Under the pieces are notes generated by a model. It saw only the letters and a program-made list of their open reading frames with translations. It made no database searches and was not told where the DNA came from. 64,000 nt of DNA from Streptomyces sclerotialus (GTDB lineage: Bacteria > Actinomycetota > Actinomycetes > Streptomycetales > Streptomycetaceae), in NCBI RefSeq assembly GCF_040907265.1, contig NZ_JBFOHP010000002.1, forward strand, positions 7,254,001 to 7,318,000, written 5' to 3'. The position numbers and the translations under genes are program-made. Positions 1-64,000 of the stretch are shown in pieces (position 1 is the stretch's first letter; each line of letters opens with the position of its first letter).

Positions 1-1
1 G

Positions 2-400
2 ATGGACTTCGGCCGGATCACCATCAGAGCGGGACTGTCGCTGTACCTCTTCGGAACACCGGGGCAGGACCGCTTCTGGTTCCTGTGGGACGACCTCTCC
101 GAAGGCGCGCTGGGCGCCGTCGTCCTCGCGGACACCCGAAGACTCGCGGACTGCTTCCCGGCGGTGGACTACTTCGAGAACCGCCGCGTGCCCTTCCTCG
201 TGGCCGTCAACTGCTTTCCCGGAGCGAGCTCGTACGGCGCGGACGACGTGTCACGCGCGCTGGACCTGGACAGTGGCACGCCGGTGGTGCTGTGCGACGC
301 GCGCGACCGCGATTCCGGGAAGGAAGTGCTGATCCGACTGGTCGAGCACGCGGGCCGGATGCACACGGCCCGCCTGCTCGACACGGTGAGCCGCCCGTAG
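2..400 (+). CDS. Conservon-type GTPase (CvnD-like), 3' part only
   Basis: The gene runs in from the left edge, so the P-loop (G1) end is missing and the first Met seen is probably internal. What remains has the family's G3 region LFGTPGQDRFWFLWDDL and the VNCF segment that takes the place of the usual NKxD guanine-binding motif. CvnD proteins are small Ras/MglA-like GTPases encoded with a sensor kinase, a roadblock protein and a DUF742 protein on the cytoplasmic face of the membrane. The protein is about 190 aa in full; 132 aa are visible. A separate roadblock gene lies 0.6 kb downstream across a reverse-strand gene. The family assignment is firm; the start is outside the window. Confidence 0.85.
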   Translation: MDFGRITIRAGLSLYLFGTPGQDRFWFLWDDLSEGALGAVVLADTRRLADCFPAVDYFENRRVPFLVAVNCFPGASSYGADDVSRALDLDSGTPVVLCDARDRDSGKEVLIRLVEHAGRMHTARLLDTVSRP

Positions 401-423
401 GGCCCGTGCCCCTTGCCTCGGAC

Positions 424-852
424 TCAGTCGGCGATGTCCGCCAGGGCCACGGCCTTGTCGACGTGGACCCGCACCAGCAACTCGCCGGGCACGCCGTTAC
501 GCGCGCCGAACTGCTCGGCCAGCTCCTCGCCCATGTAACGCGCCGCGATACGTGTCGCCCACGCCCGTACCTCCGACAGTTCCTCGGTCACCAGCGCCCG
601 CCCCTCGACCACCACGAAGTCGAAGGGCGGCCGGTCGTCGTCCACGCACAACGCCACCCGGCCGTCGCGGATCAGGTTCTGCCCCTTCACCGTCTCCTTG
701 CCCGTGTTGAAGACCACGTCGTCACCGTCCAGCAGGAACCACACGGGGGCGACGTGCGGCCTCCCGTCGGCCCGCACGGTCGCCAGCTTGCCCGTGCGGG
801 TGCCGGTGGAGAGGAACGCCTGCCACTCGTCCTTGGTCATCTTTCGTGCCAT
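424..852 (-). CDS. PPOX-class F420-dependent oxidoreductase
   Basis: A 142-aa split-barrel flavin/deazaflavin protein. The N-terminus MARKMTKDEWQAFL, followed by GKLATVRADGRPHVAPVWF and later GQNLIRDGRVALCVDD, is the usual layout of small actinobacterial PPOX-class F420H2-dependent reductases, cytoplasmic enzymes of mostly unknown substrate. The ATG at 852 is preferred over longer in-frame starts because homologs begin here and AGGATGAG sits just upstream; the upstream extension is arginine/serine-rich and not conserved-looking. It is convergent with the GTPase gene and divergent from the roadblock gene. FMN rather than F420 as cofactor cannot be excluded. Confidence 0.85.
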   Translation of the reverse strand: MARKMTKDEWQAFLSTGTRTGKLATVRADGRPHVAPVWFLLDGDDVVFNTGKETVKGQNLIRDGRVALCVDDDRPPFDFVVVEGRALVTEELSEVRAWATRIAARYMGEELAEQFGARNGVPGELLVRVHVDKAVALADIAD

Positions 853-1016
853 GGGCTCATCCTGCTGTATCCGGCGCCCGAGAGGCAGGAGGCCGCCCGC
901 CGACGTGTCCGGGCTGCTTGCCGAGACGGCAGAGGTGAGCGAGGCTGGCACAGCGGTGTGCGGCAGATGGTGCCGCAGACCAGTAGACAGCACGGTGTTA
1001 CGGGGAGGAAGCGGGA

Positions 1017-1424
1017 ATGGCACTGAGCAGTGGACTGGACTGGCTGCTGGACGACCTGACACGACGCGTCGAACAGGTGCGGCACGCCCTCGTGCTGTCC
1101 AACGACGGCCTGGTCACCGGGGCGAGCGAGGGGCTGGTGCGGGAGGACGCCGAGCACCTGGCCGCGGTCGCCTCCGGGCTGCACAGCCTTGCCAAGGGCT
1201 CGGGGCAGCAGTTCCGGGCGGGCCGGGTACGGCAGACCATGGTCGAATTCGACGACGCGGTGCTGTTCGTGACGGCGGCGGGGGACGGCAGCTGTCTGTG
1301 CGTGCTGGCTGAAGCCGATTCCGACCTGGGACAGATCGCGTACGAGATGACTTTGTTGGTGAACCGGGTCGGGGAACACCTCGGCGTCGCGGCGCGGCAG
1401 CCGGAGAGTTATCCACAGGTCTGA
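1017..1424 (+). CDS. Roadblock/LC7 domain protein (CvnB-like)
   Basis: A 135-aa single roadblock/LC7 fold. The sequence LDWLLDDLTRRVEQVRHALVLSNDGL opens the domain, followed by the typical LAAVASGLHSLAKG helix and a C-terminal strand and helix (MTLLVNRVGEHL). Proteins of this kind act as partners or GTPase-activating factors of MglA/CvnD GTPases. Starts at ATG with a good GGGGAGGAAGC ribosome site. It is a stand-alone copy rather than part of a full conservon: the next gene downstream is unrelated to kinases or DUF742 proteins. The gene is intact. Confidence 0.85.
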   Translation: MALSSGLDWLLDDLTRRVEQVRHALVLSNDGLVTGASEGLVREDAEHLAAVASGLHSLAKGSGQQFRAGRVRQTMVEFDDAVLFVTAAGDGSCLCVLAEADSDLGQIAYEMTLLVNRVGEHLGVAARQPESYPQV

Positions 1425-1432
1425 GGCGGGGG

Positions 1433-1489
1433 TTGACCCGCTGTCACACTCCGCGACTACAGTCGTAACTGTCAGTGAATGGACTGTAG
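1433..1489 (+). promoter_or_regulatory. Promoter region with CTACAGT/ACTGTAG half-sites
   Basis: TTGACC (1433-1438) could be a -35 box with TACAGT (1458-1463) as -10, though the 19-nt spacer is long. The inverted pair CTACAGT (1457-1463) and ACTGTAG (1483-1489) is perfect over 7 bp, with an extra AACTGT between the arms. It lies just upstream of the gene at 1505 and may be a regulator site. The regulator is unknown. Confidence 0.4.
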
Positions 1490-1504
1490 CGGGGGAGAAG
1501 CGAC

Positions 1505-2674
1505 ATGACCGCGATGTACGAGGGCTCGGAAACGCTCGCGATGGGGCGGGCGGCCCGGGAACTAGGTCTCAAAACAGGTGAGTTCGAGCTCGCCGTGCAG
1601 CTCGACGAGGTGAGTACGGTCCCGCCGGGGCCGGGCGACGTGTCCGGCCGACGGCGGGTGCCGGCATCCGAGATCGCGCGCCTGCGGGAGGAAAAGGGGT
1701 TTCCCGACACGCTGCGCGAGCGGATCCGCGTCGTCGGCGCGACGGAAGCCGCCGAGCTGATGGGCATCGCTCCCGGCAGGTTCCTGCGGCTGGCCCGGGC
1801 GGGATGCTTCGGCCCTGTCCGCTTTTATGTGAACCGCTACGGCGCGATCGTCTGGCAGTACCTGGCAGCGGAGCTGGAGGCCTTCGCGGGCAAGGAATGC
1901 GGCCTGGTCCACGGCCCCACGCCACCGCCGATGCGGGCGATGCTGACCCGCGGCCACGACTGGCGGGGCAGGCTGTGGCGGAGCCGGCGAGTGGCGCACC
2001 TGGTGACGGAGGCGGACGGCGCCTGGGCGGTCTCCGCCGTGATCGCCGCCGTGCTGCCGCCGGAGGAGCTGGCCTCGCTGGTACGCGATCCGGCCGAGCG
2101 GGTCTGGCTGCGCAAGCTCAGGCCCTGTCTCTCCTCGGCCGGAGCGAACACCGCCCGTACCCGCGAAGCGGTCGAACGGGCCGAGACGGCGGAGGACTTC
2201 GACGAGGTGATGTGGTACCGCATCAGCCTGTCCCGGCAGCTGGTCGCCGCCCGTGAGGAGCACCCGGCCCCGACCCTGCGCCCCTCCGACGCAGCGATGC
2301 CTTTCGGCACGGCTGCACACGGCGGCGGATCGCCGACGTCGCCCGGGGGAGAAGCCGACGAACCCGAAGCCACCGCAGAAGCAGAAGCCGACGGTACCGA
2401 TGCTGCCGATGGCGCACCGGCCCCCGTGTCCGTCTCGCCCCGCGCCCGGCTCATCCGCGCCCGCACAGGGGGCGCCACCGCGGCCGGCACCCGGTCAGGT
2501 GTCGCTCCGTCCGGCGCCCGTCCCAGGGCGGCCGGCCGCGTCCCTGCCCGGCACGGCGCGTTCCTGACCCGCCGTGTCCGCGGCTCCGCTGGCCGGGCGC
2601 GCCCTCAGTCACCCAGCTTGCGGAAGAGCCCTTCCTGGACCACGGATACGAGCAGTCTGCCCTCACGGTCGTAG
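1505..2674 (+). CDS. Hypothetical protein, DUF6397-like
   Basis: A 389-aa protein of unknown function. The first about 230 residues look structured and alternate helix-forming segments (MGRAARELGLKTGEFELAVQLDEV, ATEAAELMGIAPGRFLRLARAG) that resemble paired excisionase/MerR-like helix-turn-helix modules. The last about 150 residues are low-complexity, rich in Ala, Pro, Glu and Arg. The pattern matches Streptomyces proteins I remember as DUF6397; that name was not checked. Start ATG with GGGGGAGAAGCGAC upstream. The 3' end overlaps the convergent thioesterase gene by about 70 bp, so the tail may be poorly constrained. DNA binding is an inference from the helix pattern only. Confidence 0.7.
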   Translation: MTAMYEGSETLAMGRAARELGLKTGEFELAVQLDEVSTVPPGPGDVSGRRRVPASEIARLREEKGFPDTLRERIRVVGATEAAELMGIAPGRFLRLARAGCFGPVRFYVNRYGAIVWQYLAAELEAFAGKECGLVHGPTPPPMRAMLTRGHDWRGRLWRSRRVAHLVTEADGAWAVSAVIAAVLPPEELASLVRDPAERVWLRKLRPCLSSAGANTARTREAVERAETAEDFDEVMWYRISLSRQLVAAREEHPAPTLRPSDAAMPFGTAAHGGGSPTSPGGEADEPEATAEAEADGTDAADGAPAPVSVSPRARLIRARTGGATAAGTRSGVAPSGARPRAAGRVPARHGAFLTRRVRGSAGRARPQSPSLRKSPSWTTDTSSLPSRS

Positions 2675-3474
2675 ATGCGGCCGCGGGCCAGACCACGGGC
2701 GCCCGTGGCGATGGGCGACTCCTGGTCGTAGAGGAACCACTCGTCGGCGCGGAACGGCCGGTGGAACCACATCGCGTGATCCAGGGACGCCATGTCGAAC
2801 CCGCGCGGACCCCACAGCGGCTCGATCGGGATCCGCACGGCATCCAGCAGCGTCATGTCGCTGGCGTACGTCAGCGCGCAGGTGTGAACGAGCGGGTCGT
2901 CCCCCAGCGGCCCGACCGCCCGCATCCATACGGCACTGCGCGGCTCCGCACCCTCGATCTCCTCCGGCCGCCACCGCAGCCGGTCGACGTACCGGATGTC
3001 GAAGGGCTGGCGACGGGCCATGCGCTCCAGCGCCTCGGGCAGCCCGCCCAGGTGCTCGCGGACCTCTTCGGCGACTGTCGGCAGGTCCTCGGGGGCCGGC
3101 ACCACACGGCCGATCGAAAGTTGATGCTCGAACCCCGGTTCGGGCTTGTGAAAGGAGGCGGTCAAATTGAAGATCGTGCGTCCCTGCTGGACGGCCACGA
3201 CCCGGCGCGTGGTGAAGGAACGCCCGTCCCGCACCCGCTCGACCTGGTACACGATCGGCACCCCGGGCCGGCCCGGCCGCAGGAAGTACGCGTGCAGCGA
3301 GTGGACCGGGCGGTCGCCTTCCGTGGTCCGCCCGGCGGCCACGAGCGCCTGCCCGGCGACCTGCCCGCCGAAGACGCGCTGGAGGGATTCCTGGGGACTG
3401 CGGCCGCGGAAGATGTTCACCTCGATCTGTTCCAGATCGAGCAGGTCCACCAGCTTTTCCGCCGGATTGGTCAT
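2605..3474 (-). CDS. tesB: Acyl-CoA thioesterase II
   Basis: A full-length 289-aa double-hotdog thioesterase that hydrolyses acyl-CoA to free acid and CoA in the cytoplasm. The first hotdog holds FGGQVAGQALVAA and HSLHAYFLRPG; the second holds YASDMTLLD and ASLDHAMWFHRPF, and the protein ends VQEGLFRKLGD. In E. coli TesB the catalytic residues are Asp, Thr and Gln; here Asp (YASD) and Gln (VQEG) are present and Ser appears where E. coli has Thr (ASLDHA against ATIDHS). It lies 124 bp downstream of the helicase gene on the same strand and could be co-transcribed. Confidence 0.93.
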   Translation of the reverse strand: MTNPAEKLVDLLDLEQIEVNIFRGRSPQESLQRVFGGQVAGQALVAAGRTTEGDRPVHSLHAYFLRPGRPGVPIVYQVERVRDGRSFTTRRVVAVQQGRTIFNLTASFHKPEPGFEHQLSIGRVVPAPEDLPTVAEEVREHLGGLPEALERMARRQPFDIRYVDRLRWRPEEIEGAEPRSAVWMRAVGPLGDDPLVHTCALTYASDMTLLDAVRIPIEPLWGPRGFDMASLDHAMWFHRPFRADEWFLYDQESPIATGARGLARGRIYDREGRLLVSVVQEGLFRKLGD

Positions 3475-3598
3475 CTACGGGTGTCCTTCGTCGGTGTCGG
3501 AGAGCGGTCGGAGCAGAGGCCCCCGGTCGGGATGGTGCGGGACCCGGCCGCCGGTCCTGGGCGAACGCCCACGGCCGGGGCCGGGCAGGTACACATGG

Positions 3599-6112
3599 TC
3601 AGAGCTGCCCCACCGAGGTGACCCGCACGACCGCGCGCCCCTCCTCGTCCGAGGCGGCGAGGTCCACCTCGGCGGAGATGCCCCAGTCATGGTCGCCGTT
3701 CGGGTCGGCGAAGGTCTGGCGCACCCGCCACAGGCCGTGCTCCGGGTCCTCCTCGATCTGCAGGAGCTTGGGACCACGAGCGTCCGGGCCGGTGCCCAGG
3801 TCCTCGTACTCGTCCCAGTAGGCGTCCATCGCGTCCGCCCAGGCGTCCTCGTCCCACCCGGAGTCGGCGTCCAGCTCGCCCAGCTCCTCGACCTTGTCCA
3901 GCGCCGCCAGTTCCACCCGCCGGAACATCGCGTTGCGGACGAGCACCCGGAAGGCCCGGACGTTCGTGGTGACGGGCTTGACCTCGTCCGCGTGCTCCAT
4001 GGCCTCCTCGGCCGTCTCCTCCTCCGGGTTGGCGAGCTGTTCCCACTCGTCCAGGAGGCTGGAGTCGACCTGGCGGACCATCTCGCCGAGCCAGGCGATG
4101 ATGTCCTCGAAGTCCTCGGACTTCAGGTCGTCGGGCACGGTGTGGTCCAGTGCCTTGTACGCGCTCGCGAGGTAGCGCAGCACGATGCCCTCGGTGCGGG
4201 CCAGCTCGTAGAAGGAGACGAACTCCGAGAAGGTCATGGCCCGCTCGTACATGTCGCGGATGACCGACTTCGGCGACAGCGGATGGTCGCCGACCCAGGG
4301 ATGGCTGCGGCGGTAGAGACCGTAGGCGTGGGAGAGCAGCTCTTCCAGCGGCTTGGGGTACTCGACGTCCATGAGGCGCTCCATGCGGTCCTCGTACTCG
4401 ACGCCGTCGGCCTTCATCTGGGCGACCGCCTCGCCCTTGGCCTTGTTCTGCTGCGCGGCCAGGATCTGCCGCGGGTCGTCCAGGGTGGACTCCACGACCG
4501 AGACCATGTCCAGCGCGTAGGAGGGCGACTCGGGATCGAGCAGGTCGAAGGCGGCCAGCGCGAAGGTGGACAGCGGCTGGTTCAGTGCGAAGTCCTGCTG
4601 CAGGTCGACGGTGAGCCGCACGATGCGGCCCTCGGCATCCGGCTCGTCCAGGCGCTCCACGATCCCGCCGTCCAGCAGCGAACGGTAGATGGCGATGGCC
4701 CGCCGGATGTGCCGCAACTGGTTCTTGCGCGACTCGTGGTTGTCCTCCAGCAGCCGGCGCATGGCCTCGAAGGCGTTGCCGGGCCGGGCGATCACCGAGA
4801 GCAGCATCGCGTGGGTGACGCGGAAGCGGGAGGTCAGCGGCTCCGGCTCGGAGGCGATCAGCTTCTCGAAGGTGTTCTGACCCCAGTTGACGAAGCCCTC
4901 GGGAGCCTTCTTCCGGACGACCTTCCGGCGCTTCTTCGGGTCGTCTCCCGCCTTCGCGAGCGCCTTCTCGTTCTCGATGACGTGCTCGGGCGCCTGGGCG
5001 ACCACGAAGCCTGCGGTGTCGAAGCCGGCCCGCCCGGCCCGCCCCGCGATCTGGTGGAACTCCCGCGCCCGCAGGGTGCGCACCCGGTTCCCGTCGTACT
5101 TCGTCAGCGCGGTGAAGAGGACGGTACGGATCGGCACGTTGACGCCCACGCCGAGGGTGTCCGTTCCGCAGATCACCTTCAGCAGGCCGGCCTGGGCGAG
5201 CTTCTCCACGAGCCGCCGGTACTTCGGGAGCATGCCGGCGTGGTGCACGCCGATCCCGTGGCGTACGTGCCGCGAGAGGTTCTGCCCGAATTTGGTGGTG
5301 AAGCGGAAATTGCCGATCAGCTTGGCGATCTCGTCCTTCTCGGCCCGAGTGCACATGTTGATGCTCATCAGGGCCTGTGCCCGTTCCACGGCCGCGGCCT
5401 GCGTGAAGTGCACGATGTAGACCGGCGCCTGGTGCGTCTCCAGCAGCTCGGTCAGCGTCTCCGTCATCGGGGTCGTGCGGTACTCGTACGACAGCGGCAC
5501 GGGGCGCGTCGCGGACCGGACGACCGAGGTCGGCTTGCCGGTGCGCCGCGTCAGGTCCTTCTCGAACATCGCGACGTCACCGAGCGTCGCCGACATCAGG
5601 ATGAACTGCGCCTGCGGCAGTTCCAGCAGCGGGATCTGCCAGGCCCAGCCGCGGTCCGGCTCGGCGTAGAAGTGGAACTCGTCCATGACGACCTGGCCGA
5701 TGTCGGCGTCCTTGCCGTCGCGGAGCGCGATCGAGGCGAGCACCTCGGCGGTGCAGCAGATGACCGGGGCGTCGGCGTTCACGGAGGCGTCGCCGGTGAG
5801 CATGCCGACGTTCTCGGTGCCGAAGAGCTTGCACAGGTCGAAGAACTTCTCCGACACCAGCGCCTTGATGGGGGCGGTGTAGAAGGTGACCTGGTCGTTG
5901 GCCAGGGCGGTGAAGTGCGCGCCCGCCGCGACCAGGCTCTTGCCGGAGCCGGTGGGGGTGGACAGGATGACGTTCGCCCCCGAGACCACCTCGATCAGTG
6001 CCTCCTCCTGGGCAGGGTAGAGCGAGATGCCCTGCTCTTCGGCCCAGGTCGAAAAGGCTTCGAAGAGGGCATCGGGGTCGGCGTCGTTCGGCAGATGATC
6101 GATGAGGGTCAC
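3599..6112 (-). CDS. DEAD/DEAH-box RNA helicase with DUF3516-type C-terminus
   Basis: A superfamily-2 helicase of about 837 aa. In order it has a Q-like region (ISLYPAQEEAL), Walker A STPTGSGKS near residue 50, the DEFH box (VVMDEFHFY) near 145, SATL near 177, and motif VI HQIAGRAGRAGFDTAG near 345, followed by a long helical C-terminal region rich in acidic residues like actinobacterial DUF3516 helicases. The GTG at 6112 (VTLIDHLPND) is chosen because related proteins begin there and an AAGGAAGG stretch lies upstream; an in-frame ATG exists 60 bp further upstream. An RNA-processing role is inferred from the family. Confidence 0.9.
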   Translation of the reverse strand: MTLIDHLPNDADPDALFEAFSTWAEEQGISLYPAQEEALIEVVSGANVILSTPTGSGKSLVAAGAHFTALANDQVTFYTAPIKALVSEKFFDLCKLFGTENVGMLTGDASVNADAPVICCTAEVLASIALRDGKDADIGQVVMDEFHFYAEPDRGWAWQIPLLELPQAQFILMSATLGDVAMFEKDLTRRTGKPTSVVRSATRPVPLSYEYRTTPMTETLTELLETHQAPVYIVHFTQAAAVERAQALMSINMCTRAEKDEIAKLIGNFRFTTKFGQNLSRHVRHGIGVHHAGMLPKYRRLVEKLAQAGLLKVICGTDTLGVGVNVPIRTVLFTALTKYDGNRVRTLRAREFHQIAGRAGRAGFDTAGFVVAQAPEHVIENEKALAKAGDDPKKRRKVVRKKAPEGFVNWGQNTFEKLIASEPEPLTSRFRVTHAMLLSVIARPGNAFEAMRRLLEDNHESRKNQLRHIRRAIAIYRSLLDGGIVERLDEPDAEGRIVRLTVDLQQDFALNQPLSTFALAAFDLLDPESPSYALDMVSVVESTLDDPRQILAAQQNKAKGEAVAQMKADGVEYEDRMERLMDVEYPKPLEELLSHAYGLYRRSHPWVGDHPLSPKSVIRDMYERAMTFSEFVSFYELARTEGIVLRYLASAYKALDHTVPDDLKSEDFEDIIAWLGEMVRQVDSSLLDEWEQLANPEEETAEEAMEHADEVKPVTTNVRAFRVLVRNAMFRRVELAALDKVEELGELDADSGWDEDAWADAMDAYWDEYEDLGTGPDARGPKLLQIEEDPEHGLWRVRQTFADPNGDHDWGISAEVDLAASDEEGRAVVRVTSVGQL

Positions 6113-6287
6113 GCCCCCATACTGCCTTCCTTCACCCCGGAAGCGGGAACCGGCGGGTCCTACGGTGATCATCGGACGCTACGCTGTGTCGCCGACCACG
6201 CGTCACCTCCGCGGCAACGAGCGCCATCGGCGCGGCAGCGGACGTCAGCGGCGCGAGAACGAAGACGACAAAGGGTGGGGAACAACC

Positions 6288-7079
6288 ATGATGGGACCGG
6301 CGCACTCGCTGTCCGGGGCCGCGGCCTGGCTGGGGGTGGGCGCGGCGGCCGGCGCCGCGGGCCATCCGATGCCCTGGCCGGTGGTCGTCGTCGGGGCGCT
6401 GATCTGCGCCGGTGCGGCCCTCGCTCCGGACCTGGACCACAAGGCGGCCACGATCTCGCGTGCCTTCGGGCCGCTGTCCCGGGGCCTGTGCGAGGTCGTC
6501 GACAACATCTCGCACGCCGTCTACAAGGCCACTCGGATGAAGGGCGACGCACGCCGGTCCGGTGGTCACCGCACCTTGACGCACACGTGGGTGTGGGCGG
6601 TACTGGTGGGCGCGGGCATGGCCGTGCTGGCGATGCAGGGCGGCCGCTGGGCGGTGCTCGGCATCCTCTTCGTACACATGGTCCTCGCCATCGAGGGGCT
6701 GCTGTGGCGGCAGGCGCGGGTCTCCAGCGACGTGCTGGTCTGGCTGCTGGGCGCGGCAGCGGCGTGGATCCTCGCCGGGGTGCTGGACCAGCCGGGGAAC
6801 GGCTCGCACTGGCTCTTCACCGCCCCGGACCAGGCGTACCTCTGGCTGGGGCTGCCGATCGTGCTGGGCGCGCTGGTGCACGACATCGGCGACGCGCTGA
6901 CCGTCTCGGGCTGCCCGATACTGTGGCCGATCCCGATCGGCCGCAAGCGCTGGTACCCGGTCGGCCCGCCCAAGGGCATGCGGTTCCGTGCGGGCAGCTG
7001 GGTGGAGCTGAAGGTCCTGATGCCGGTCTTCACCCTCCTCGGCGGCATAGGCGGCCTCACGGCCCTCGGCTTCCTCTAG
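6288..7079 (+). CDS. Membrane metal-dependent hydrolase (YdjM-like)
   Basis: A 263-aa integral membrane protein. It opens MMGPAHSLSG and shows metal-ligand-like motifs APDLDHKAA near residue 50 and GGHRTLTHTW near 95, as in the YdjM/LexA-binding-membrane-hydrolase group, with about six hydrophobic segments. The HRTLTH motif and the LDH motif are the conserved putative zinc ligands. The ATG at 6288 is used: GGGTGGGGAAC precedes it and the upstream in-frame extension is not protein-like. It is divergent from the helicase. Substrate unknown. Confidence 0.85.
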   Translation: MMGPAHSLSGAAAWLGVGAAAGAAGHPMPWPVVVVGALICAGAALAPDLDHKAATISRAFGPLSRGLCEVVDNISHAVYKATRMKGDARRSGGHRTLTHTWVWAVLVGAGMAVLAMQGGRWAVLGILFVHMVLAIEGLLWRQARVSSDVLVWLLGAAAAWILAGVLDQPGNGSHWLFTAPDQAYLWLGLPIVLGALVHDIGDALTVSGCPILWPIPIGRKRWYPVGPPKGMRFRAGSWVELKVLMPVFTLLGGIGGLTALGFL

Positions 7080-7330
7080 GGCACCGCCGCTCTCCAGGAC
7101 CCAGGCTTCCGACAGGACCCCGGCTTCCAGGACCTTGGCCTTCCCCGGGGCCTCGGGCTCGACGGGCAGGCGGCCGGGACGAACGCGCCAGGGGGGTGCG
7201 CGGCCCGTGTACCGGTACGCCTCCGAGCGGGCTGTGGCCCCTCGCGACGGGTGGCTCCTCGTCCGCGCTGTGGTCGGCACCGGGCGCCGGAGCCGCGGAA
7301 GCCGTACCTCCCTCACGTGACAGCCCACGT

Positions 7331-7600
7331 CCCGGACGCGGTGCGTGCCCCGAGTACGGTGCGTGCCCCGAGTACGGGTCACATCCCGAGCGTGAGCCAC
7401 ATCCCGAGTACGGGTCACGTCCCGGGCGTGGGCCACACCCCGAGCGTGGGCCAGGCCGGGAGAGCCGACCGGGCCCCGAGCCCGGATCACACCCGGAGAA
7501 CCTGCCAGGCTCAGGCTCCGGGCCGTACCCGGCGAGTTTCCCGGGCTCAGGCTCCGGGCCGTACCCGGCGGGCTTGTCAGGTCCAGGCTCCGGGGCGCAG
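7331..7600. repeat. Degenerate 18-bp and 36-bp tandem repeats
   Basis: The 0.7-kb gap between convergent genes (7080-7777) holds no convincing gene. From 7331 to about 7455 there are seven imperfect 18-bp units of the form CCCGAGTACGGGTCACAT. From about 7505 to 7600 a longer unit of about 36 bp containing CAGGCTCCGGGCCGTAC recurs about 2.5 times. Open frames cross the array on both strands, but they encode only simple hexapeptide repeats, so coding is unlikely. Confidence 0.8.
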
Positions 7601-7722
7601 CCCGCGAGCCGGACAGGCGCAGGGCCCGGGCCTGGGCTCGCTCCAGGTGTAGCGCCGAGGAGTCCGGATCCGGGAGTCGGCTCAGCTCTGGCCCCGGGGC
7701 GGTACCGGTTCGTCGTGTGGCC

Positions 7723-7759
7723 CGGGCCCCGGCGGCCGGTTCCGGGCCGCGGGGGCCCG
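7723..7759. terminator. Likely bidirectional terminator hairpin
   Basis: A 15-bp stem with one mismatch (CGGGCCCCGGCGGCC at 7723-7737 pairing with GGCCGCGGGGGCCCG at 7745-7759) lies between the end of the membrane hydrolase region and the stop of the ABC gene. There is no T-tract, as is common in high-GC actinobacteria. Confidence 0.55.
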
Positions 7760-7777
7760 GGGAGCCCGGGCGGAGGG

Positions 7778-9559
7778 TCAGGCGTGCCAGGAGCGCCAGA
7801 GGGCGGCGTAGGGACCGTTGGCGGAGACCAGCGCGTCGTGGCTGCCCAGCTCCGTGATGCGGCCGTCCTCGACCACGGCGATGACGTCCGCGTCGTGGGC
7901 GGTGTGCAGCCGGTGGGCGATGGCGACGACCGTGCGGCCGTCGAGGACCTTGCCGAGCGAGCGCTCCAGGTGACGGGCGGCTCGCGGGTCCAGGAGCGAG
8001 GTCGCCTCGTCCAGGACCAGCGTGTGCGGGTCCGCCAGGACGAGCCGGGCCAGCGCGATCTGCTGAGCCTGTGCCGGAGTCAGCGCGTACCCTCCCGAGC
8101 CGACCTCCGTGTCCAGGCCCTTCTCCAGCCCGTGCGCCCAGCCGTCCGCGTCGACCGCGGCCAGCGCCGCCCACAGTTCGGCGTCGTCCGCGCCCGTACG
8201 GGCCAGCAGGAGGTTGTCGCGCAGCGAGCCAACGAAGACGTGGTGTTCCTGGTTGACCAGCGCGACGTGGGCGCGTATCCGCTCCGCCGGCATCCGGGAC
8301 AGTTCGGCGCCGCCGAGGGTGATCTCGCCCTTGCGGGGCGCGTAGATGCCGGCGAGGAGCCGGCCGAGCGTCGACTTGCCCGCGCCCGACGGGCCCACGA
8401 GTGCCACCCGGCTGCCCGGCCGTACGCGCAGCGAGACGTCGTGCAGGACGTCGACGTCGGGGCGGTAGCCGAAGCGGACGCCATCGGCGCGCACGTGCCG
8501 GCCGTCCGGCGTGACGCGTTCGTCCGCCGCCTCCGGCTCGATCTCCCGCACGCCGACGAGCCGCGCGATCGACACCTGCGCGACCTGCAGTTCGTCGTAC
8601 CAGCGCAGAATCATGCCGATCGGTTCGATCATCATCTGGGAGAGCAGCGCCCCCGTGGTCAGCTGGCCGAGTGTCATCCAGCCCTGGAGGACGAAGAAGC
8701 CGCCGAGCATCAGGACGGCACCGAGGTTCAGGGTGTGGGTGCCGTTGATCACCGGGAAGAGGACCGAGCGGAGGTAGAGCGTGTACCGCTCCCACTGGGT
8801 CCACTCGCGGACACGTCGCTCCGACAGCCGGATGCGGCGGTCGCCGAGCCGGTGCGCCTCGATGGTCCGGCCCGCGTCCACCGTCTCGGTGAGCACGGCG
8901 GACACCGCGGCGTATCCGGCGGCCTCGGAACGATAAGCGCTCGGCGCCCGTTTGAAGTACCAGCGGCAGCCGACGATCAGCAGGGGCAGCGGGACGAGCA
9001 CGGAGAGGGCGAGCGGCGGCGCGGTCAGGCCGAGCGCCCCGACCAGGAGCCCGATCCAGACCACGCCGATGGACAGCTGCGGCACGGCTTCGCGCATCGC
9101 GCTGGCCAGCCGGTCGATGTCCGTGGTGATCCGGGAGAGCAGGTCGCCGGTGCCCGCGCGTTCGAGGACGCCGGGCGGCAGTGCGACGGACCGGACGAGG
9201 AAGTCCTCGCGCAGGTCCGCCAGCATCCGCTCGCCGAGCATCGCGCCGCGCAGCCGGACCATCCGTACGAAGACGGTCTGGACGACCAGGGCGAGCGCGA
9301 ACAGCCCGATGGTGCGCTCCAGGTGGAGGTCGTGCGCGCCGTCGGCGAGGTCTTCCACGAGGCCGCCGAGGAGATACGGGCCGGCTGTCGAGGCGATGAC
9401 GGCGATGGCGTTGACGGTGACGAGGAGGATGAATGCCTTGCGGTGGCGGCGGATCAGCCCCGCGACGTAGCTGCGTACGGTCGCGGGGGAGCCGACGGGA
9501 AGGATGGTCGTCGTACGTGCGGCTTCCGGATCGTGCTCCGGCGGCGCCAGGCCGATCAT
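7778..9559 (-). CDS. ABC exporter half, canonical Walker A but degenerate signature
   Basis: A 593-aa exporter half: six-helix membrane domain (residues about 35-320) then a nucleotide-binding domain. Walker A GPSGAGKST (near 391), Walker B TLVLDEATS (near 513) and the H-loop AHRL (near 548) are normal, but the signature reads ALTPAQAQQIALAR instead of LSGGQ. Its ATG overlaps the TGA of the upstream half-transporter (ATGA, 9556-9559), so the two are translated together and almost surely form a heterodimer. The partner has the opposite defects. Substrate unknown; multidrug, peptide or lipid export are the usual roles. Confidence 0.92.
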   Translation of the reverse strand: MIGLAPPEHDPEAARTTTILPVGSPATVRSYVAGLIRRHRKAFILLVTVNAIAVIASTAGPYLLGGLVEDLADGAHDLHLERTIGLFALALVVQTVFVRMVRLRGAMLGERMLADLREDFLVRSVALPPGVLERAGTGDLLSRITTDIDRLASAMREAVPQLSIGVVWIGLLVGALGLTAPPLALSVLVPLPLLIVGCRWYFKRAPSAYRSEAAGYAAVSAVLTETVDAGRTIEAHRLGDRRIRLSERRVREWTQWERYTLYLRSVLFPVINGTHTLNLGAVLMLGGFFVLQGWMTLGQLTTGALLSQMMIEPIGMILRWYDELQVAQVSIARLVGVREIEPEAADERVTPDGRHVRADGVRFGYRPDVDVLHDVSLRVRPGSRVALVGPSGAGKSTLGRLLAGIYAPRKGEITLGGAELSRMPAERIRAHVALVNQEHHVFVGSLRDNLLLARTGADDAELWAALAAVDADGWAHGLEKGLDTEVGSGGYALTPAQAQQIALARLVLADPHTLVLDEATSLLDPRAARHLERSLGKVLDGRTVVAIAHRLHTAHDADVIAVVEDGRITELGSHDALVSANGPYAALWRSWHA

Positions 9560-11988
9560 GCCGTCTCCTCGATCGGGTCGGGCGCGCCCACCCGGGCGCG
9601 CGAGGGGGTGGAATCGCCCGTCTCCCGCAGGAGTTCTTCCGGGCCGCCATCGGGGCCGCCACCCGGGCCGCCGTCGGGGCTGCCCATCGGGCCACCCATC
9701 GGGCTGTCATTCGGGTCGCCACCCGGTCCGTCGTCCGGTCCGCTGTCAGGGCCGTCCTTCGGATGGCCGGGCACGGGCGGAACGTCCTGCGGTGCCGTGC
9801 GCGTGACGTCCCGCAGCGTGGGGCCGGCGGCCTGTTCCCGGGTGCGTTCCTCGTCGGTCTCGCGGGTGACGACCGCGTGGTAGGCCGGTGTGGTGCGGAG
9901 GAGTTCGCGGTGCGGGCCGACCGCGGTGACCTTTCCTTCGGGCAGGAAGACGACCTGGTCCGCGCGGTCCAGGACCAGCGGGCTGGAGGTGAGGACGACC
10001 GTGGTCCGGCCGTCGCGCAGCGCGCGCAGGCCGTCGGCGATCCGGGCCTCGGTGTGCGAGTCGACCGCGCTGGTCGGCTCGTCGAGCACCAGCACCTCCG
10101 GGTCGCAGACCAGCGACCGCGCCAGCGCGAGCCGCTGGCGCTGGCCCCCGGAGAGGGAGCGGCCGCGTTCGGTGACGCGGCTGCGCATCGGGTCGCCCGA
10201 CCCGTCGGTGCCGGCCTGGGCGAGTGCGGCCAGTACGTCGTCGCACTGCGCGGCGGCCAGGGCCTGCTGTGCGGTGACGGCGCCGGAGGCCGGTACGTCG
10301 AAGAGTTCGTGCAGTGTTCCCGACAGCAGTACCGGGTCCTTGTCCTGGACCAGGACGGCTCGGCGGGCGGCGTCCCGCGGTACGTCGTCCAGGGCGGTGC
10401 CGCCCAGCTCGACGGACGGGAGGGCGCCGGATACGGCAGCGGGCGTGCCTCCTCCGCCGGCCACGGACCCGGTGGCCGGGGTCGTGGACGCGGTACTGGC
10501 GGCCGAAGCCGTCGATGCGGACTTGGTGCCCGAAGCCGTCGATGCGGAGTTGGCGGCCGAGGCCGTGGACACGGTACCGGCCGTCTGCCCCGGCGCGCCG
10601 GCCTTCTCGTTCTCCTCCGAAGCGCTCGCCGGATTGCGGCCGGCGCTCGCCAGGTGGTCGTCAGCGCTCGCCGAGAGGCCGCTGGTGCTCGCCGAGTGGT
10701 CGTCAGCGCTCGCCGAGTGGCCGCTGGTGCTCGCCGAGTGGTCGTCAGCGCTCGCCGAGTGGCCGCTGGTGCTCGTCGGGTGGTTGCCGGTGCTCGCCGG
10801 GTGGCCGCTGGTGCTCGTCGGGTGGTCGTCGGCGCTCGCCGGGTGGCCGCCCAGGCGTTCGGCGAGCAGGCCTGCCGCGTCCGGGTCGCCGCAGACCACC
10901 GCGGTGAAGCGGCCGGCCGGGGCCAGCAGGCCGGTGGCCGGGTCGTACAGGTCGCCGCTGAGCGGGGCGTGGTCCGTGACGCGGCCCTCGGACGGGCGGC
11001 TGAGCGCCAGGATGCGGGCGGTCCGTTTCGCGGACGGCCGGGAGAAGGAGTACGCCTGGGCGATCTCCTCGAAGTGCCGGAGGGGGAAGAGCAGGAAGGT
11101 GACCGCGCTGTACATCGTGACCAGCGCGCCGACCTCGATGTGGCCGTCCAGGGCCAGCCGGGCGCCGTACCAGACGACCACGATGAGCAGCAGACCCGGC
11201 AGCGCGACCTGGACGGCCGAGATCAGCGACCACATCCGGGCGCTGCGTACGGCGGCCTTGCGGACGTCCTGGGAAGCGGTGCGGTAGCGACCGAGGAACA
11301 GTTCCTCACCGCCGATTCCGCGCAGCACACGAAGGCCGGCGACGGTGTCGGAGGCCAGTTCCGTGGCATAGCCGGCCTTCTCGCGCTGTTCGTCGGCGCG
11401 GCGCGTGGCGCGCGGGAGCAGCGGCAGCACGGCGAGCGCCACCACGGGCACGCCGAGCGCGACCACGATGCCCAGCGTGGGCTGGTAGATCACCAGTGCC
11501 ACGCACACGCCGACGGACGTGAGCGCGGCGGCCGCGAAGCGGGAGATGGCTTCGACGAACCATCCGATCTTCTCCAGGTCGCCGGTGCTGACCGCGACCA
11601 CTTCGCCGGCCGCGACCCGCCGAGTGAGGGCCGAGCCCAGCTCCGCGGTCTTGCGGGCGAGCAGTTGCTGGATGCGGGCGACGGCGGTGATCCAGTTGGT
11701 GACGGCGGCGCGGTGCACCATCGTGTCGCCGACCGCGACCAGCACGCCCAGCAGCACCATCAGCCCGCCCGCGAGGGCGAGCCCGGTGCCGGAGCGGTCG
11801 ACGACGGCCTGTACGGCGATGCCCACCGGCAGCGGGAAGGAGGCCACGGCGCCGGTGTGCACCAGGCCCCAGGCCATGGCTTTGAGCTGGCCGCCCAGTT
11901 GCCGGCGGTACAGCCAGACCAGGAAACGGCCGCCGGTACGGACGTCGGGGACACCCGGGTCGGGATGCGGTAGATCGCGAATCTGCAT
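9556..11988 (-). CDS. ABC exporter partner half, Walker A degenerate, repeat insertion in ATPase domain
   Basis: An 810-aa exporter half with a membrane domain (residues about 25-320) and an unusual nucleotide-binding domain. The P-loop position reads AVVCGDPDAAGLLAERL, lacking GxxGxGK[ST]. It is followed by about 120 residues of Ser/Ala/Thr/His/Asp repeats, then a normal signature LSGGQRQRLALAR (near 611) and Walker B VLVLDEPTS; the H-loop His is replaced (LTSSPLVLD, near 666). The tail is Gly/Pro/Asp-rich. The ATG at 11988 is chosen because MQIRDLPHPD matches where the folded protein starts; the ribosome site is weak. It precedes and overlaps its partner gene. Only one composite ATPase site would be catalytic. 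Confidence 0.88.
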   Translation of the reverse strand: MQIRDLPHPDPGVPDVRTGGRFLVWLYRRQLGGQLKAMAWGLVHTGAVASFPLPVGIAVQAVVDRSGTGLALAGGLMVLLGVLVAVGDTMVHRAAVTNWITAVARIQQLLARKTAELGSALTRRVAAGEVVAVSTGDLEKIGWFVEAISRFAAAALTSVGVCVALVIYQPTLGIVVALGVPVVALAVLPLLPRATRRADEQREKAGYATELASDTVAGLRVLRGIGGEELFLGRYRTASQDVRKAAVRSARMWSLISAVQVALPGLLLIVVVWYGARLALDGHIEVGALVTMYSAVTFLLFPLRHFEEIAQAYSFSRPSAKRTARILALSRPSEGRVTDHAPLSGDLYDPATGLLAPAGRFTAVVCGDPDAAGLLAERLGGHPASADDHPTSTSGHPASTGNHPTSTSGHSASADDHSASTSGHSASADDHSASTSGLSASADDHLASAGRNPASASEENEKAGAPGQTAGTVSTASAANSASTASGTKSASTASAASTASTTPATGSVAGGGGTPAAVSGALPSVELGGTALDDVPRDAARRAVLVQDKDPVLLSGTLHELFDVPASGAVTAQQALAAAQCDDVLAALAQAGTDGSGDPMRSRVTERGRSLSGGQRQRLALARSLVCDPEVLVLDEPTSAVDSHTEARIADGLRALRDGRTTVVLTSSPLVLDRADQVVFLPEGKVTAVGPHRELLRTTPAYHAVVTRETDEERTREQAAGPTLRDVTRTAPQDVPPVPGHPKDGPDSGPDDGPGGDPNDSPMGGPMGSPDGGPGGGPDGGPEELLRETGDSTPSRARVGAPDPIEETA
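10654..10851. repeat. In-frame 21-bp minisatellite inside ABC ATPase gene
   Basis: Nine and a half copies of a 21-bp unit alternate between two versions (GTGGTCGTCAGCGCTCGCC and GTGGCCGCTGGTGCTCGCC, each plus GA), giving a 42-bp higher-order period. All copies keep the frame and encode heptapeptides of the type SASADDH and STSGHPA just after the degenerate P-loop of the ATPase domain. Confidence 0.9.
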
Positions 11989-12297
11989 GACGTCCAAGCG
12001 TTTCGTCGGGAACGGAGGCCGGGTGGAGCTGCGGCCGGAGAGACGGGCCGGTGGCTCCACCTGGCGCGGCGGACGCAACGGATCAGGGCATGGCTGTGCC
12101 GCTTGCGTCTGCGACAGGAGCAGGGCAGAGCCATCGAAGGTTGGCGTGGAATGGCCGGGATTTTCAATCGTTTTTCTGGCGGAACGCGCGGATCGGGCCA
12201 TGCTGTGCGGTCCGTGGCCCGGGGCGTGGGGGGCGGCCCTCCGTGGGGTTTCACCTCGACCGATCACGTGTCGCCGAGCGGTGCGACCATAGGACCC

Positions 12298-13176
12298 ATG
12301 CGGAGTACACGTAAGACGGCCACCACGCAGGCGCGGACGCGGGAACAGCTGCGGACGCAGCAGCAGGCGCGGACGCGGACGGCGACGGGGATGCGGGCTG
12401 CCGCGCTGGCCGCCGCGGGGCTGGTCCTGGTCGCGGGCTGCGGCGGTTCGGGGGAGCAGGGCGAGAAGGCCGAAGGGCGTGCGGGACAGCCGAGCGCCTC
12501 GCCCAGCACGGGGCTGACGCGCATCCCGGATGTCGGAGAGCGGCTGCAGTCCCGGATCCCCGCTGATTCCCGGCAGGTGATAGCGGTCTACGGCGACGGC
12601 GAGGACGCCACCACCTCGACCGTCGTGCTCTACACGAGGGAGACGGGGGACGAGAAGAACTCTGCGGGCGAGGGCGGCAAGGACGGCAAGGGCGGCGAGG
12701 GCGGCAAGGGCGGCACGGCTGCCGGGGGCACCTGGAGCCGCGACCGGAGCTGGCAGGGGCACAACGGGAAGCGTGGCTGGACCCTGAACCACCATGAGGG
12801 GGACAAGCGCAGCCCGGTCGGGGTGTACTCGCTCTCCGACGCGGGCGGCGTGCTGCCCGATCCGGGCGCGAAGCTGCCGTACACCGCGTCCGCGGCCTTC
12901 ACCCCGCCGTCGTACTGGGCGAAGAAGACCCGGCACGACTTCGACTACGTCATCGCCATCGACTACAACCGCGCCAAGGGTGTCTCGCCGCTGGACCCGA
13001 CCCGCCCGGAGGGGCAGTCCAAGGGGGGCAGCATCTGGCTGCACATGGATCACGGGAGCGGTACATCCGGCTGCGTGAGCATCCCGAAGTCCGGCATGCG
13101 GTATCTGCTGCGTACGCTCGATCCCGCGCAGCACCCGGTCGTCGTCATGGGCGACAAGGCCCACCTGAAGGCCTGA
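12298..13176 (+). CDS. L,D-transpeptidase family lipoprotein
   Basis: A 292-aa exported protein. After a positively charged start there is a hydrophobic stretch (LAAAGLVLVAGC) ending in a lipobox Cys at residue 48, so it is probably a membrane-anchored lipoprotein. The C-terminal YkuD-like domain has HMDHGSGTSGCVSIP with Cys259 as the likely nucleophile; these enzymes make 3-3 cross-links in peptidoglycan or attach proteins to it. Residues about 122-140 are a Gly/Lys-rich insertion. ATG 12298 has AGGA just upstream; a second Met 31 codons in (12391), closer to the signal, is an alternative start. It is divergent from the ABC pair. Confidence 0.88.
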   Translation: MRSTRKTATTQARTREQLRTQQQARTRTATGMRAAALAAAGLVLVAGCGGSGEQGEKAEGRAGQPSASPSTGLTRIPDVGERLQSRIPADSRQVIAVYGDGEDATTSTVVLYTRETGDEKNSAGEGGKDGKGGEGGKGGTAAGGTWSRDRSWQGHNGKRGWTLNHHEGDKRSPVGVYSLSDAGGVLPDPGAKLPYTASAAFTPPSYWAKKTRHDFDYVIAIDYNRAKGVSPLDPTRPEGQSKGGSIWLHMDHGSGTSGCVSIPKSGMRYLLRTLDPAQHPVVVMGDKAHLKA

Positions 13177-13266
13177 CGTACCTGGCACGGACCTGACACA
13201 CATACGTGCTCGGAACCCGCTCCGGGACTCTCACAGCGTGGTGACGCAAACGTGTACCGGCGGTTG

Positions 13267-13294
13267 CTTGGAGCAAGCTCCAAGATTTTCTTCG
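13267..13294. terminator. Hairpin CTTGGAGC-AA-GCTCCAAG with T-rich tail
   Basis: A perfect 8-bp inverted repeat (13267-13284) is followed by ATTTTCTTCG. It fits a rho-independent terminator for the transpeptidase gene, ending 91 bp upstream. Because it also lies about 110 bp upstream of the symporter gene, it could instead be an operator. Confidence 0.5.
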
Positions 13295-13393
13295 ATGTAA
13301 CACCGGCCTCTTCTGTGGGGCATGAGGCTCGGCCATAGTGACGGACCGCGGAAGTCCTCTTCCGTATCCCAAAATCCGTCCTAGGGAGAGCCC

Positions 13394-15025
13394 GTGCCGC
13401 ACGCCACCGGATCGCTCGCTCGCCGGGCAGGCCGCTTGCTGCGCACCAGTCTGTTCACGCAGGTCCTCGTGGCCCTGCTCGTCGGAGTCCTCGTCGGACG
13501 GTTGTGGCCGCAGTTCGGCTCGGCCGTCCAGCCGCTCGGCGACGGCTTCGTCCGCCTCATCAAGGCGATGATCGCTCCGCTCGTCTTCTGTGTCGTCGTC
13601 GCCGGCATCACCAAGGCCGGCGACCTCAAGGCCTTCGGCCGGATCGGCCTCAAAGCGCTGATCTGGTTCGAGGTGGCGACCACCGTCGCGCTCGTCGTGG
13701 GCCTGCTCGCGGGCAACGTCTTCGGCCCCGGCGCGGGTATGCACGTCGACCCGTCGTCGCTCGACCAGAGCGCGGTGGACGAGAAGACCGGTGGCGGGCA
13801 GCTGCCCTCCACCACGCAGTTCATCCTCGAATCACTGCCGGACAGCGCGGTCGGGGCGTTCGCGGAGAATTCCCTGCTCCAGGTCCTCGTACTGTCCTGC
13901 CTGGTGGGGGCAGCGCTGCTGCACCTCGGGCAGACGAAGGTGCCGCAGATCCTGCCGTTCATCGAGCAGGCGCAGGAAGTCGTCTTCACGATCGTCGGCT
14001 ACATCATGCGCCTCGCGCCGCTCGCCGTCTTCGGGGCGACCGCGCACCTCGTGGGGGAGTACGGCCTCGGCGCGATGACGACGTACGCGAAGCTGATCGC
14101 GGTGTGTTACGGCGTCGCGCTGGCCTTCCTCGTGTTGCTGGCACTCGCGCTCAAGGCCGTCACGGGGCTCAGCCTGTGGAAGTTCGTCCGCTACACCCGC
14201 GAAGAGCTGCTGCTGGCCCTCGGTACGGGCTCCAGCGAGACCGTGATGCCGCGGATGATGCAGAAGCTGCGGGCCGCGGGCTGCCGGGACGACGCGGTCG
14301 GTCTGGTGCTGCCGACCGGCTACTCCTTCAACCTCGACGGTGCGTCGATCTACCTCTCCATCGGCACGCTCTTCATCGCGCAGGCCATCGGAGTCGATTT
14401 GTCGATGGGGCAGCAGATCACCGTCGTGCTGGTGCTGATGCTGACCAGCAAGGGGATGGCGGGCGTGCCCGGTTCGGCGTTCCTGGCGCTGTCGGCGACC
14501 GCGTCCGCGCTGGGCGTCATCCCCGCGGCGGCGGTGGCGCTGCTGCTCGGCGTCGACCGGATCATGGACTCGATGCGCGTCGCCACCAACCTGCTCGGCA
14601 ACTGCGTCGCGGTCTTCGCCGTGTCCCGCTGGGAGGGTGCCCTGGACCGCGTGACGGCGAAGCGGGTTCTCAACGGCGAGGCGGCCGCCGCAGCTCCGGA
14701 GACGCCCGGCGTCCCGAAGGTGCCCGCCGCCGCGGACGTGCCCGCGGCCCCGCAGACGTCCACCGTTCCGCAGACGTCCGCCGCTCAGCAGACGTCCACC
14801 GTTCCGCGGACGTCCGCCGTTCAGCAGGCATCCGCTGTTCCGCGGACGTCCGCCGTTCAGCAGGCATCCGCTGTTCCGCGGACGTCCGCCGTTCAGCAGG
14901 CATCCGCCGTTCCGCAGGCGTCCGCTGTTCCGCGGACGTCCGCCGCTCAGCAGGCGTCCGCCGCTCAGCAGACATCCATCGCTCCGCAGACGTCCACCGC
15001 CCCGGACGCAACCACCGAGAAGTGA
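13394..15025 (+). CDS. Dicarboxylate/amino-acid:cation symporter (DctA/GltP family) with repeat tail
   Basis: A 543-aa protein whose first about 430 residues are a complete sodium/proton-dicarboxylate symporter. Features seen: eight or more hydrophobic segments, the serine-rich hairpin motif TGSSETVMP, the substrate-site segment PTGYSFNLDGASIY, and TSKGMAGVPGSAF. It imports C4-dicarboxylates or acidic amino acids at the cytoplasmic membrane. The last about 95 residues are an abnormal tail of 14 hexapeptides (QTSTVP / QTSAAQ type), absent from the normal family (about 420-450 aa). GTG start with AGGGAGAG upstream. A strong terminator follows. The tail probably lies in the cytoplasm. Confidence 0.9.
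   Translation: MPHATGSLARRAGRLLRTSLFTQVLVALLVGVLVGRLWPQFGSAVQPLGDGFVRLIKAMIAPLVFCVVVAGITKAGDLKAFGRIGLKALIWFEVATTVALVVGLLAGNVFGPGAGMHVDPSSLDQSAVDEKTGGGQLPSTTQFILESLPDSAVGAFAENSLLQVLVLSCLVGAALLHLGQTKVPQILPFIEQAQEVVFTIVGYIMRLAPLAVFGATAHLVGEYGLGAMTTYAKLIAVCYGVALAFLVLLALALKAVTGLSLWKFVRYTREELLLALGTGSSETVMPRMMQKLRAAGCRDDAVGLVLPTGYSFNLDGASIYLSIGTLFIAQAIGVDLSMGQQITVVLVLMLTSKGMAGVPGSAFLALSATASALGVIPAAAVALLLGVDRIMDSMRVATNLLGNCVAVFAVSRWEGALDRVTAKRVLNGEAAAAAPETPGVPKVPAAADVPAAPQTSTVPQTSAAQQTSTVPRTSAVQQASAVPRTSAVQQASAVPRTSAVQQASAVPQASAVPRTSAAQQASAAQQTSIAPQTSTAPDATTEK
14753..15004 (+). repeat. 18-bp x 14 coding minisatellite (symporter tail)
   Basis: Fourteen direct copies of an 18-bp unit such as CAGACGTCCACCGTTCCG run in frame to just before the stop codon. 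Part of the array shows a 36-bp higher-order unit repeated nearly identically three times, pointing to recent expansion. Confidence 0.92.
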
Positions 15026-15030
15026 CCCTC

Positions 15031-15070
15031 TCCGGGGGCCCGGCCGGCCCGAGGCGGCCGAGCCCCCGGA
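15031..15070. terminator. Bidirectional terminator
   Basis: TCCGGGGGC (15031-15039) pairs exactly with GCCCCCGGA (15062-15070), with further CCGGCC/GGCCG pairing inside. It separates the convergent symporter and GH109-like genes. Confidence 0.75.
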
Positions 15071-15075
15071 GGCCG

Positions 15076-16575
15076 TCACGCCTTCGGCTTCTCCGAGTCC
15101 ATCCCCGGCCGCGCCTTCTTCCAGCCCCCGCGCGTGAAGTCCGGGATCTCCATCGGCTTGCCGTGCGCCTTGATCGACAGGTCGCTCAGCGGTACCGGCG
15201 CGGTCCACGTCGCCGCGTCGTACACGTCGAAGTCCGGTACCAGGCCCAGGTGCATGCACTGGGTCAGCCGGAAGACCATCATGTAGTCCATGCCGCCGTG
15301 GCCGCCGGGCGGGTTGGCGTGTTCCTTCCACAGCCAGTGATCCCACTCCGCGAACTCACCGAAGTCGTGCCACTGGTCATCACTGTGGCCGGGCTCAAGA
15401 TAGATCCGCGACGGATAGTCCTCGAAGACGCCCTTCGTGCCGCCCAGGCTGTTGATGCGGCTGTACGGGTGCGGCGTGGACACGTCGTGTTCGAGACGGA
15501 TCACCCGGCCCTTGGCGGTCTGGACGAGGGAGATCGTCCGGTCGCTCTCGATGTACGTCTCCTTCCAGCTCGGGTCGCCCGCCGGCATGTGCTCCTTGCG
15601 GTAGGCGGCCAGGCCGAGGGCGGGGGTGCCGAAGCTGGAGATCCGCAGCGCGCGGTCGCCGCGGTTGACGTCCATGTAGTTGGCGACGGGCCCGAACCCG
15701 TGGTTGGGGTACAGGTCGCCGCGCAGCCGGGTGTGCCACAGCCGCCGCCACGGACCCTCGTAGTAGTCGGGGTCGAACATCAGACCGCGCAGGTCGTGGT
15801 TGTAGGCGCCGGCGCCGTGCAGCAGGTCGCCGAAGAGGCCCGCGTGCGCCATGCGCAGCACCCGCATCTCGTTCCGCCCGTAACAGCAGTTCTCCAGCTG
15901 GAGGCAGTGCTTGCGGGTGTACTCCGAGAGGTCGACCAGCTCCCACAGCTCGTCCAGCCGGAGCGCTATCGGGCACTCGACGCCCACGTGCTTGCCGTTC
16001 AGCAGGGCCGTCTTCGCCATCTCGAAGTGCAGGTCCCAGGGCGTCGCGACGTACACGAAGTCGATGTCGCCGCGTTTGCAGAGGTTCTCGTAGTCGCGCT
16101 CGCCCTTGGCATAGACGGCAGGGGCCGGCTGCCCCGCGTCGGTGACCTTCTTCGCGGCCTTGGCGGTCTTCTCCTTGACCGGGTCGCACACCGCGACGAC
16201 CTGGGTGTTCGGTACGGCGAGGAAGAGGTCGATCATGGAGCCGCCGCGGTTGCCGAGGCCGACGATGCCGACGCGTACGGTACGGCGCCCCTCGAACGGT
16301 ACGCCGATCATCGTCCTGCCGCGCCGCTTCGGTGGCGTGGCGGTGCCGGCGGTGCCGGGGGCAGCGCCGGGCGCCGGTGCGGCCGCCGCCGTACCGCTCG
16401 CGCCGAACGCGCCCAGCCCGGCGAGCCCGAGCCCGGCCCCCGCCGTGCCCGCTGTCCGCAGGACCGACCGGCGGCTCGGTCCGTCCCCGTCGGGTGCACC
16501 GGCCGGCTGAGCGCCGTCCAGGGCCGAGTGGCGGCGGCTCTCGTCGTCGTGCTGCTCGGGTCTTGCGTCATGCAT
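15076..16575 (-). CDS. TAT-exported Gfo/Idh/MocA oxidoreductase-fold glycosidase (GH109-like)
   Basis: A 499-aa protein with a twin-arginine signal ([21 protein letters not shown], residues about 33-65), so it is folded in the cytoplasm, consistent with a bound NAD. The Rossmann motif [11 protein letters not shown] follows near residue 100. The later segments [33 protein letters not shown] and YMDVNRGDR match the GH109 alpha-N-acetylgalactosaminidase group, which cleaves glycosides by an NAD-dependent redox mechanism. A perfect AGGAGG precedes ATG 16575. It is convergent with the symporter and divergent from the alpha-amylase. Activity is inferred from family motifs; a plain sugar oxidoreductase is the alternative. 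Confidence 0.85.
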
Positions 16576-16610
16576 GGGGCCTCCTGGAGTTACGGACGGT
16601 GCCCGGCGGC

Positions 16611-16703
16611 TGCGTGCGTGGACCTGTGTGCTGCGTGCATGGACTCGGTGGGGCCGGGTGCATGGACCTCGGTGCTGTGTGCGTGGACTCGGTGGGCCGG
16701 TGG
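16611..16703. repeat. Imperfect repeats upstream of the GH109-like gene
   Basis: Four loosely related units containing TGCATGGACTCGGTG or TGCGTGGACCT fill the leader side of the divergent intergenic region (16576-17048). The repeats are too diverged for a clean unit length. No gene is seen here. Confidence 0.55.
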
Positions 16704-16894
16704 AGCTGCGTGCGGGTGGAGCCCGGTACGGACGGCCGCGCCCCGGTCTCCGCACGGATGTGCGCATGCGGGTGGGGTTCGGGACGACGTATGCCGGTGT
16801 GCGTGCGCGGACCTCGGTGAGGACCCTGACGCTTGATACGTACGCGCCACAAGGGGGTGAATTGGACTCCTGAGGTGAACACTTGGACTCTTCT

Positions 16895-16958
16895 CTTGCG
16901 CAAGTGACTGGAATTTCTTGCGGAATGCCTTGACGTGTTCACTTCGTAAAGGCAGGCT
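16895..16958 (+). promoter_or_regulatory. Alpha-amylase promoter with CTTGCG operator-like sites
   Basis: TTGACG (16930-16935), a 17-nt spacer and CAGGCT (16953-16958) resemble a vegetative Streptomyces promoter. Just upstream lie the palindrome CTTGCGCAAG (16895-16904) and a half site CTTGCGG (16917-16923), similar to the CTTGCA-type sites bound by LacI-family maltose regulators (MalR/Reg1) at amylase genes. Repressor identity is inference. Confidence 0.5.
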
Positions 16959-17048
16959 CCTCCGCGGATTCCCCCCACGGGCGGCCTCGGCGCGTGGCTG
17001 CCTTCGAGGGCGTGGTGTCCTGCCGCGCCCGCTCGTTGAAGGAGCCGC

Positions 17049-18428
17049 ATGTTGCATCACCGATCCCGGATACTCGGCGGCACACTGGCCGGCGTGCTCG
17101 TCGCCGGCGGCCTCGCCGCGCTCGCCCCCTGGAGCTCGCAGGCCACCCCGCCCGGAGAGAAGACCGTCACCGCCACGCTGTTCGAACGGCCGTACGCGGA
17201 CGTCGCCAAGATCTGCACCGACCAGCTCGGCCCGGCCGGCTACGGCTACGTCGAGGTCTCGCCCGCGACGGAGCACATCAAGGGCGACCAGTGGTGGACG
17301 TCGTACCAGCCGGTCAGCTACAAGATCGCGGGCCGGCTCGGCGACCGGGACGCCTTCGCCTCGATGGTCTCCGCCTGCCACAAGGCGGGCGTCAAGGTCA
17401 TCGCCGATGCCGTCATCAACCACATGTCGTCCGGGTCCGGCACGGGGACCGGCGGCACGCAGTACACGAAGTACGACTACCCGGGGTACTTCCAGGACCA
17501 GGACTTCCACTCCTGCCGCAAGGACATCTCCGACTACGGCGACCGCGACGACGTGCAGAACTGCGAACTGGTCGGACTCTCGGACCTGGACACCGGCAGC
17601 GACGCCGTCCGCACCACCATCGCGAAGTACCTCGACGACCTGCGCTCGCTCGGCGTCGACGGCTTCCGCATCGACGCGGCCAAGCACATGGCCGCCGATG
17701 ACGTGGCCGCCATCAAGGGCAAGATGAGCGATCCCGGCTTCTGGGTCTCCGAGGTCATCCACGGGGGCGGCGAGGCCGTCCAGCCGGACGAGTACACGGG
17801 CGTCGGCGACGTCGACGAGTTCCGTTACGGGGGCCACCTCAAGAGCGCCTTCCAGGGCGGCAGTATCGCCCAGCTCAAGTCCGTCGCCGACGGGAAGCTC
17901 GACAGCGGGTCGGCACGTACCTTTGTCGACAATTGGGACACCGAGCGTAACGGCTCGACGCTCACCTACAAGGACGGCGCGACGTACACGCTCGCCAATG
18001 TCTTCATGCTGGCCTCGCCCTACGGCTCGCCGAACGTCTACTCCGGCTACGAGTGGTCCGACAAGGACGCGGGCCCGCCCAGCGGCACCGACGGCTGGAC
18101 CGGCATGCACGCGAAGCAGGAGATCACCGGAATGGTGGGCTTCCGTAACGCGGTCGGCGGCGCCGAGCTGACCGACTGGTGGGACAACGGGTCGAGCGCG
18201 ATCGCCTTCGGGCGCGGCGACAAGGGCTTCGTCGCCCTCAACGCCGGGGACGGCGAGCTGTCACAGTCCTTCGCCACCTCGCTGCCCGCCGGTACGTACT
18301 GCAACGTCGCCAAGGCCGCGCCGGACTCCTGCGACGGCAACACCGTCACGGTCGGCGACGACGGCAAGGCGCAGCTGACCGTGCCCGCGAAGGGCGCGGT
18401 GGCCCTGCACGTGGGCGCCAAGAGCTGA
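17049..18428 (+). CDS. Secreted alpha-amylase (GH13)
   Basis: A 459-aa secreted enzyme that cleaves internal alpha-1,4 bonds of starch. A signal peptide covers residues 1 to about 32. The conserved regions are in order: [15 protein letters not shown] with nucleophile Asp209, SEVIH with acid Glu235, and FVDNWDT with Asp294, which is the Streptomyces variant of FVDNHD. The barrel is followed by a short all-beta C domain. There is no starch-binding module, so it is of the shorter Streptomyces type. The start is the ATG after GAAGGAGCCGC. Its promoter region carries CTTGCG sites that suggest maltose control. The stop codon lies in the first unit of a 25-bp tandem repeat. Confidence 0.95.
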
Positions 18429-18521
18429 ACGCGCACCCGTACCCGCGAGCTGAACGTACACGCGTACCCGTGAGCTGAACGCACACCCGTACCCGCGAGC
18501 TGAACGCACACCCGCACTCGC
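18422..18521 (+). repeat. 25-bp x 4 tandem repeat starting in the amylase stop codon
   Basis: Four units of the type GAGCTGAACGCACACCCGTA plus CCCGC start at 18422, 18447, 18472 and 18497. The first includes the last amylase codon and its TGA. Each later unit also carries GAGCTGA. The units differ at a few positions. Confidence 0.92.
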
Positions 18522-18548
18522 GTACGTACGTCATGGCGCGGCCCGTCC

Positions 18549-21491
18549 TCAGGCGGGCCGCGTCGCGCGTTCCAGCTCCATGAGTACGGAGTAGTACCCG
18601 CGGCCCTGTGTCGCGTGGTCCATGCCCACCTCGCACATGCGGTTCGCCGACAGGTGCGCGTCGAAGTGACGGGACGTCACCTCGGCCGCCTCCCGGGCCG
18701 TCGCCGCCTCGGTCAGCTCCTTGTGCAGCATCCCGCGGTCGCCCGCGAAGGCGCAGCAGCCCGCGTCGTCCGGTACGACGACCTCCTCGGCGCACGCCTC
18801 GGCGACCGTGCGGAGCTGCGCCTCGTCACCCAGGTGGCGCATCGAACAGGTGGGGTGCAGCACCGCCGAGTCCACCGTCCGCACCACCTCCAGGTGCGGC
18901 AGCAGTTCCTCGGCCGCCCAGACGACGGAGTCGACGACGGTCAGCTCGGCGTGCAGCTGCTTGTTGTCCTCGGTGAGGTACGGGACGACCTCGTGGGCGA
19001 TGCCGAGGGTGCAGGAGGAGGCATCCACCACGAGGGGCAGCCGGCCGCCCGCGGTCCAGCCCCAGGCCGCCTCCACGATCCGGTTCGCCATCACGGCGTT
19101 GCCCTCGTCGTAGCCCTTGGAGTGCCAGATCGTGGCGCAGCAGGTGCCCGCGACGTCGTCCGGGATCCACACCGGCTTCCCGGCCCGCCGGGAGACCGCG
19201 ACGACGGCCTCGGGGAGGGACGGGCCCTCGTACCCGTCCGGTTCGCCGAAGATGCGGTTCACGCAGGCCGGGTAGTAGACGGCGACCGCGTCCTGCTTCC
19301 GGGTGGGCGGCAGCCGGCGGGCCGCGGCGCCGGGGATCTCGGGCAGCCAGCGCGGTACGAGGTCGGGGCGTACGGCCTTGCGGGCGGCCTCCGTCACGGT
19401 CTCCAGCAGCCGGTCGCCGATCCGCGCGCCGATCCGGTCGGCCGTGGCGACGGCGAGCCGGGCCGACGCCTCGACGGCCTTGAAACGCTTCGCGGTGAGC
19501 GCGGCGGCCTTCTCCTCGCGGGGGGAGTGCCTGCGGTGCCGGAAGTCCTTCATCATCGCGCCGGTGTCGATGCCCACCGGACAGGCCAGCTTGCAGGTGG
19601 AGTCGCCCGCGCAGGTGTCGACCGCGTCGTAGCCGTACGCGTCCAGGAGCGCGCCGGTCACCGGCGAGTCCGGGTGCTGGCGCATCATCTCGCGGCGCAG
19701 CACGATGCGCTGGCGGGGCGTGGTCGTGAGGTCGCGGCTGGGGCAGACCGGCTCGCAGAAGCCGCACTCGATGCAGGGATCGGCGACCGCCTCGACCTCG
19801 GGGATCGTCTTCAGGCCGCGGAGGTGGGCCTTCGGGTCACGGTCCAGGACGACGCGCGGGGCGAGGATGCCGTGCGGGTCGAACAGGTCCTTGATCCGCC
19901 ACATCAGGTCCGTGGCGCGCGGGCCCCACTCCAGCTCCAGGAAGGGCGCGATGTTGCGTCCGGTGGCGTGCTCGGCCTTGAGTGAGCCGTCGAAGCGCTC
20001 GACGGTCATCCGGCAGAACTCGTCCATGAAGGCCGCGTACCGTGCCACGTCCTCGGCCTTGGACGCGTCGAACGCGAGCAGGAAGTGCAGGTTGCCGTGG
20101 GCGGCGTGACCGGCGACGGCGGCGTCGAAGCCGTGCCGCGCCTGTAGCTCCAGCAGCGCCGTGCAGGCGTCCGCGAGCTGTGCGGGCGGTACGGCGAAGT
20201 CCTCGGTGAGCAGGGTCGTGCCCGAGGGCCGGGAGCCGCCGACCGCGGTGACGAACGCCTTGCGGGCCTTCCAGTAGCCCGCGATGGTGCCGGGGTCGCG
20301 GGTGAACGCGTTGGTGACGGACTCGACCGGCGCGACCAGCTCCAGTTCGCTCAGTACCTCTTCGGCGGCGGCTTCGTACGCTGCCTGCCGCTCGTCGTCC
20401 GGGGCGCGGAACTCCACGAGCAGCGCGGTCGTTTCCGTGGGGAGTGCCGCCCAGTCGGCGGGTACTCCGGCGACCCGGACCGAGGCGCGCAGCGTGTTGC
20501 CGTCCATCAGCTCCACGGCGAGCGCGCCCGCCTCGGTGAAGCGCGGGACGGCGGCGGCCGCGGCCCGCAGATCGGGGAAGAAGAGCAATGCGGTGGAGGT
20601 GCGGCGGTCCAGTGGGAGGGTGTCGAACACCGTCTCCGCGATGAAGCCGAGGGTGCCCTGCGAGCCGACGATCAGGCCGCGCAGGATCTCGACGGGTGTG
20701 GCGCCGTCGAGGAAGGCGTCGAGCCGGTAGCCGTTGGTGTTCTTGAGCTCGTACTTGGCGCGGATGCGGGCGACCAGCTCGGGGTCGGCCTCGATCTCCG
20801 CCTTGAGGGCCAGTAGGCCTTCGTACAGCGCCGGTTCGGCGTGGGCCAGCTCCACGTCGGCGGCCGGGTCGGCGGTGTCCACGACCGTGCCTGACGGCAG
20901 CACGATCGTGGCGGAGGCGAGCGTGCGGTAGGAGTTCCGGGTGGTGCCGGCCGTCATGCCGGAGGCGTTGTTGGCGACCACGCCGCCCACGGTGCAGGCG
21001 ATGGCGCTGGCCGGATCGGGCCCGAGCAGCCGGCCGTGGCGGGCGAGCGTGATGTTGGCCCGCGCTACGGTCGTGCCGGGGCCGATGCGGGCACGCTCGC
21101 CGTCGCCCAGCACCTCGATCCCGTCCCAGTGGCGGCGCACGTCGACGAGGATGTCCTCGCCCTGCGCCTGGCCGTTGAGCGAGGTGCCGGCGGCGCGCAG
21201 GACGACCTTCCGGCCGTGACCGTGCGCGTAGGAGAAGACGGCGGAGACGTCGTCGATGTCCTCGGCGACCACGACGGCCTGCGGAACGAAGCGGTAGGGG
21301 CTCGCGTCGGAGGCGTACTTCACCAGATCGGAGAGGCCGTGCAGGACCTTCTCCGGGCCGAGCAGCGCGATCAGGTCGCCGCGCAGCGGTTCGGGGGTCC
21401 CGGACGCCTGCTCGTCCGGCACCCGGTCGACCGCCGGGCCCTCGGTCGTGGCGGGACGCAGGGCGGTCGGCTCCGGCTCCAGCAACGGCAT
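18549..21491 (-). CDS. FAD-linked oxidase / (Fe-S) dehydrogenase fusion, D-lactate or 2-hydroxyacid type
   Basis: A 980-aa fusion of a GlcD-like FAD-binding oxidase and a GlcF-like iron-sulfur part. The N-terminal half has the PCMH FAD segment (RAAGTSLNGQAQG, ACTVGGVVANNASGM) and a vanillyl-alcohol-oxidase-type C-lobe ending in GHAAHGNLHFLL. Then come two [4Fe-4S] cysteine motifs, CIECGFCEPVCP and CAGDSTCKLACP, followed by CCG-type domains (GTCCATIWHSKG, DAGCCAFAGD). Such proteins (YdiJ/Dld-II group) oxidise D-lactate or D-2-hydroxyglutarate and pass electrons to the chain. GAGGAG precedes the ATG. Exact substrate unproven; nearby lutABC supports lactate metabolism. Confidence 0.9.
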   Translation of the reverse strand: MPLLEPEPTALRPATTEGPAVDRVPDEQASGTPEPLRGDLIALLGPEKVLHGLSDLVKYASDASPYRFVPQAVVVAEDIDDVSAVFSYAHGHGRKVVLRAAGTSLNGQAQGEDILVDVRRHWDGIEVLGDGERARIGPGTTVARANITLARHGRLLGPDPASAIACTVGGVVANNASGMTAGTTRNSYRTLASATIVLPSGTVVDTADPAADVELAHAEPALYEGLLALKAEIEADPELVARIRAKYELKNTNGYRLDAFLDGATPVEILRGLIVGSQGTLGFIAETVFDTLPLDRRTSTALLFFPDLRAAAAAVPRFTEAGALAVELMDGNTLRASVRVAGVPADWAALPTETTALLVEFRAPDDERQAAYEAAAEEVLSELELVAPVESVTNAFTRDPGTIAGYWKARKAFVTAVGGSRPSGTTLLTEDFAVPPAQLADACTALLELQARHGFDAAVAGHAAHGNLHFLLAFDASKAEDVARYAAFMDEFCRMTVERFDGSLKAEHATGRNIAPFLELEWGPRATDLMWRIKDLFDPHGILAPRVVLDRDPKAHLRGLKTIPEVEAVADPCIECGFCEPVCPSRDLTTTPRQRIVLRREMMRQHPDSPVTGALLDAYGYDAVDTCAGDSTCKLACPVGIDTGAMMKDFRHRRHSPREEKAAALTAKRFKAVEASARLAVATADRIGARIGDRLLETVTEAARKAVRPDLVPRWLPEIPGAAARRLPPTRKQDAVAVYYPACVNRIFGEPDGYEGPSLPEAVVAVSRRAGKPVWIPDDVAGTCCATIWHSKGYDEGNAVMANRIVEAAWGWTAGGRLPLVVDASSCTLGIAHEVVPYLTEDNKQLHAELTVVDSVVWAAEELLPHLEVVRTVDSAVLHPTCSMRHLGDEAQLRTVAEACAEEVVVPDDAGCCAFAGDRGMLHKELTEAATAREAAEVTSRHFDAHLSANRMCEVGMDHATQGRGYYSVLMELERATRPA

Positions 21492-21519
21492 GGCTTCTCC
21501 TCGTCAGCGGCCCATCGGG

Positions 21520-22002
21520 TCAGTGGCGCCGCCCCGGCTCGTCGACCAGGGTGGACAGCAGCCCGCCGAGCAGCTCGCGCTGGTCGGCGGTCAATGGAGC
21601 AAGGATGTCCTCCGCGGCGGCCCGGCGCGCGCTCCGCAGCGCTCCGAGTGTCGTCCGGCCGGTCTCGGTCAGCTCGATCCGTATGACGCGGCGGTTGGCC
21701 GGGTCCGGTACCCGGCGGACCGCGTCCGCCGCTTCCAGCGCGTCCACCAGGGTGGTCACCGCGCGCGGTACGACGTCCAGCCGGGCGGCCAGGTCCGCCA
21801 TCCGGGGCGGGGTGTCGCAGTGGGCCACGATGCGCAGCAGCCGGGACTGCGCGGGGGTGAGGGCGAGCGGCTCCAGATGCCGCTTCTGGGCGCGGTGCAT
21901 GCGCCGGGTCAGCCGCACCAGCTGCTCGGCCAGGTCGGTGTCGGGTGCGCTGTGGCTGCCGGCGCGTCGGCCGGTGCTCGTACCGGTGTGGGGCGAGGGC
22001 AT
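21520..22002 (-). CDS. MarR-family transcriptional regulator
   Basis: A 160-aa winged-helix repressor. Features are the N-terminal helix LAEQLVRLTRRMHRAQ, the HTH LTPAQSRLLRIVAHCDTPPRMADLAARLDVVPRAVTTLVDALE, and the wing with ADAVRRVPDPANRRVIRIELTETGR. MarR proteins bind palindromes as dimers and respond to small phenolic or toxic compounds. It is divergent from an ABC exporter across a 123-bp gap holding a palindrome, the classic arrangement for a drug-responsive exporter. The ribosome site upstream of ATG is weak. The ligand is unknown. Confidence 0.9.
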   Translation of the reverse strand: MPSPHTGTSTGRRAGSHSAPDTDLAEQLVRLTRRMHRAQKRHLEPLALTPAQSRLLRIVAHCDTPPRMADLAARLDVVPRAVTTLVDALEAADAVRRVPDPANRRVIRIELTETGRTTLGALRSARRAAAEDILAPLTADQRELLGGLLSTLVDEPGRRH

Positions 22003-22027
22003 GCGGCAAGGTTATCAGGACATCGTT

Positions 22028-22059
22028 CATTGTGAGTATAGGTAACAATGGGCTAGGCT
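22028..22059 (+). promoter_or_regulatory. ABC exporter promoter with MarR-type operator
   Basis: The inverted repeat CATTGT (22028-22033) and ACAATG (22045-22050) overlaps a promoter-like pair TTGTGA (22030-22035) and TAGGCT (22054-22059), 18 nt apart. Binding of the divergent MarR protein here would block the exporter promoter. Confidence 0.55.
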
Positions 22060-22125
22060 CGGCTGCTGCTGCCGTCGGCGCCGCCCGGCACCGGCGCCTC
22101 TCCCCGAACCCTCCGAAGGAGCTCG

Positions 22126-24024
22126 TTGCGTCCCGAAACCCTTGACTGGACCCCGCCGCCGAAGGACGAGCAGCAGCCCGTCCAGCTGCGCCGGATCCTC
22201 CGCCTCTTCCGCCCGTACCGCGGCCGGCTGGCCCTGGTGGGCGCGCTCGTGGCCGCCGCCTCCCTGGTCTCCGTCGCCTCGCCGTTCCTGCTGCGCGCGG
22301 TCCTCGACGTGGCGATCCCCGAGCGGCGCACCGGACTGCTCAGCCTGCTCGCGCTCGGCATGATCGCCACCGCGGTGCTGAACAGCGTCTTCGGCGTGCT
22401 GCAGACCCTGATCTCCACCACCGTCGGCCAGCGCGTCATGCACGACCTGCGGACCGGTGTCTACGCCAAGCTGCAGCGGATGCCGCTGGCGTTCTTCACC
22501 CGTACGCGCACCGGCGAGGTGCAGTCCCGCATCGCCAACGACATCGGCGGCATGCAGGCCACCGTCACCTCCACCGCGACCTCCCTGGTCTCCAACCTCA
22601 CCAGCGTCGTCGCCACGGTCGTGGCCATGCTCGCCCTGGACTGGCGGCTCACCCTCGTCTCCCTCCTGCTGCTCCCCCTGTTCGTCTGGGTCAGCCGGCG
22701 GGTCGGCAACGAGCGCAAGCGGGTCACCACCCAGCGGCAGAAGCAGATGGCCACGATGTCCGCGATGGTCACCGAATCGCTGTCGGTCTCCGGCATCCTG
22801 CTCGGCCGCACGATGGGCCGCGCCGACTCGCTCACCGAGAACTTCACCAAGGAATCCGAACGGCTGGTCGGCCTGGAGATCCGCGCCAACATGGCGGGCC
22901 GCTGGCGGATGGCCACCATCGGCATCGTCATGGCCGCCATGCCCGCGCTGATCTACTGGGCGGCGGGCCTCGTTCTCCAGCTCGGCGGCCCCGCCTTCTC
23001 CCTCGGCACGCTCGTCGCCTTCGTCTCCCTCCAGCAGGGACTGCTGCGCCCGGCCACCTCACTGCTGACCACCGGCGTGCAGATACAAACCTCGCTCGCG
23101 CTCTTCCAGCGCATCTTCGAGTACCTCGACCTGCCGGTGGCCATCACCGAGCCCGAGAAGCCGGTACGGCTGGCGGCGCCCCGCGGTGAAGTCCGCTTCG
23201 AGAACGTGTCCTTCACGTACGACCCCGCCGCCGCGCCCACCCTGAGCGGCATCGACCTGACCGTCCCTGCGGGCGGCAGCCTCGCCGTCGTCGGCCCGAC
23301 CGGCAGCGGCAAGTCCACGCTCAGCTATCTGGTGCCACGGCTGTACGACGTGACCGGCGGCCGGGTGACCCTGGACGGGGTGGACGTCCGCGCGCTGGAC
23401 TTCGACACGCTCGCCCGTTCGGTCGGCGTGGTGTCCCAGGAGACCTACCTCTTCCACGCCTCGGTCGCGGAGAACCTGCGGTTCGCCAAGCCCGACGCGA
23501 CCGACGAGGAGATCGAGCGCGCCGCGCGGGCCGCCCAGATCCACGACCACATCGCGGCCCTGCCCGACGGCTACGACACCGTCGTGGGCGAGCGCGGCTA
23601 CCGCTTCTCCGGCGGTGAGAAGCAGCGCCTGGCCATCGCCCGCACCATCCTGCGGGACCCGCCGGTGCTGGTGCTCGACGAGGCCACCAGCGCCCTGGAC
23701 ACCCGTACCGAACACGCCGTCCAGCAGGCCATCGACGAACTCTCGGCGGGCCGTACGACGATCACCATCGCGCACCGCCTCTCCACCGTCCGCGACGCCG
23801 ACCAGATCGTCGTCCTGGACGCGGGCCGGATAGCCGAACGCGGCACGCACGACGCCCTGCTGGCCGCCGACGGCCGCTACGCCGCCCTGGTACGCCGGGA
23901 CGCCCACGCGACACCGGACGGCTCACACCCCGCGGCCCCGGAACCGGGCGGCTCGCGGCCCGGGGCACCGGAACCGGAGGGCGGAGAGGAGCCGCTGTCC
24001 CCGCCACGCGCCGTCGTCTCCTAG
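22126..24024 (+). CDS. ABC exporter, homodimeric type
   Basis: A 632-aa half-transporter with all motifs intact: six-helix membrane domain (residues about 30-320), Walker A GPTGSGKST, Q-loop SQETYLF, signature FSGGEKQRLAIAR, Walker B VLVLDEATSALD and H-loop AHRLST. It exports a hydrophobic compound at the cytoplasmic membrane. The start is a TTG at 22126, chosen because GAAGGAGCTCG sits directly before it and homologs begin about here. The tail is Pro/Gly-rich. Expression is probably controlled by the divergent MarR gene. Confidence 0.92.
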   Translation: MRPETLDWTPPPKDEQQPVQLRRILRLFRPYRGRLALVGALVAAASLVSVASPFLLRAVLDVAIPERRTGLLSLLALGMIATAVLNSVFGVLQTLISTTVGQRVMHDLRTGVYAKLQRMPLAFFTRTRTGEVQSRIANDIGGMQATVTSTATSLVSNLTSVVATVVAMLALDWRLTLVSLLLLPLFVWVSRRVGNERKRVTTQRQKQMATMSAMVTESLSVSGILLGRTMGRADSLTENFTKESERLVGLEIRANMAGRWRMATIGIVMAAMPALIYWAAGLVLQLGGPAFSLGTLVAFVSLQQGLLRPATSLLTTGVQIQTSLALFQRIFEYLDLPVAITEPEKPVRLAAPRGEVRFENVSFTYDPAAAPTLSGIDLTVPAGGSLAVVGPTGSGKSTLSYLVPRLYDVTGGRVTLDGVDVRALDFDTLARSVGVVSQETYLFHASVAENLRFAKPDATDEEIERAARAAQIHDHIAALPDGYDTVVGERGYRFSGGEKQRLAIARTILRDPPVLVLDEATSALDTRTEHAVQQAIDELSAGRTTITIAHRLSTVRDADQIVVLDAGRIAERGTHDALLAADGRYAALVRRDAHATPDGSHPAAPEPGGSRPGAPEPEGGEEPLSPPRAVVS

Positions 24025-24034
24025 GCCCGGCCCC

Positions 24035-24434
24035 ATGCTCCTGTGGGTCAACGGTCCCCTCGGCGGCGGCAAGACGCAGACCGCGTACGAGATCCGGCGG
24101 CGGCTGCCCGGCAGCGTGATCCGCGACCCCGAGCACATCGGCCCGGGCTGCATCGGGCACTCCCACCCGATATGCGGGGCGGCTTCCAGGACCTGCCGGT
24201 CTGGCGACAGGGCGTGTACGGCAGGACGCGCGCCCGCGCCACGAGACCGTCGCCGTGCGGCGGCTGGACCGGTGCCTGGAGCAGCTGGTGAAACCGGAGT
24301 TCGCCGAGCACCTGTGGACCGACCGCCGCACCGTCCCCGAGGTGGCCGGCCGCATCGCCGCCTCGGCCGGCCTGCGGCTGCCCCCGAACACCGGTGGCCC
24401 CCTCCGGGACGGCTCCGCAGGGCCGGGGTTATGA
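24035..24434 (+). pseudogene. Broken P-loop ATPase/kinase-like gene
   Basis: The gene starts well (MLLWVNGPLGGGKTQTAYEI with an intact P-loop GPLGGGKT, then LPGSVIRDPEHIG) but then loses the frame. The family segment DMRGGFQDLPVWRQGV is in a second frame, and the C-terminal segment AVRRLDRCLEQLVKPEFAEHLW is in a third, ending at the TGA at 24432. Compared with the roughly 180-residue family as I remember it, about 60 residues between GV and the C-terminal segment are gone. It is thus an internally deleted, frameshifted relic lying 10 bp after the ABC exporter gene. Confidence 0.8.
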
Positions 24435-24443
24435 CACAGGCTC

Positions 24444-27665
<3,222 letters not shown>

Positions 27666-27823
27666 TCAGGATCGAACGCTTAACCTCAGCAACACAAGCC
27701 TCACGCACGCCATTTCACTCAGAAAGTCACGCACTCGGCGCGCCACGCAGGTGCCGGTCTCGCGCGCTCAGCGGGCCGCGCGAGTGCCGTTCTCACGCGC
27801 TCAACGTGCCGGGCGCCCACCGC

Positions 27824-28468
27824 TCATGGCGTCATCAGCACCACCTCCAGCGTGCGCGGTCCGTGCACGCCCTCCACGCGGTCCAGTTCGATGTCGCTCG
27901 TCGCCGAGGGGCCGGAGATCCAGGTCAGCGGGTGCCCCGGGGCCAGCCGTGCCAGCGCCTGCGGCACGGATGCCACGACCTGCTCCGGCACCCGTACGAC
28001 GCAGATGTGGTGGTCCGGTACGAGCGTGATGCGGCGGCGTCCCTGGTCCGGGCCCGCGTCCAGGACGATCGTGCCGGTCTCGGCGATCGCCACGGCGCAG
28101 CCCGTCACCACGCTGTCGATCGCGTCCAGTGCGTCCGGCGTGGTCTCCGGGGCGTCCGGCACCACCTCGATGTCGCAGTCCGCCAGCCACTCCGGCGGCA
28201 GCCCCGGCGGCACCACCACCGAGCGCGAGCCCCGCTCACCCAGCAGATGCGCGAGCAGCCCCGGCAGTCCGGCGGCGTGGGTGTCGTGCACCACCGCCCG
28301 GTAGTCCGCGAGGTTCTCCGCCAGCAGCCGTGCGGTGTCCTCCGCCGACCGGTCCCCGTGCGCACGCAGATAGTCCCTCGGTACCGCAGTCTCCTCGGGG
28401 CCCGCGGCGCGCGGTACGTCCGTCAGCGCCCGGCGCACCCTGGCCAGTACCACGTCCCGGCTGCTCAC
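27824..28468 (-). CDS. lutC: Lactate utilization protein C
   Basis: A 214-aa LUD-domain protein. It carries the LUD features TGCAVAIAETGTIVLDAGP and RRITLVPDHHICVV. LutC works with LutA and LutB to oxidise L-lactate to pyruvate. The GTG at 28468 overlaps the lutB stop codon (GTGA) and has GGAGAG upstream, so the two genes are translationally coupled; a longer in-frame extension to an upstream ATG lies inside lutB and is not supported. Third gene of lutABC. Confidence 0.9.
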   Translation of the reverse strand: MSSRDVVLARVRRALTDVPRAAGPEETAVPRDYLRAHGDRSAEDTARLLAENLADYRAVVHDTHAAGLPGLLAHLLGERGSRSVVVPPGLPPEWLADCDIEVVPDAPETTPDALDAIDSVVTGCAVAIAETGTIVLDAGPDQGRRRITLVPDHHICVVRVPEQVVASVPQALARLAPGHPLTWISGPSATSDIELDRVEGVHGPRTLEVVLMTP

Positions 28469-29961
28469 TGCCCGCTCTCCTGCCGTCCGCCGCCCTGCTC
28501 GCCGCCGCGCGTGCGCTGCCACCAGTCCCGGAACGACTCCGCCGGTACGGGCGGCAGATCACGGGTGTCCGTCCAGGCGCGCCCCGGCCCCGGGAGCCGC
28601 CGTGGATGCAGCTTCCTGGTACGGGCCGCCAGCCGCTGGCCCGCGCGCAGCAGGCCGGGCCGGCCGAAGGCGAAACCCGCGGCGCGCATCGCGGCCCGCT
28701 CCGCCGCGTGCCCCTTCGCCGGCCGGATCACCGTCTTCACCCCGCCCCGGGTGACCTTGCCGCCCTCCACGACCCGCTCGCGCAGATGCACCAGCACCTC
28801 CGGAATGTCGATCGCGACCGGGCACACCTCATAACACGCCCCGCACAGCGACGAGGCGTACGGCAGGGAGGCGTCCAGCTCGCTCGCCGTACCGCGCAGC
28901 TGCGGCGTCAGGATCGCGCCGATCGGCCCCGGATACGCCGAGCCGTAGGCGTGGCCGCCGGCCCGCTCGTACACCGGGCACACGTTCAGACAGGCGGAGC
29001 ACCGGATGCAGCGCAGCGCCTGCCGCCCGACCGTGTCCGCGAGCGTGTCCGTCCGCCCGTTGTCCAGCAGCACCAGGTGGAACGTCTGCGGTCCGTCCCC
29101 GTCCGTGGTGCCGGTCCACATGGAGGTGTACGGGTTCATCCGCTCGGCCGTGGACGAGCGCGGCAGCAGCTGCAGGAACACCTCCAGGTCCTGCCAGGTC
29201 GGCACCACCTTCTCGATGCCGACGACGGAGATCAGGGTCTCCGGGAGCGTCAGGCACATCCGGCCGTTGCCCTCGGACTCCACGACCACCAGCGTCCCGG
29301 TCTCCGCCACCATGAAGTTGGCGCCCGAGATGCCGACCTTGGCGCGCAGGAACTTCTCCCGCAGGTGCAGCCGTGCCGCCTCGGCCAGCTCCGCCGGCCG
29401 GTCGCTCAGCCCGTCCGGCGCCGGACGCCCCCAGTCGCCCATCTCCGAGCGGAAGATGTCGCGGATCTCGGCGCGGTTGCGGTGGATCGCCGGGACCAGG
29501 ATGTGGGACGGCCGGTCCTTGCCGAGCTGCACGATCAGCTCCGCGAGGTCCGTCTCGTACGCGCTGATCCCGGCCTCGGCCAGCGCCTCGTTGAGCCCGA
29601 TCTCCTGCGTGGCCATCGACTTGACCTTGACGACCTCGCGTTCGCCGGTCGCCCGCACCAGCCGCGTCACGATCCGGTTGGCCTCCGCCGCGTCGGCCGC
29701 CCAGTGCACCTGACCGCCCGCCGCGGTCACCGCCTCCTCCAGGCGCTCCAGGTAGTGGTCCAGGTGGCGCAGCGTACGGTCCTTGACCGCGCGCCCGGCC
29801 GCGCGCAGCTGCGCCCAGTCACCCAGCTCACCCACCGCCCTGGCGCGCTTGTCCCGGATGGTGTGCGTGGCGTGCCGGAGATTGGCCCGCAGCCGGGTGT
29901 CGCGGGTGGAGCGGGCGGCGGCCGCCGGAAAGGCCGGCATGCCCAGGTCGGTGACGCTCAC
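28465..29961 (-). CDS. lutB: Lactate utilization iron-sulfur protein B
   Basis: A 498-aa protein combining an N-terminal LUD domain with a C-terminal ferredoxin-like region. The LUD part shows GISGANFMVAETGTLVVVESEGN; the iron-sulfur motifs are CIRCSACLNVCPVY and CGACYEVCPVAIDIP, each able to bind a [4Fe-4S] cluster. It passes electrons from lactate in the LutABC complex. The GTG at 29961 (VSVTDLGMPAF) has GAAGGGAACGTGCT upstream and is preferred to the upstream ATG that would run through repeat DNA. The lutA stop lies 79 bp upstream instead of overlapping. Confidence 0.92.
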   Translation of the reverse strand: MSVTDLGMPAFPAAAARSTRDTRLRANLRHATHTIRDKRARAVGELGDWAQLRAAGRAVKDRTLRHLDHYLERLEEAVTAAGGQVHWAADAAEANRIVTRLVRATGEREVVKVKSMATQEIGLNEALAEAGISAYETDLAELIVQLGKDRPSHILVPAIHRNRAEIRDIFRSEMGDWGRPAPDGLSDRPAELAEAARLHLREKFLRAKVGISGANFMVAETGTLVVVESEGNGRMCLTLPETLISVVGIEKVVPTWQDLEVFLQLLPRSSTAERMNPYTSMWTGTTDGDGPQTFHLVLLDNGRTDTLADTVGRQALRCIRCSACLNVCPVYERAGGHAYGSAYPGPIGAILTPQLRGTASELDASLPYASSLCGACYEVCPVAIDIPEVLVHLRERVVEGGKVTRGGVKTVIRPAKGHAAERAAMRAAGFAFGRPGLLRAGQRLAARTRKLHPRRLPGPGRAWTDTRDLPPVPAESFRDWWQRTRGGEQGGGRQESGQ

Positions 29962-30040
29962 AGCACGTTCCCTTCGCTGACGGGGCAGCAGTACTTGGCA
30001 GTGCTTCTCCTCGCAGGGCATTCGCTCGCAGGGCACTCGC
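29962..30040 (-). repeat. Expanded lutA-lutB junction
   Basis: On the minus strand the lutA end GAGGGGAACGTCCTGTGAG is echoed about 80 bp later at the lutB start as GAAGGGAACGTGCTGTGAG. The DNA between contains GAGCGAATGCCCTGC and GAGCGAGTGCCCTGC in tandem. It looks like a once-overlapping stop/start junction that was duplicated and expanded. Confidence 0.6.
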
Positions 30041-30793
30041 TCACAGGACGTTCCCCTCCGTACTGGCCAGGATCTCCGCGAGATGGACCGGGCGGACCGG
30101 CGAGCCCTGGCGCGAGAGCACGCCCCCGATGTGCATCAGGCAGGAGTTGTCGACCGTGCACACCGCCGCCGCGCCCGTCTCCTGGATGTGCCGGGTCTTG
30201 TCGGCGCCCATCGCGGCGGAGACGGCCGGGTTCTTGACGGCGAAGGTGCCGCCGAATCCGCAGCACTCCTCGGCGCCGGCCAACTCCCGCAGTTCGAGGC
30301 CCTTCACGTGCGACAGCAGGGTGCGCGGCCGGTCGCCGAGCCCCAGCATCCGCAGCCCGTGGCAGGTCGGGTGGTACGTCACCGCGTGCGGGTAGTACGC
30401 GCCGACGTCCGTCACCTTCAACACGTCGACCAGGAACTCCGTCAGCTCGTACGTCTTGGGCACGGCCTCCGCCGCCGCCTCGGTCAGCGCGCTCCCGCGC
30501 CCCTCCGCCGCGGCCTTCTCACCCAGCCGCGGATAGTTGTCCCGCACCATCGCCGCGCACGACCCGGAAGGCACCACGACGTACTCGTAGTCGCGGAAGA
30601 CCCGTGCGTACCGCAGGGCCAACGGCTCCGAGGCATGCCGGTACCCGGTGTTGAACTGCGGCTGTCCGCAGCAGCTCTGCTCCGCGGGGAATCCCACCTC
30701 CACCCCCAGCCGTTCCAGGAGCGTAACCACCGCCCGGCCGGTCCGTGGATGGAGCGTGTCGTTGATACAGGTGACGAACAGTGCTACGCGCAC
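30041..30793 (-). CDS. lutA: Lactate utilization protein A
   Basis: A 250-aa (Fe-S)-binding protein with two CCG domains. These are FPAEQSCCGQPQFNTGY in the first half and AEECCGFGGTFAVKNP in the second, plus THPTCHG-like YHPTCHGLRML. It is a cytoplasmic subunit of the LutABC L-lactate dehydrogenase. GTG at 30793 with GGAGATGGCAAC upstream is chosen over an ATG eight codons earlier. It is divergent from an MFS permease across 123 bp, which suggests shared control of uptake and oxidation; no clear operator was found in that gap. Confidence 0.92.
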   Translation of the reverse strand: MRVALFVTCINDTLHPRTGRAVVTLLERLGVEVGFPAEQSCCGQPQFNTGYRHASEPLALRYARVFRDYEYVVVPSGSCAAMVRDNYPRLGEKAAAEGRGSALTEAAAEAVPKTYELTEFLVDVLKVTDVGAYYPHAVTYHPTCHGLRMLGLGDRPRTLLSHVKGLELRELAGAEECCGFGGTFAVKNPAVSAAMGADKTRHIQETGAAAVCTVDNSCLMHIGGVLSRQGSPVRPVHLAEILASTEGNVL

Positions 30794-30916
30794 GTTGCCA
30801 TCTCCTTTCGGCCGCACGCGGACCTGGCGGCCACCGGCCTCGCGGGGGCATGATCACCTGACGGCTCATCCTGCCCGAGCGGCAGGGCCACGTGAAGGAC
30901 CCGGGAGCGGAGGCGC

Positions 30917-32221
30917 ATGTCGAGCGCGGAGAACAAGATGGCGGAGCGGCCGGCGGGGGAGCGGCGCCCGGTGTCCGCGGCGCGGCAGCTCGTCGCGGCT
31001 TCCGTGGGCAACGCGGTGGAATGGTATGATTGGTACACATACACCTTTCTTGCCACGTACATCGCGGCGCAGATCTTCCCGAAGAGTGCGTCGAATTCGC
31101 TGGTGCCGTTGCTGTCGACGTTCGCGGTTTTCGCGGTGGGGTTCTTCATGCGGCCCGTCGGCGGGCTGCTGATGGGTGCGGTCGCCGACCGGCGCGGGCG
31201 GCGTGCGGCGCTGACGGTGACCATTCTGCTGATGGGCGGCAGCAGCCTGCTGGTGGGCCTGACGCCGACGTACGCCGCCGCCGGCGTCCTCGCGCCGGTC
31301 ATCCTCGTCCTCGCCCGGTTGCTGCAAGGACTGTCGGTGGGCGGGGAGTTCGCCGCCTCGACCACGTTCCTCGTGGAATCGGCCGGGCCCGGCCGCCGTG
31401 GACTCTTCTCCAGCTTCCAGTACGTCTCGACGACCATCGGGCAGCTCGTCGCCTCTGGCATCGCCGCACTGCTCGTCGCCAATCTCGCCCCCGCCGCCAT
31501 GGACGGCTGGGGCTGGCGCGTCCCCTTCGTACTGGGCGCCTTGCTGAGCCTGGTCGGCTTCTGGGTCCGGCGCGGCGCGGAGGAGACGCGCAGCGAGGAG
31601 CAGGCGAAGGCACCGCGCCCCGGCCTCTTCGAGGCGCTGCGCCGCCATCCGCGCGAGTCGCTGCTGATCTGCGGCATCACCATGGGCGGCACCCTCGCGT
31701 ACTACACCTGGACGTCGTACCTGCCGACGTACGCCGAGCTCAACGCCGGGGTGGACAAGGCGGACGCCCTCCTGTCCGGCACCCTCTCGCTGACCTTCTT
31801 CGCGGTGCTGCAGCCCCTCGCGGGCCTGCTCTCCGACCGCTTCGGGCGCAAGCCCCTGCTCCTGACGTTCGGCCTCGGCTTCGCGCTGCTGAGCGTGCCG
31901 CTGCTCCGCGCGCTCAATGACTCCTTCGCCACGCTGCTGCTCGTGCAGTGCGCCGGCATGATCCTGCTGAGCGGCTTCACGGCCATCTCGGCAGCGGTGA
32001 ACGCAGAGGTCTTCCCGGCCCGGGTGCGCGCCGCGGGCATCGGTTTCCCCTACTCCCTCACCGTCGCCCTCTTCGGCGGCACGGCGCCGTATATCGGCAC
32101 GCTCTTCAAGGACCTGGGCCAGGCCGGCCTCTTCCCCGTGTACGTGGCCGTGCTGTGCTTGATCTCCTCCGCCGTCTACCTCCGGCTGCCCGAGACCGCC
32201 CACCGCCCGCTGGAGCGGTGA
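30917..32221 (+). CDS. MFS transporter of the metabolite:H+ symporter type
   Basis: A 434-aa, 12-segment permease. Typical metabolite:H+ symporter features are GNAVEWYDWYTY in helix 1, the loop 2-3 motif GAVADRRGRR, RLLQGLSVGGEFAAS in helix 4, and LSDRFGRKPLL in loop 8-9. The location divergent from lutABC suggests import of lactate or a related hydroxy or keto acid; this is inference. ATG with GGAGCGGAGGCGC upstream. A second, deleted copy lies at 39669-40615, and comparison of the two shows how that copy decayed. Confidence 0.9.
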   Translation: MSSAENKMAERPAGERRPVSAARQLVAASVGNAVEWYDWYTYTFLATYIAAQIFPKSASNSLVPLLSTFAVFAVGFFMRPVGGLLMGAVADRRGRRAALTVTILLMGGSSLLVGLTPTYAAAGVLAPVILVLARLLQGLSVGGEFAASTTFLVESAGPGRRGLFSSFQYVSTTIGQLVASGIAALLVANLAPAAMDGWGWRVPFVLGALLSLVGFWVRRGAEETRSEEQAKAPRPGLFEALRRHPRESLLICGITMGGTLAYYTWTSYLPTYAELNAGVDKADALLSGTLSLTFFAVLQPLAGLLSDRFGRKPLLLTFGLGFALLSVPLLRALNDSFATLLLVQCAGMILLSGFTAISAAVNAEVFPARVRAAGIGFPYSLTVALFGGTAPYIGTLFKDLGQAGLFPVYVAVLCLISSAVYLRLPETAHRPLER

Positions 32222-32291
32222 GGAGGCGGGGCGCCGGCTGCCTGGGGCGGCTCCTCCCTCGGGGGCGTCGAAGGTGGCTTTCTGGGCACCT

Positions 32292-32572
32292 ATGTCATGT
32301 ACTTCCCCAGCTGACGTCGCTGAACTGCGGTTTCGGCCGCTGGTCGCCTCCGGCCGGAAGGTTGCCGAGGTGGCGAAGCTCCTCGGATCAGCGAGCAGAC
32401 CCTCTGCGTCTGGCGCCGACAGCATCTGATCGACACCGGGCGGATGCCCGGTCTCCCCACCCACGAGCAGGCCGAGCCGGCCGCGGCCCGCAAGCGGATC
32501 ACGGAGCTGGAGGCGGAGTTGGCCATCCACCGCCGGGTCGCGGAGCTGCTGGGCGAGGCGACCCCAGGTTGA
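32292..32572 (+). pseudogene. IS3-type transposase OrfA, frameshifted
   Basis: The reading starts MSCTSPADVAELRFRPLV, continues ASGRKVAEVAKLLG, and then needs one inserted base to give ISEQTLCVWRRQHLIDTG and a coiled-coil-like end (ARKRITELEAELAIHRRVAELLGEA). This is the helix-turn-helix plus leucine-zipper layout of IS3-family OrfA. The single-base loss falls after CTCCTCGG near 32383. No OrfB and no terminal inverted repeats were seen, so it is a remnant. It abuts the truncated GAF/PAS gene exactly at its broken end. Confidence 0.75.
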
Positions 32573-33491
32573 CCAGCCTCTCCGCGTCGTCGATACGGGC
32601 CGCCATCCGAGCCTGCTGGTCGTGGAACTGCCAGCTGACCAGCAGCCCGCCGCCCACGCGCTGGGCCCGCACACTCATCACGGCGGGATACCTGACCCCG
32701 CGCAGCGGCTCCTCGTAGAAAAAGGGACCCTGTTCCAACGGAACGCCGGTCTTCAGGACCTTGACGTACGCGTCGAAGATCCCGGCCGGGGCGAGTCCGG
32801 GAAACGCCTTCAGCAGCCCGCTGCCGGCGATGTGATCGGGGGTCCGCCCGAGCACGTCCGTGGCGTGCCCGTTGCACCGCTCGATGCGGAACTCCACGAC
32901 CCGGCACTGCCTGTCCCGGACGGGGAAGAGCAGCGCCGCGGGTATGGGGATCGCATTCAGGACCGCGACCAGCCACGGCGCCGCGAACTCGTCCTCCGGC
33001 AGCCCCAGTTCGGCCAGGCCGCACAGCGCGCGACCCACGTCGCCGGTGAGCGTCTCCGCACGTTCGGTGACCGTCTGCTCCAGGGGTGGTCCCTTCGGCC
33101 AGGTCACGCTCACCACGCAGAGAAACCTCTCGTCCGCGGCCCTGGCGGTCCGAACGCCGACCGAAGTGGCCACGCCGGCCGACCCGTTCCAGGCCGTCAC
33201 CCAGGTCAGGATCCGGTCTCCGCTCTCGTCGTCCAGCCACAGCAGCTGTTCCTTCGGGGCCAGCCGAGTGAGGGGGAACAGACATCGCAGCGGTACCCGC
33301 GACCAGTCGCTGACAGCTTGTGTCGAGGCACCGGCAACGCCGCTCATCCGAAGCCCGCCCTCACCGTCGATGATCGCCAGCAGTACCGTCGCGGCGCCCC
33401 ACGGCCCGACACGGTCGTACAACAGCTGTGCCAAGTGCACCGGACTACGCGCGGCACTCGTCTCCGCGCGGATGTCGCTGCCCTTCGCCAC
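32573..33491 (-). pseudogene. C-terminally truncated GAF/PAS sensor protein
   Basis: About 300 residues remain: a GAF-like domain (VHLAQLLYDRVGPWGAATVLLAI to EQTVTERAETL) and a PAS domain (WLVAVLNAIPIPAALLFPV, CNGHATDVLGRTPDHIAG, PAVMSVRAQRVGGGLLVSWQF). It breaks off after ARIDDAERLVNLG, directly at the IS3 remnant, where relatives would continue, typically into a SpoIIE-type phosphatase. The open frame continues into the transposon DNA but no longer encodes family sequence. The GTG at 33491 is the likeliest start; true 5' end uncertain. Confidence 0.65.
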
Positions 33492-33639
33492 GCGGTCTTC
33501 GCTGTGATCCCGGTACGCACGGCCGGCGCGGGCATCCGCTTCGCTGGTCCCGGCTCCACCGCCATGCCTCTCGGCGGAGTGCTGCCGCGGTGCCGGCGCT
33601 GCACGTCGCGCACCGGCTCCCCGGTGCCCGTGGTCCCCA

Positions 33640-34150
33640 GTGACGCGTCGGCTGAGAACGTGCGGACGCCCGTGGCCTGCTGGCAGACCCCGAGGACGCC
33701 GAGCCGCCCTTCCGGGCGGCCCTGGCCGGCCCCGTGCTGGAACACTGGCCCTTCGAACACGCCCAGAACCTGCTGGACCTCGCCGCATTGCTGCGGCGCC
33801 GCCGACGCATCGCAGAGACGTGAGCCCCGCTCACCGAGTCACTGGAAACCTGCCGCCGCCTGGGCGCGCGCCCGTGGATCGAGCGCGCCCGGGCCGAATC
33901 GCGCGCCGCCGGCCTCGACGTCACAGACTCCGCTCCCGACGCGCTCGCCGAACTCCCCGCACCAGCAGCAGATCATCCATCTCGCCGCCCGCGGACTGAC
34001 CGACCGTGAGATCGGCGAGAAGCTCTTCCTCGCCCCACGCAGGGCCAGCTCGCATCTCGCCGCAGCTTCCCCAAGCTGGGCATCACCGCCCGCTCCCAGC
34101 TGCGCGACCTCATCGAGGGCACCATCGCCGTGGCCGACCACCGGGAATGA
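33640..34150 (+). pseudogene. Decayed LuxR-family (LAL-like) regulator, C-terminal part
   Basis: Fragments in different frames join into the end of a large ATP-dependent LuxR regulator: LLADPEDAEPPFRAALAG, EHWPFEHAQNLLDLAALLRRRRR, ETCRRLGARPWIERARAE, and then the HTH QQIIHLAARGLTDREIGEKL followed, after another frameshift, by PKLGITARSQLRDLIEG. The residues match the tetratricopeptide-like end plus GerE domain of these regulators. At least three frameshifts and one in-frame stop make it non-functional. Confidence 0.75.
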
Positions 34151-34347
34151 GCCACGCCCGGCGACAGAAGCAGTCAGCTGACGCATACCGCGCGGCCTCC
34201 CACCGAACCAGGCCGGCCACGGGACGAAGGCGGCAGCGAACCCCTTCGCCCGTGAACCCCGATGCCCGCCTGTCTCCGGCTGCACACGACCTCGCTTTCG
34301 TCGCGGCCGGACGCGAACGGCCCACCGCGTCGAAGGAATGAAAAGCC

Positions 34348-34790
34348 ATGGTGGCTACGGAGACAGCATCGCTCCGGGACCGGTTCGCCACAGCCGACCC
34401 CTGGGCTGCTGCGTCTGGCCGCCGGGCTGCGAGCCGTCCTCGGCCTCACTCTCACCCTGGCCGCGCTGACCGTACTGGATCAGCCCTCTGTGGTCCTCCT
34501 GGCAGGCGGCTTCACGGCCGTGGTCACCTCGTCGGCGATCAGCGACCTGCACCCCCGCGACCAGTTCCGCACCCTCCTCGCGGGGGCGCCCGTGGCCTCG
34601 CCGCCCTGACGACCGGGGGTGCCGGCCTCATTCCCCCTCGCCTCGCACTCGGCCTTCCTGCTGCTGATCTTCGCCGCGGTCGACGCCCGCCGCTTCGGAC
34701 GACGCGGTCAGGACGTCGGGATCTTCGCCTTCATGGCCTACTTCCTGTCCCAGTTCGCCCGGCACTCAGCCCCGTCAACTCCCGCGACCG
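34348..34790 (+). pseudogene. Decayed FUSC-family membrane protein, N-terminal part
   Basis: The start is intact (ATG after GAAGGAATGAAAAGCC, MVATETASLRDRFATADP). A frameshift then leads to LLRLAAGLRAVLGLTLTLAA and on to DQFRTLLAGAPVAS, and a further shift gives LLLIFAAVDARRFGRRGQD. The order of segments matches the first about 150 residues of the intact FUSC protein at 50225-52495 (RFAASDPGLLRLMAGLRT, FGAVYGRRFGDRGT). The remainder of the gene is absent. Confidence 0.75.
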
Positions 34791-35212
34791 GCCGCTGCGT
34801 CGGGCGTCCGTCTCCTTCACGGCAACCGCAGTCGCTCGCTTCTGCCCGGCGGAGCTACGGACAGGCAGCGCAGCCGGCGCACCTCCGCCAGGGCTGCAGA
34901 ACTCTCCGCGCACCCCATCACGTGCGGCTGACAACACTCACTGTCACGTCGCCACAGAAGTTGGGCCAGAACCTGAGTATCAGTAGCAGTTGCTCACCAG
35001 TGTGCGCAGTGTGTGCGGTCGGCTGTGATGCGAACAGTGCAGGAGTCCGGGCAGCGCGGAGGCAGCCGATTATCGCTGAGGGCCTTGGGTGACAAGGTGC
35101 TTCACGCCGTGGCGGTCGGCTGCCCGGACACCGTCGTCGAGTACGAGCCCGCCGGCTGTCCTGCGCGCCCCTTCCGCTCCGCCCGGCAGGAGGTGCCTAT
35201 GGGGGTGGGGGC
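34791..35212. other. Gap without a recognisable gene
   Basis: About 420 bp of somewhat lower-GC DNA between the FUSC relic and the alpha/beta hydrolase. A 94-codon open frame (35013-35297, plus) contains LRALGDKVLHAVAVGCPDTVVEYEPAG, but I do not recognise it and it runs into the hydrolase gene antisense. Probably decayed sequence. Confidence 0.5.
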
Positions 35213-36172
35213 TTACTTGGATTCGACTTGTCCCACCGGGTCGGGGCCGGTGGTCAGTGCCTCGCACGCGGTCTGCCATGTGGGGGCGCCGGGGTGAAGC
35301 TGGGTATGGAGGTAGGCCGCGGTGAGCCGGGCGAGGGCGGCGACTCGCTCAGGGTTCTCGTCCGTGGTCTCGGCGGCGTCGTATCCGGCGATCCCGCCAA
35401 GTCCGTGCTCCGCGTCGAACAGGGTGAGCAGGGTTTTGGGGCCGGGAGCGAGGGTGTAGGGGTCGGTGTGCCAGTCCGGCCCCATGTCCGTGAAGTGCCG
35501 GGAGTCGTCCTTGTCGCCGGCGACGACCAGTGCGGGTGCGGTCATGGTGGAGAAGTCGACGGCCCCGATGATCGGCCACTGTTCGGCCATGGGCCCGTTG
35601 AAGACTTCGCCACCTCTGCCGGGCGCGGCGAGCAGTACGCCCGCCTTGATCCGGGGCTCGACGAGGTGCACCACGTTCCCGGTGTCGGGGTCGTTGAGCC
35701 CCGCGCCCAGCAGGAGGGCGGCGGTGAAGCCGCCGAGCGAGTGTCCGGCGAGGGCGACCTTGGTGGGGTCGATCCGTCCGGCAAGCTGCGGCACGACGGT
35801 CTCGATCACGTCGAGCCGGTCGAGGATGTGGGTCATGTCTTCGGCGCGGGAGCGCCAGAAGTCGGGCGCACCGGGTGCGTCGGCGACCAGGTGGCTCAGT
35901 GTCCGGGAAGTGAGGTGGGTGGGCTGGACGACGACGAATCCGTGGGCAGCCCAGAAGTTGGCGAGCGGCGCGTAGCCGTTGAGCGAGGAGAGGTTGTTCG
36001 AGGGGCCGTGGCCATGGGAGAGGAGGATGACAGGGAGGTCAGTTCCGGTTGCAGGTGCGGAGACGCGCACTTGGAGGTCCACGGGGCGTCCGGGCACGGA
36101 CAGGACAACGGGGCTGAAGGAGAGGACCGGCGCGGGCGCGCCCAAGGCGTCGGTGGCGGTGGATGTGCTCAC
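35213..36172 (-). CDS. Alpha/beta hydrolase
   Basis: An intact 319-aa alpha/beta hydrolase without signal peptide. The oxyanion region VILLSHGHGPSNN, the nucleophile elbow GHSLGGFTAALLLG and a late His in DAEHGLGG are all present, as in chlorophyllase/PAF-acetylhydrolase-like esterases. The start is GTG at 36172 with AAAGGGAACACACC upstream. It is divergent from a TetR gene with a strong palindrome between, so it is probably induced by the regulator's ligand, maybe its own ester substrate. Despite sitting in a decayed region its frame and motifs are fully preserved. Confidence 0.88.
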   Translation of the reverse strand: MSTSTATDALGAPAPVLSFSPVVLSVPGRPVDLQVRVSAPATGTDLPVILLSHGHGPSNNLSSLNGYAPLANFWAAHGFVVVQPTHLTSRTLSHLVADAPGAPDFWRSRAEDMTHILDRLDVIETVVPQLAGRIDPTKVALAGHSLGGFTAALLLGAGLNDPDTGNVVHLVEPRIKAGVLLAAPGRGGEVFNGPMAEQWPIIGAVDFSTMTAPALVVAGDKDDSRHFTDMGPDWHTDPYTLAPGPKTLLTLFDAEHGLGGIAGYDAAETTDENPERVAALARLTAAYLHTQLHPGAPTWQTACEALTTGPDPVGQVESK

Positions 36173-36247
36173 GGTGTGTGTTCCCTTTCGGCGGCGCCTG
36201 CCGCCCGCCGGTCTCCTGCGGCCGGCGGGCGGGCAAGGCGGTCAAGG

Positions 36248-36315
36248 GCGTTCCGTTTCGGCTACACTGAAACGGAACGCTGCTCCACTTAGTATCTGGA
36301 GCGCTGCTCCGTTTT
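36248..36315. promoter_or_regulatory. Divergent TetR operator region
   Basis: A perfect 12-bp inverted repeat GCGTTCCGTTTC (36248-36259) / GAAACGGAACGC (36269-36280) has a 9-nt spacer containing TACACT, a possible -10. A second related element, GGAACGCTGCTCC, recurs as GGAGCGCTGCTCC near 36299. Arm length and position between the hydrolase and TetR starts fit an autoregulating TetR operator. Confidence 0.75.
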
Positions 36316-36341
36316 GTCAATCAGTGTCGAAGGAGTACGTG

Positions 36342-36938
36342 ATGGCCGCCGAAGGTCCGGTAGGGGGTTCACCGTCCCGAAGCAGGCGGGCCGACGCTCA
36401 GCGCAACCGGGAGACGGTGCTCACTGCCGCAGCCGAGGTGTTCGTCACCTCCGGCGTCGACGCGCCGATCCGCCGGATCGCGGCCCAGGCAGGCGTCGGG
36501 ATGGCCACGATCTACCGCCACTTCCCGACCAGGGCGGACCTGGTCACCGCCGTGTACCAGCACCAGATCGAGGCCTGTGCCGAAGCCGGTCCGCGCCTGC
36601 TGGCCAGTGCCGGCTCCCCGTTCGACGCACTGCACCAATGGGTCGACCTCTTCGTCGACTTCCTCGTCACCAAGCACGGACTCGCCGACGCGCTGCAGTC
36701 CGACAGCGATCGCTTCGCCGCGCTGCACGCCCACTTCCTCGACCGCCTGCTGCCCGTCTGCGCCCAGTTGCTCGACGCTGCGGTCGAGGCAGGCGACATC
36801 AGGCCCGGCACGCAGCCGTACGAGCTGATGCGCGGTATCGGCAACCTCTGCATCGGACGCGACAACGACCCCCGCTACGACCCCCGACGCCTGATCGCTC
36901 TCCTCCTCCAGGGACTCCAGCGATCTCACAGGTCCTGA
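36342..36938 (+). CDS. TetR-family transcriptional regulator
   Basis: A 198-aa repressor. The HTH region is RNRETVLTAAAEVFVTSGVDAPIRRIAAQAGVGMATIYRHFPTR in two parts (helix 1 then helix-turn-helix), followed by a ligand-binding domain with DALHQWVDLFVDFLVTKHGLADAL, typical of the SCO1712-like TetR group. ATG 36342 has AAGGAG eight bases upstream; longer in-frame starts lie inside the operator. It probably represses itself and the divergent hydrolase. Ligand unknown. Confidence 0.9.
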   Translation: MAAEGPVGGSPSRSRRADAQRNRETVLTAAAEVFVTSGVDAPIRRIAAQAGVGMATIYRHFPTRADLVTAVYQHQIEACAEAGPRLLASAGSPFDALHQWVDLFVDFLVTKHGLADALQSDSDRFAALHAHFLDRLLPVCAQLLDAAVEAGDIRPGTQPYELMRGIGNLCIGRDNDPRYDPRRLIALLLQGLQRSHRS

Positions 36939-36996
36939 TGCCGACGAGCGACATCGCGACCTAAGCGGTCGGCACCGTAAATCCTTCGGGGGTTGA

Positions 36997-38098
36997 TCAC
37001 GTTGCCCGTCCGGCAGAGGGTTCTTCCTGGTGATCGGCGGTGTGCCGGTCGAGCCTGGCCAGTGGATCGTCCAGGTCGGAGGTGGTGAACTTCCACCGGA
37101 ACGGCTGTGCTGTGGCGTTGGAGCGGTCTTCGAAGGCTCGGAGCCGGTCCCTGACCTGAGCGAGGTCGGTGAAGTCGTGGGGGCGGGCGACCTTGCGCTG
37201 CACGACGGAGAAGTAGTTCTCCACTTGGTTCAGGCAGGAAGCGTGCACCGGGGTGTGGAGTGGATGAGTACCGCGTTCGGGAAGGCGGCCGGCAACCGGT
37301 CGGCAGCCTTCTTGCCGCGGTGGGAGGAGCCGTAGTCCACGTCCCGGAACACGCGTTTCGCGCCGGCGTAGGGCTCGCGGGTCAAGACCTGGGTGACCAG
37401 GACCATGAACGGGTCGATGCCGGTGGTCTTCTCCCAGCGGCCGGACGCCTTCGCGGCGTGGACGTCGTAAGCGGGGGGGCAGCGGGCTTGGTTGGAGGTC
37501 TTCTCCTCGGAGCTGATGACGTACTCGTCGGCGTCGAGCGGGGTGCCCTGCCAGGTGCGGGCGTACAGGTCCAGCACACGCCGGGCGCTGGCGCGGAAGT
37601 CGGGGTCGGCGGAAGTCGGGGTCGGCGACGAAGAACCAGCAGCGGTGCCGCCAGGGCGTGATCGCATCCTTGGCCAGCCGGCGGCGCACGGTGGACGCCG
37701 ACACGAACGCGGCGATGCTCCGCCGGGGCCTCAGAGGCCGGTTCCGGGCATGACCAGCGCGACAGCGGCACTCCGCTCCCGGCGGGCAGCCGACCGGCCG
37801 GCGCCTTGACTTCGGCAATCCGCAGCGGCGGGAACACCGGCGGGCGACCGCAGCGTTGACGGTCTTTGAGCCCGGGCAGGCCCTGTCCGGCGAACCGGCC
37901 ACGCCAGCGGCGCACGGTCTCCAGGTGCTGCCCCGTCCCCTGGGCGATACGCGCGTTGGAGCGTCCGCGCGCGGCGTGCAGCACCACCTGTGCACGCACC
38001 CGCAACCGGTGCTCGGTCTTGTGGCCGTAGGCCATCGCCTTCAGCCGCGCGCGTCCGGCGGCACCCGGGGCTGTCGGACAGGCAGTGCGGAGGGGCAT
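36997..38098 (-). pseudogene. IS630-family transposase, multiply frameshifted
   Basis: Three frames together give a whole transposase. The N-terminal HTH is RVRAQVVLHAARGRSNARIA with GLPGLKDRQRCGRPPVF; the middle is STVRRRLAKDAITPWRHRCW and RRVLDLYARTWQGTPLDADEYVISSEEKT; the end is HTPVHASCLNQVENYFSVVQRK, the IS630 C-terminal catalytic segment. One frameshift coincides with a perfect 16-bp tandem duplication (GGAAGTCGGGGTCGGC at 37595 and 37611). Terminal repeats and TA target duplication were not found. Confidence 0.8.
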
Positions 38099-38219
38099 GG
38101 CGGGCGAGCCGATCGGCCGACGTGGATCACTGGCAAGCCGCAGCCTTTGCCCGCCCGCCGTGGCAGTGGAGCCCAGGCGCCGCGGCGGTCAGCGGGCGCC
38201 CGGGCTGGGCCTGGCCAGA

Positions 38220-38945
38220 TCACTCCGTCACGGGCAGGCACTCGGCGAGCAGGTCGACGACATCGCGCCAGGCGCGCTGCGCGTGCCGTGGGTGGTGACC
38301 GACGCCGGGGCGCACGGTGTGGTCGACCGGCGGGTGGTGGAAGGCGTGCAAGGCGCCGCCATAGACCACAAGGCGCCAGTCGACGCCCGCGGCCTGCATC
38401 TCGGCGGTGAAGGCGTCCCGCTGCGTGGGCGGCATGATCGGGTCTTCCGACCCGACCCCGGCCCACACCGGGCAGCGGATGCGCGCCGCCTCGCCCGGTC
38501 GGCCCGTGGTCAGTGCGTTGACCGTCCCGATCGCGCGCAGGTTGACGCCGGCGCGCCCGAGTTCCAGCCCGATGGCGCCCCCGGTGCCGTAGCCGACAGC
38601 GGCGATCCGGTCGGGGTCGGCCCGCGGTTCGGCGCGCAGCACCTCGAGCGCCGCGTGGCCGATGCCCCGCATCCGGTCGGGGTCGGCGAGCAGCGGCAGG
38701 CAACGGGCCAGCATCTCCTCGATGTCGCCCAGATAGCGCCCGCCGTGGAGGTCGAAGGCCAGCGCCACGTATCCCAGCTCGGCCAGGGCATCGGCGCGGC
38801 GGCGCTCGACGTCGCTGAGCCCCGTCCCCTCGGGCCCGATCAGCACCGCGGGCCGGCGGTCGGCACCGGCCGGGAGCGCGAGGTGCCCGATCATCGTCAA
38901 ACCGTCGGCCGGGTACTGGACCGTGCGCGTGGTAATCGTCGTCAT
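38220..38945 (-). CDS. Dienelactone-hydrolase-like protein with altered nucleophile elbow
   Basis: A 241-aa alpha/beta hydrolase. It has ALPAGADRRPAVLIGPEGTGL, LAFDLHGGRYLGD, GSEDPIMP and GGALHAFHHP, the last two placing the family's Asp and His. At the nucleophile elbow, where dienelactone hydrolases have GYCxGG, it reads GYGTGG, so the catalytic Cys (or Ser) is absent. The ATG at 38945 is used; the ribosome site is poor. It lies beside the IS630 relic but its frame is intact. It may be a pseudo-enzyme or use another residue. Confidence 0.8.
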   Translation of the reverse strand: MTTITTRTVQYPADGLTMIGHLALPAGADRRPAVLIGPEGTGLSDVERRRADALAELGYVALAFDLHGGRYLGDIEEMLARCLPLLADPDRMRGIGHAALEVLRAEPRADPDRIAAVGYGTGGAIGLELGRAGVNLRAIGTVNALTTGRPGEAARIRCPVWAGVGSEDPIMPPTQRDAFTAEMQAAGVDWRLVVYGGALHAFHHPPVDHTVRPGVGHHPRHAQRAWRDVVDLLAECLPVTE

Positions 38946-39668
38946 GAGACTGGACCGTAGTGATCGTCGAGTCCGGTCGGACCGGGGTTCGCCGCTGGCA
39001 GAACAGCGCGGGGGTCCCTCCGAAATACGGCGAGGGCTCACAAGAACCGTCACGACCCCTGTTCCTACGGCAGCACCTGCCCCGGCACCACGCACGACAC
39101 AGGACCCGGAGTCAACTCCCGAAGTCTTTACGGAGCCGACCACTGAGCTGCTGCTGGTCGACAGGTTGTCGACAGTGCGCACACGCGGGCAGCGTCAGAG
39201 GTGAGCAGCTCATCAGTGGCCGCGCAAGACGGCTCGCGTCTGAATGATGAGCGCCACCAGTTGCTCGTCAGCGTCGCGGAGTTCGGTGTGCACAACGATT
39301 GTCCGACCACCGACACCCCTCGATCTCACAGCCGAGCGGCTGCGCCGTCTCGGGGACGCCTTCACCGCAGCGGCCGACCGGGCCCGCCACGATGGCCCGT
39401 GACGCTCACCGCGACGATGCCGAGAGGCCGCACCCGGTGCGCGAGGACGACCAACAAGCGCACCGCCCGCAGGACCCGGACCGCACCATGGCCGAAAGGC
39501 CGGCCACTGAGTGCATACGATGCCGCGCATCCACTCCACTGGATGGAGTCCACCGGCCGGAGAGTGAGCCTCCGCCAACGTGAAAACACAGGTCAAAGGG
39601 CTCGTGCTGACTATTTGCTGACTCAGCGCCCGTGATTATGGTTCTGACCAGCGGCCCCCACCGAACAG
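38946..39668. other. 0.7-kb gap with a possible coding remnant
   Basis: No intact gene is seen. From about 39230 to 39402, frames joined across a shift read LLVSVAEFGVHNDCPTTDTP and DLTAERLRRLGDAFTAAAD followed by RARHDGP and a stop, which look like remains of a small protein I cannot name. The rest shows no clear structure. Confidence 0.4.
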
Positions 39669-40615
39669 TGAGTGGTACGACCGGTATACCTATACCTTTC
39701 TTGCCACGTACATCGCCGCGCAGATCTTTCCCAAGAGCGCGACGAATTCGCCGGTGCCGTTGCTGTCGACGTTCGCGGTCTTCGCGGTGGGGTTCTTCAT
39801 GCGGCCCGTCGGCGGGCTGCTGATGGGTGGCAGCAGCCTGCTGGTGGGCCTGACGCCGACGTACGCCGCCGCCGGCGTCCTCGCGCCGGTCGTCCTGGTC
39901 CTGGCCCGGCTGCTGCAAGGGCTGTCGGTGGGCGGGGAGTTCGCCGCCTCGACCACGTTCCTCGTGGAGTCGGCCGGGCCCGGCCGGCGGGGGCTCTTCT
40001 CCAGCTTCCAGTACGTCTCGACGACCATCGGCCAGCTCGTCACGTCCGGCGTCGCGGTGCTCCTCGTCGCCAATCTCGCGCCCGCCGCCATGGACGGCTG
40101 GGGCTGGCGGGTCCCCTTCGTACTGGGCGCGCTCCTGAGCCTGGTGGGCTTCTGGGTCCGGCGCGGCGCGGAGGAGACGCGAAGTGAGGAGCAGGCGAAG
40201 GCACCGCGCCCCGGCCTCTTCGAGGCGCTGCGCCGGCATCCGCGCGAGTCGCTGCTGTTCTGTGGGATCACCGCGGGCGGGACGCTCGCGTACTACACAT
40301 GGACCTCATATCTGCCGACGTACGCCGAGCTCAACGCCGGTGTGGCGAAGGCGGACGCGCTGCTGGCGGGCACCCTGTCGCTGCTGTTCTTCGCCGTTCT
40401 CCAGCCCGTCGCGGGCATGGTGTCCGACCGTTTCGGGCGCAAGCCGCTGCTGCTGATGTTCGGGATCGGCTTCGCGCTGCTGAGCGTGCCGCTGCTCCGC
40501 GCGCTCGACGACTCCTTCGTCACGCTGTTCAAGGACCTCGGCCAGGCCGGCCTCTTCCCCGTGTACGTGGCCGTGCTGTGCCTGGTCTCCTCCGCCGTCT
40601 ACCTCCGTCACCACC
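39669..40615 (+). pseudogene. Second, deleted copy of the MFS transporter
   Basis: This stretch is closely similar at DNA level to the MFS gene at 30917-32221 but starts only at the first helix (EWYDRYTYTF), with no usable start codon there. It lacks 60 bp that carry the loop 2-3 motif GAVADRRGRR, and lacks 168 bp corresponding to about 56 residues near helices 10-11. Both losses are in frame and lie between short direct repeats present in the complete copy. Similarity ends after SSAVYLR, and the frame then runs on to 40689 in unrelated sequence. Synonymous differences show it is not a very recent copy. Confidence 0.85.
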
Positions 40616-40689
40616 GACGTGAGCACGGCATCCGGCGGGACGCAGGGGCCCGGTGCCTCCAAGATGCCTGCGTACTACAAGTGTTGTAA

Positions 40690-40899
40690 CTTTCACGCAA
40701 TACTTTCGAGAGCGTGGCCGAAATTATTGCGCACAAAGCGTTGACCGGACTCCGTCAAGCGCCCCATTATTCCTAAGCCCGAAGCTCCGACCGTTGTTCG
40801 GTATTTCGGCCAAGCTTTGGGCTGGTCCGGCCTGGGCCGTACAGCCGGCCAATCCCGCTTCACCGCATGCGCACCAGTCGAGCCGCTATGGAGTTGCCC
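40690..40899. promoter_or_regulatory. Intergenic region upstream of the xylan-degradation genes
   Basis: A lower-GC segment between the MFS relic and the arabinofuranosidase gene. It contains ACTTTC twice (near 40688 and 40702), CTTTCGAGAG, CCGAAATTATTG and TTGACC at 40740, so a promoter is likely here. No perfect GAAA/TTTC-type xylanase operator palindrome was found. Confidence 0.35.
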
Positions 40900-44069
<3,170 letters not shown>

Positions 44070-44076
44070 AGCCGGC

Positions 44077-44105
44077 CGGGCCCGGCGGCCTCTTCGCCGG
44101 GCCCG
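44077..44105. terminator. Terminator hairpin after the xylan genes
   Basis: CGGGCCCGGCG (44077-44087) pairs perfectly with CGCCGGGCCCG (44095-44105) around a 7-nt loop, 8 bp after the xylanase stop codon. Confidence 0.85.
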
Positions 44106-44271
44106 CGTCCGTACGCAACGTGTGGCCGTTCGTGGTCCGCGCACGATCGAGGGCAAACGCGGGGCATCGTCGGTCGGCGAGGAGGGCCTCTTCCTCCGGG
44201 GCGGCGACGGCGTCGACGGCGGCGACGGCGTCGACCTGAGCACTTGTGTCATGTACTCGCGGGCGAGGATT

Positions 44272-44532
44272 TCAAGCGAACGGGTCGCCCGCCACCCCGC
44301 TGAGGCGGACCAGCCCGGGCCCGCCCTCGTCGGTGACGCGCACGTACAGCGTGTAGGCCGAGCCCGTCTCCTCCGCCTTGACGTGCGCCCAGGCCAGGAC
44401 CTCCTCGACGTCGGCGCCGGTCACCTCGTAGTCGTCCGACGCGTTCGCCGACCCGTCCCAGAAGTACGCCCGGTAGGTGGCGGCGTCCTGCTCCCAGGTG
44501 GTGTCTCGCGGATCCACTCCTCGTACGTGCAT
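44272..44532 (-). CDS. Small hypothetical protein
   Basis: An 86-aa protein opening MHVRGVDPRDTTWEQDAAT and continuing YRAYFWDGS, DYEVTGADVEEVLAWAH and YTLYVRVTDEGGPGLVRLSG. It has no signal or membrane segment. I have the impression of similar small Streptomyces proteins but know no function. The ATG at 44532 is picked because the longer in-frame extension is low-quality sequence. The alternating pattern suggests a compact alpha/beta fold. Confidence 0.7.
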   Translation of the reverse strand: MHVRGVDPRDTTWEQDAATYRAYFWDGSANASDDYEVTGADVEEVLAWAHVKAEETGSAYTLYVRVTDEGGPGLVRLSGVAGDPFA

Positions 44533-44740
44533 GGGCTGACCGTAACGGCCGGACCTGCCGACAGGCGGTCCGCCGACGTGGCTACGCGACAGCGGCCCGG
44601 CGTTGGGTGACAGGTGTCGTCCGAGGCCTGCCGGGAACGGGAAGGGCATTGATCGTTTGCCGTATCCCGGACCAACCTCCGTTTCGACCATCTACGCGGG
44701 GCTGTGACCTGGCCCACCGTTATGTGAAACAGGGGGAAGT

Positions 44741-45202
44741 GTGCGTAATTCGCTCAGGGCGATTGCCGTTTCAGCTACCTGCCTCGTCATGGCCGGCGGT
44801 CTGAGTGCCGGCCCCGCGGTGGCCGACAGCCACCGTGCGGCTGACGCACGGAAGTTCGTTTGCAAGGCGTCGGCTGACAGGCCGCACTGGTCCAAGGGGG
44901 CCAAGAGCGTCATTTACAAGATCCGCGTCGAGTGCGCCGGCAGCGAGCCGACCATCAAGGTCCATTGCAAGGGCCGGTTGGCCTATTCCACCGGCGGGTC
45001 CCCTTCGACGGCCGCGACGTCGAGTGAGACACGCACGGTCAAGACGGACGGCACGAAGACGACCTTCTGTACACCTGAGGCGGGTGGGAAGAAGGTGGAC
45101 TGGTCGGGCACATTCCAGAGTTCGACGCACTGCACCAGCCCGGGCACCAGCGTCGAAATCGGCGACGCCACGACACCCGCGGTCCCGGTGAAGGTCCCGT
45201 AG
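44741..45202 (+). CDS. Small secreted cysteine-containing protein, unknown
   Basis: A 153-aa protein with a clear signal peptide (IAVSATCLVMAGGLSAGPAVA, cleavage near residue 29). The mature part has five cysteines (FVCK, VECAG, VHCKG, TFCTP, THCTS) and many Thr/Ser/Lys residues, suggesting a disulfide-bonded extracellular beta protein. GTG start with AGGGGGAAGT directly upstream. I do not recognise a family. It stands alone between convergent genes. Confidence 0.7.
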   Translation: MRNSLRAIAVSATCLVMAGGLSAGPAVADSHRAADARKFVCKASADRPHWSKGAKSVIYKIRVECAGSEPTIKVHCKGRLAYSTGGSPSTAATSSETRTVKTDGTKTTFCTPEAGGKKVDWSGTFQSSTHCTSPGTSVEIGDATTPAVPVKVP

Positions 45203-45288
45203 GGGATCGGGGGGGCGCCCTGGTCCTGCCGGGAACAGCCGCTCCCGTGTTCGCGTGTTCGTCGCCGGGTGCGTGCGCCGGGGCCGGT

Positions 45289-46362
45289 TCAGCCGAGGTC
45301 TTCGCCCAGGGCGGCGATCGCGGACGCGTCATGACCGGCGGCGCGGAGCGGGGCACGGACGTCGCGGTCCAGGTCGGGCAGGTAGCCGAAGAGGACGTCG
45401 GCGGGGCCGTGGATCTCCACCCGGCCGAGCGCCGCGGGCAGCAGCAGCGTCTCGGCCCGCCCGAGCGGCTCGCTCCCGCCTTCGTACGCCACGGTCACCG
45501 GCGGTCCGGCGTTGCTCAGCACCACGGCGGTGCCGAACGCGCGGACCAGCGGCGCCGAGGCCCCCGCGGCCCGCTTCCGCCACCGCTCCAGTGCGAAGTA
45601 CGGGCCCGCACAGAGCATCCGGGCCTCCGTACCGCCGGGCGACGGGAGCCGCAGCCCCGGATGGAAGTCCGGCCGGGGGTCCGGCCGCCACTCCGCGAGC
45701 AGCGCCTCGATGTTGGCCCGCCACTCGGCGTCGTCGAGCGGCGTACCGTCCTCCATCCGGTGCCGCATCGCGTGCTGCTGGAGGTCCGAGGTCTGCTCGA
45801 TCTCGTACACCAGCGTGTCGGGCCCGAAGCTGTGCACCGTCCCGGCCGGTACGTACAGGGTGTCGCCCGCGCGCACCGGCAGCCGCCGCAGCACCGCCTC
45901 GAAGTCCTGGTCGAGCAGTGCCTGCCGCAGCCGCTCGTGATCCACCCCGGGGCGCACCCCCGCGTACGCCGTGGCGCCGGGCGGGGCGTCCAGGATGTGC
46001 CACGCCTCGGTCTTGCCGTTCGGCTCGCCCTCGCGGTCCCGGGCCGCGGTGTCGTCGGGGTGCAGATGGACCGGGAGCGGGCGGTGGGCGTCGATGAATT
46101 TGGTCAGCAGCGGGAAGTGGGGGCCGCGCCAGTCCCGGCCGACCAGCTCCTCGGGATGTGCCAGGGTCAGCTCTCGCAGGGTCCACCCGGCCAGCGCTCC
46201 GTTCCCGATCCGCGCGCCTTCTCCGGTCACGTCGCTGACCTCCCAGGTCTCCGCGACGGGCCCTTCGGGCAGCCCGCCGCGCCCGAGCCGGTCGGGGATG
46301 GCGCGGCCGCCGAAGACGTGCTGCTTCACGGGCGTGGTCAGTCGCAGTGGGTACCAGTCCAT
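45289..46362 (-). CDS. manA: Mannose-6-phosphate isomerase, class I type
   Basis: A 357-aa cupin enzyme interconverting mannose-6-phosphate and fructose-6-phosphate. The zinc ligands are seen in PVHLHPDD, KTEAWHIL and YVPAGTVHSFG. Relatives of this shorter type resemble B. subtilis ManA. It supplies mannose units for glycans or sends mannose into glycolysis. ATG at 46362 has no strong ribosome site. Standing alone here, away from the usual manA/mannosyl genes, it may be a second copy with a specialised role. Confidence 0.88.
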   Translation of the reverse strand: MDWYPLRLTTPVKQHVFGGRAIPDRLGRGGLPEGPVAETWEVSDVTGEGARIGNGALAGWTLRELTLAHPEELVGRDWRGPHFPLLTKFIDAHRPLPVHLHPDDTAARDREGEPNGKTEAWHILDAPPGATAYAGVRPGVDHERLRQALLDQDFEAVLRRLPVRAGDTLYVPAGTVHSFGPDTLVYEIEQTSDLQQHAMRHRMEDGTPLDDAEWRANIEALLAEWRPDPRPDFHPGLRLPSPGGTEARMLCAGPYFALERWRKRAAGASAPLVRAFGTAVVLSNAGPPVTVAYEGGSEPLGRAETLLLPAALGRVEIHGPADVLFGYLPDLDRDVRAPLRAAGHDASAIAALGEDLG

Positions 46363-46495
46363 GCGGCCAGTGTCACGCCACGCATCGGAGTGTGCATCGC
46401 GGAAAGGCGCGTCAGGAGCCCGGCACGGCGAATTCCGGCATTGCGGGCGGCCCGCCGCATTTCTAGGCTGCCGCCATCGGAAATCGGAGGGGGCG

Positions 46496-46834
46496 GTGGC
46501 CGTGTTCGTGGTCCAGCGTTATTTTCTGTGGGTGCGGGGGAGCACGACGGCTTCCGTGACGATCGGTCTCGATCCCGATCGCAGGTATCTCGTCACCGGC
46601 GCGCTCTGCGCGAAAACCGGCGCTGCCTACGGCCAGGTGTACATCTCGGCGGTGTGCCATGTGATGCCCGACGGCTCGGTCCGGTGCACCGTGCGGGACG
46701 ACAGCGATCCGGTGACGAACATCAGCACGCTCGACGCCGGTCAGCGGTTGAAGAGCGCGACGCAAGTGACGATGAAGCTGCGCGGCGACGGTGGTGGCCA
46801 CCGGGCCGAAGGAGTCGTCTACGACATCACCTGA
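46496..46834 (+). CDS. Hypothetical protein
   Basis: A 112-aa protein with no signal peptide, starting VAVFVVQRYFLWVRGSTTAS with a strand-rich middle (YLVTGALCAKTGAAYGQVYI). GTG at 46496 with GGAGGGG upstream. Function unknown. It ends one base before a 14-bp tandem repeat, and the next gene (another unknown) lies 82 bp on, so the two may form a unit. Confidence 0.6.
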   Translation: MAVFVVQRYFLWVRGSTTASVTIGLDPDRRYLVTGALCAKTGAAYGQVYISAVCHVMPDGSVRCTVRDDSDPVTNISTLDAGQRLKSATQVTMKLRGDGGGHRAEGVVYDIT

Positions 46835-46835
46835 G

Positions 46836-46877
46836 GACGGGATTCCAGGGACGGAATTCCAGGGACGGGATTCCAGG
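46836..46877 (+). repeat. 14-bp x 3 tandem repeat after a stop codon
   Basis: Three copies of GACGGGATTCCAGG (the middle one with GGAATTCC) begin right after the TGA of the gene before. A diverged fourth follows. Confidence 0.88.
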
Positions 46878-46916
46878 GACGGGCTCACAGGGGCGAAATT
46901 TCAGGGGAGGACGCGC

Positions 46917-47234
46917 GTGAGGAAAACGGTCAGTTATGTCGTGTATGACGAGAACACCGGCGCTGTCGTTCACCTGCACGCCGAACCGATCGGACTGGAG
47001 AGTTCTCCGGAGGAAATTCTGCGGCTCGCCGACCCGGGCCGGCAGCGGCAGAACCTGAAAGTGCTGAAAATGCCGGCGGACGCACCGGCCGCCGCGTCGA
47101 TGCACGTCGTCGACGAGCGGATCGTCTTCGAGACCGCCGGCGGGGCCGAGCGCTGGGAAGCGGCGGCCGCGGGCGCGGGCGTCACCGACGACTCCCCGGA
47201 GGACACGGCGGAGCGCCGCTACGAGACCCGGTGA
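46917..47234 (+). CDS. Hypothetical protein
   Basis: A 105-aa acidic protein beginning VRKTVSYVVYDENTGAVVHL with SSPEEILRLADPGRQ and a C-terminal tail rich in Ala, Glu and Asp. GTG at 46917 with GGGGAGG upstream. No signal or membrane segment and no recognised family. Possibly co-transcribed with the unknown gene before it. Confidence 0.6.
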   Translation: MRKTVSYVVYDENTGAVVHLHAEPIGLESSPEEILRLADPGRQRQNLKVLKMPADAPAAASMHVVDERIVFETAGGAERWEAAAAGAGVTDDSPEDTAERRYETR

Positions 47235-47250
47235 CGGCCACCGCCCGCCC

Positions 47251-47279
47251 TGTCGGCGACGCCCCCGGCGCCGCCGACA
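47251..47279. terminator. Hairpin TGTCGGCG/CGCCGACA
   Basis: Perfect 8-bp arms (47251-47258 and 47272-47279), 17 bp after the stop codon of the unknown gene and 83 bp before the acyltransferase start. A modest terminator candidate. Confidence 0.5.
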
Positions 47280-47361
47280 CGTTCGGAGTCCATTCGACGC
47301 CGGACCTCATCGGCCCCTAGGGTCGCAGCGGCGGAGCCGTGGTCGTTGCCGAGGAGGTCAC

Positions 47362-48477
47362 GTGGGACAGCGCTCGCCGGGCGGACAGGGGACGGGCCGC
47401 GATCCGTTCTTCGACAACGCGAAGCTGCTGGCCATGGTGCTGGTCGTGGCCGGACACGCCTGGCAGCCGCTCAAGGACAGCCACGCCGTCTGGTCGGCCT
47501 ACCTGTTCCTGTACATGTTCCACATGCCGCTGTTCATCATGATCTCCGGCTACTTCTCGCGGAGCTTCGTCCTCAAGCCCGAGCAGGGCAAGCGGCTCCT
47601 CACCGGCGTCGCCGTGCCCTACCTCGTCTTCGAGACCGCGTACACGCTGTACGGCAACGCCGTCGACGGCCGGGACAACGACCTCAGCCTGCTCTCCCCG
47701 TGGTACCTCACCTGGTTCCTCGCGGCGCTCTTCGTGTGGCGGCTCACGGCGCCCCTGTGGCGGGTCATGCGCTGGTACGTCTCCGTCGGGCTCGCCTTCG
47801 CCGTCGCGCTGATCGGCGCGGCCACCTCCGTGAGCGGCATCCTCAACCTGGACCGGGTCCTGCAGTTCCTGCCCTTCTTCGTGATCGGTCTCGTGCTGCG
47901 CCCCGAGCACTGGCAGCTGCTGCGGGCGAGGTGGGTACGGATCGCCGCCGTACCGGTGCTGGCGGGTGGCGCCGCGGTGGCGTACTGGGCCAAGGGCCGG
48001 ATGACGGCGCAGTGGGCCATGCACAACCACAGCTGGGGCGAACTGCACGTCTCCTGGCCGGTCGGCGTGGCGATGGTGCTGGGCACGACGGCCTGCTCGC
48101 TGATCCTCTCGGCCGCGTTCCTGGCGCTGGTACCGCGCCGCCGCACGTGGTTCACCTCGCTCGGCGCCGGCACGCTCTGCGCCTACCTGCTGCACGGCTT
48201 CTTCGTGCGCACCGCGGCCTGGAAGGGCTGGTTCGACGCGGAGTTCTGGCACACCCCGGCCGGTGAACTGGCCGTCACCGCCTTCGGTATCGCCCTCGCG
48301 CTGGCGCTCACCTCGTACCCCGTGCGCCGGTTCTTCCGCCCGGTCATGGAACCCCGGATGGACTGGGCCTTCCGTATGCCGCTCACCAGCCGCCCGAAGA
48401 CCGGCCGGCCGCCCGGGGAGGCCCCGGTGCCGGCCGCGGGCGCCACCGCCGCCACGAGCCGCAGCACCGGAGGCTGA
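47362..48477 (+). CDS. Membrane acyltransferase (acyltransferase-3 family)
   Basis: A 371-aa protein with about ten hydrophobic segments. It opens with RDPFFDNAKLLAMVLVVAGHAWQ, the family's D..K and His motif in the first helix, then FLYMFHMPLFIMISGYF and LTWFLAALFVWRL. Such enzymes move acetyl or other acyl groups onto sugars or lipids at the membrane. GTG start after GAGGAGGTCAC. The C-terminal tail is Pro/Ala-rich. The acceptor cannot be told from context. Confidence 0.88.
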   Translation: MGQRSPGGQGTGRDPFFDNAKLLAMVLVVAGHAWQPLKDSHAVWSAYLFLYMFHMPLFIMISGYFSRSFVLKPEQGKRLLTGVAVPYLVFETAYTLYGNAVDGRDNDLSLLSPWYLTWFLAALFVWRLTAPLWRVMRWYVSVGLAFAVALIGAATSVSGILNLDRVLQFLPFFVIGLVLRPEHWQLLRARWVRIAAVPVLAGGAAVAYWAKGRMTAQWAMHNHSWGELHVSWPVGVAMVLGTTACSLILSAAFLALVPRRRTWFTSLGAGTLCAYLLHGFFVRTAAWKGWFDAEFWHTPAGELAVTAFGIALALALTSYPVRRFFRPVMEPRMDWAFRMPLTSRPKTGRPPGEAPVPAAGATAATSRSTGG

Positions 48478-48560
48478 GCTCGCGGTGGGCGGGCGGTTGC
48501 CGGACGTACCGCTGTGCGGGCACCCACCCCCGTCCTGTTCCGGGCACTGACGAAGCGTGC

Positions 48561-49382
48561 CTATCCGGCGCTGTCGCTGTGGGCGGCGCCGTCCCCGCCC
48601 GGAGGACCGGGCACGTCCCGTCCCAGACCTCGGCGGATCGCGATCTCCACGGGTGAGTACGCGCCGTCGGCCCGCTCCAGTTCGTACGGCGCGGCGGGCA
48701 TCAGCGGCGGCTGGGCCATGAAGCGCGGCCGCTTCCCGTGATGCGGCTGGGCCGCGTGCACCAGGAACGGGTGGCACAGGAAGACGTCGCCCGGGGATCC
48801 GGTGGCGAGGGCGAGCGGCCGGTGGTCGGACGCCGCCACCAGATCGGGCGCAAGGGTCAGCCCGCCGGCCCCGTCCTCCCCGTACTTCTCCAGCACCTTG
48901 GGCACGTCGAGGTGGGAGCCGACCCGGATGCGGGTCGGGGCGTCCTCCTCGCCGACCTCGCTGAACAGGAACAGCATCAGCAGCGCCCGGCCCCGGGAGC
49001 GCAGATTGGTGAAGTACCAGCTCTCGCCCTCCGGCAGATAGCTTCCCTCGATGTGCCAGCCCGCGTCGTCCGGCTCCTCCTCGTGCGGGAAGCGCAGCGG
49101 GAACGTGCCCAGCGAGTAACGCGGCTCCCAGCGCCCCGCGCCGACGAGCAGGTCGTACGCGCGGTGCAGGTCCGGTGAGTTGGGGGCGGCGGCGAACGGG
49201 CCTTGCGCCAGGCCGGCCACCCAGTGCACGGGCTGCGTCCACGTCGTCGGATCGTCCGGGGCGACGCCCGTCTCCCGCCACAGCAGCCGTGCGCAGTCCG
49301 CGGCCACGCGCGGCGCGACGGCGCCCTCCAGCTTCACGAAGCCGTCGCGGAGGAAGCGGGATACCAAGGTCGTGTCATCCAT
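48561..49382 (-). CDS. Phytanoyl-CoA dioxygenase family protein
   Basis: A 273-aa Fe(II)/2-oxoglutarate-type oxygenase fold. Opening FLRDGFVKLEGAVAP is the usual entry to the family; the metal-site pair is WHIEGSYLP (H-x-E instead of the more common H-x-D) and the distal His in FLCHPFLVHAAQPHHG, with Arg-containing KRPRFMAQPP after it. It would hydroxylate a small molecule. ATG 49382 is chosen over one 13 codons upstream. The 0.3-kb gap to the Asp23 gene shows no gene. Confidence 0.85.
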   Translation of the reverse strand: MDDTTLVSRFLRDGFVKLEGAVAPRVAADCARLLWRETGVAPDDPTTWTQPVHWVAGLAQGPFAAAPNSPDLHRAYDLLVGAGRWEPRYSLGTFPLRFPHEEEPDDAGWHIEGSYLPEGESWYFTNLRSRGRALLMLFLFSEVGEEDAPTRIRVGSHLDVPKVLEKYGEDGAGGLTLAPDLVAASDHRPLALATGSPGDVFLCHPFLVHAAQPHHGKRPRFMAQPPLMPAAPYELERADGAYSPVEIAIRRGLGRDVPGPPGGDGAAHSDSAG

Positions 49383-49679
49383 GCCCCCATCGTGCGGCGG
49401 CACCGGGTCCGGGCGCCCCACATTTCCCGCACCGGCTTTGTCGGGCGTTCACCGAGCCCGTCCGGTCCCAGGCGCGGGGCCGGGTGCACCCGCGGCCGGC
49501 CCACCGCTCGGCCCGGCTCGCCCTGGGGGCGTGACGCGGCCCGGCGAGCTTCCGGCGGACCGTGACGGACGCGGAGAAACGTGCCGGGGGACCGCGTGAC
49601 GAAACCGGCGCGGGCGGGTCCAAGCGGACGAGAGCAGGTGGCGACCACCGGAGCGGACCTGCCCGACCGAGGAGACCCC

Positions 49680-50201
49680 ATGACGACGCAGCAGCCCAGC
49701 GCTTCCAAGAAGAGTGCCGCTTCCGCGAAGAGCGGCACCGGAGCCGGGAACACCGGAGCCGGGAACACCACCGTCAGCGGCGGGGCCACGGGCGTCGACC
49801 AGCCCGCGGCGACGCGTGGCAGGACCTCCATCGCGGATGTCGTCGTCGTCAAGATCGCCGGCATGGCGGCGCGGGAGATCCCCGGCGTGTACGACATGGG
49901 CGGCGGGTTCTCGCGCACCTTCGGCGCCGTCCGCGACCGGGTGCCCGGCGGTCGCCCGAACGTCGGCCGTGGCGTGAAGGTCGAGGTGGGCGAGCGGCAG
50001 ACGGCCATCGATCTGGACCTGGTCGTGGAGTACGGCGTGCCGATCACGGACGTGGCCCGTGACGTGCGGGAGAACGTCATCGCCGCCGTGGAGCGCATCA
50101 CCGGCCTGGAGGTCGTCGAGGTGAACATCGACGTCGACGACGTCCATCTGATCGAGGACGACGCCACCGGGTCAGCGGCGGCCGAGCCGCGCGTGGAATG
50201 A
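49680..50201 (+). CDS. Asp23/Gls24 family envelope stress protein
   Basis: A 173-aa protein. About 60 residues of Ala/Ser/Gly-rich leader (TTQQPSASKKSAASAKSG) precede the Asp23 domain: TSIADVVVVKIAGMAAREIPGVYDMGG, VGERQTAIDLDLVVEYGVPI, VRENVIAAVERITGLEVVEVNIDV. These cytoplasmic proteins sit at the membrane and relate to envelope stress; Streptomyces often has several. GAGGAGACCCC precedes the ATG. It is convergent with the FUSC gene with only 23 bp between. Confidence 0.9.
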   Translation: MTTQQPSASKKSAASAKSGTGAGNTGAGNTTVSGGATGVDQPAATRGRTSIADVVVVKIAGMAAREIPGVYDMGGGFSRTFGAVRDRVPGGRPNVGRGVKVEVGERQTAIDLDLVVEYGVPITDVARDVRENVIAAVERITGLEVVEVNIDVDDVHLIEDDATGSAAAEPRVE

Positions 50202-50224
50202 GACCCGCGCCCGCCTGCCGGGCC

Positions 50225-52495
50225 TCAGCCGGTCGTGCCGACGCTGCGCCCGGCCACCGGGACGTCCAGCGGGCGGGCGAGGCCGACCACGCCCTCGTCG
50301 AGGCGCTGGAGGTGGCGCAGCACGCGGTAGGTGACCGTGCCGGTGCGCGGCGTGCCGGTGTCGTCCACGTCGAGTATCGAGGCGATGCTCGCGCCGGCGG
50401 TGACCTCGCCGCGGGTGCTCTCGTCCACCACGCGCGCCACGATCACGTCGATGTTCCGGGCGATGCGCAGGCCGGCCCGCTCCAGGCGCGGGTCGGCCGC
50501 CACGTTCTTGCTGTACGGCACGAGCTCGGCGGTGGCCGCCAGCGAACGGGCGTGGTACGCGCAGGTCTCCAGCAGCGCCACCAGATAGCGCGCGGTCTGC
50601 CGGCGTACTCGCAGCGGTGTGATCGGGTGCGTCAGCGGCTGGGTGGAGGCCCGCAGGTCGTCCAGCGCGGTGTCCAGGTCGCGCGCCTTGTCCAGCAGGT
50701 CGGCGGCGGGGCCGCCACTGAGCTGCTCCACCGCGGCCGACACCACGTCCCGCAGCCGCTCCAGCACCGTGCCCAGCAGCTCGTCCGTACGGCGGTCGGT
50801 GTGCACCGGCAGTACCAGCGCCGCGGCGATGATGCCGCAGGCCGCGCCGAGCGCCGTCTCCTCGATGCGCAGCACCAGCACGTCCACGCTGTAGGTGTTG
50901 AGCAGGGTGTAGAGCAGGCCCAGCATCGCGGTGACGCAGAAGGACATCAGCGCGTACGACAGCGGTGCCGTGAAGAACATCCCGAAGATGAAGAGCAGGA
51001 CCAGGGCGAACGCGAGCCAGGTGTGGTTGCCGACCAGGCCGGCGAGCACCACACCCGCGACCACGCCGAGGACCGTGCCCACCAGCCGGCGGTAGCCCTT
51101 GACCATGATCTCGCCGGTGGACCCGGTGTTGAGGAAGACCACCCAGCAGGTCAGCACCGCCCAGTACCAGCGCTGGGTGGAGAGGAACTCGCCGCCGATG
51201 ATGGCCAGCGTCGAGCCCACCGCGACCTGGAAGGCGGCCCGGGTGGTGGGCCGCCGCAGCCCGGTGCGCTCGTCGGCGGCCTGCTCCTCGGCCTCCTCGT
51301 CCAGGCCGGCCATCGCCACGTCCTCCGCGTCGAACTCCTCGCGGGAGCGGGCCGTCGCGGGGCTGTCGTCGGTGGCGTCCTGCGGCCCGTCCAGCGCCAG
51401 CCGCAGACCGAGCACGGCACGCGCGGACTCGCCTATACCGCGGAAGACGTCCTGGACGGCGGGTGAGGCGGCGGGCAGCTTGTCCTCGTCGCGGTAGCCG
51501 AGCAGCCGGTTCCGTACGTGGGCCACCGCCATGCCGCGCCCGTCGGAGGCGGGCCGCGCGATCAGCAGGTGCAGCGCGCTGAAGTCCCGGCGCAGGGTGC
51601 GGGTCGTGGCGTCCTCGGTCGGCATGCGGTCCTCGGCGACCTGCACCGGGGCATGCGGCAGGTGCAGGGTGATGGTGTCGGCACGCTCGGCGCTGCGCGC
51701 GTTGAGCAGGGTGACGCCCAGCCGCTCGGCGGCGATCTCGGCGTCGGCGACACGGCGCTGCAGCCGCGCCGCGGTGGCCGCGTCCCGGGTGCCCTCCTCC
51801 AGCCTGCCCTGGATCATCAGGGCCGCCTCGTGCAGCCGGGCGGTGCGCTGCCGCAGCGTGTCCAGCACCTTGTCCAGGTCCTCGGGGGTGGCGTCCAGCA
51901 GCTCGATCTGGGCCGCCACCAGCTGCGCTAGTCGCGCGCGGAACGCCTCGCGGAGCCGTGCCAGGGTGCGCTGCGGCGTCTCCGGGACCACGGCGAAACG
52001 TACGACCGCGCTGCACGCGAACGCGACGGTCAGCGTCAGGTACAGCTCCGGCAGGGTGTCGACCGTGGCGCCGACGAAGAGGGAGACGAAGTAGACCTGA
52101 AAGCCGATCAGGCCGAGCGCCGTGCCGCGGTCGCCGAACCTCCGTCCGTAGACCGCGCCGAAGATCAGCAGGACGAAGAAGATGTCACCGGCGATGATCC
52201 GGGAGTGCAGCAGTGCGCCCAGCGACATCGCGAGGAGGGCGACGGGCAGTCCGCACGCGAGCGTGACGGCCTGGCCGCGCACCTCTTTCTCCTTGATGGC
52301 GAAGGTGCCGACCATGGCGGCCATGGCGCCCGCCACCATGTGGGTGACGTCCGTGCCGAGCAGGGCGAGGACGGCGAGGGTCAGCGTGATCGCGCCGACC
52401 GTCCGCAACCCCGCCATCAGCCGCAGCAGTCCGGGGTCGGACGCCGCGAAACGGTCCCAGGTGCCGGTACGGGCCCGCCGTATCGCTGCCATCAC
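50225..52495 (-). CDS. FUSC-family membrane protein
   Basis: A 756-aa protein with two blocks of hydrophobic helices (residues about 25-170 and 400-550) separated by a helical cytoplasmic region, the layout of FUSC/aromatic-acid-exporter-like proteins. The first block holds LLRLMAGLRTVGAITLTLAV and FGAVYGRRFGDRGT; the second AFQVAVGSTLAIIGGEFLS, ILVKGYRR-like EIMVKGYRRLVGTVLG. The start is GTG 52495 or the next ATG 52492; GGGAGAG lies 11 bp before the GTG. A decayed relative is at 34348. Substrate unknown. Confidence 0.87.
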   Translation of the reverse strand: MMAAIRRARTGTWDRFAASDPGLLRLMAGLRTVGAITLTLAVLALLGTDVTHMVAGAMAAMVGTFAIKEKEVRGQAVTLACGLPVALLAMSLGALLHSRIIAGDIFFVLLIFGAVYGRRFGDRGTALGLIGFQVYFVSLFVGATVDTLPELYLTLTVAFACSAVVRFAVVPETPQRTLARLREAFRARLAQLVAAQIELLDATPEDLDKVLDTLRQRTARLHEAALMIQGRLEEGTRDAATAARLQRRVADAEIAAERLGVTLLNARSAERADTITLHLPHAPVQVAEDRMPTEDATTRTLRRDFSALHLLIARPASDGRGMAVAHVRNRLLGYRDEDKLPAASPAVQDVFRGIGESARAVLGLRLALDGPQDATDDSPATARSREEFDAEDVAMAGLDEEAEEQAADERTGLRRPTTRAAFQVAVGSTLAIIGGEFLSTQRWYWAVLTCWVVFLNTGSTGEIMVKGYRRLVGTVLGVVAGVVLAGLVGNHTWLAFALVLLFIFGMFFTAPLSYALMSFCVTAMLGLLYTLLNTYSVDVLVLRIEETALGAACGIIAAALVLPVHTDRRTDELLGTVLERLRDVVSAAVEQLSGGPAADLLDKARDLDTALDDLRASTQPLTHPITPLRVRRQTARYLVALLETCAYHARSLAATAELVPYSKNVAADPRLERAGLRIARNIDVIVARVVDESTRGEVTAGASIASILDVDDTGTPRTGTVTYRVLRHLQRLDEGVVGLARPLDVPVAGRSVGTTG

Positions 52496-52690
52496 GCTGC
52501 CGTACTCTCCCGTTGCTCGCCATGATCCATGGAGGCTTCAGCATCCCATGATGCCCTCCCCGGCACCCAGGACGGTCTTCCGTCACCGCAGCTGAACCGG
52601 TGACCGGGGCCCGTTCCGGCCGGTACGGTACGGCGCCGAGCAACCTTCAGCGATCCCTCAGCAAACCGTCAGCACGTCGCAAGGACCGCC

Positions 52691-53736
52691 ATGGCACACC
52701 CCTTCCCGATCAGGGAGATCGCCCGTCAGGCCGGGCTGAGCGAGGCCACCGTGGACCGGGTCCTCAACGACCGGGGCGGGGTACGGGAGAGCACCGTCAT
52801 GGAGGTGCACCAGGCCATCGAGGACCTGGAGCGGCAGCGGACGCAGGTACGGATCGGCGGCCGCACGTTCATGATCGACATGGTGATGCGGGCGCCGGAA
52901 CGGTTCTCGTCCGCGGTGCGCGCCGCGCTGGAGGCCGAACTGCCCGCCCTGCGCCCGGCGGTGGTGCGTGCCCGCTTCCACTTCCGGGAGGCCGGGCGGG
53001 TGTGTGAGCTGGTCGCGACGCTGGACAGGATCGGTAAGCGCGGTTCGCAGGGCGTCGTCCTCAAGGCGCCGGATGTCCCGGAGGTCGTCGCGGCCGTCGG
53101 CCGGCTGACGGCCGCCGGCATCCCCGTCGTCACGCTGGTCACCGATCTGCCCGGCAGTGCGCGCCGCGCGTACGTGGGGATCGACAACCGGGCCGCCGGT
53201 ACCACGGCCGCCTACCTCGTCGGCCAGTGGCTGGGCGAGCGTCCGGGGAACGTCCTCACCACCATCAGCCGGGGCTTCTTCCGGGGTGAGGAGGAGCGCG
53301 AGATGGGCTTCCGCAGCGCCATGCGTACCACCCAGCCGCACCGCACCCTGGTGGAGGTCACCGACAGCGACGGTCTGGACGCCACCCAGCGGGAGTGGTC
53401 CTGGCGGCGCTGGAGCGCGATCCGGCCATCAACGCGGTCTACTCGATGGGCGGCGGGAACGCGGCGACCGTGGACGCCTTCGAGGACCTGGGCCGGGAGT
53501 GTGCGGTGTTCATCGCGCACGACCTCGACCAGGACAACACCCGGCTGCTGCGCGAAGGCCGCCTCTCCGCCGTCCTCCACCACGACCTCCGCCAGGACAT
53601 GCGCCGCGCCTGCCAGACCGTCATGCGCGCGCACGGCGCCCTGCCTCCCGAAGGTGCCGTTCCGCCCGCCACCATCCAGATCGTGACGCCCTACAACATG
53701 CCTCCGGCGGTGGCAGGGCTGCGGGACGGTGCCTGA
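52691..53736 (+). pseudogene. LacI-family regulator with a single frameshift
   Basis: The N-terminal part is good: HTH FPIREIARQAGLSEATVDRV with LNDRGGVRESTV, then a periplasmic-binding-like sensor domain (ARFHFREAGR, QGVVLKAPDVPEVV, YVGIDNRAAGTTAAYL). At about 53394 the sequence GGGAGTGGTCCTGG should read GGGAGGTGGTCCTGG; one missing G throws the frame off. The rest follows in the next frame (LAALERDPAINAVYSMGGGN, AVFIAHDLDQDNTRLLREGR) to 53736. Everything else is undamaged, so this is either a very young null allele or a sequencing error. Sugar ligand unknown; possibly connected to the sugar ABC operon at 59.3 kb, but not adjacent. Confidence 0.85.
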
Positions 53737-53794
53737 GGCCGGTATCGGTACGCGGCACCCAACGGCGGGGAGCGGCCACGGTGAACCGCTCATG

Positions 53795-53813
53795 TTAGGT
53801 TAGGCTTACCTTA
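53795..53813 (+). promoter_or_regulatory. Iron box (DmdR/IdeR-type) before the condensation-domain gene
   Basis: TTAGGTTAGGCTTACCTTA differs at only two positions from the Streptomyces iron-box pattern TTAGGTTAGGCTAACCTAA. It ends 18 bp before the ATG and contains TAGGTT and TAGGCT, which fit the TAGRRT form of -10 boxes, so an iron-loaded repressor would cover the promoter itself. Confidence 0.88.
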
Positions 53814-53831
53814 CTGAAAGCGGGGTAGGTC

Positions 53832-55229
53832 ATGCCGGTACCGGAACCGCTCGGCAGGGCGGCATGCGGCACATCGTCCGCGTGCCCCCGCGCCCTGCCG
53901 CTCACCGCGGCCCAGCAAGAGGTGTGGGAGGCGTGGCGCCGCGTCCCCGACGGCCCGGCGTACCAGAGCGCCGAGTACCGCGAGATCCAAGGGCCGCTGG
54001 AGCCGCGGCTGTTCGCGCAGGCGCTCCAGCGCACGGTCGGCGAGGCGAGCGCCCTGCGCATGCGGTTCTTCGCCACGGCCGAAGGGCCCCGGCAGTGCGC
54101 CCTCGTCATCGAGGCGCCGGGCAAGGGCTTCCCCCTGCACCGGGCCGACCTGCGTGACCGGCCTGACCCGGACGCCGAGGCGCGCGCGTGGATGGCCGCG
54201 GACCTGGAACGCCCCTTCCCGCCGGGCGGGCCGCTCTTCCGGTACGCGCTGTTCCGCGTGGGGGAGGCCCACTGGCTCTGGTACCGGCGCTTCCACCATC
54301 TGGTCGTGGACGACTTCGGGCGCGGACTGCTCGTCCGGCGGACCGCCGAGGTCCACGACGCGCTCGCCGCCGGGCTGCGGCCCCCGGACAGCCCCTTCGG
54401 CCGCCTCTCGGACCTGCTCGCGGACGAGGCCGCGTACCGCGCCTCCGACCAGTACGAGGCCGACCGGGACCACTGGTCCGCCACCCTGGCCGGCCGCCCC
54501 GCGGCACCCACGCTCGCGGGCCGCGCCGCGCACTCCGTCCGTACGCCGCTGCGCGACGGCGTCACCGTGCCGGGCCATCTCCTCTCGCGGCTCCGGTCGC
54601 TGACCGCCGATCTGAACGCGACCCGGGGCGAGGTGCTGACCGCGGTGCTCGGGCTGTACGTCGCGCGGAGCACCGGCTCCGCCGACGTGGTGCTCGGGGT
54701 GCCGATGCCGGGCCGCACCGGGCCGACGGCGCTGAGCGTCCCCGGAGTGCTGCGCAACGTCCTCCCGCTGCGTCTGACGGTGCGTCCGCACGACACCTTC
54801 GCGACGCTGACCCGGCAGGTCGTCCTCGGGCTCCGCGCCGCCCGGCGCCACCAGCGTTACCCCTTGCCGGACATCCGGCGCGACCTCGGGCGGAGCGTTG
54901 CGGGGCCGGACCCGGTGGGCCCGCTCGTCGAGGTGCGGACCTCCGGTGACGAGGTCACCTTCGCGGGCGCGCCCGCCGTCCCGCACCCGCTGTCCGGCGG
55001 GCCGGTCCGCGACCTCGCCCTCACCGTGCGCGCCGACAGCGGCAGTTCGGGGCTGCGGGTCGAGTACGCGGCCCACCCGGAGCGCTATGCAGCGGGGGGA
55101 CTTCGCACGCACGTGGCGGGCCTGTTCGACCTGCTGGCGGAGTGCGGCCCGCACACACCGCTCGGTGTGCCGGACCGCACCTCCCATGGCGGCCGGCGGG
55201 CGCTCAGTGGCGTCCGGGCCCGCCGCTGA
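53832..55229 (+). CDS. Stand-alone NRPS condensation domain, EntF-like
   Basis: A 465-aa protein made of one condensation domain and nothing else: no adenylation, carrier or thioesterase part. It opens LPLTAAQQEVWEAWRRVPDG and shows ASALRMRFFATAEGPRQCAL, LWYRRFHHLVVDDFGRGLLV, ASDQYEADRDHWSATLAG, PGVLRNVLPLRL and RRHQRYPLPDIRRDLGR, the same order as the first domain of enterobactin synthetase EntF. The active motif HHxxxDG reads HHLVVDD: the second His and Asp are kept, the Gly is Asp. ATG is preceded by GGGGTAGGTC and an iron box. Its stop overlaps the end of the opposing SDR gene by 26 bp. Likely role: acyl/amide transfer in siderophore-related chemistry, unproven. Confidence 0.85.
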   Translation: MPVPEPLGRAACGTSSACPRALPLTAAQQEVWEAWRRVPDGPAYQSAEYREIQGPLEPRLFAQALQRTVGEASALRMRFFATAEGPRQCALVIEAPGKGFPLHRADLRDRPDPDAEARAWMAADLERPFPPGGPLFRYALFRVGEAHWLWYRRFHHLVVDDFGRGLLVRRTAEVHDALAAGLRPPDSPFGRLSDLLADEAAYRASDQYEADRDHWSATLAGRPAAPTLAGRAAHSVRTPLRDGVTVPGHLLSRLRSLTADLNATRGEVLTAVLGLYVARSTGSADVVLGVPMPGRTGPTALSVPGVLRNVLPLRLTVRPHDTFATLTRQVVLGLRAARRHQRYPLPDIRRDLGRSVAGPDPVGPLVEVRTSGDEVTFAGAPAVPHPLSGGPVRDLALTVRADSGSSGLRVEYAAHPERYAAGGLRTHVAGLFDLLAECGPHTPLGVPDRTSHGGRRALSGVRARR

Positions 55230-55749
55230 GCGCGGGTGCCGGCCGCGGGCCGCGGGCCGCCCGGCCACCGGGAGCACTGCCCAGCGCGTACAGCCGCTCG
55301 GCCACGTCACACACCCAGTCCGGCTGCGGGCAGCCGCCCTCGGGGTGCCGTCGCGGCGTTCCCGGGCCGGTGTCCGGCAGTTCCTCGTGCACCACGGTGC
55401 GGCCGTGTGCCGCGTACAGCGATGTCGTGCACAGCGTCCGCCCGGCGGCCAGGTGCAGCAGGCAGGCGTCGAGCCGGCCGCAGGCCCGCGCGAGGACCCG
55501 CAGGGCGTCGAGGCCGCCGCGGACGGCACGGGGGCCGGTGAGCCCGGTGTCGCCAGGGCCGGTCCACGTCCCGCAGTGGGCGACGACGGCCGGCCGGGTG
55601 CGCAGCAGTGTGGTCTGTACGGCCGCCGCGTCGAAGAGGTCGAGGTCGTCCCGGCCCAGTGCCAGGAAGCGCTGTCCGTTCGCGCGCAGCAGGGCGCACA
55701 GCCGGCGTCCGACCTCTCCGTCGGCGCCGGTCACCAGCCAGCAGCTCAT
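55204..55749 (-). CDS. Short RmlD-like SDR protein lacking the catalytic segment
   Basis: A 181-aa protein related to dTDP-4-dehydrorhamnose reductase. The N-terminal Rossmann part is normal (SCWLVTGADGEVGRRLCALL, ALGRDDLDLFDAAAVQ, RPAVVAHCGTWTG). The family's Tyr-x-x-x-Lys catalytic pair, the sugar loop and about 100 residues are absent; the protein passes from GRTVVHEELPDTG to PDWVCDVAERLYALG. Its ATG overlaps the TGA of the RmlB-like gene (ATGA) and GGGAGG lies upstream, so it is translated with it. Both presumably respond to the iron box at 56280. No in-frame stop or frameshift suggests decay. Confidence 0.75.
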   Translation of the reverse strand: MSCWLVTGADGEVGRRLCALLRANGQRFLALGRDDLDLFDAAAVQTTLLRTRPAVVAHCGTWTGPGDTGLTGPRAVRGGLDALRVLARACGRLDACLLHLAAGRTLCTTSLYAAHGRTVVHEELPDTGPGTPRRHPEGGCPQPDWVCDVAERLYALGSAPGGRAARGPRPAPALSGGPGRH

Positions 55750-56240
55750 CGCGTGCCTCCCGAGCGGCCGCACTCCGCGAGCAGGCGTCCGGTCAGCTCG
55801 GCGGCGGTCAGTTCCGACCCGCCGCCGAGGTCGTGCACCTGGCCGGCTTCGCCGCCCCCGAGCGTCAGCCGCAGTGCCCGGTAGTGGTCGTAGACGTAGA
55901 CGAACCGTGTCACCCCGGCGTGCACGGCGGTCTGGAGGAGCGTACGGGTGCCCGGCAGGTCGGCGACGGCGGTGCGGTCGACGGCGGGCTCTTCGGCGAG
56001 GTGCACGACCAGCTCGTGGTGGCGCATCAGTTCCTGTACCAGCGGGCGGTCGTGGACGTCGCCGGGTACGTGGTCGAGGCAGGAGCGGCCGTCGAAGGGG
56101 AGCGGTCTCCCGGGGCCGCTGCCGGCGGACGGGTCGAGCACGGTGACGGCGTGCGGGGCGCCTATGGGGGCAGGGAACAGCAGCGCCCTGAGGAAGGGCG
56201 AGCCGGTGAATCCGGCGCGGCCGGTGACGAGCAGACGCAT
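55746..56240 (-). CDS. Short RmlB-like epimerase/dehydratase protein lacking its catalytic middle
   Basis: A 164-aa relative of dTDP-glucose 4,6-dehydratase. Residues 1-115 match its NAD-binding start (MRLLVTGRAGFTGSPFLRAL, GDVHDRPLVQELMRHHELVVHLAEEPAVDR, TLLQTAVHAGVTRFV). The sequence then jumps to the family's far C-terminal part (VYDHYRALRLTLGGGEAGQV, HDLGGGSELTAAELTGRLL). About 140 residues, with the STDEVYG, YxxxK and substrate-binding segments, are missing. GGGAGG precedes the ATG, and an iron box lies 40 bp upstream. First gene of a two-gene operon. It may bind NAD or a nucleotide sugar but should not be a normal dehydratase. Confidence 0.78.
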   Translation of the reverse strand: MRLLVTGRAGFTGSPFLRALLFPAPIGAPHAVTVLDPSAGSGPGRPLPFDGRSCLDHVPGDVHDRPLVQELMRHHELVVHLAEEPAVDRTAVADLPGTRTLLQTAVHAGVTRFVYVYDHYRALRLTLGGGEAGQVHDLGGGSELTAAELTGRLLAECGRSGGTR

Positions 56241-56279
56241 GGGCGGCCTCCCGGGCGGGACAATCTGTGACCGATGAAG

Positions 56280-56298
56280 TTAGCTTAGGCTAACCTAA
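56280..56298. promoter_or_regulatory. Iron box (DmdR/IdeR-type), divergent
   Basis: TTAGCTTAGGCTAACCTAA matches the iron-box pattern at 18 of 19 positions. It lies between the RmlB-like gene (start 56240, minus) and the Fes-domain gene (start 56360, plus) and could control both. Confidence 0.92.
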
Positions 56299-56359
56299 GT
56301 ACACATGGTCGCGGCGGGGCGGTCACAGGGGTCGCACGCCGCTCAGGAAAGCGGGAAAG

Positions 56360-56893
56360 ATGTACGTCCTCGCCGGTCCCGACGCCCAGGACTCGCGGCC
56401 GTTCCGCACGGCCGGTCCCTGCGTCGAACGCCTTGCCGCCCGGCTCGCCACCGTCACCGGAGCCGAACACGAAGCACTGCTCGCCGAGTTCTGGGCCGAC
56501 ACCGAACGGCGCGGCACACCTCTGGTCGAAACGGTCACCGGGGAGGCCGGCGACCGCGCGGTGACGTTCCTCTGGCGCGGCCACCGGGCCACGGGTCAGG
56601 TACTGCTGCTGGCCGACGGCATCACCGACCCCGACGACCTCACCTCTTCGCTGCTGGACCGGCTGCCCGGCACCGACGTCTGGCACCTGACGTACCTGCT
56701 GCGCGCCGGCTGCCGCGGGTCGTACAGACTGGCCGCGGACATCTCACCCGGCGGTCCGCCCAAGGACCCCGGGCGGCTCCGGCAGCGGCTCCGCGCCCTG
56801 TGCCGGTACGCCGCCGCCGACCCGCTCAACGGCAGGACGGACGGAGCCGTTCGGGGCGGGGCGGGCGGTTCCGTCTACGTCCTGCCCGGCTAG
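56360..56893 (+). CDS. Lone N-terminal domain of enterochelin esterase (Fes)
   Basis: A 177-aa protein that matches only the N-terminal (DUF3327-type) domain of Fes: LLAEFWADTERRGTPLVETV, RAVTFLWRGH, VLLLADGITDPDDLTSSLLD, LPGTDVWHLTYLLRAGCRGSYRL and RYAAADPLNGRTDG. In normal esterases the alpha/beta hydrolase domain with the catalytic Ser follows; here the stop comes at SVYVLPG, exactly where the first domain ends, and a terminator hairpin follows. AGGAAAGCGGGAAAG precedes the ATG. An iron box is 62 bp upstream. It cannot hydrolyse ferric-siderophore esters itself but may bind catecholate siderophores. Confidence 0.85.
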   Translation: MYVLAGPDAQDSRPFRTAGPCVERLAARLATVTGAEHEALLAEFWADTERRGTPLVETVTGEAGDRAVTFLWRGHRATGQVLLLADGITDPDDLTSSLLDRLPGTDVWHLTYLLRAGCRGSYRLAADISPGGPPKDPGRLRQRLRALCRYAAADPLNGRTDGAVRGGAGGSVYVLPG

Positions 56894-56910
56894 CCCGACC
56901 AGCGTGGCGG

Positions 56911-56929
56911 GGCCCGCGACGAGCGGGCC
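56911..56929. terminator. Terminator between Fes-domain gene and TetR gene
   Basis: GGCCCGC (56911-56917) pairs perfectly with GCGGGCC (56923-56929) around a 5-nt loop, between two convergent stop codons. Confidence 0.7.
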
Positions 56930-56932
56930 GAC

Positions 56933-57604
56933 TCACGCCCGGCCGAGCAGCGCGGTCGAGAGTCCGCACAGTGCCGTGATGAGGTCCTGCCCCAGCATCC
57001 GCCAGCGCTGCTCCGTCTCGGACGGGTCGATCCGCCCGTTCGCCAGGTCGTGTTCCAGCTCGGCGAAGGCGTGCACGCTGAGCTGGCGCACCATCGCGTT
57101 GTGCCGCTGGAGCAGGCCGGGATCGACGCCCTCCCGCCGCACCGCGCCGTACGTGTCGAGGATGCGGTGCGTCGGGGTGCTCAGATGCTCCTGGATCACG
57201 TACTCGCGCAGCGCCGGCTCGACGACCGCCTGGGCGAGGAAGCGCGCGCCCCAGGTCGGAGCCGAGGCGTCGATGTGGTACTCGACGCCCGGCATGATGA
57301 GGCACGTGTAGTGCTCCTCCAGAGACACGGTCCGCCGGGTGCCGAGCGCCTCGACCATGGCGATGCGGCGCTCCTCGATGACGCCCGTGTAGCTCGACAG
57401 GATCGCCTTGATGAGCTCGTCACGGCCGTTGAAGTGGTACTGCACGGCCGAGTTGTTGCGCTGGCCGGCCGCCTCGCTGATCTGCCGTACGGAGACGTTC
57501 GCGAAACCCCGCTCGGCATAGAGCCGCTCCGCGGTGCGCATCAGCTTGTTCCGCGCGAGCACCGAGCGGGGGGACGGCGAGGCGGCCGGCGCGGTCGTGT
57601 TCAT
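56933..57604 (-). CDS. TetR-family regulator of the P450 operon
   Basis: A 223-aa repressor. HTH: KLMRTAERLYAERGFANVSV then RQISEAAGQRNNSAVQYHF, the latter typical of the TetR group that controls lipid or steroid-like catabolic genes, followed by a ligand domain (HYTCLIMPGVEYHID, EYVIQEHLSTPTHRIL). Its ATG overlaps the ferredoxin TGA (ATGA), so it is the third gene of a P450-ferredoxin-TetR operon and probably controls its own transcription through the palindromes at 59095. Confidence 0.9.
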   Translation of the reverse strand: MNTTAPAASPSPRSVLARNKLMRTAERLYAERGFANVSVRQISEAAGQRNNSAVQYHFNGRDELIKAILSSYTGVIEERRIAMVEALGTRRTVSLEEHYTCLIMPGVEYHIDASAPTWGARFLAQAVVEPALREYVIQEHLSTPTHRILDTYGAVRREGVDPGLLQRHNAMVRQLSVHAFAELEHDLANGRIDPSETEQRWRMLGQDLITALCGLSTALLGRA

Positions 57605-57795
57605 TCCGCGAGTCGGATGGCCCCGGTCGGGCACCCCGCGGCCGCGGCGCGCACATCCTCGAAGTCCTCCGGCGACGGCGCTTCGTCCAGCAGCATCACG
57701 ACACCGTCCTCCTCCCGCTGGTCGAACACCCGGTCGGCCCTGATCACGCACAACCCGCTGCCGCAGCACGCATCCTGGTCCACGGTGATCTTCAT
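57601..57795 (-). CDS. [3Fe-4S] ferredoxin
   Basis: A 64-aa P450-type ferredoxin. The cluster ligands are in DQDACCGSGLC (C-x5-C, with one extra adjacent Cys) and GCPTGAI. It hands electrons from a ferredoxin reductase to the P450 encoded just upstream; no reductase gene is nearby. Lies 39 bp after the P450 stop, with GAGGTAGC before the ATG. Confidence 0.93.
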   Translation of the reverse strand: MKITVDQDACCGSGLCVIRADRVFDQREEDGVVMLLDEAPSPEDFEDVRAAAAGCPTGAIRLAE

Positions 57796-57834
57796 GCTAC
57801 CTCCTCGCTCCCTGCTGCCCGGTGCTCCGCCGCG

Positions 57835-59058
57835 TCACCACGTGACCCAGAGTTCCTGCAGGCCACCGGCCGCGACGCCCTCGCGCTGGCGCAGTTGCTC
57901 CGGGGTGTCCCGCAGCCGCAGGCCGGGCAGCCGCCGCGCGAAGGTCTCCAGCACGACCTTCAGTTCCACCCGGGCCAGCGTCTGGCCGACGCAGAAGTGC
58001 GGGCCGGCACCGAAGGTGACGTGCTGGCTGTTGTTCTCGCGGCGCGGGTCGAAGCGGTCGGGCTCGGGGAACTTGCGTGCGTCCCGGTTGGCGGCGGCCA
58101 GGCTGACGAGCAGGCTGCTGCCCGAGCTGACCGGCTCCCCGCCGACCTCGATGTCCTCGGTGATGAAGCGCGGGATGCCCACACCCGCGAGCGGGTCCAT
58201 CCGCAGGGACTCCTCCACGGTGCCCGTGACCAGCTCCGGGTCGGCGACCACGGCCTCGTAGCGCTCCCGCTCGGACAGCAGCAGTGCCGTCATCTTCAGG
58301 ATCATGTTCGAGGTGGTCTCGTGCCCCGCCAGCAACAGGCCGCGCGCGGTGGAGACCAGCTCCTCGTTGCTGAGCCGCCCGTCCTGGCTGTCGGAGATCT
58401 GGGTCAGCTCACTGAGCAGGTCGTCACCGGGGTGCGCGCGCTTCTGCTCGACCAGCTCCGACGCGTAGTCGTGGAACGCCTGCTGCGCCGCGTCGACCTC
58501 CTCCTGCGAGTACTTGGTCAGGGTCAGCGCCACCTCGGACCAGTAGGCGAACTTGTCCTGGTCCTCGCTCGGCGCGCCCAGCAGCGCGCAGATGACCCGG
58601 ACGGGCAGCGGCAGCGCCAGCTCCTCGCGGAGGTCGGCCGGCGAACCCTTGGCGATCATGGCGTCGATCAGCTCGTCCGCCATCTCCTGGACGCGGGGGC
58701 GCCACGCCTCCATCTTCTTCACGGTGAACGCCCGGCTGAGCAGCCGTCGCCACCGCTGGTGCCCCGGGCCCTCCTGGATGTCCGCGGTGCCTTCGGTGGT
58801 CCGGCTGAACAGCCCGCCGTCCTCGGTGTTCGACAGGCGGGCCGCGCCCTTGCGGGACAGGTCGCGGCTGAACCGCGGGTCGGCGAGCAGGGTGCGTACC
58901 TCGTCGTACCCGGTCAGCAGGCCCACGACGTCCCCGCTCGGCATCCGGACGTGGGTGACCGGGCACTTCGCCCGGCTCTCGGCCCACTCGCGCGGCGGCT
59001 CCAGTACGTGCGGCTGATCGAACGGGTAGTCAGGAATCGGTGTGGCCTCGTCGGTCAT
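57835..59058 (-). CDS. Cytochrome P450
   Basis: A 407-aa bacterial class-I P450. Motifs: I-helix LLLAGHETTSNM with the oxygen-activating Glu-Thr, EESLR in the K helix, DRFDPRREN, and heme loop FGAGPHFCVGQTLAR with Cys356 as iron ligand. It resembles the CYP107/CYP105 range of Streptomyces enzymes. The gene starts at ATG with GGAGGAGCCCCCCC upstream and leads a P450-ferredoxin-TetR operon. Substrate unknown; no biosynthetic cluster surrounds it, so detoxification or catabolism is as likely as antibiotic tailoring. Confidence 0.94.
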   Translation of the reverse strand: MTDEATPIPDYPFDQPHVLEPPREWAESRAKCPVTHVRMPSGDVVGLLTGYDEVRTLLADPRFSRDLSRKGAARLSNTEDGGLFSRTTEGTADIQEGPGHQRWRRLLSRAFTVKKMEAWRPRVQEMADELIDAMIAKGSPADLREELALPLPVRVICALLGAPSEDQDKFAYWSEVALTLTKYSQEEVDAAQQAFHDYASELVEQKRAHPGDDLLSELTQISDSQDGRLSNEELVSTARGLLLAGHETTSNMILKMTALLLSERERYEAVVADPELVTGTVEESLRMDPLAGVGIPRFITEDIEVGGEPVSSGSSLLVSLAAANRDARKFPEPDRFDPRRENNSQHVTFGAGPHFCVGQTLARVELKVVLETFARRLPGLRLRDTPEQLRQREGVAAGGLQELWVTW

Positions 59059-59094
59059 GGGGGGGCTCCTCCGGGCGTCGGCTTCCCGATCACC

Positions 59095-59118
59095 GTAAGA
59101 CGCGTGTCTTACTAAGAC
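59095..59118. promoter_or_regulatory. Overlapping TetR-type palindromes upstream of the P450
   Basis: GTAAGAC-GCGT-GTCTTAC (59095-59112) is a perfect inverted repeat, and its right arm forms a second one, GTCTTA-C-TAAGAC (59106-59118). It sits 36 bp upstream of the P450 start, a natural site for the TetR protein encoded in the same operon. Confidence 0.75.
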
Positions 59119-59169
59119 AATCGCCTTAAGTTGATTGGCCGATATTGCATCCCGCGTCGCGGATCACGA

Positions 59170-59185
59170 ACTGGTACAGACCTTG
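59170..59185 (+). promoter_or_regulatory. DasR-like site (dre) upstream of sugar ABC operon
   Basis: ACTGGTACAGACCTTG agrees with the dre pattern ACTGGTCTAGACCAGT at 11 of 16 positions, including ACTGGT and AGACC. Control by DasR would fit an operon for amino-sugar uptake. The match is partial. Confidence 0.5.
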
Positions 59186-59277
59186 TCCGCGCCTCTGGGC
59201 GGCCATATGCTCCACGCCAGTTGTGCAGAGCGAAACGTTCATTGCGTATATTGCAACGCTCGATCGTAGGGGTATCG

Positions 59278-60582
59278 ATGAAGCCGTTCGCCCGAATAGC
59301 CGCTCCGCTGGCCGCACTTGCCCTCGCGGGTCTCACCGCGACCGCCTGCGCACCCCAGACCTCGGGGAGCGGCGCACCGGAGGACGAGAAGAGCGGGACG
59401 CTCCGCGTGTGGCTGTTCCGCGAGGTCGGCAACAAGCCCAAGGAGAAGGTCGTCGACGCGGCCGTCGCCGACTTCGAGAAGCGGCACAAGGGGACCGACG
59501 TGGAGGTCGAGTACATCCCCGTCGACACCCGCGCCCAGCGGATCAAGGCCGCCTTCAACGACCCGGAGAGCGCGCCGGACCTCATCGAGTACGGCAACAC
59601 CGACACCGCCGGGTACGTCAGGGACGGCGGCCTCGCCGACGTCAGCGCCGAGTACGCCGCGTGGGACGAGGCCGAGGACACCGACCCCACCGCCAAGCAG
59701 TCCGTGACCGTCGGCGGCAAGGTCTACGGGGCGCCGTTCTTCGTGGGGGTCCGCGCGCTGTACTACCGCACCGACGTCCTGAAGGACCTGGGCATCGCCC
59801 CGCCCGGGTCCCAGGCGGAGCTGATCTCCGCCGCGAAGAAGGTCCACCAGGCCAGACCCGATCTCTACGGCCTCGCGGTCGGCGGCGCCTACACCTACGG
59901 CGCCCTGCCCTTCCTCTGGGCCAACGGCGGCGAACTCGCGGTGAAGAGCGGCGGCACCTACAAGTCCGCCGTCAACACCCCGGAGGCCCGCAAGGGGATC
60001 AAGGCGTACGCCTCGCTCTTCGGCGACGCCAACTGCCCGGCAGAGAAGTGCGCCTCCATGGGCGGCAACGCCACCGTCACCGCCTTCACCTCCGGCAAGG
60101 CGGCCATGGCGATAGGCGGCGATTTCAGCCACGCCGCCGTCGAGGCGAGCAAGGCCAAGGGCAAGTACGCGGTCGTACCCCTGCCCGGCGTGAAGAAGGG
60201 ATCGATCGCCCCGGCCTTCGCGGGCGGCAACAACATCGGCGTACTGAAGAGCACGTCGCACCGCACCCTCGCGGTCGACCTGATGAAGTCGCTGGCCGGG
60301 AAGGAGTCCCAGCGCCGGCTGTTCGACGCCATGGGCTTCCTGCCGACCTACACCGACGTGCTCGACGAGGCCGCGGAGAAGGAGCCGTTCGTCGAACCGT
60401 TCGTGAAGACCCTGCACGCGGGTGCCAAGTCCGTGCCCGCCTCGCCCGCCTGGGGTCAGATCGACGCCTCGCTGATCCTCCCCACCATGTTCCAGGAGAT
60501 CGTCAGCGGCCGTAAGGGAGTGGACCGGGCGTCGGACGACGCGGCCGGCAAGATGGACGCCGCCTTCGCCGAAGCACAGTGA
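59278..60582 (+). CDS. Sugar ABC transporter substrate-binding lipoprotein
   Basis: A 434-aa extracellular solute-binding protein with a lipoprotein signal (LAALALAGLTATACAP, Cys24). The mature part has the family-1 layout (LRVWLFREVGNKPKEKVVDA, DLIEYGNTDTAGYV, GAPFFVGVRALYYRTDVL, AMAIGGDFSHAAV, FAGGNNIGVLKSTSH). It captures an oligosaccharide outside the cell for the two permeases that follow. ATG with TAGGGG upstream. The GH20 gene at the end of the operon suggests chitobiose or another N-acetylglucosamine-containing sugar, as for das-type operons. No ATPase gene is present, as usual in Streptomyces, where MsiK serves several systems. Confidence 0.92.
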   Translation: MKPFARIAAPLAALALAGLTATACAPQTSGSGAPEDEKSGTLRVWLFREVGNKPKEKVVDAAVADFEKRHKGTDVEVEYIPVDTRAQRIKAAFNDPESAPDLIEYGNTDTAGYVRDGGLADVSAEYAAWDEAEDTDPTAKQSVTVGGKVYGAPFFVGVRALYYRTDVLKDLGIAPPGSQAELISAAKKVHQARPDLYGLAVGGAYTYGALPFLWANGGELAVKSGGTYKSAVNTPEARKGIKAYASLFGDANCPAEKCASMGGNATVTAFTSGKAAMAIGGDFSHAAVEASKAKGKYAVVPLPGVKKGSIAPAFAGGNNIGVLKSTSHRTLAVDLMKSLAGKESQRRLFDAMGFLPTYTDVLDEAAEKEPFVEPFVKTLHAGAKSVPASPAWGQIDASLILPTMFQEIVSGRKGVDRASDDAAGKMDAAFAEAQ

Positions 60583-61481
60583 GGGCCGCACCGTTGACGA
60601 CCCTGCGCCGCCCCGGCTGGACGCCCTGGCTCTACCTGCTGCCCGCGCTCGTCGTACTCGGCGGCCTGCTCGTCTACCCGATCTACCAGCTCGGCCTGAT
60701 CTCGTTCCTGGAGTACACCCAGGCCCAGGTCAGCGGCGGGGAGCCGACCTCGTTCCAGGGGTTCGGCAATTATGCGGCGCTCTTCTCGGACGGCGAGTTC
60801 TGGCGGGTGCTCCTCGCCACCGTCCTTTTCGCCACCGCCTGCGTGCTCTCCACACTGCTCGTCGGCTGCGCCCTCGCCGTCCTGCTGACCCGGGTCCGCG
60901 CGCTGCCCCGGCTCGTCCTGATGCTCGCCGCGCTCGGCGCCTGGGCCACCCCCGCCATCACCGGCTCCACCGTCTGGGTCTTCCTCTTCGACCCCGACTT
61001 CGGCCCCGTCAACAAGGTGCTGGGGCTCGGCGACTTCTCCTGGACGTACGGGCGCTACAGCGCGTTCGCCCTCGTCCTCTTCGAAGTCGTGTGGTGCTCC
61101 TTCCCGTTCGTGATGGTGACCGTCTACGCCGGAATCCGTGCCATTCCCGCCGAAGTCCTGGAGGCGGCCGCACTCGACGGTGCCTCGCAGTGGCGCACCT
61201 GGCGCTCGGTGACGGCACCGATGCTGCGGCCGATCCTGCTGGTCGTCACCATCCAGTCGGTCATCTGGGACTTCAAGATCTTCACCCAGATCTACGTGAT
61301 GACCGGCGGTGGCGGCGTCGCCCGGCAGAACCTCGTGCTCAACGTGTACGCGTACCAGAAGGCGTTCGCCTCCTCGCAGTACAGCCTCGGCTCGGCGATC
61401 GGCGTGGTGATGCTGCTGATCCTGCTGGCCGTCACGCTGGTCCACCTGCGCACGGTGCGGCGCCAAGGGGAGGAACTGTGA
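60579..61481 (+). CDS. Sugar ABC transporter permease 1
   Basis: A 300-aa inner-membrane protein with six hydrophobic segments (LYLLPALVVLGGLLVYPIY is the first) and the EAA loop EVLEAAALDGASQWRTWRSV that contacts the ATPase. MalF-like. Its GTG overlaps the stop of the binding-protein gene (GTGA), so the two are coupled. Confidence 0.93.
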   Translation: MRAAPLTTLRRPGWTPWLYLLPALVVLGGLLVYPIYQLGLISFLEYTQAQVSGGEPTSFQGFGNYAALFSDGEFWRVLLATVLFATACVLSTLLVGCALAVLLTRVRALPRLVLMLAALGAWATPAITGSTVWVFLFDPDFGPVNKVLGLGDFSWTYGRYSAFALVLFEVVWCSFPFVMVTVYAGIRAIPAEVLEAAALDGASQWRTWRSVTAPMLRPILLVVTIQSVIWDFKIFTQIYVMTGGGGVARQNLVLNVYAYQKAFASSQYSLGSAIGVVMLLILLAVTLVHLRTVRRQGEEL

Positions 61482-62326
61482 GCCTGCTCGGCACGATCCG
61501 CTTCCGGCGCCCCGGACGGCTGGCCGCCGAGGCCGCCGCTCTCGTCATCGCGGCCCTCGTCGCCTTCCCGCTGTACTGGATGGTCCTCTCGGCCTTCAAA
61601 CCGGCCGGCGAGATCCAGTCCACCGAGCCGCGCCCCTGGACCCTCACCCCGTCCCTCGACGCCTTCCGCCGCGTCTTCCAGCAGGAGGACTTCGGCCGCT
61701 ACTTCCTCAACAGCCTGATCGTCGCCGGCACGGTCGTCGTGGCCTCCGCGCTGATCGCCTTCCTGGCCGCCGTCGCGGTCACCCGCTTCCGGTTCCGGTT
61801 CCGCACCACCCTCCTGATCATGTTCCTGGTGGCACAGATGGTGCCGGTGGAGGCGCTGACCATCCCGCTGTTCTTCCTCATGCGCGACTTCGGCCAGCTC
61901 AACACCCTCGGCTCGCTGATCCTGCCGCACCTCGCCTTCTCCCTGCCGTTCGCCATCTGGATGCTGCGCGGCTTCGTCAAGGCGGTACCCGAGGCCCTGG
62001 AGGAGCAGGCCGCCGTCGACGGTGCGAGCCGCGCCCGCTTCCTGTGGCGCATCCTCTTCCCGCTGGTCTTCCCCGGCCTGGCCGCGACCAGCGTCTTCTC
62101 CTTCATCTCCACCTGGAACGACTTCCTGTTCGCCAAGTCCTTCCTCATCAGCGACGTCTCGCAGTCCACCCTGCCGCTGGCCCTGCTGGTCTTCTTCAAG
62201 CCCGATGAGAACGACTGGGGAGGGATCATGGCCGCCTCCACGGTGATGACCGTCCCCGTCCTGGTCTTCTTCGTACTCGTACAGCGCCGTCTGGTCTCCG
62301 GGCTCGGCGGCGCGGTCAAGGACTGA
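61478..62326 (+). CDS. Sugar ABC transporter permease 2
   Basis: A 282-aa MalG-like permease with six hydrophobic segments and the EAA loop EALEEQAAVDGASRARFLWR. Other family marks are FPLYWMVLSAFKPAGEI and TWNDFLFAKSF. GTG overlaps the preceding stop (GTGA) and has AAGGGGAGG upstream. Its own stop codon lies in the first unit of an 18-bp tandem duplication that also carries the start of the next gene. Confidence 0.93.
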   Translation: MSLLGTIRFRRPGRLAAEAAALVIAALVAFPLYWMVLSAFKPAGEIQSTEPRPWTLTPSLDAFRRVFQQEDFGRYFLNSLIVAGTVVVASALIAFLAAVAVTRFRFRFRTTLLIMFLVAQMVPVEALTIPLFFLMRDFGQLNTLGSLILPHLAFSLPFAIWMLRGFVKAVPEALEEQAAVDGASRARFLWRILFPLVFPGLAATSVFSFISTWNDFLFAKSFLISDVSQSTLPLALLVFFKPDENDWGGIMAASTVMTVPVLVFFVLVQRRLVSGLGGAVKD

Positions 62327-62359
62327 TGCCGTGAACACCGTTGATGCCGTGCACACCGC
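62324..62359 (+). repeat. 18-bp tandem duplication across a stop/start junction
   Basis: TGATGCCGTGAACACCGT (62324-62341) is followed by TGATGCCGTGCACACCGC (62342-62359). The first copy holds the permease stop TGA and the GTG at 62331; the second offers a second in-frame GTG at 62349 as an alternative start for the GH20 gene. Confidence 0.92.
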
Positions 62360-63980
62360 ACTCGTCCCCGCCCCGGCGCACATGACGGCCGCTCCCGGCG
62401 GCGGCTGCGTCCTGGACGCGTCCACCGCGCTCGCGGCGGCGCCCGGCACCGCCACCACCGAACGGTGGCTGCGCTCCACCGTCGGCGCCGCGCTCGGACT
62501 GCCCCTGCCGCCCGGCCGTGCCGACGCACCCGGGACGATCACCCTCGCCGTCGACCCCGCACTGGAGCCGGAGCACTACCGGCTCGACACCGCCGGCGAC
62601 GCCGTGCGCCTCACCGGCGGCGGACCGGCCGGTGTCTTCTGGGGCGCCCAGACCCTGCGCCAATTGCTCGGCGCCGACGCGTTCCGCCGCGCCCCCGTGA
62701 GGCCCCGGGAGCGCCGGCCGCTGCCCGCCGTACGGATCGAGGACGGCCCCCGGTTCGGCTGGCGCGGCATGATGCTCGACGTGGCCCGGCACTTCCTGCC
62801 CAAGGACGACGTCCTGCGCCAGCTCGACCTGCTCGCCGCACACAAACTGAACGTCTTCCACTTCCACCTCACCGACGACCAGGGCTGGCGCCTCGAGATC
62901 AAGCGCCACCCGCGCCTCACCGAGGTCGGTTCCTGGCGCGCCCGTACCAAGTGGGGCCACCGCGCCTCGGAGCTGTGGGACGAGACCCCGTACGGCGGCC
63001 ACTACACCCAGGACGACATCCGGGAGATCGTCGCGTACGCCGCCGAACGGCACATCCGCATCGTCCCGGAGATCGACGTACCCGGCCACTCACAGGCCGC
63101 CATCAGCGCCTACCCGCAGCTCGGCAACGCCGACGTCGTCGACACAACGGCCCTGGAGGTGTGGGACAGCTGGGGCGTCAGCCCGCACATCCTCGCGCCC
63201 ACCGACACCACCCTGCGCTTCTACGAAGGGGTGCTGGAGGAGGTGCTCGACCTCTTCCCGGCCGAGGTCTCGCCGTTCGTGCACCTCGGCGGGGACGAAT
63301 GCCCGAAGGACCAGTGGCGGCGGTCCCCGGCCGCGCAGGCCCGGATCACCGAACTGGGACTCGCCGGCGAGGACGAGCTCCAGTCCTGGTTCATCCGCCA
63401 CTTCGACGACTGGCTGACCGCCCGCGGCCGCCGGCTCATCGGCTGGGACGAGATCCTGGAAGGCGGCCTCCCCGGCGGCGCCGCGGTCTCCTCCTGGCGC
63501 GGTTACGCGGGCGGCATCGCCGCGGCCGAGGCCGGGCACGACGTCGTGATGTGCCCGGAGCAGCAGGTCTACCTGGACCACCGCCAGCACGGTGGCCCGG
63601 ACGAGCCGATGCCCATCGGGTACGTCCGCACCCTGGAGGACGTCTACCGGTTCGAACCCGTACCGCCGGGCCTTTCCCCCGAGGCGGCCCGCCACGTCCT
63701 CGGCACCCAGGCCAACGTCTGGACCGAGGTCATGCAGAACCGCGCCCGCGTCGACTACCAGGTCTTCCCCCGGCTCGCCGCGTTCGCCGAGGTCGCCTGG
63801 TCCCCGCTGCCGGCCCCGGCCGCACGCGACTACCCGGGCTTCGAGGCGCGGATGACCGCCCACTACGCCCGCCTGGACGCCCTCGGCGTCGACTACCGCC
63901 CGCCCGGCGGTCCGCTGCCCCGGCAGCGCCGCCCCGGTGTGCCCGGCCGCCCGATCGACGGAGCGCCACCGCGGAAGTGA
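62331..63980 (+). CDS. Cytoplasmic beta-N-acetylhexosaminidase (GH20)
   Basis: A 549-aa enzyme with the N-terminal GH20b-like domain (residues about 10-130) and the catalytic barrel. Barrel motifs: GWRGMMLDVARHFLP, NVFHFHLTDDQGWRLEIK, PEIDVPGHSQAAI, and HLGGDECPK with Asp322-Glu323 as the catalytic pair for substrate-assisted cleavage. There is no signal peptide, so it should act inside the cell on sugars brought in by the operon's transporter, releasing N-acetylglucosamine. Start GTG 62331 (AAGGA upstream) or GTG 62349. Last gene of the operon in view. The transporter-plus-hexosaminidase order resembles das-type chitobiose operons. Confidence 0.93.
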   Translation: MNTVDAVHTALVPAPAHMTAAPGGGCVLDASTALAAAPGTATTERWLRSTVGAALGLPLPPGRADAPGTITLAVDPALEPEHYRLDTAGDAVRLTGGGPAGVFWGAQTLRQLLGADAFRRAPVRPRERRPLPAVRIEDGPRFGWRGMMLDVARHFLPKDDVLRQLDLLAAHKLNVFHFHLTDDQGWRLEIKRHPRLTEVGSWRARTKWGHRASELWDETPYGGHYTQDDIREIVAYAAERHIRIVPEIDVPGHSQAAISAYPQLGNADVVDTTALEVWDSWGVSPHILAPTDTTLRFYEGVLEEVLDLFPAEVSPFVHLGGDECPKDQWRRSPAAQARITELGLAGEDELQSWFIRHFDDWLTARGRRLIGWDEILEGGLPGGAAVSSWRGYAGGIAAAEAGHDVVMCPEQQVYLDHRQHGGPDEPMPIGYVRTLEDVYRFEPVPPGLSPEAARHVLGTQANVWTEVMQNRARVDYQVFPRLAAFAEVAWSPLPAPAARDYPGFEARMTAHYARLDALGVDYRPPGGPLPRQRRPGVPGRPIDGAPPRK

Positions 63981-64000
63981 CACGCCCTTGAGGACGTGGC

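What the first reader, a model, noticed from the sequence alone, without database searches (positions are those of the whole stretch)
53795..56893. Iron-box-controlled group of domain-sized siderophore and nucleotide-sugar proteins
Two near-perfect iron boxes (53795, 56280) flank four open genes: a lone EntF-type condensation domain, an RmlB-like/RmlD-like overlapping pair and a lone Fes N-terminal domain. Each is a reduced relative of a larger enzyme, yet frames, ribosome sites, ATGA overlap and terminators are intact. No adenylation, DHB-synthesis, receptor or export genes accompany them. The parts (enterobactin-like condensation, esterase-type siderophore-binding domain, sugar-nucleotide folds) could form an iron-starvation module that modifies, binds or senses a catecholate siderophore, maybe a glycosylated one. 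The alternative is parallel decay of a former siderophore locus. Iron control follows from known DmdR/IdeR boxes; the joint function is inference.
Basis: partly seen in the sequence, partly recalled or inferred. Interest (0 to 1): 0.85.

Follow-up and report, generated by a model that had tools for sequence, protein, structure and literature searches.

The report
Shrunken siderophore genes kept under selection
In a small group of soil Streptomyces, an iron-controlled set of four genes looks like the collapsed remains of a gene cluster for a sugar-decorated iron-scavenging molecule, yet the leftover enzyme pieces, most of them without their catalytic parts, still appear to be preserved by selection, which hints at a second life in an unknown binding role.

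Summary
In detail: two near-palindromic iron boxes (53795, 56280; none expected by chance) and four open, domain-sized genes. Relatives show their origin. S. rimosus, S. varsoviensis and three other genomes carry a block RmlD<-RmlB<-RmlA<-ABC exporter<-[iron box]->glycosyltransferase->Fes; in one (G349) DHB-siderophore genes flank it. The window has the same order without RmlA, exporter and glycosyltransferase. RmlB and RmlD lack the internal segment holding the catalytic YxxxK, Fes keeps only its N domain, and the NRPS is cut to its C domain with HHxxxDD instead of HHxxxDG. So the locus arose by reduction. But it is not plain decay: truncation junctions are shared, nine distinct short Fes-N proteins form one clade, and codon models give omega 0.12-0.17 for all four genes (omega=1 rejected; three neighbours 0.04-0.07, TetR 0.23). 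Three of four relatives examined have no DhbE and none has another Fes-N protein, so the products cannot be tailoring a home-made catecholate there. Best reading: iron-regulated, largely non-catalytic leftovers retained for binding. The joint function is inference. The window's own genome has a complete catecholate cluster elsewhere.

The parts
53795..53813 (+). iron box 1 (DmdR/IdeR-type palindrome), 18 bases before the C-domain start codon
   Evidence: none in shuffles; box at the matching place in S. niger
53832..55229 (+). stand-alone EntF/DhbF-type condensation domain, 465 aa, motif HHLVVDD
   Evidence: PF00668 4e-49; 51% identical to the C domain of the genome's own full-length NRPS; omega 0.153
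55204..55749 (-). RmlD-like short protein, 181 aa: N-terminal Rossmann half; segment with YxxxK (about 42 residues) and most of the C-terminal domain missing
   Evidence: omega 0.122
55746..56240 (-). RmlB-like short protein, 164 aa: N-terminal NAD-binding half joined in frame to a C-terminal piece, about 95 core residues with YxxxK missing
   Evidence: the same form in four protein records; omega 0.123
56280..56298 (.). iron box 2, between the divergent RmlB-like and FesN genes
   Evidence: box before FesN also in S. niger, Ru73, S. ochraceiscleroticus, S. violens; the TTAGCTTAG half is shared with the boxes of the parent blocks
56360..56893 (+). free-standing Fes N-terminal domain (PF11806), 177 aa, no hydrolase domain
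   Evidence: single-origin clade of short forms; omega 0.174; model matches Fes structures

Best explanation
The group is the collapsed remainder of an iron-repressed cluster for a sugar-decorated (probably deoxysugar) enterobactin-type siderophore. Loss of the exporter, RmlA, glycosyltransferase and most of the NRPS left four domain-sized genes behind two intact iron boxes. The leftovers then stayed under purifying selection as iron-regulated, largely non-catalytic proteins. FesN is the part kept most widely; it most likely binds a ferric catecholate or related ligand in iron-starved cells. The Rml halves most likely act as an NAD-binding pair without dehydratase or reductase activity, and the C domain as a binding or scaffold protein. 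Shown from sequence: reduced forms, box conservation, shared junctions, selection on the short forms, absence of catalytic segments. Supported but not proven: the parent cluster. Inferred: iron response in vivo, ligand binding, joint action.
For: The block FecCD|RmlD<-RmlB<-RmlA<-ABC<-[box]->GT->Fes->binding protein is complete in 5 of the 16 loci given to (L059, L060, L061, L063, L099), with a 16-17/19 box between ABC and GT in all five (families); a named S. rimosus R6-500 plasmid copy adds RfbC. Window order RmlD<-RmlB<-[box]->FesN equals it minus GT, ABC and RmlA. Short RmlB falls with G349's RmlB against 10 others (95/91). Shared junctions; short FesN one clade, 100/99. Omega 0.12-0.17; omega=1 costs 2dlnL 80-143. 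Observed Nei-Gojobori omega is below all 300 neutral replicates in 8 of 9 pairs at GC 0.72 and 9 of 9 at GC 0.85. Box before FesN in four relatives. FesN model pLDDT 85, matches Fes.
Against: Omega is about 1.7 to 4.8 times that of FUSC, P450 and SBP, so constraint is weaker. Parts are lost: no C domain in the Ru73 stretch; no C domain or Rml pair in those of S. ochraceiscleroticus and S. violens. The C-domain test rests on two sequences, the Rml tests on three. The species with DNA were found through FesN, so its presence in all five is by construction. FesN's nearest full-length Fes is unresolved; the C-domain clade joins no one DhbF group; the short RmlB clade sits on a long branch (1.04). 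RmlB-short model only pLDDT 72, top matches at about 10 A rmsd. One neutral test (FesN window-S. niger, 0.60, minimum 0.48) fails. No expression or binding data.
Confidence: 0.58

Rival explanations
1. Plain decay: the genes are passing remnants, kept open by chance and slow loss, with no function.
For: Clear reduction history; part loss across relatives; higher omega than FUSC, P450 and SBP; absence of stops alone is weak evidence (P of no stop 0.04-0.48 per pair).
Against: Omega 0.12-0.17 with omega=1 rejected for each gene; third-position share above all neutral replicates in 8 of 9 pairs at GC 0.72; boxes and leaders conserved; junctions shared, so selection acted after truncation.
Confidence: 0.28
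2. VibH-like accessory: the lone C domain works in trans with the DHB enzymes of the genome's own catecholate cluster to make an amide variant, the others assisting.
For: Free-standing C domains act as amide synthases, and an enterobactin pathway can supply DHB (VibH, SchH; passages of PMC7962358); full DHB cluster in this genome; VibH is a distant relative (1l5a, 3e-22).
Against: Motif HHxxxDD in 4 of 4 distinct members versus HHxxxDG in 17 of 17 scorable C domains from open frames of 1,000 aa or more; S. niger keeps the C domain but shows no DhbF and no DhbE relative above 34% identity (draft assembly).
Confidence: 0.06
3. Regulatory decoys: the four proteins bind partners of a full catecholate system (carrier protein, Fes substrate) to damp it.
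For: Domain boundaries match interaction and binding domains; iron boxes place them with siderophore genes (inference).
Against: Three of four relatives examined have no DhbE, and all four have no second Fes-N protein to damp.
Confidence: 0.05

Closest known systems
iroBCD salmochelin locus (C-glycosylated enterobactin; names and make-up recalled)
   Same: the parent blocks combine an EryCIII-type glycosyltransferase, a tandem ABC transporter of about 1,220 aa and a Fes-type esterase beside an iron box
   Different: the parent blocks add RmlA, B, D (and C); GT was not compared with IroB itself; the window has lost GT and exporter and keeps fragments
Enterobactin cluster ens of Streptomyces varsoviensis (PMC10188961)
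   Same: DHB synthesis, NRPS, esterase and uptake genes; another strain of this species carries the GT/ABC/Rml/Fes block (L060)
   Different: the parts I read do not discuss glycosyltransferase or Rml genes (ensU1-U9 'functions remain unknown'); whether L060 lies in the ens cluster was not tested; no short forms
VibH/SchH amide synthases
   Same: stand-alone C domain related to DHB-using condensation domains
   Different: altered motif, and no DhbE found in S. niger
Enterochelin esterase Fes
   Same: N-terminal domain PF11806, predicted same fold
   Different: esterase domain (PF00756) absent

Membership tests
Enterochelin esterase (Fes) | PF11806 N-terminal domain | tested here: met
   5e-24; fold match 4e-8 to 3c8d
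Enterochelin esterase (Fes) | C-terminal esterase domain (PF00756) | tested here: not met
   not found; present in 3 of 3 full-length relatives scanned; the short forms end at the domain boundary in 8 of 8 aligned
dTDP-glucose 4,6-dehydratase (RmlB) | NAD-binding GxxGxxG | tested here: met
   G7, G10, G13 invariant
dTDP-glucose 4,6-dehydratase (RmlB) | catalytic YxxxK (recalled motif) | tested here: not met
   segment absent in 3 of 3 short forms aligned
dTDP-4-dehydrorhamnose reductase (RmlD) | catalytic YxxxK (recalled motif) | tested here: not met
   segment absent in 3 of 3 short forms aligned
VibH-type amide synthase | HHxxxDG active site | tested here: not met
   HHLV[VM]DD
VibH-type amide synthase | DHB-AMP ligase in the genome | tested here: inconclusive
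   present in the window's genome, not found in S. niger
Catecholate siderophore biosynthetic cluster | DHB synthesis, activation and full NRPS at the locus | tested here: not met
   none among the genes scanned at 50.2-59.1 kb; a full set lies elsewhere in the genome
DmdR/IdeR iron regulon | 19-bp iron box upstream | tested here: met
DmdR/IdeR iron regulon | repressor binding and iron response | not testable with these tools
   needs EMSA and transcript data

The most novel reading that the evidence does not exclude
A siderophore cluster has been converted into a small iron-starvation module of inactive enzyme pieces: a free Fes N domain that captures ferric catecholates made by other microbes, and a Rossmann-half pair that reads NAD state, together a binding or sensing device built from pathway debris. 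A second lineage (Streptomyces sp. Pv4-95) carries a lone C domain and a lone Fes N domain by what looks like a separate reduction.
Probability: 0.15. Interest if true: 0.8.

Novelty: new variant of a known kind. Interest (0 to 1): 0.52.

Why it matters
Reduced biosynthetic loci are usually written off as decay. Here the truncated forms can be placed in time (shared junctions) and tested for selection, and they pass. If they work, this is a clear case of pathway enzymes turned into non-catalytic iron-regulated proteins, and it makes the role of the Fes N-terminal domain on its own directly testable. The parent blocks also point to a predicted deoxysugar-decorated catecholate siderophore in S. 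rimosus, S. varsoviensis and relatives.

Tried and rejected
A giant ORF directly after FesN in Ru73, S. ochraceiscleroticus and S. violens looked like a partner; the one scanned (S. ochraceiscleroticus) is a KS-AT-DH-KR-ACP-C-A-T-TE hybrid (tetramate type, recalled) and was set aside as an unrelated neighbour, as were MetE and an amidohydrolase on the other side. A VibH-like role was downgraded. Repeating the genus search with another sample size gave no new genomes with a match. RmlB-short in 100 relatives gave only itself at E<=1e-20. RmlB-short identity alone does not separate parent-block RmlBs from other plasmid RmlBs (0.47-0.53 versus 0.43-0.48); only the tree split does. The premature-stop simulation has little power. 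A script to read omega from the wrong file returned nothing and was redone. The omega=1 fits used a grid of five kappa values. Motif counts leave out rows the pattern could not score (L089, L103, P0004, P0013, P0017, P0018), P0020 (motif intact, but PF00668-only on a 3.9 kb contig and perhaps cut), and P0022, which was not in that tree. Short records P0037 and P0038 were not counted as truncations: one is named partial, the other lies on a 2.3 kb contig. Literature: seven searches; I opened four papers from their listings and saw none on this group; that is no proof of absence.

Full report
WHAT IS THERE. The window is part of an 8.26 Mb Streptomyces chromosome (G000:C2:7254001-7318000). The boxes are far beyond chance (none in 100 shuffles) and are two of nine such places in the genome at up to 2 mismatches. 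The simple scan found no terminators. The genome also carries a complete enterobactin/griseobactin-type cluster (name recalled) at 693-706 kb: DhbA, DhbC, DhbE, an isochorismatase DhbB, a C-A-T-TE NRPS and a full Fes with both domains. The window's C domain is 51% identical to that NRPS's C domain and FesN 40% to that Fes, so they are not recent copies of it.

WHERE IT COMES FROM. Fes relatives led to a block FecCD-type permease | RmlD<-RmlB<-RmlA<-tandem ABC transporter<-[iron box]->EryCIII-type glycosyltransferase->Fes->binding protein. Families were checked on S. rimosus, G349 and one S. varsoviensis gene; the transporter is 1,217 and 1,221 aa in the two scanned. A box of 16-17/19 lies between transporter and glycosyltransferase in all five. 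G205 has transporter, glycosyltransferase, Fes and DhbA but no Rml gene in the 13.6 kb held; the other loci given to one search have Fes without the block. Only in G349 did I see DHB genes on both sides (DhbC and DhbE; DhbF, DhbB and DhbA). A plasmid of S. rimosus R6-500 annotates the sugar genes plus RfbC, a full set for dTDP-rhamnose, with an enterochelin esterase about 7 kb further on. The window's RmlD<-RmlB<-[box]->FesN has the block's order with RmlA, transporter and glycosyltransferase gone, and box 2 shares the TTAGCTTAG half with the block boxes. In the RmlB tree the short forms fall with G349's RmlB apart from ten others (95/91), on a long branch. This is the main ground for the parent. 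FesN's own tree does not resolve its nearest full-length Fes, and the window's C-domain clade is a separate branch.

WHAT WAS LOST. RmlB-like: the N-terminal half is followed in frame by a piece of the C-terminal domain; about 95 residues with YxxxK are absent. RmlD-like: about 42 residues with YxxxK and most of the C-terminal domain are absent. FesN stops at the N-domain boundary. The C domain reads HHLV[VM]DD in 4 of 4 distinct members of its clade, against HHxxxDG in 17 of 17 scorable C domains from open frames of 1,000 aa or more (an eighteenth, L089, could not be scored). YxxxK and HHxxxDG as catalytic motifs are recalled, the latter also in passages of PMC7962358.

WHO ELSE HAS IT. All four genes with both boxes occur in S. 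niger; Ru73 has the Rml pair and FesN; S. ochraceiscleroticus and S. violens have FesN with its box, and no C domain or Rml pair in the stretch held. These species were found through FesN, so its presence is by construction. Protein records add S. olivaceiscleroticus (C domain and FesN, contigs of the same length), CA-132043 (C domain), NPDC042319 (short RmlB), S. purpurogeneiscleroticus and NPDC050315 (FesN). In 392 genomes sampled from the genus, 30 have a close Fes-N match and 3 of these carry the short form. Eleven rows (nine distinct sequences) of short FesN form one clade at 100/99: one truncation. In the four named relatives (draft assemblies) the short FesN is the only match at E<=1e-4. 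At E<=1e-60 the C domain finds S. niger's own copy, a 36% relative in S. ochraceiscleroticus, and nothing in the other two. DhbE is at 56% in S. ochraceiscleroticus and only 33-34% in the other three. DhbB has a 53% relative in S. niger and none at E<=1e-30 in the other three. None of the four has the glycosyltransferase at E<=1e-30.

IS IT DECAYING. Codon models (GY+F3X4) give omega: C domain 0.153 (2 sequences), RmlD 0.122 (3), RmlB 0.123 (3), FesN 0.174 (5). Fixing omega at 1 costs 2dlnL of 124.5, 107.4, 80.4 and 143.4. Neighbours: FUSC 0.072, P450 0.036, SBP 0.054, TetR 0.229. Two-sequence fits used a duplicated row to satisfy the program. As a check free of that model, neutral simulation at GC 0.72 gave mean Nei-Gojobori omega of 1.07-1.16 for the short genes; the observed value was below all 300 replicates in 8 of 9 pairs, the exception being FesN window-S. 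niger (0.60, minimum 0.48); at GC 0.85 it was below in 9 of 9. Because the junctions are shared, this selection acted on the short forms. Against it: weaker constraint than three of four neighbours, and loss of parts. Residues invariant in full-length relatives are kept more often than others (0.80 v 0.47 in FesN, using four of the five full-length rows; 0.60 v 0.27 RmlB; 0.57 v 0.21 RmlD), which inheritance alone would also give.

STRUCTURE. FesN is modelled with pLDDT 85 and matches Fes crystal structures, then, weakly, CBM48-type modules of feruloyl esterases. RmlB-short reaches pLDDT 72 and matches dTDP-glucose dehydratases and a relative (E 3e-7, TM 0.5-0.6 by query, but about 10 A rmsd in the top rows); its alignment held full-length rows, which may lend it their fold.

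A PARALLEL CASE. Twelve rows of stand-alone C domains (S. natalensis, S. chattanoogensis and others) form another clade (99/95), sister to G349's C domain (100/98). Outside the window clade 9 of 11 scored stand-alone domains depart from HHxxxDG, six with HR for HH (rows left out are listed under Tried and rejected; with P0020 it is 9 of 12). Streptomyces sp. Pv4-95 has a lone C domain and a 179-aa Fes N domain on contigs of the same length, the latter in another part of the tree. Change of the condensation motif with the frame kept has thus happened more than once.

HOW IT WORKS. Shown: iron boxes, reduction, selection. Inferred: when iron is scarce a DmdR-type repressor leaves the boxes and the proteins appear; FesN binds a catecholate or its ferric complex without cleaving it; the Rml halves bind NAD and each other; the C domain binds without condensing. 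Since three of four relatives show no DhbE, the ligand there would be a foreign siderophore or its breakdown products. I put 0.58 on reduction followed by selected, largely non-catalytic retention, and 0.28 on plain decay.

LITERATURE SEEN. PMC10188961: abstract, passages, sections 3.1 and 4. PMC7962358 and PMC12161575: passages (the latter on DmdR1 sites in S. coelicolor, for background). PMC13251462: two reference-list passages. Other papers: search listings only.

Noticed in passing
L059 265-12267; L060, L061, L063, L099; L120 (S. rimosus plasmid pSRP1.2): Conserved iron-box block of glycosyltransferase, Fes, tandem ABC transporter, RmlA/B/D (RfbC in L120) and uptake genes: predicts a deoxysugar-decorated (perhaps rhamnosyl) enterobactin-type siderophore in Streptomyces, plasmid-borne in one strain.
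   Followed up: partly
L094 8333-9628, L095 9037-10332; proteins P0005-P0010, P0012, P0014, P0016: Second, independent group of stand-alone C domains; in two genomes after DhbA-DhbB and before Fes; motif HHxxxDG mostly changed, yet low omega in the one pair tested.
   Followed up: partly
window 52691-53736: LacI-type regulator gene upstream of the group looks frameshifted near 53390-53410: third-position GC switches frame there.
   Followed up: partly
P0014 and P0039 (Streptomyces sp. Pv4-95): Lone C domain and lone Fes N domain on contigs of the same length, apparently reduced independently of the window clade.
   Followed up: no
L055 10602-19937; similar long ORFs in L054, L056: PKS-NRPS hybrid (KS-AT-DH-KR-ACP-C-A-T-TE in L055) directly beside the short FesN gene.
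   Followed up: partly
L096 9492-10781 (G159): Full-length Fes with its own iron box among unrelated genes; at 63% the closest full-length match to FesN in the genus sample.
   Followed up: no
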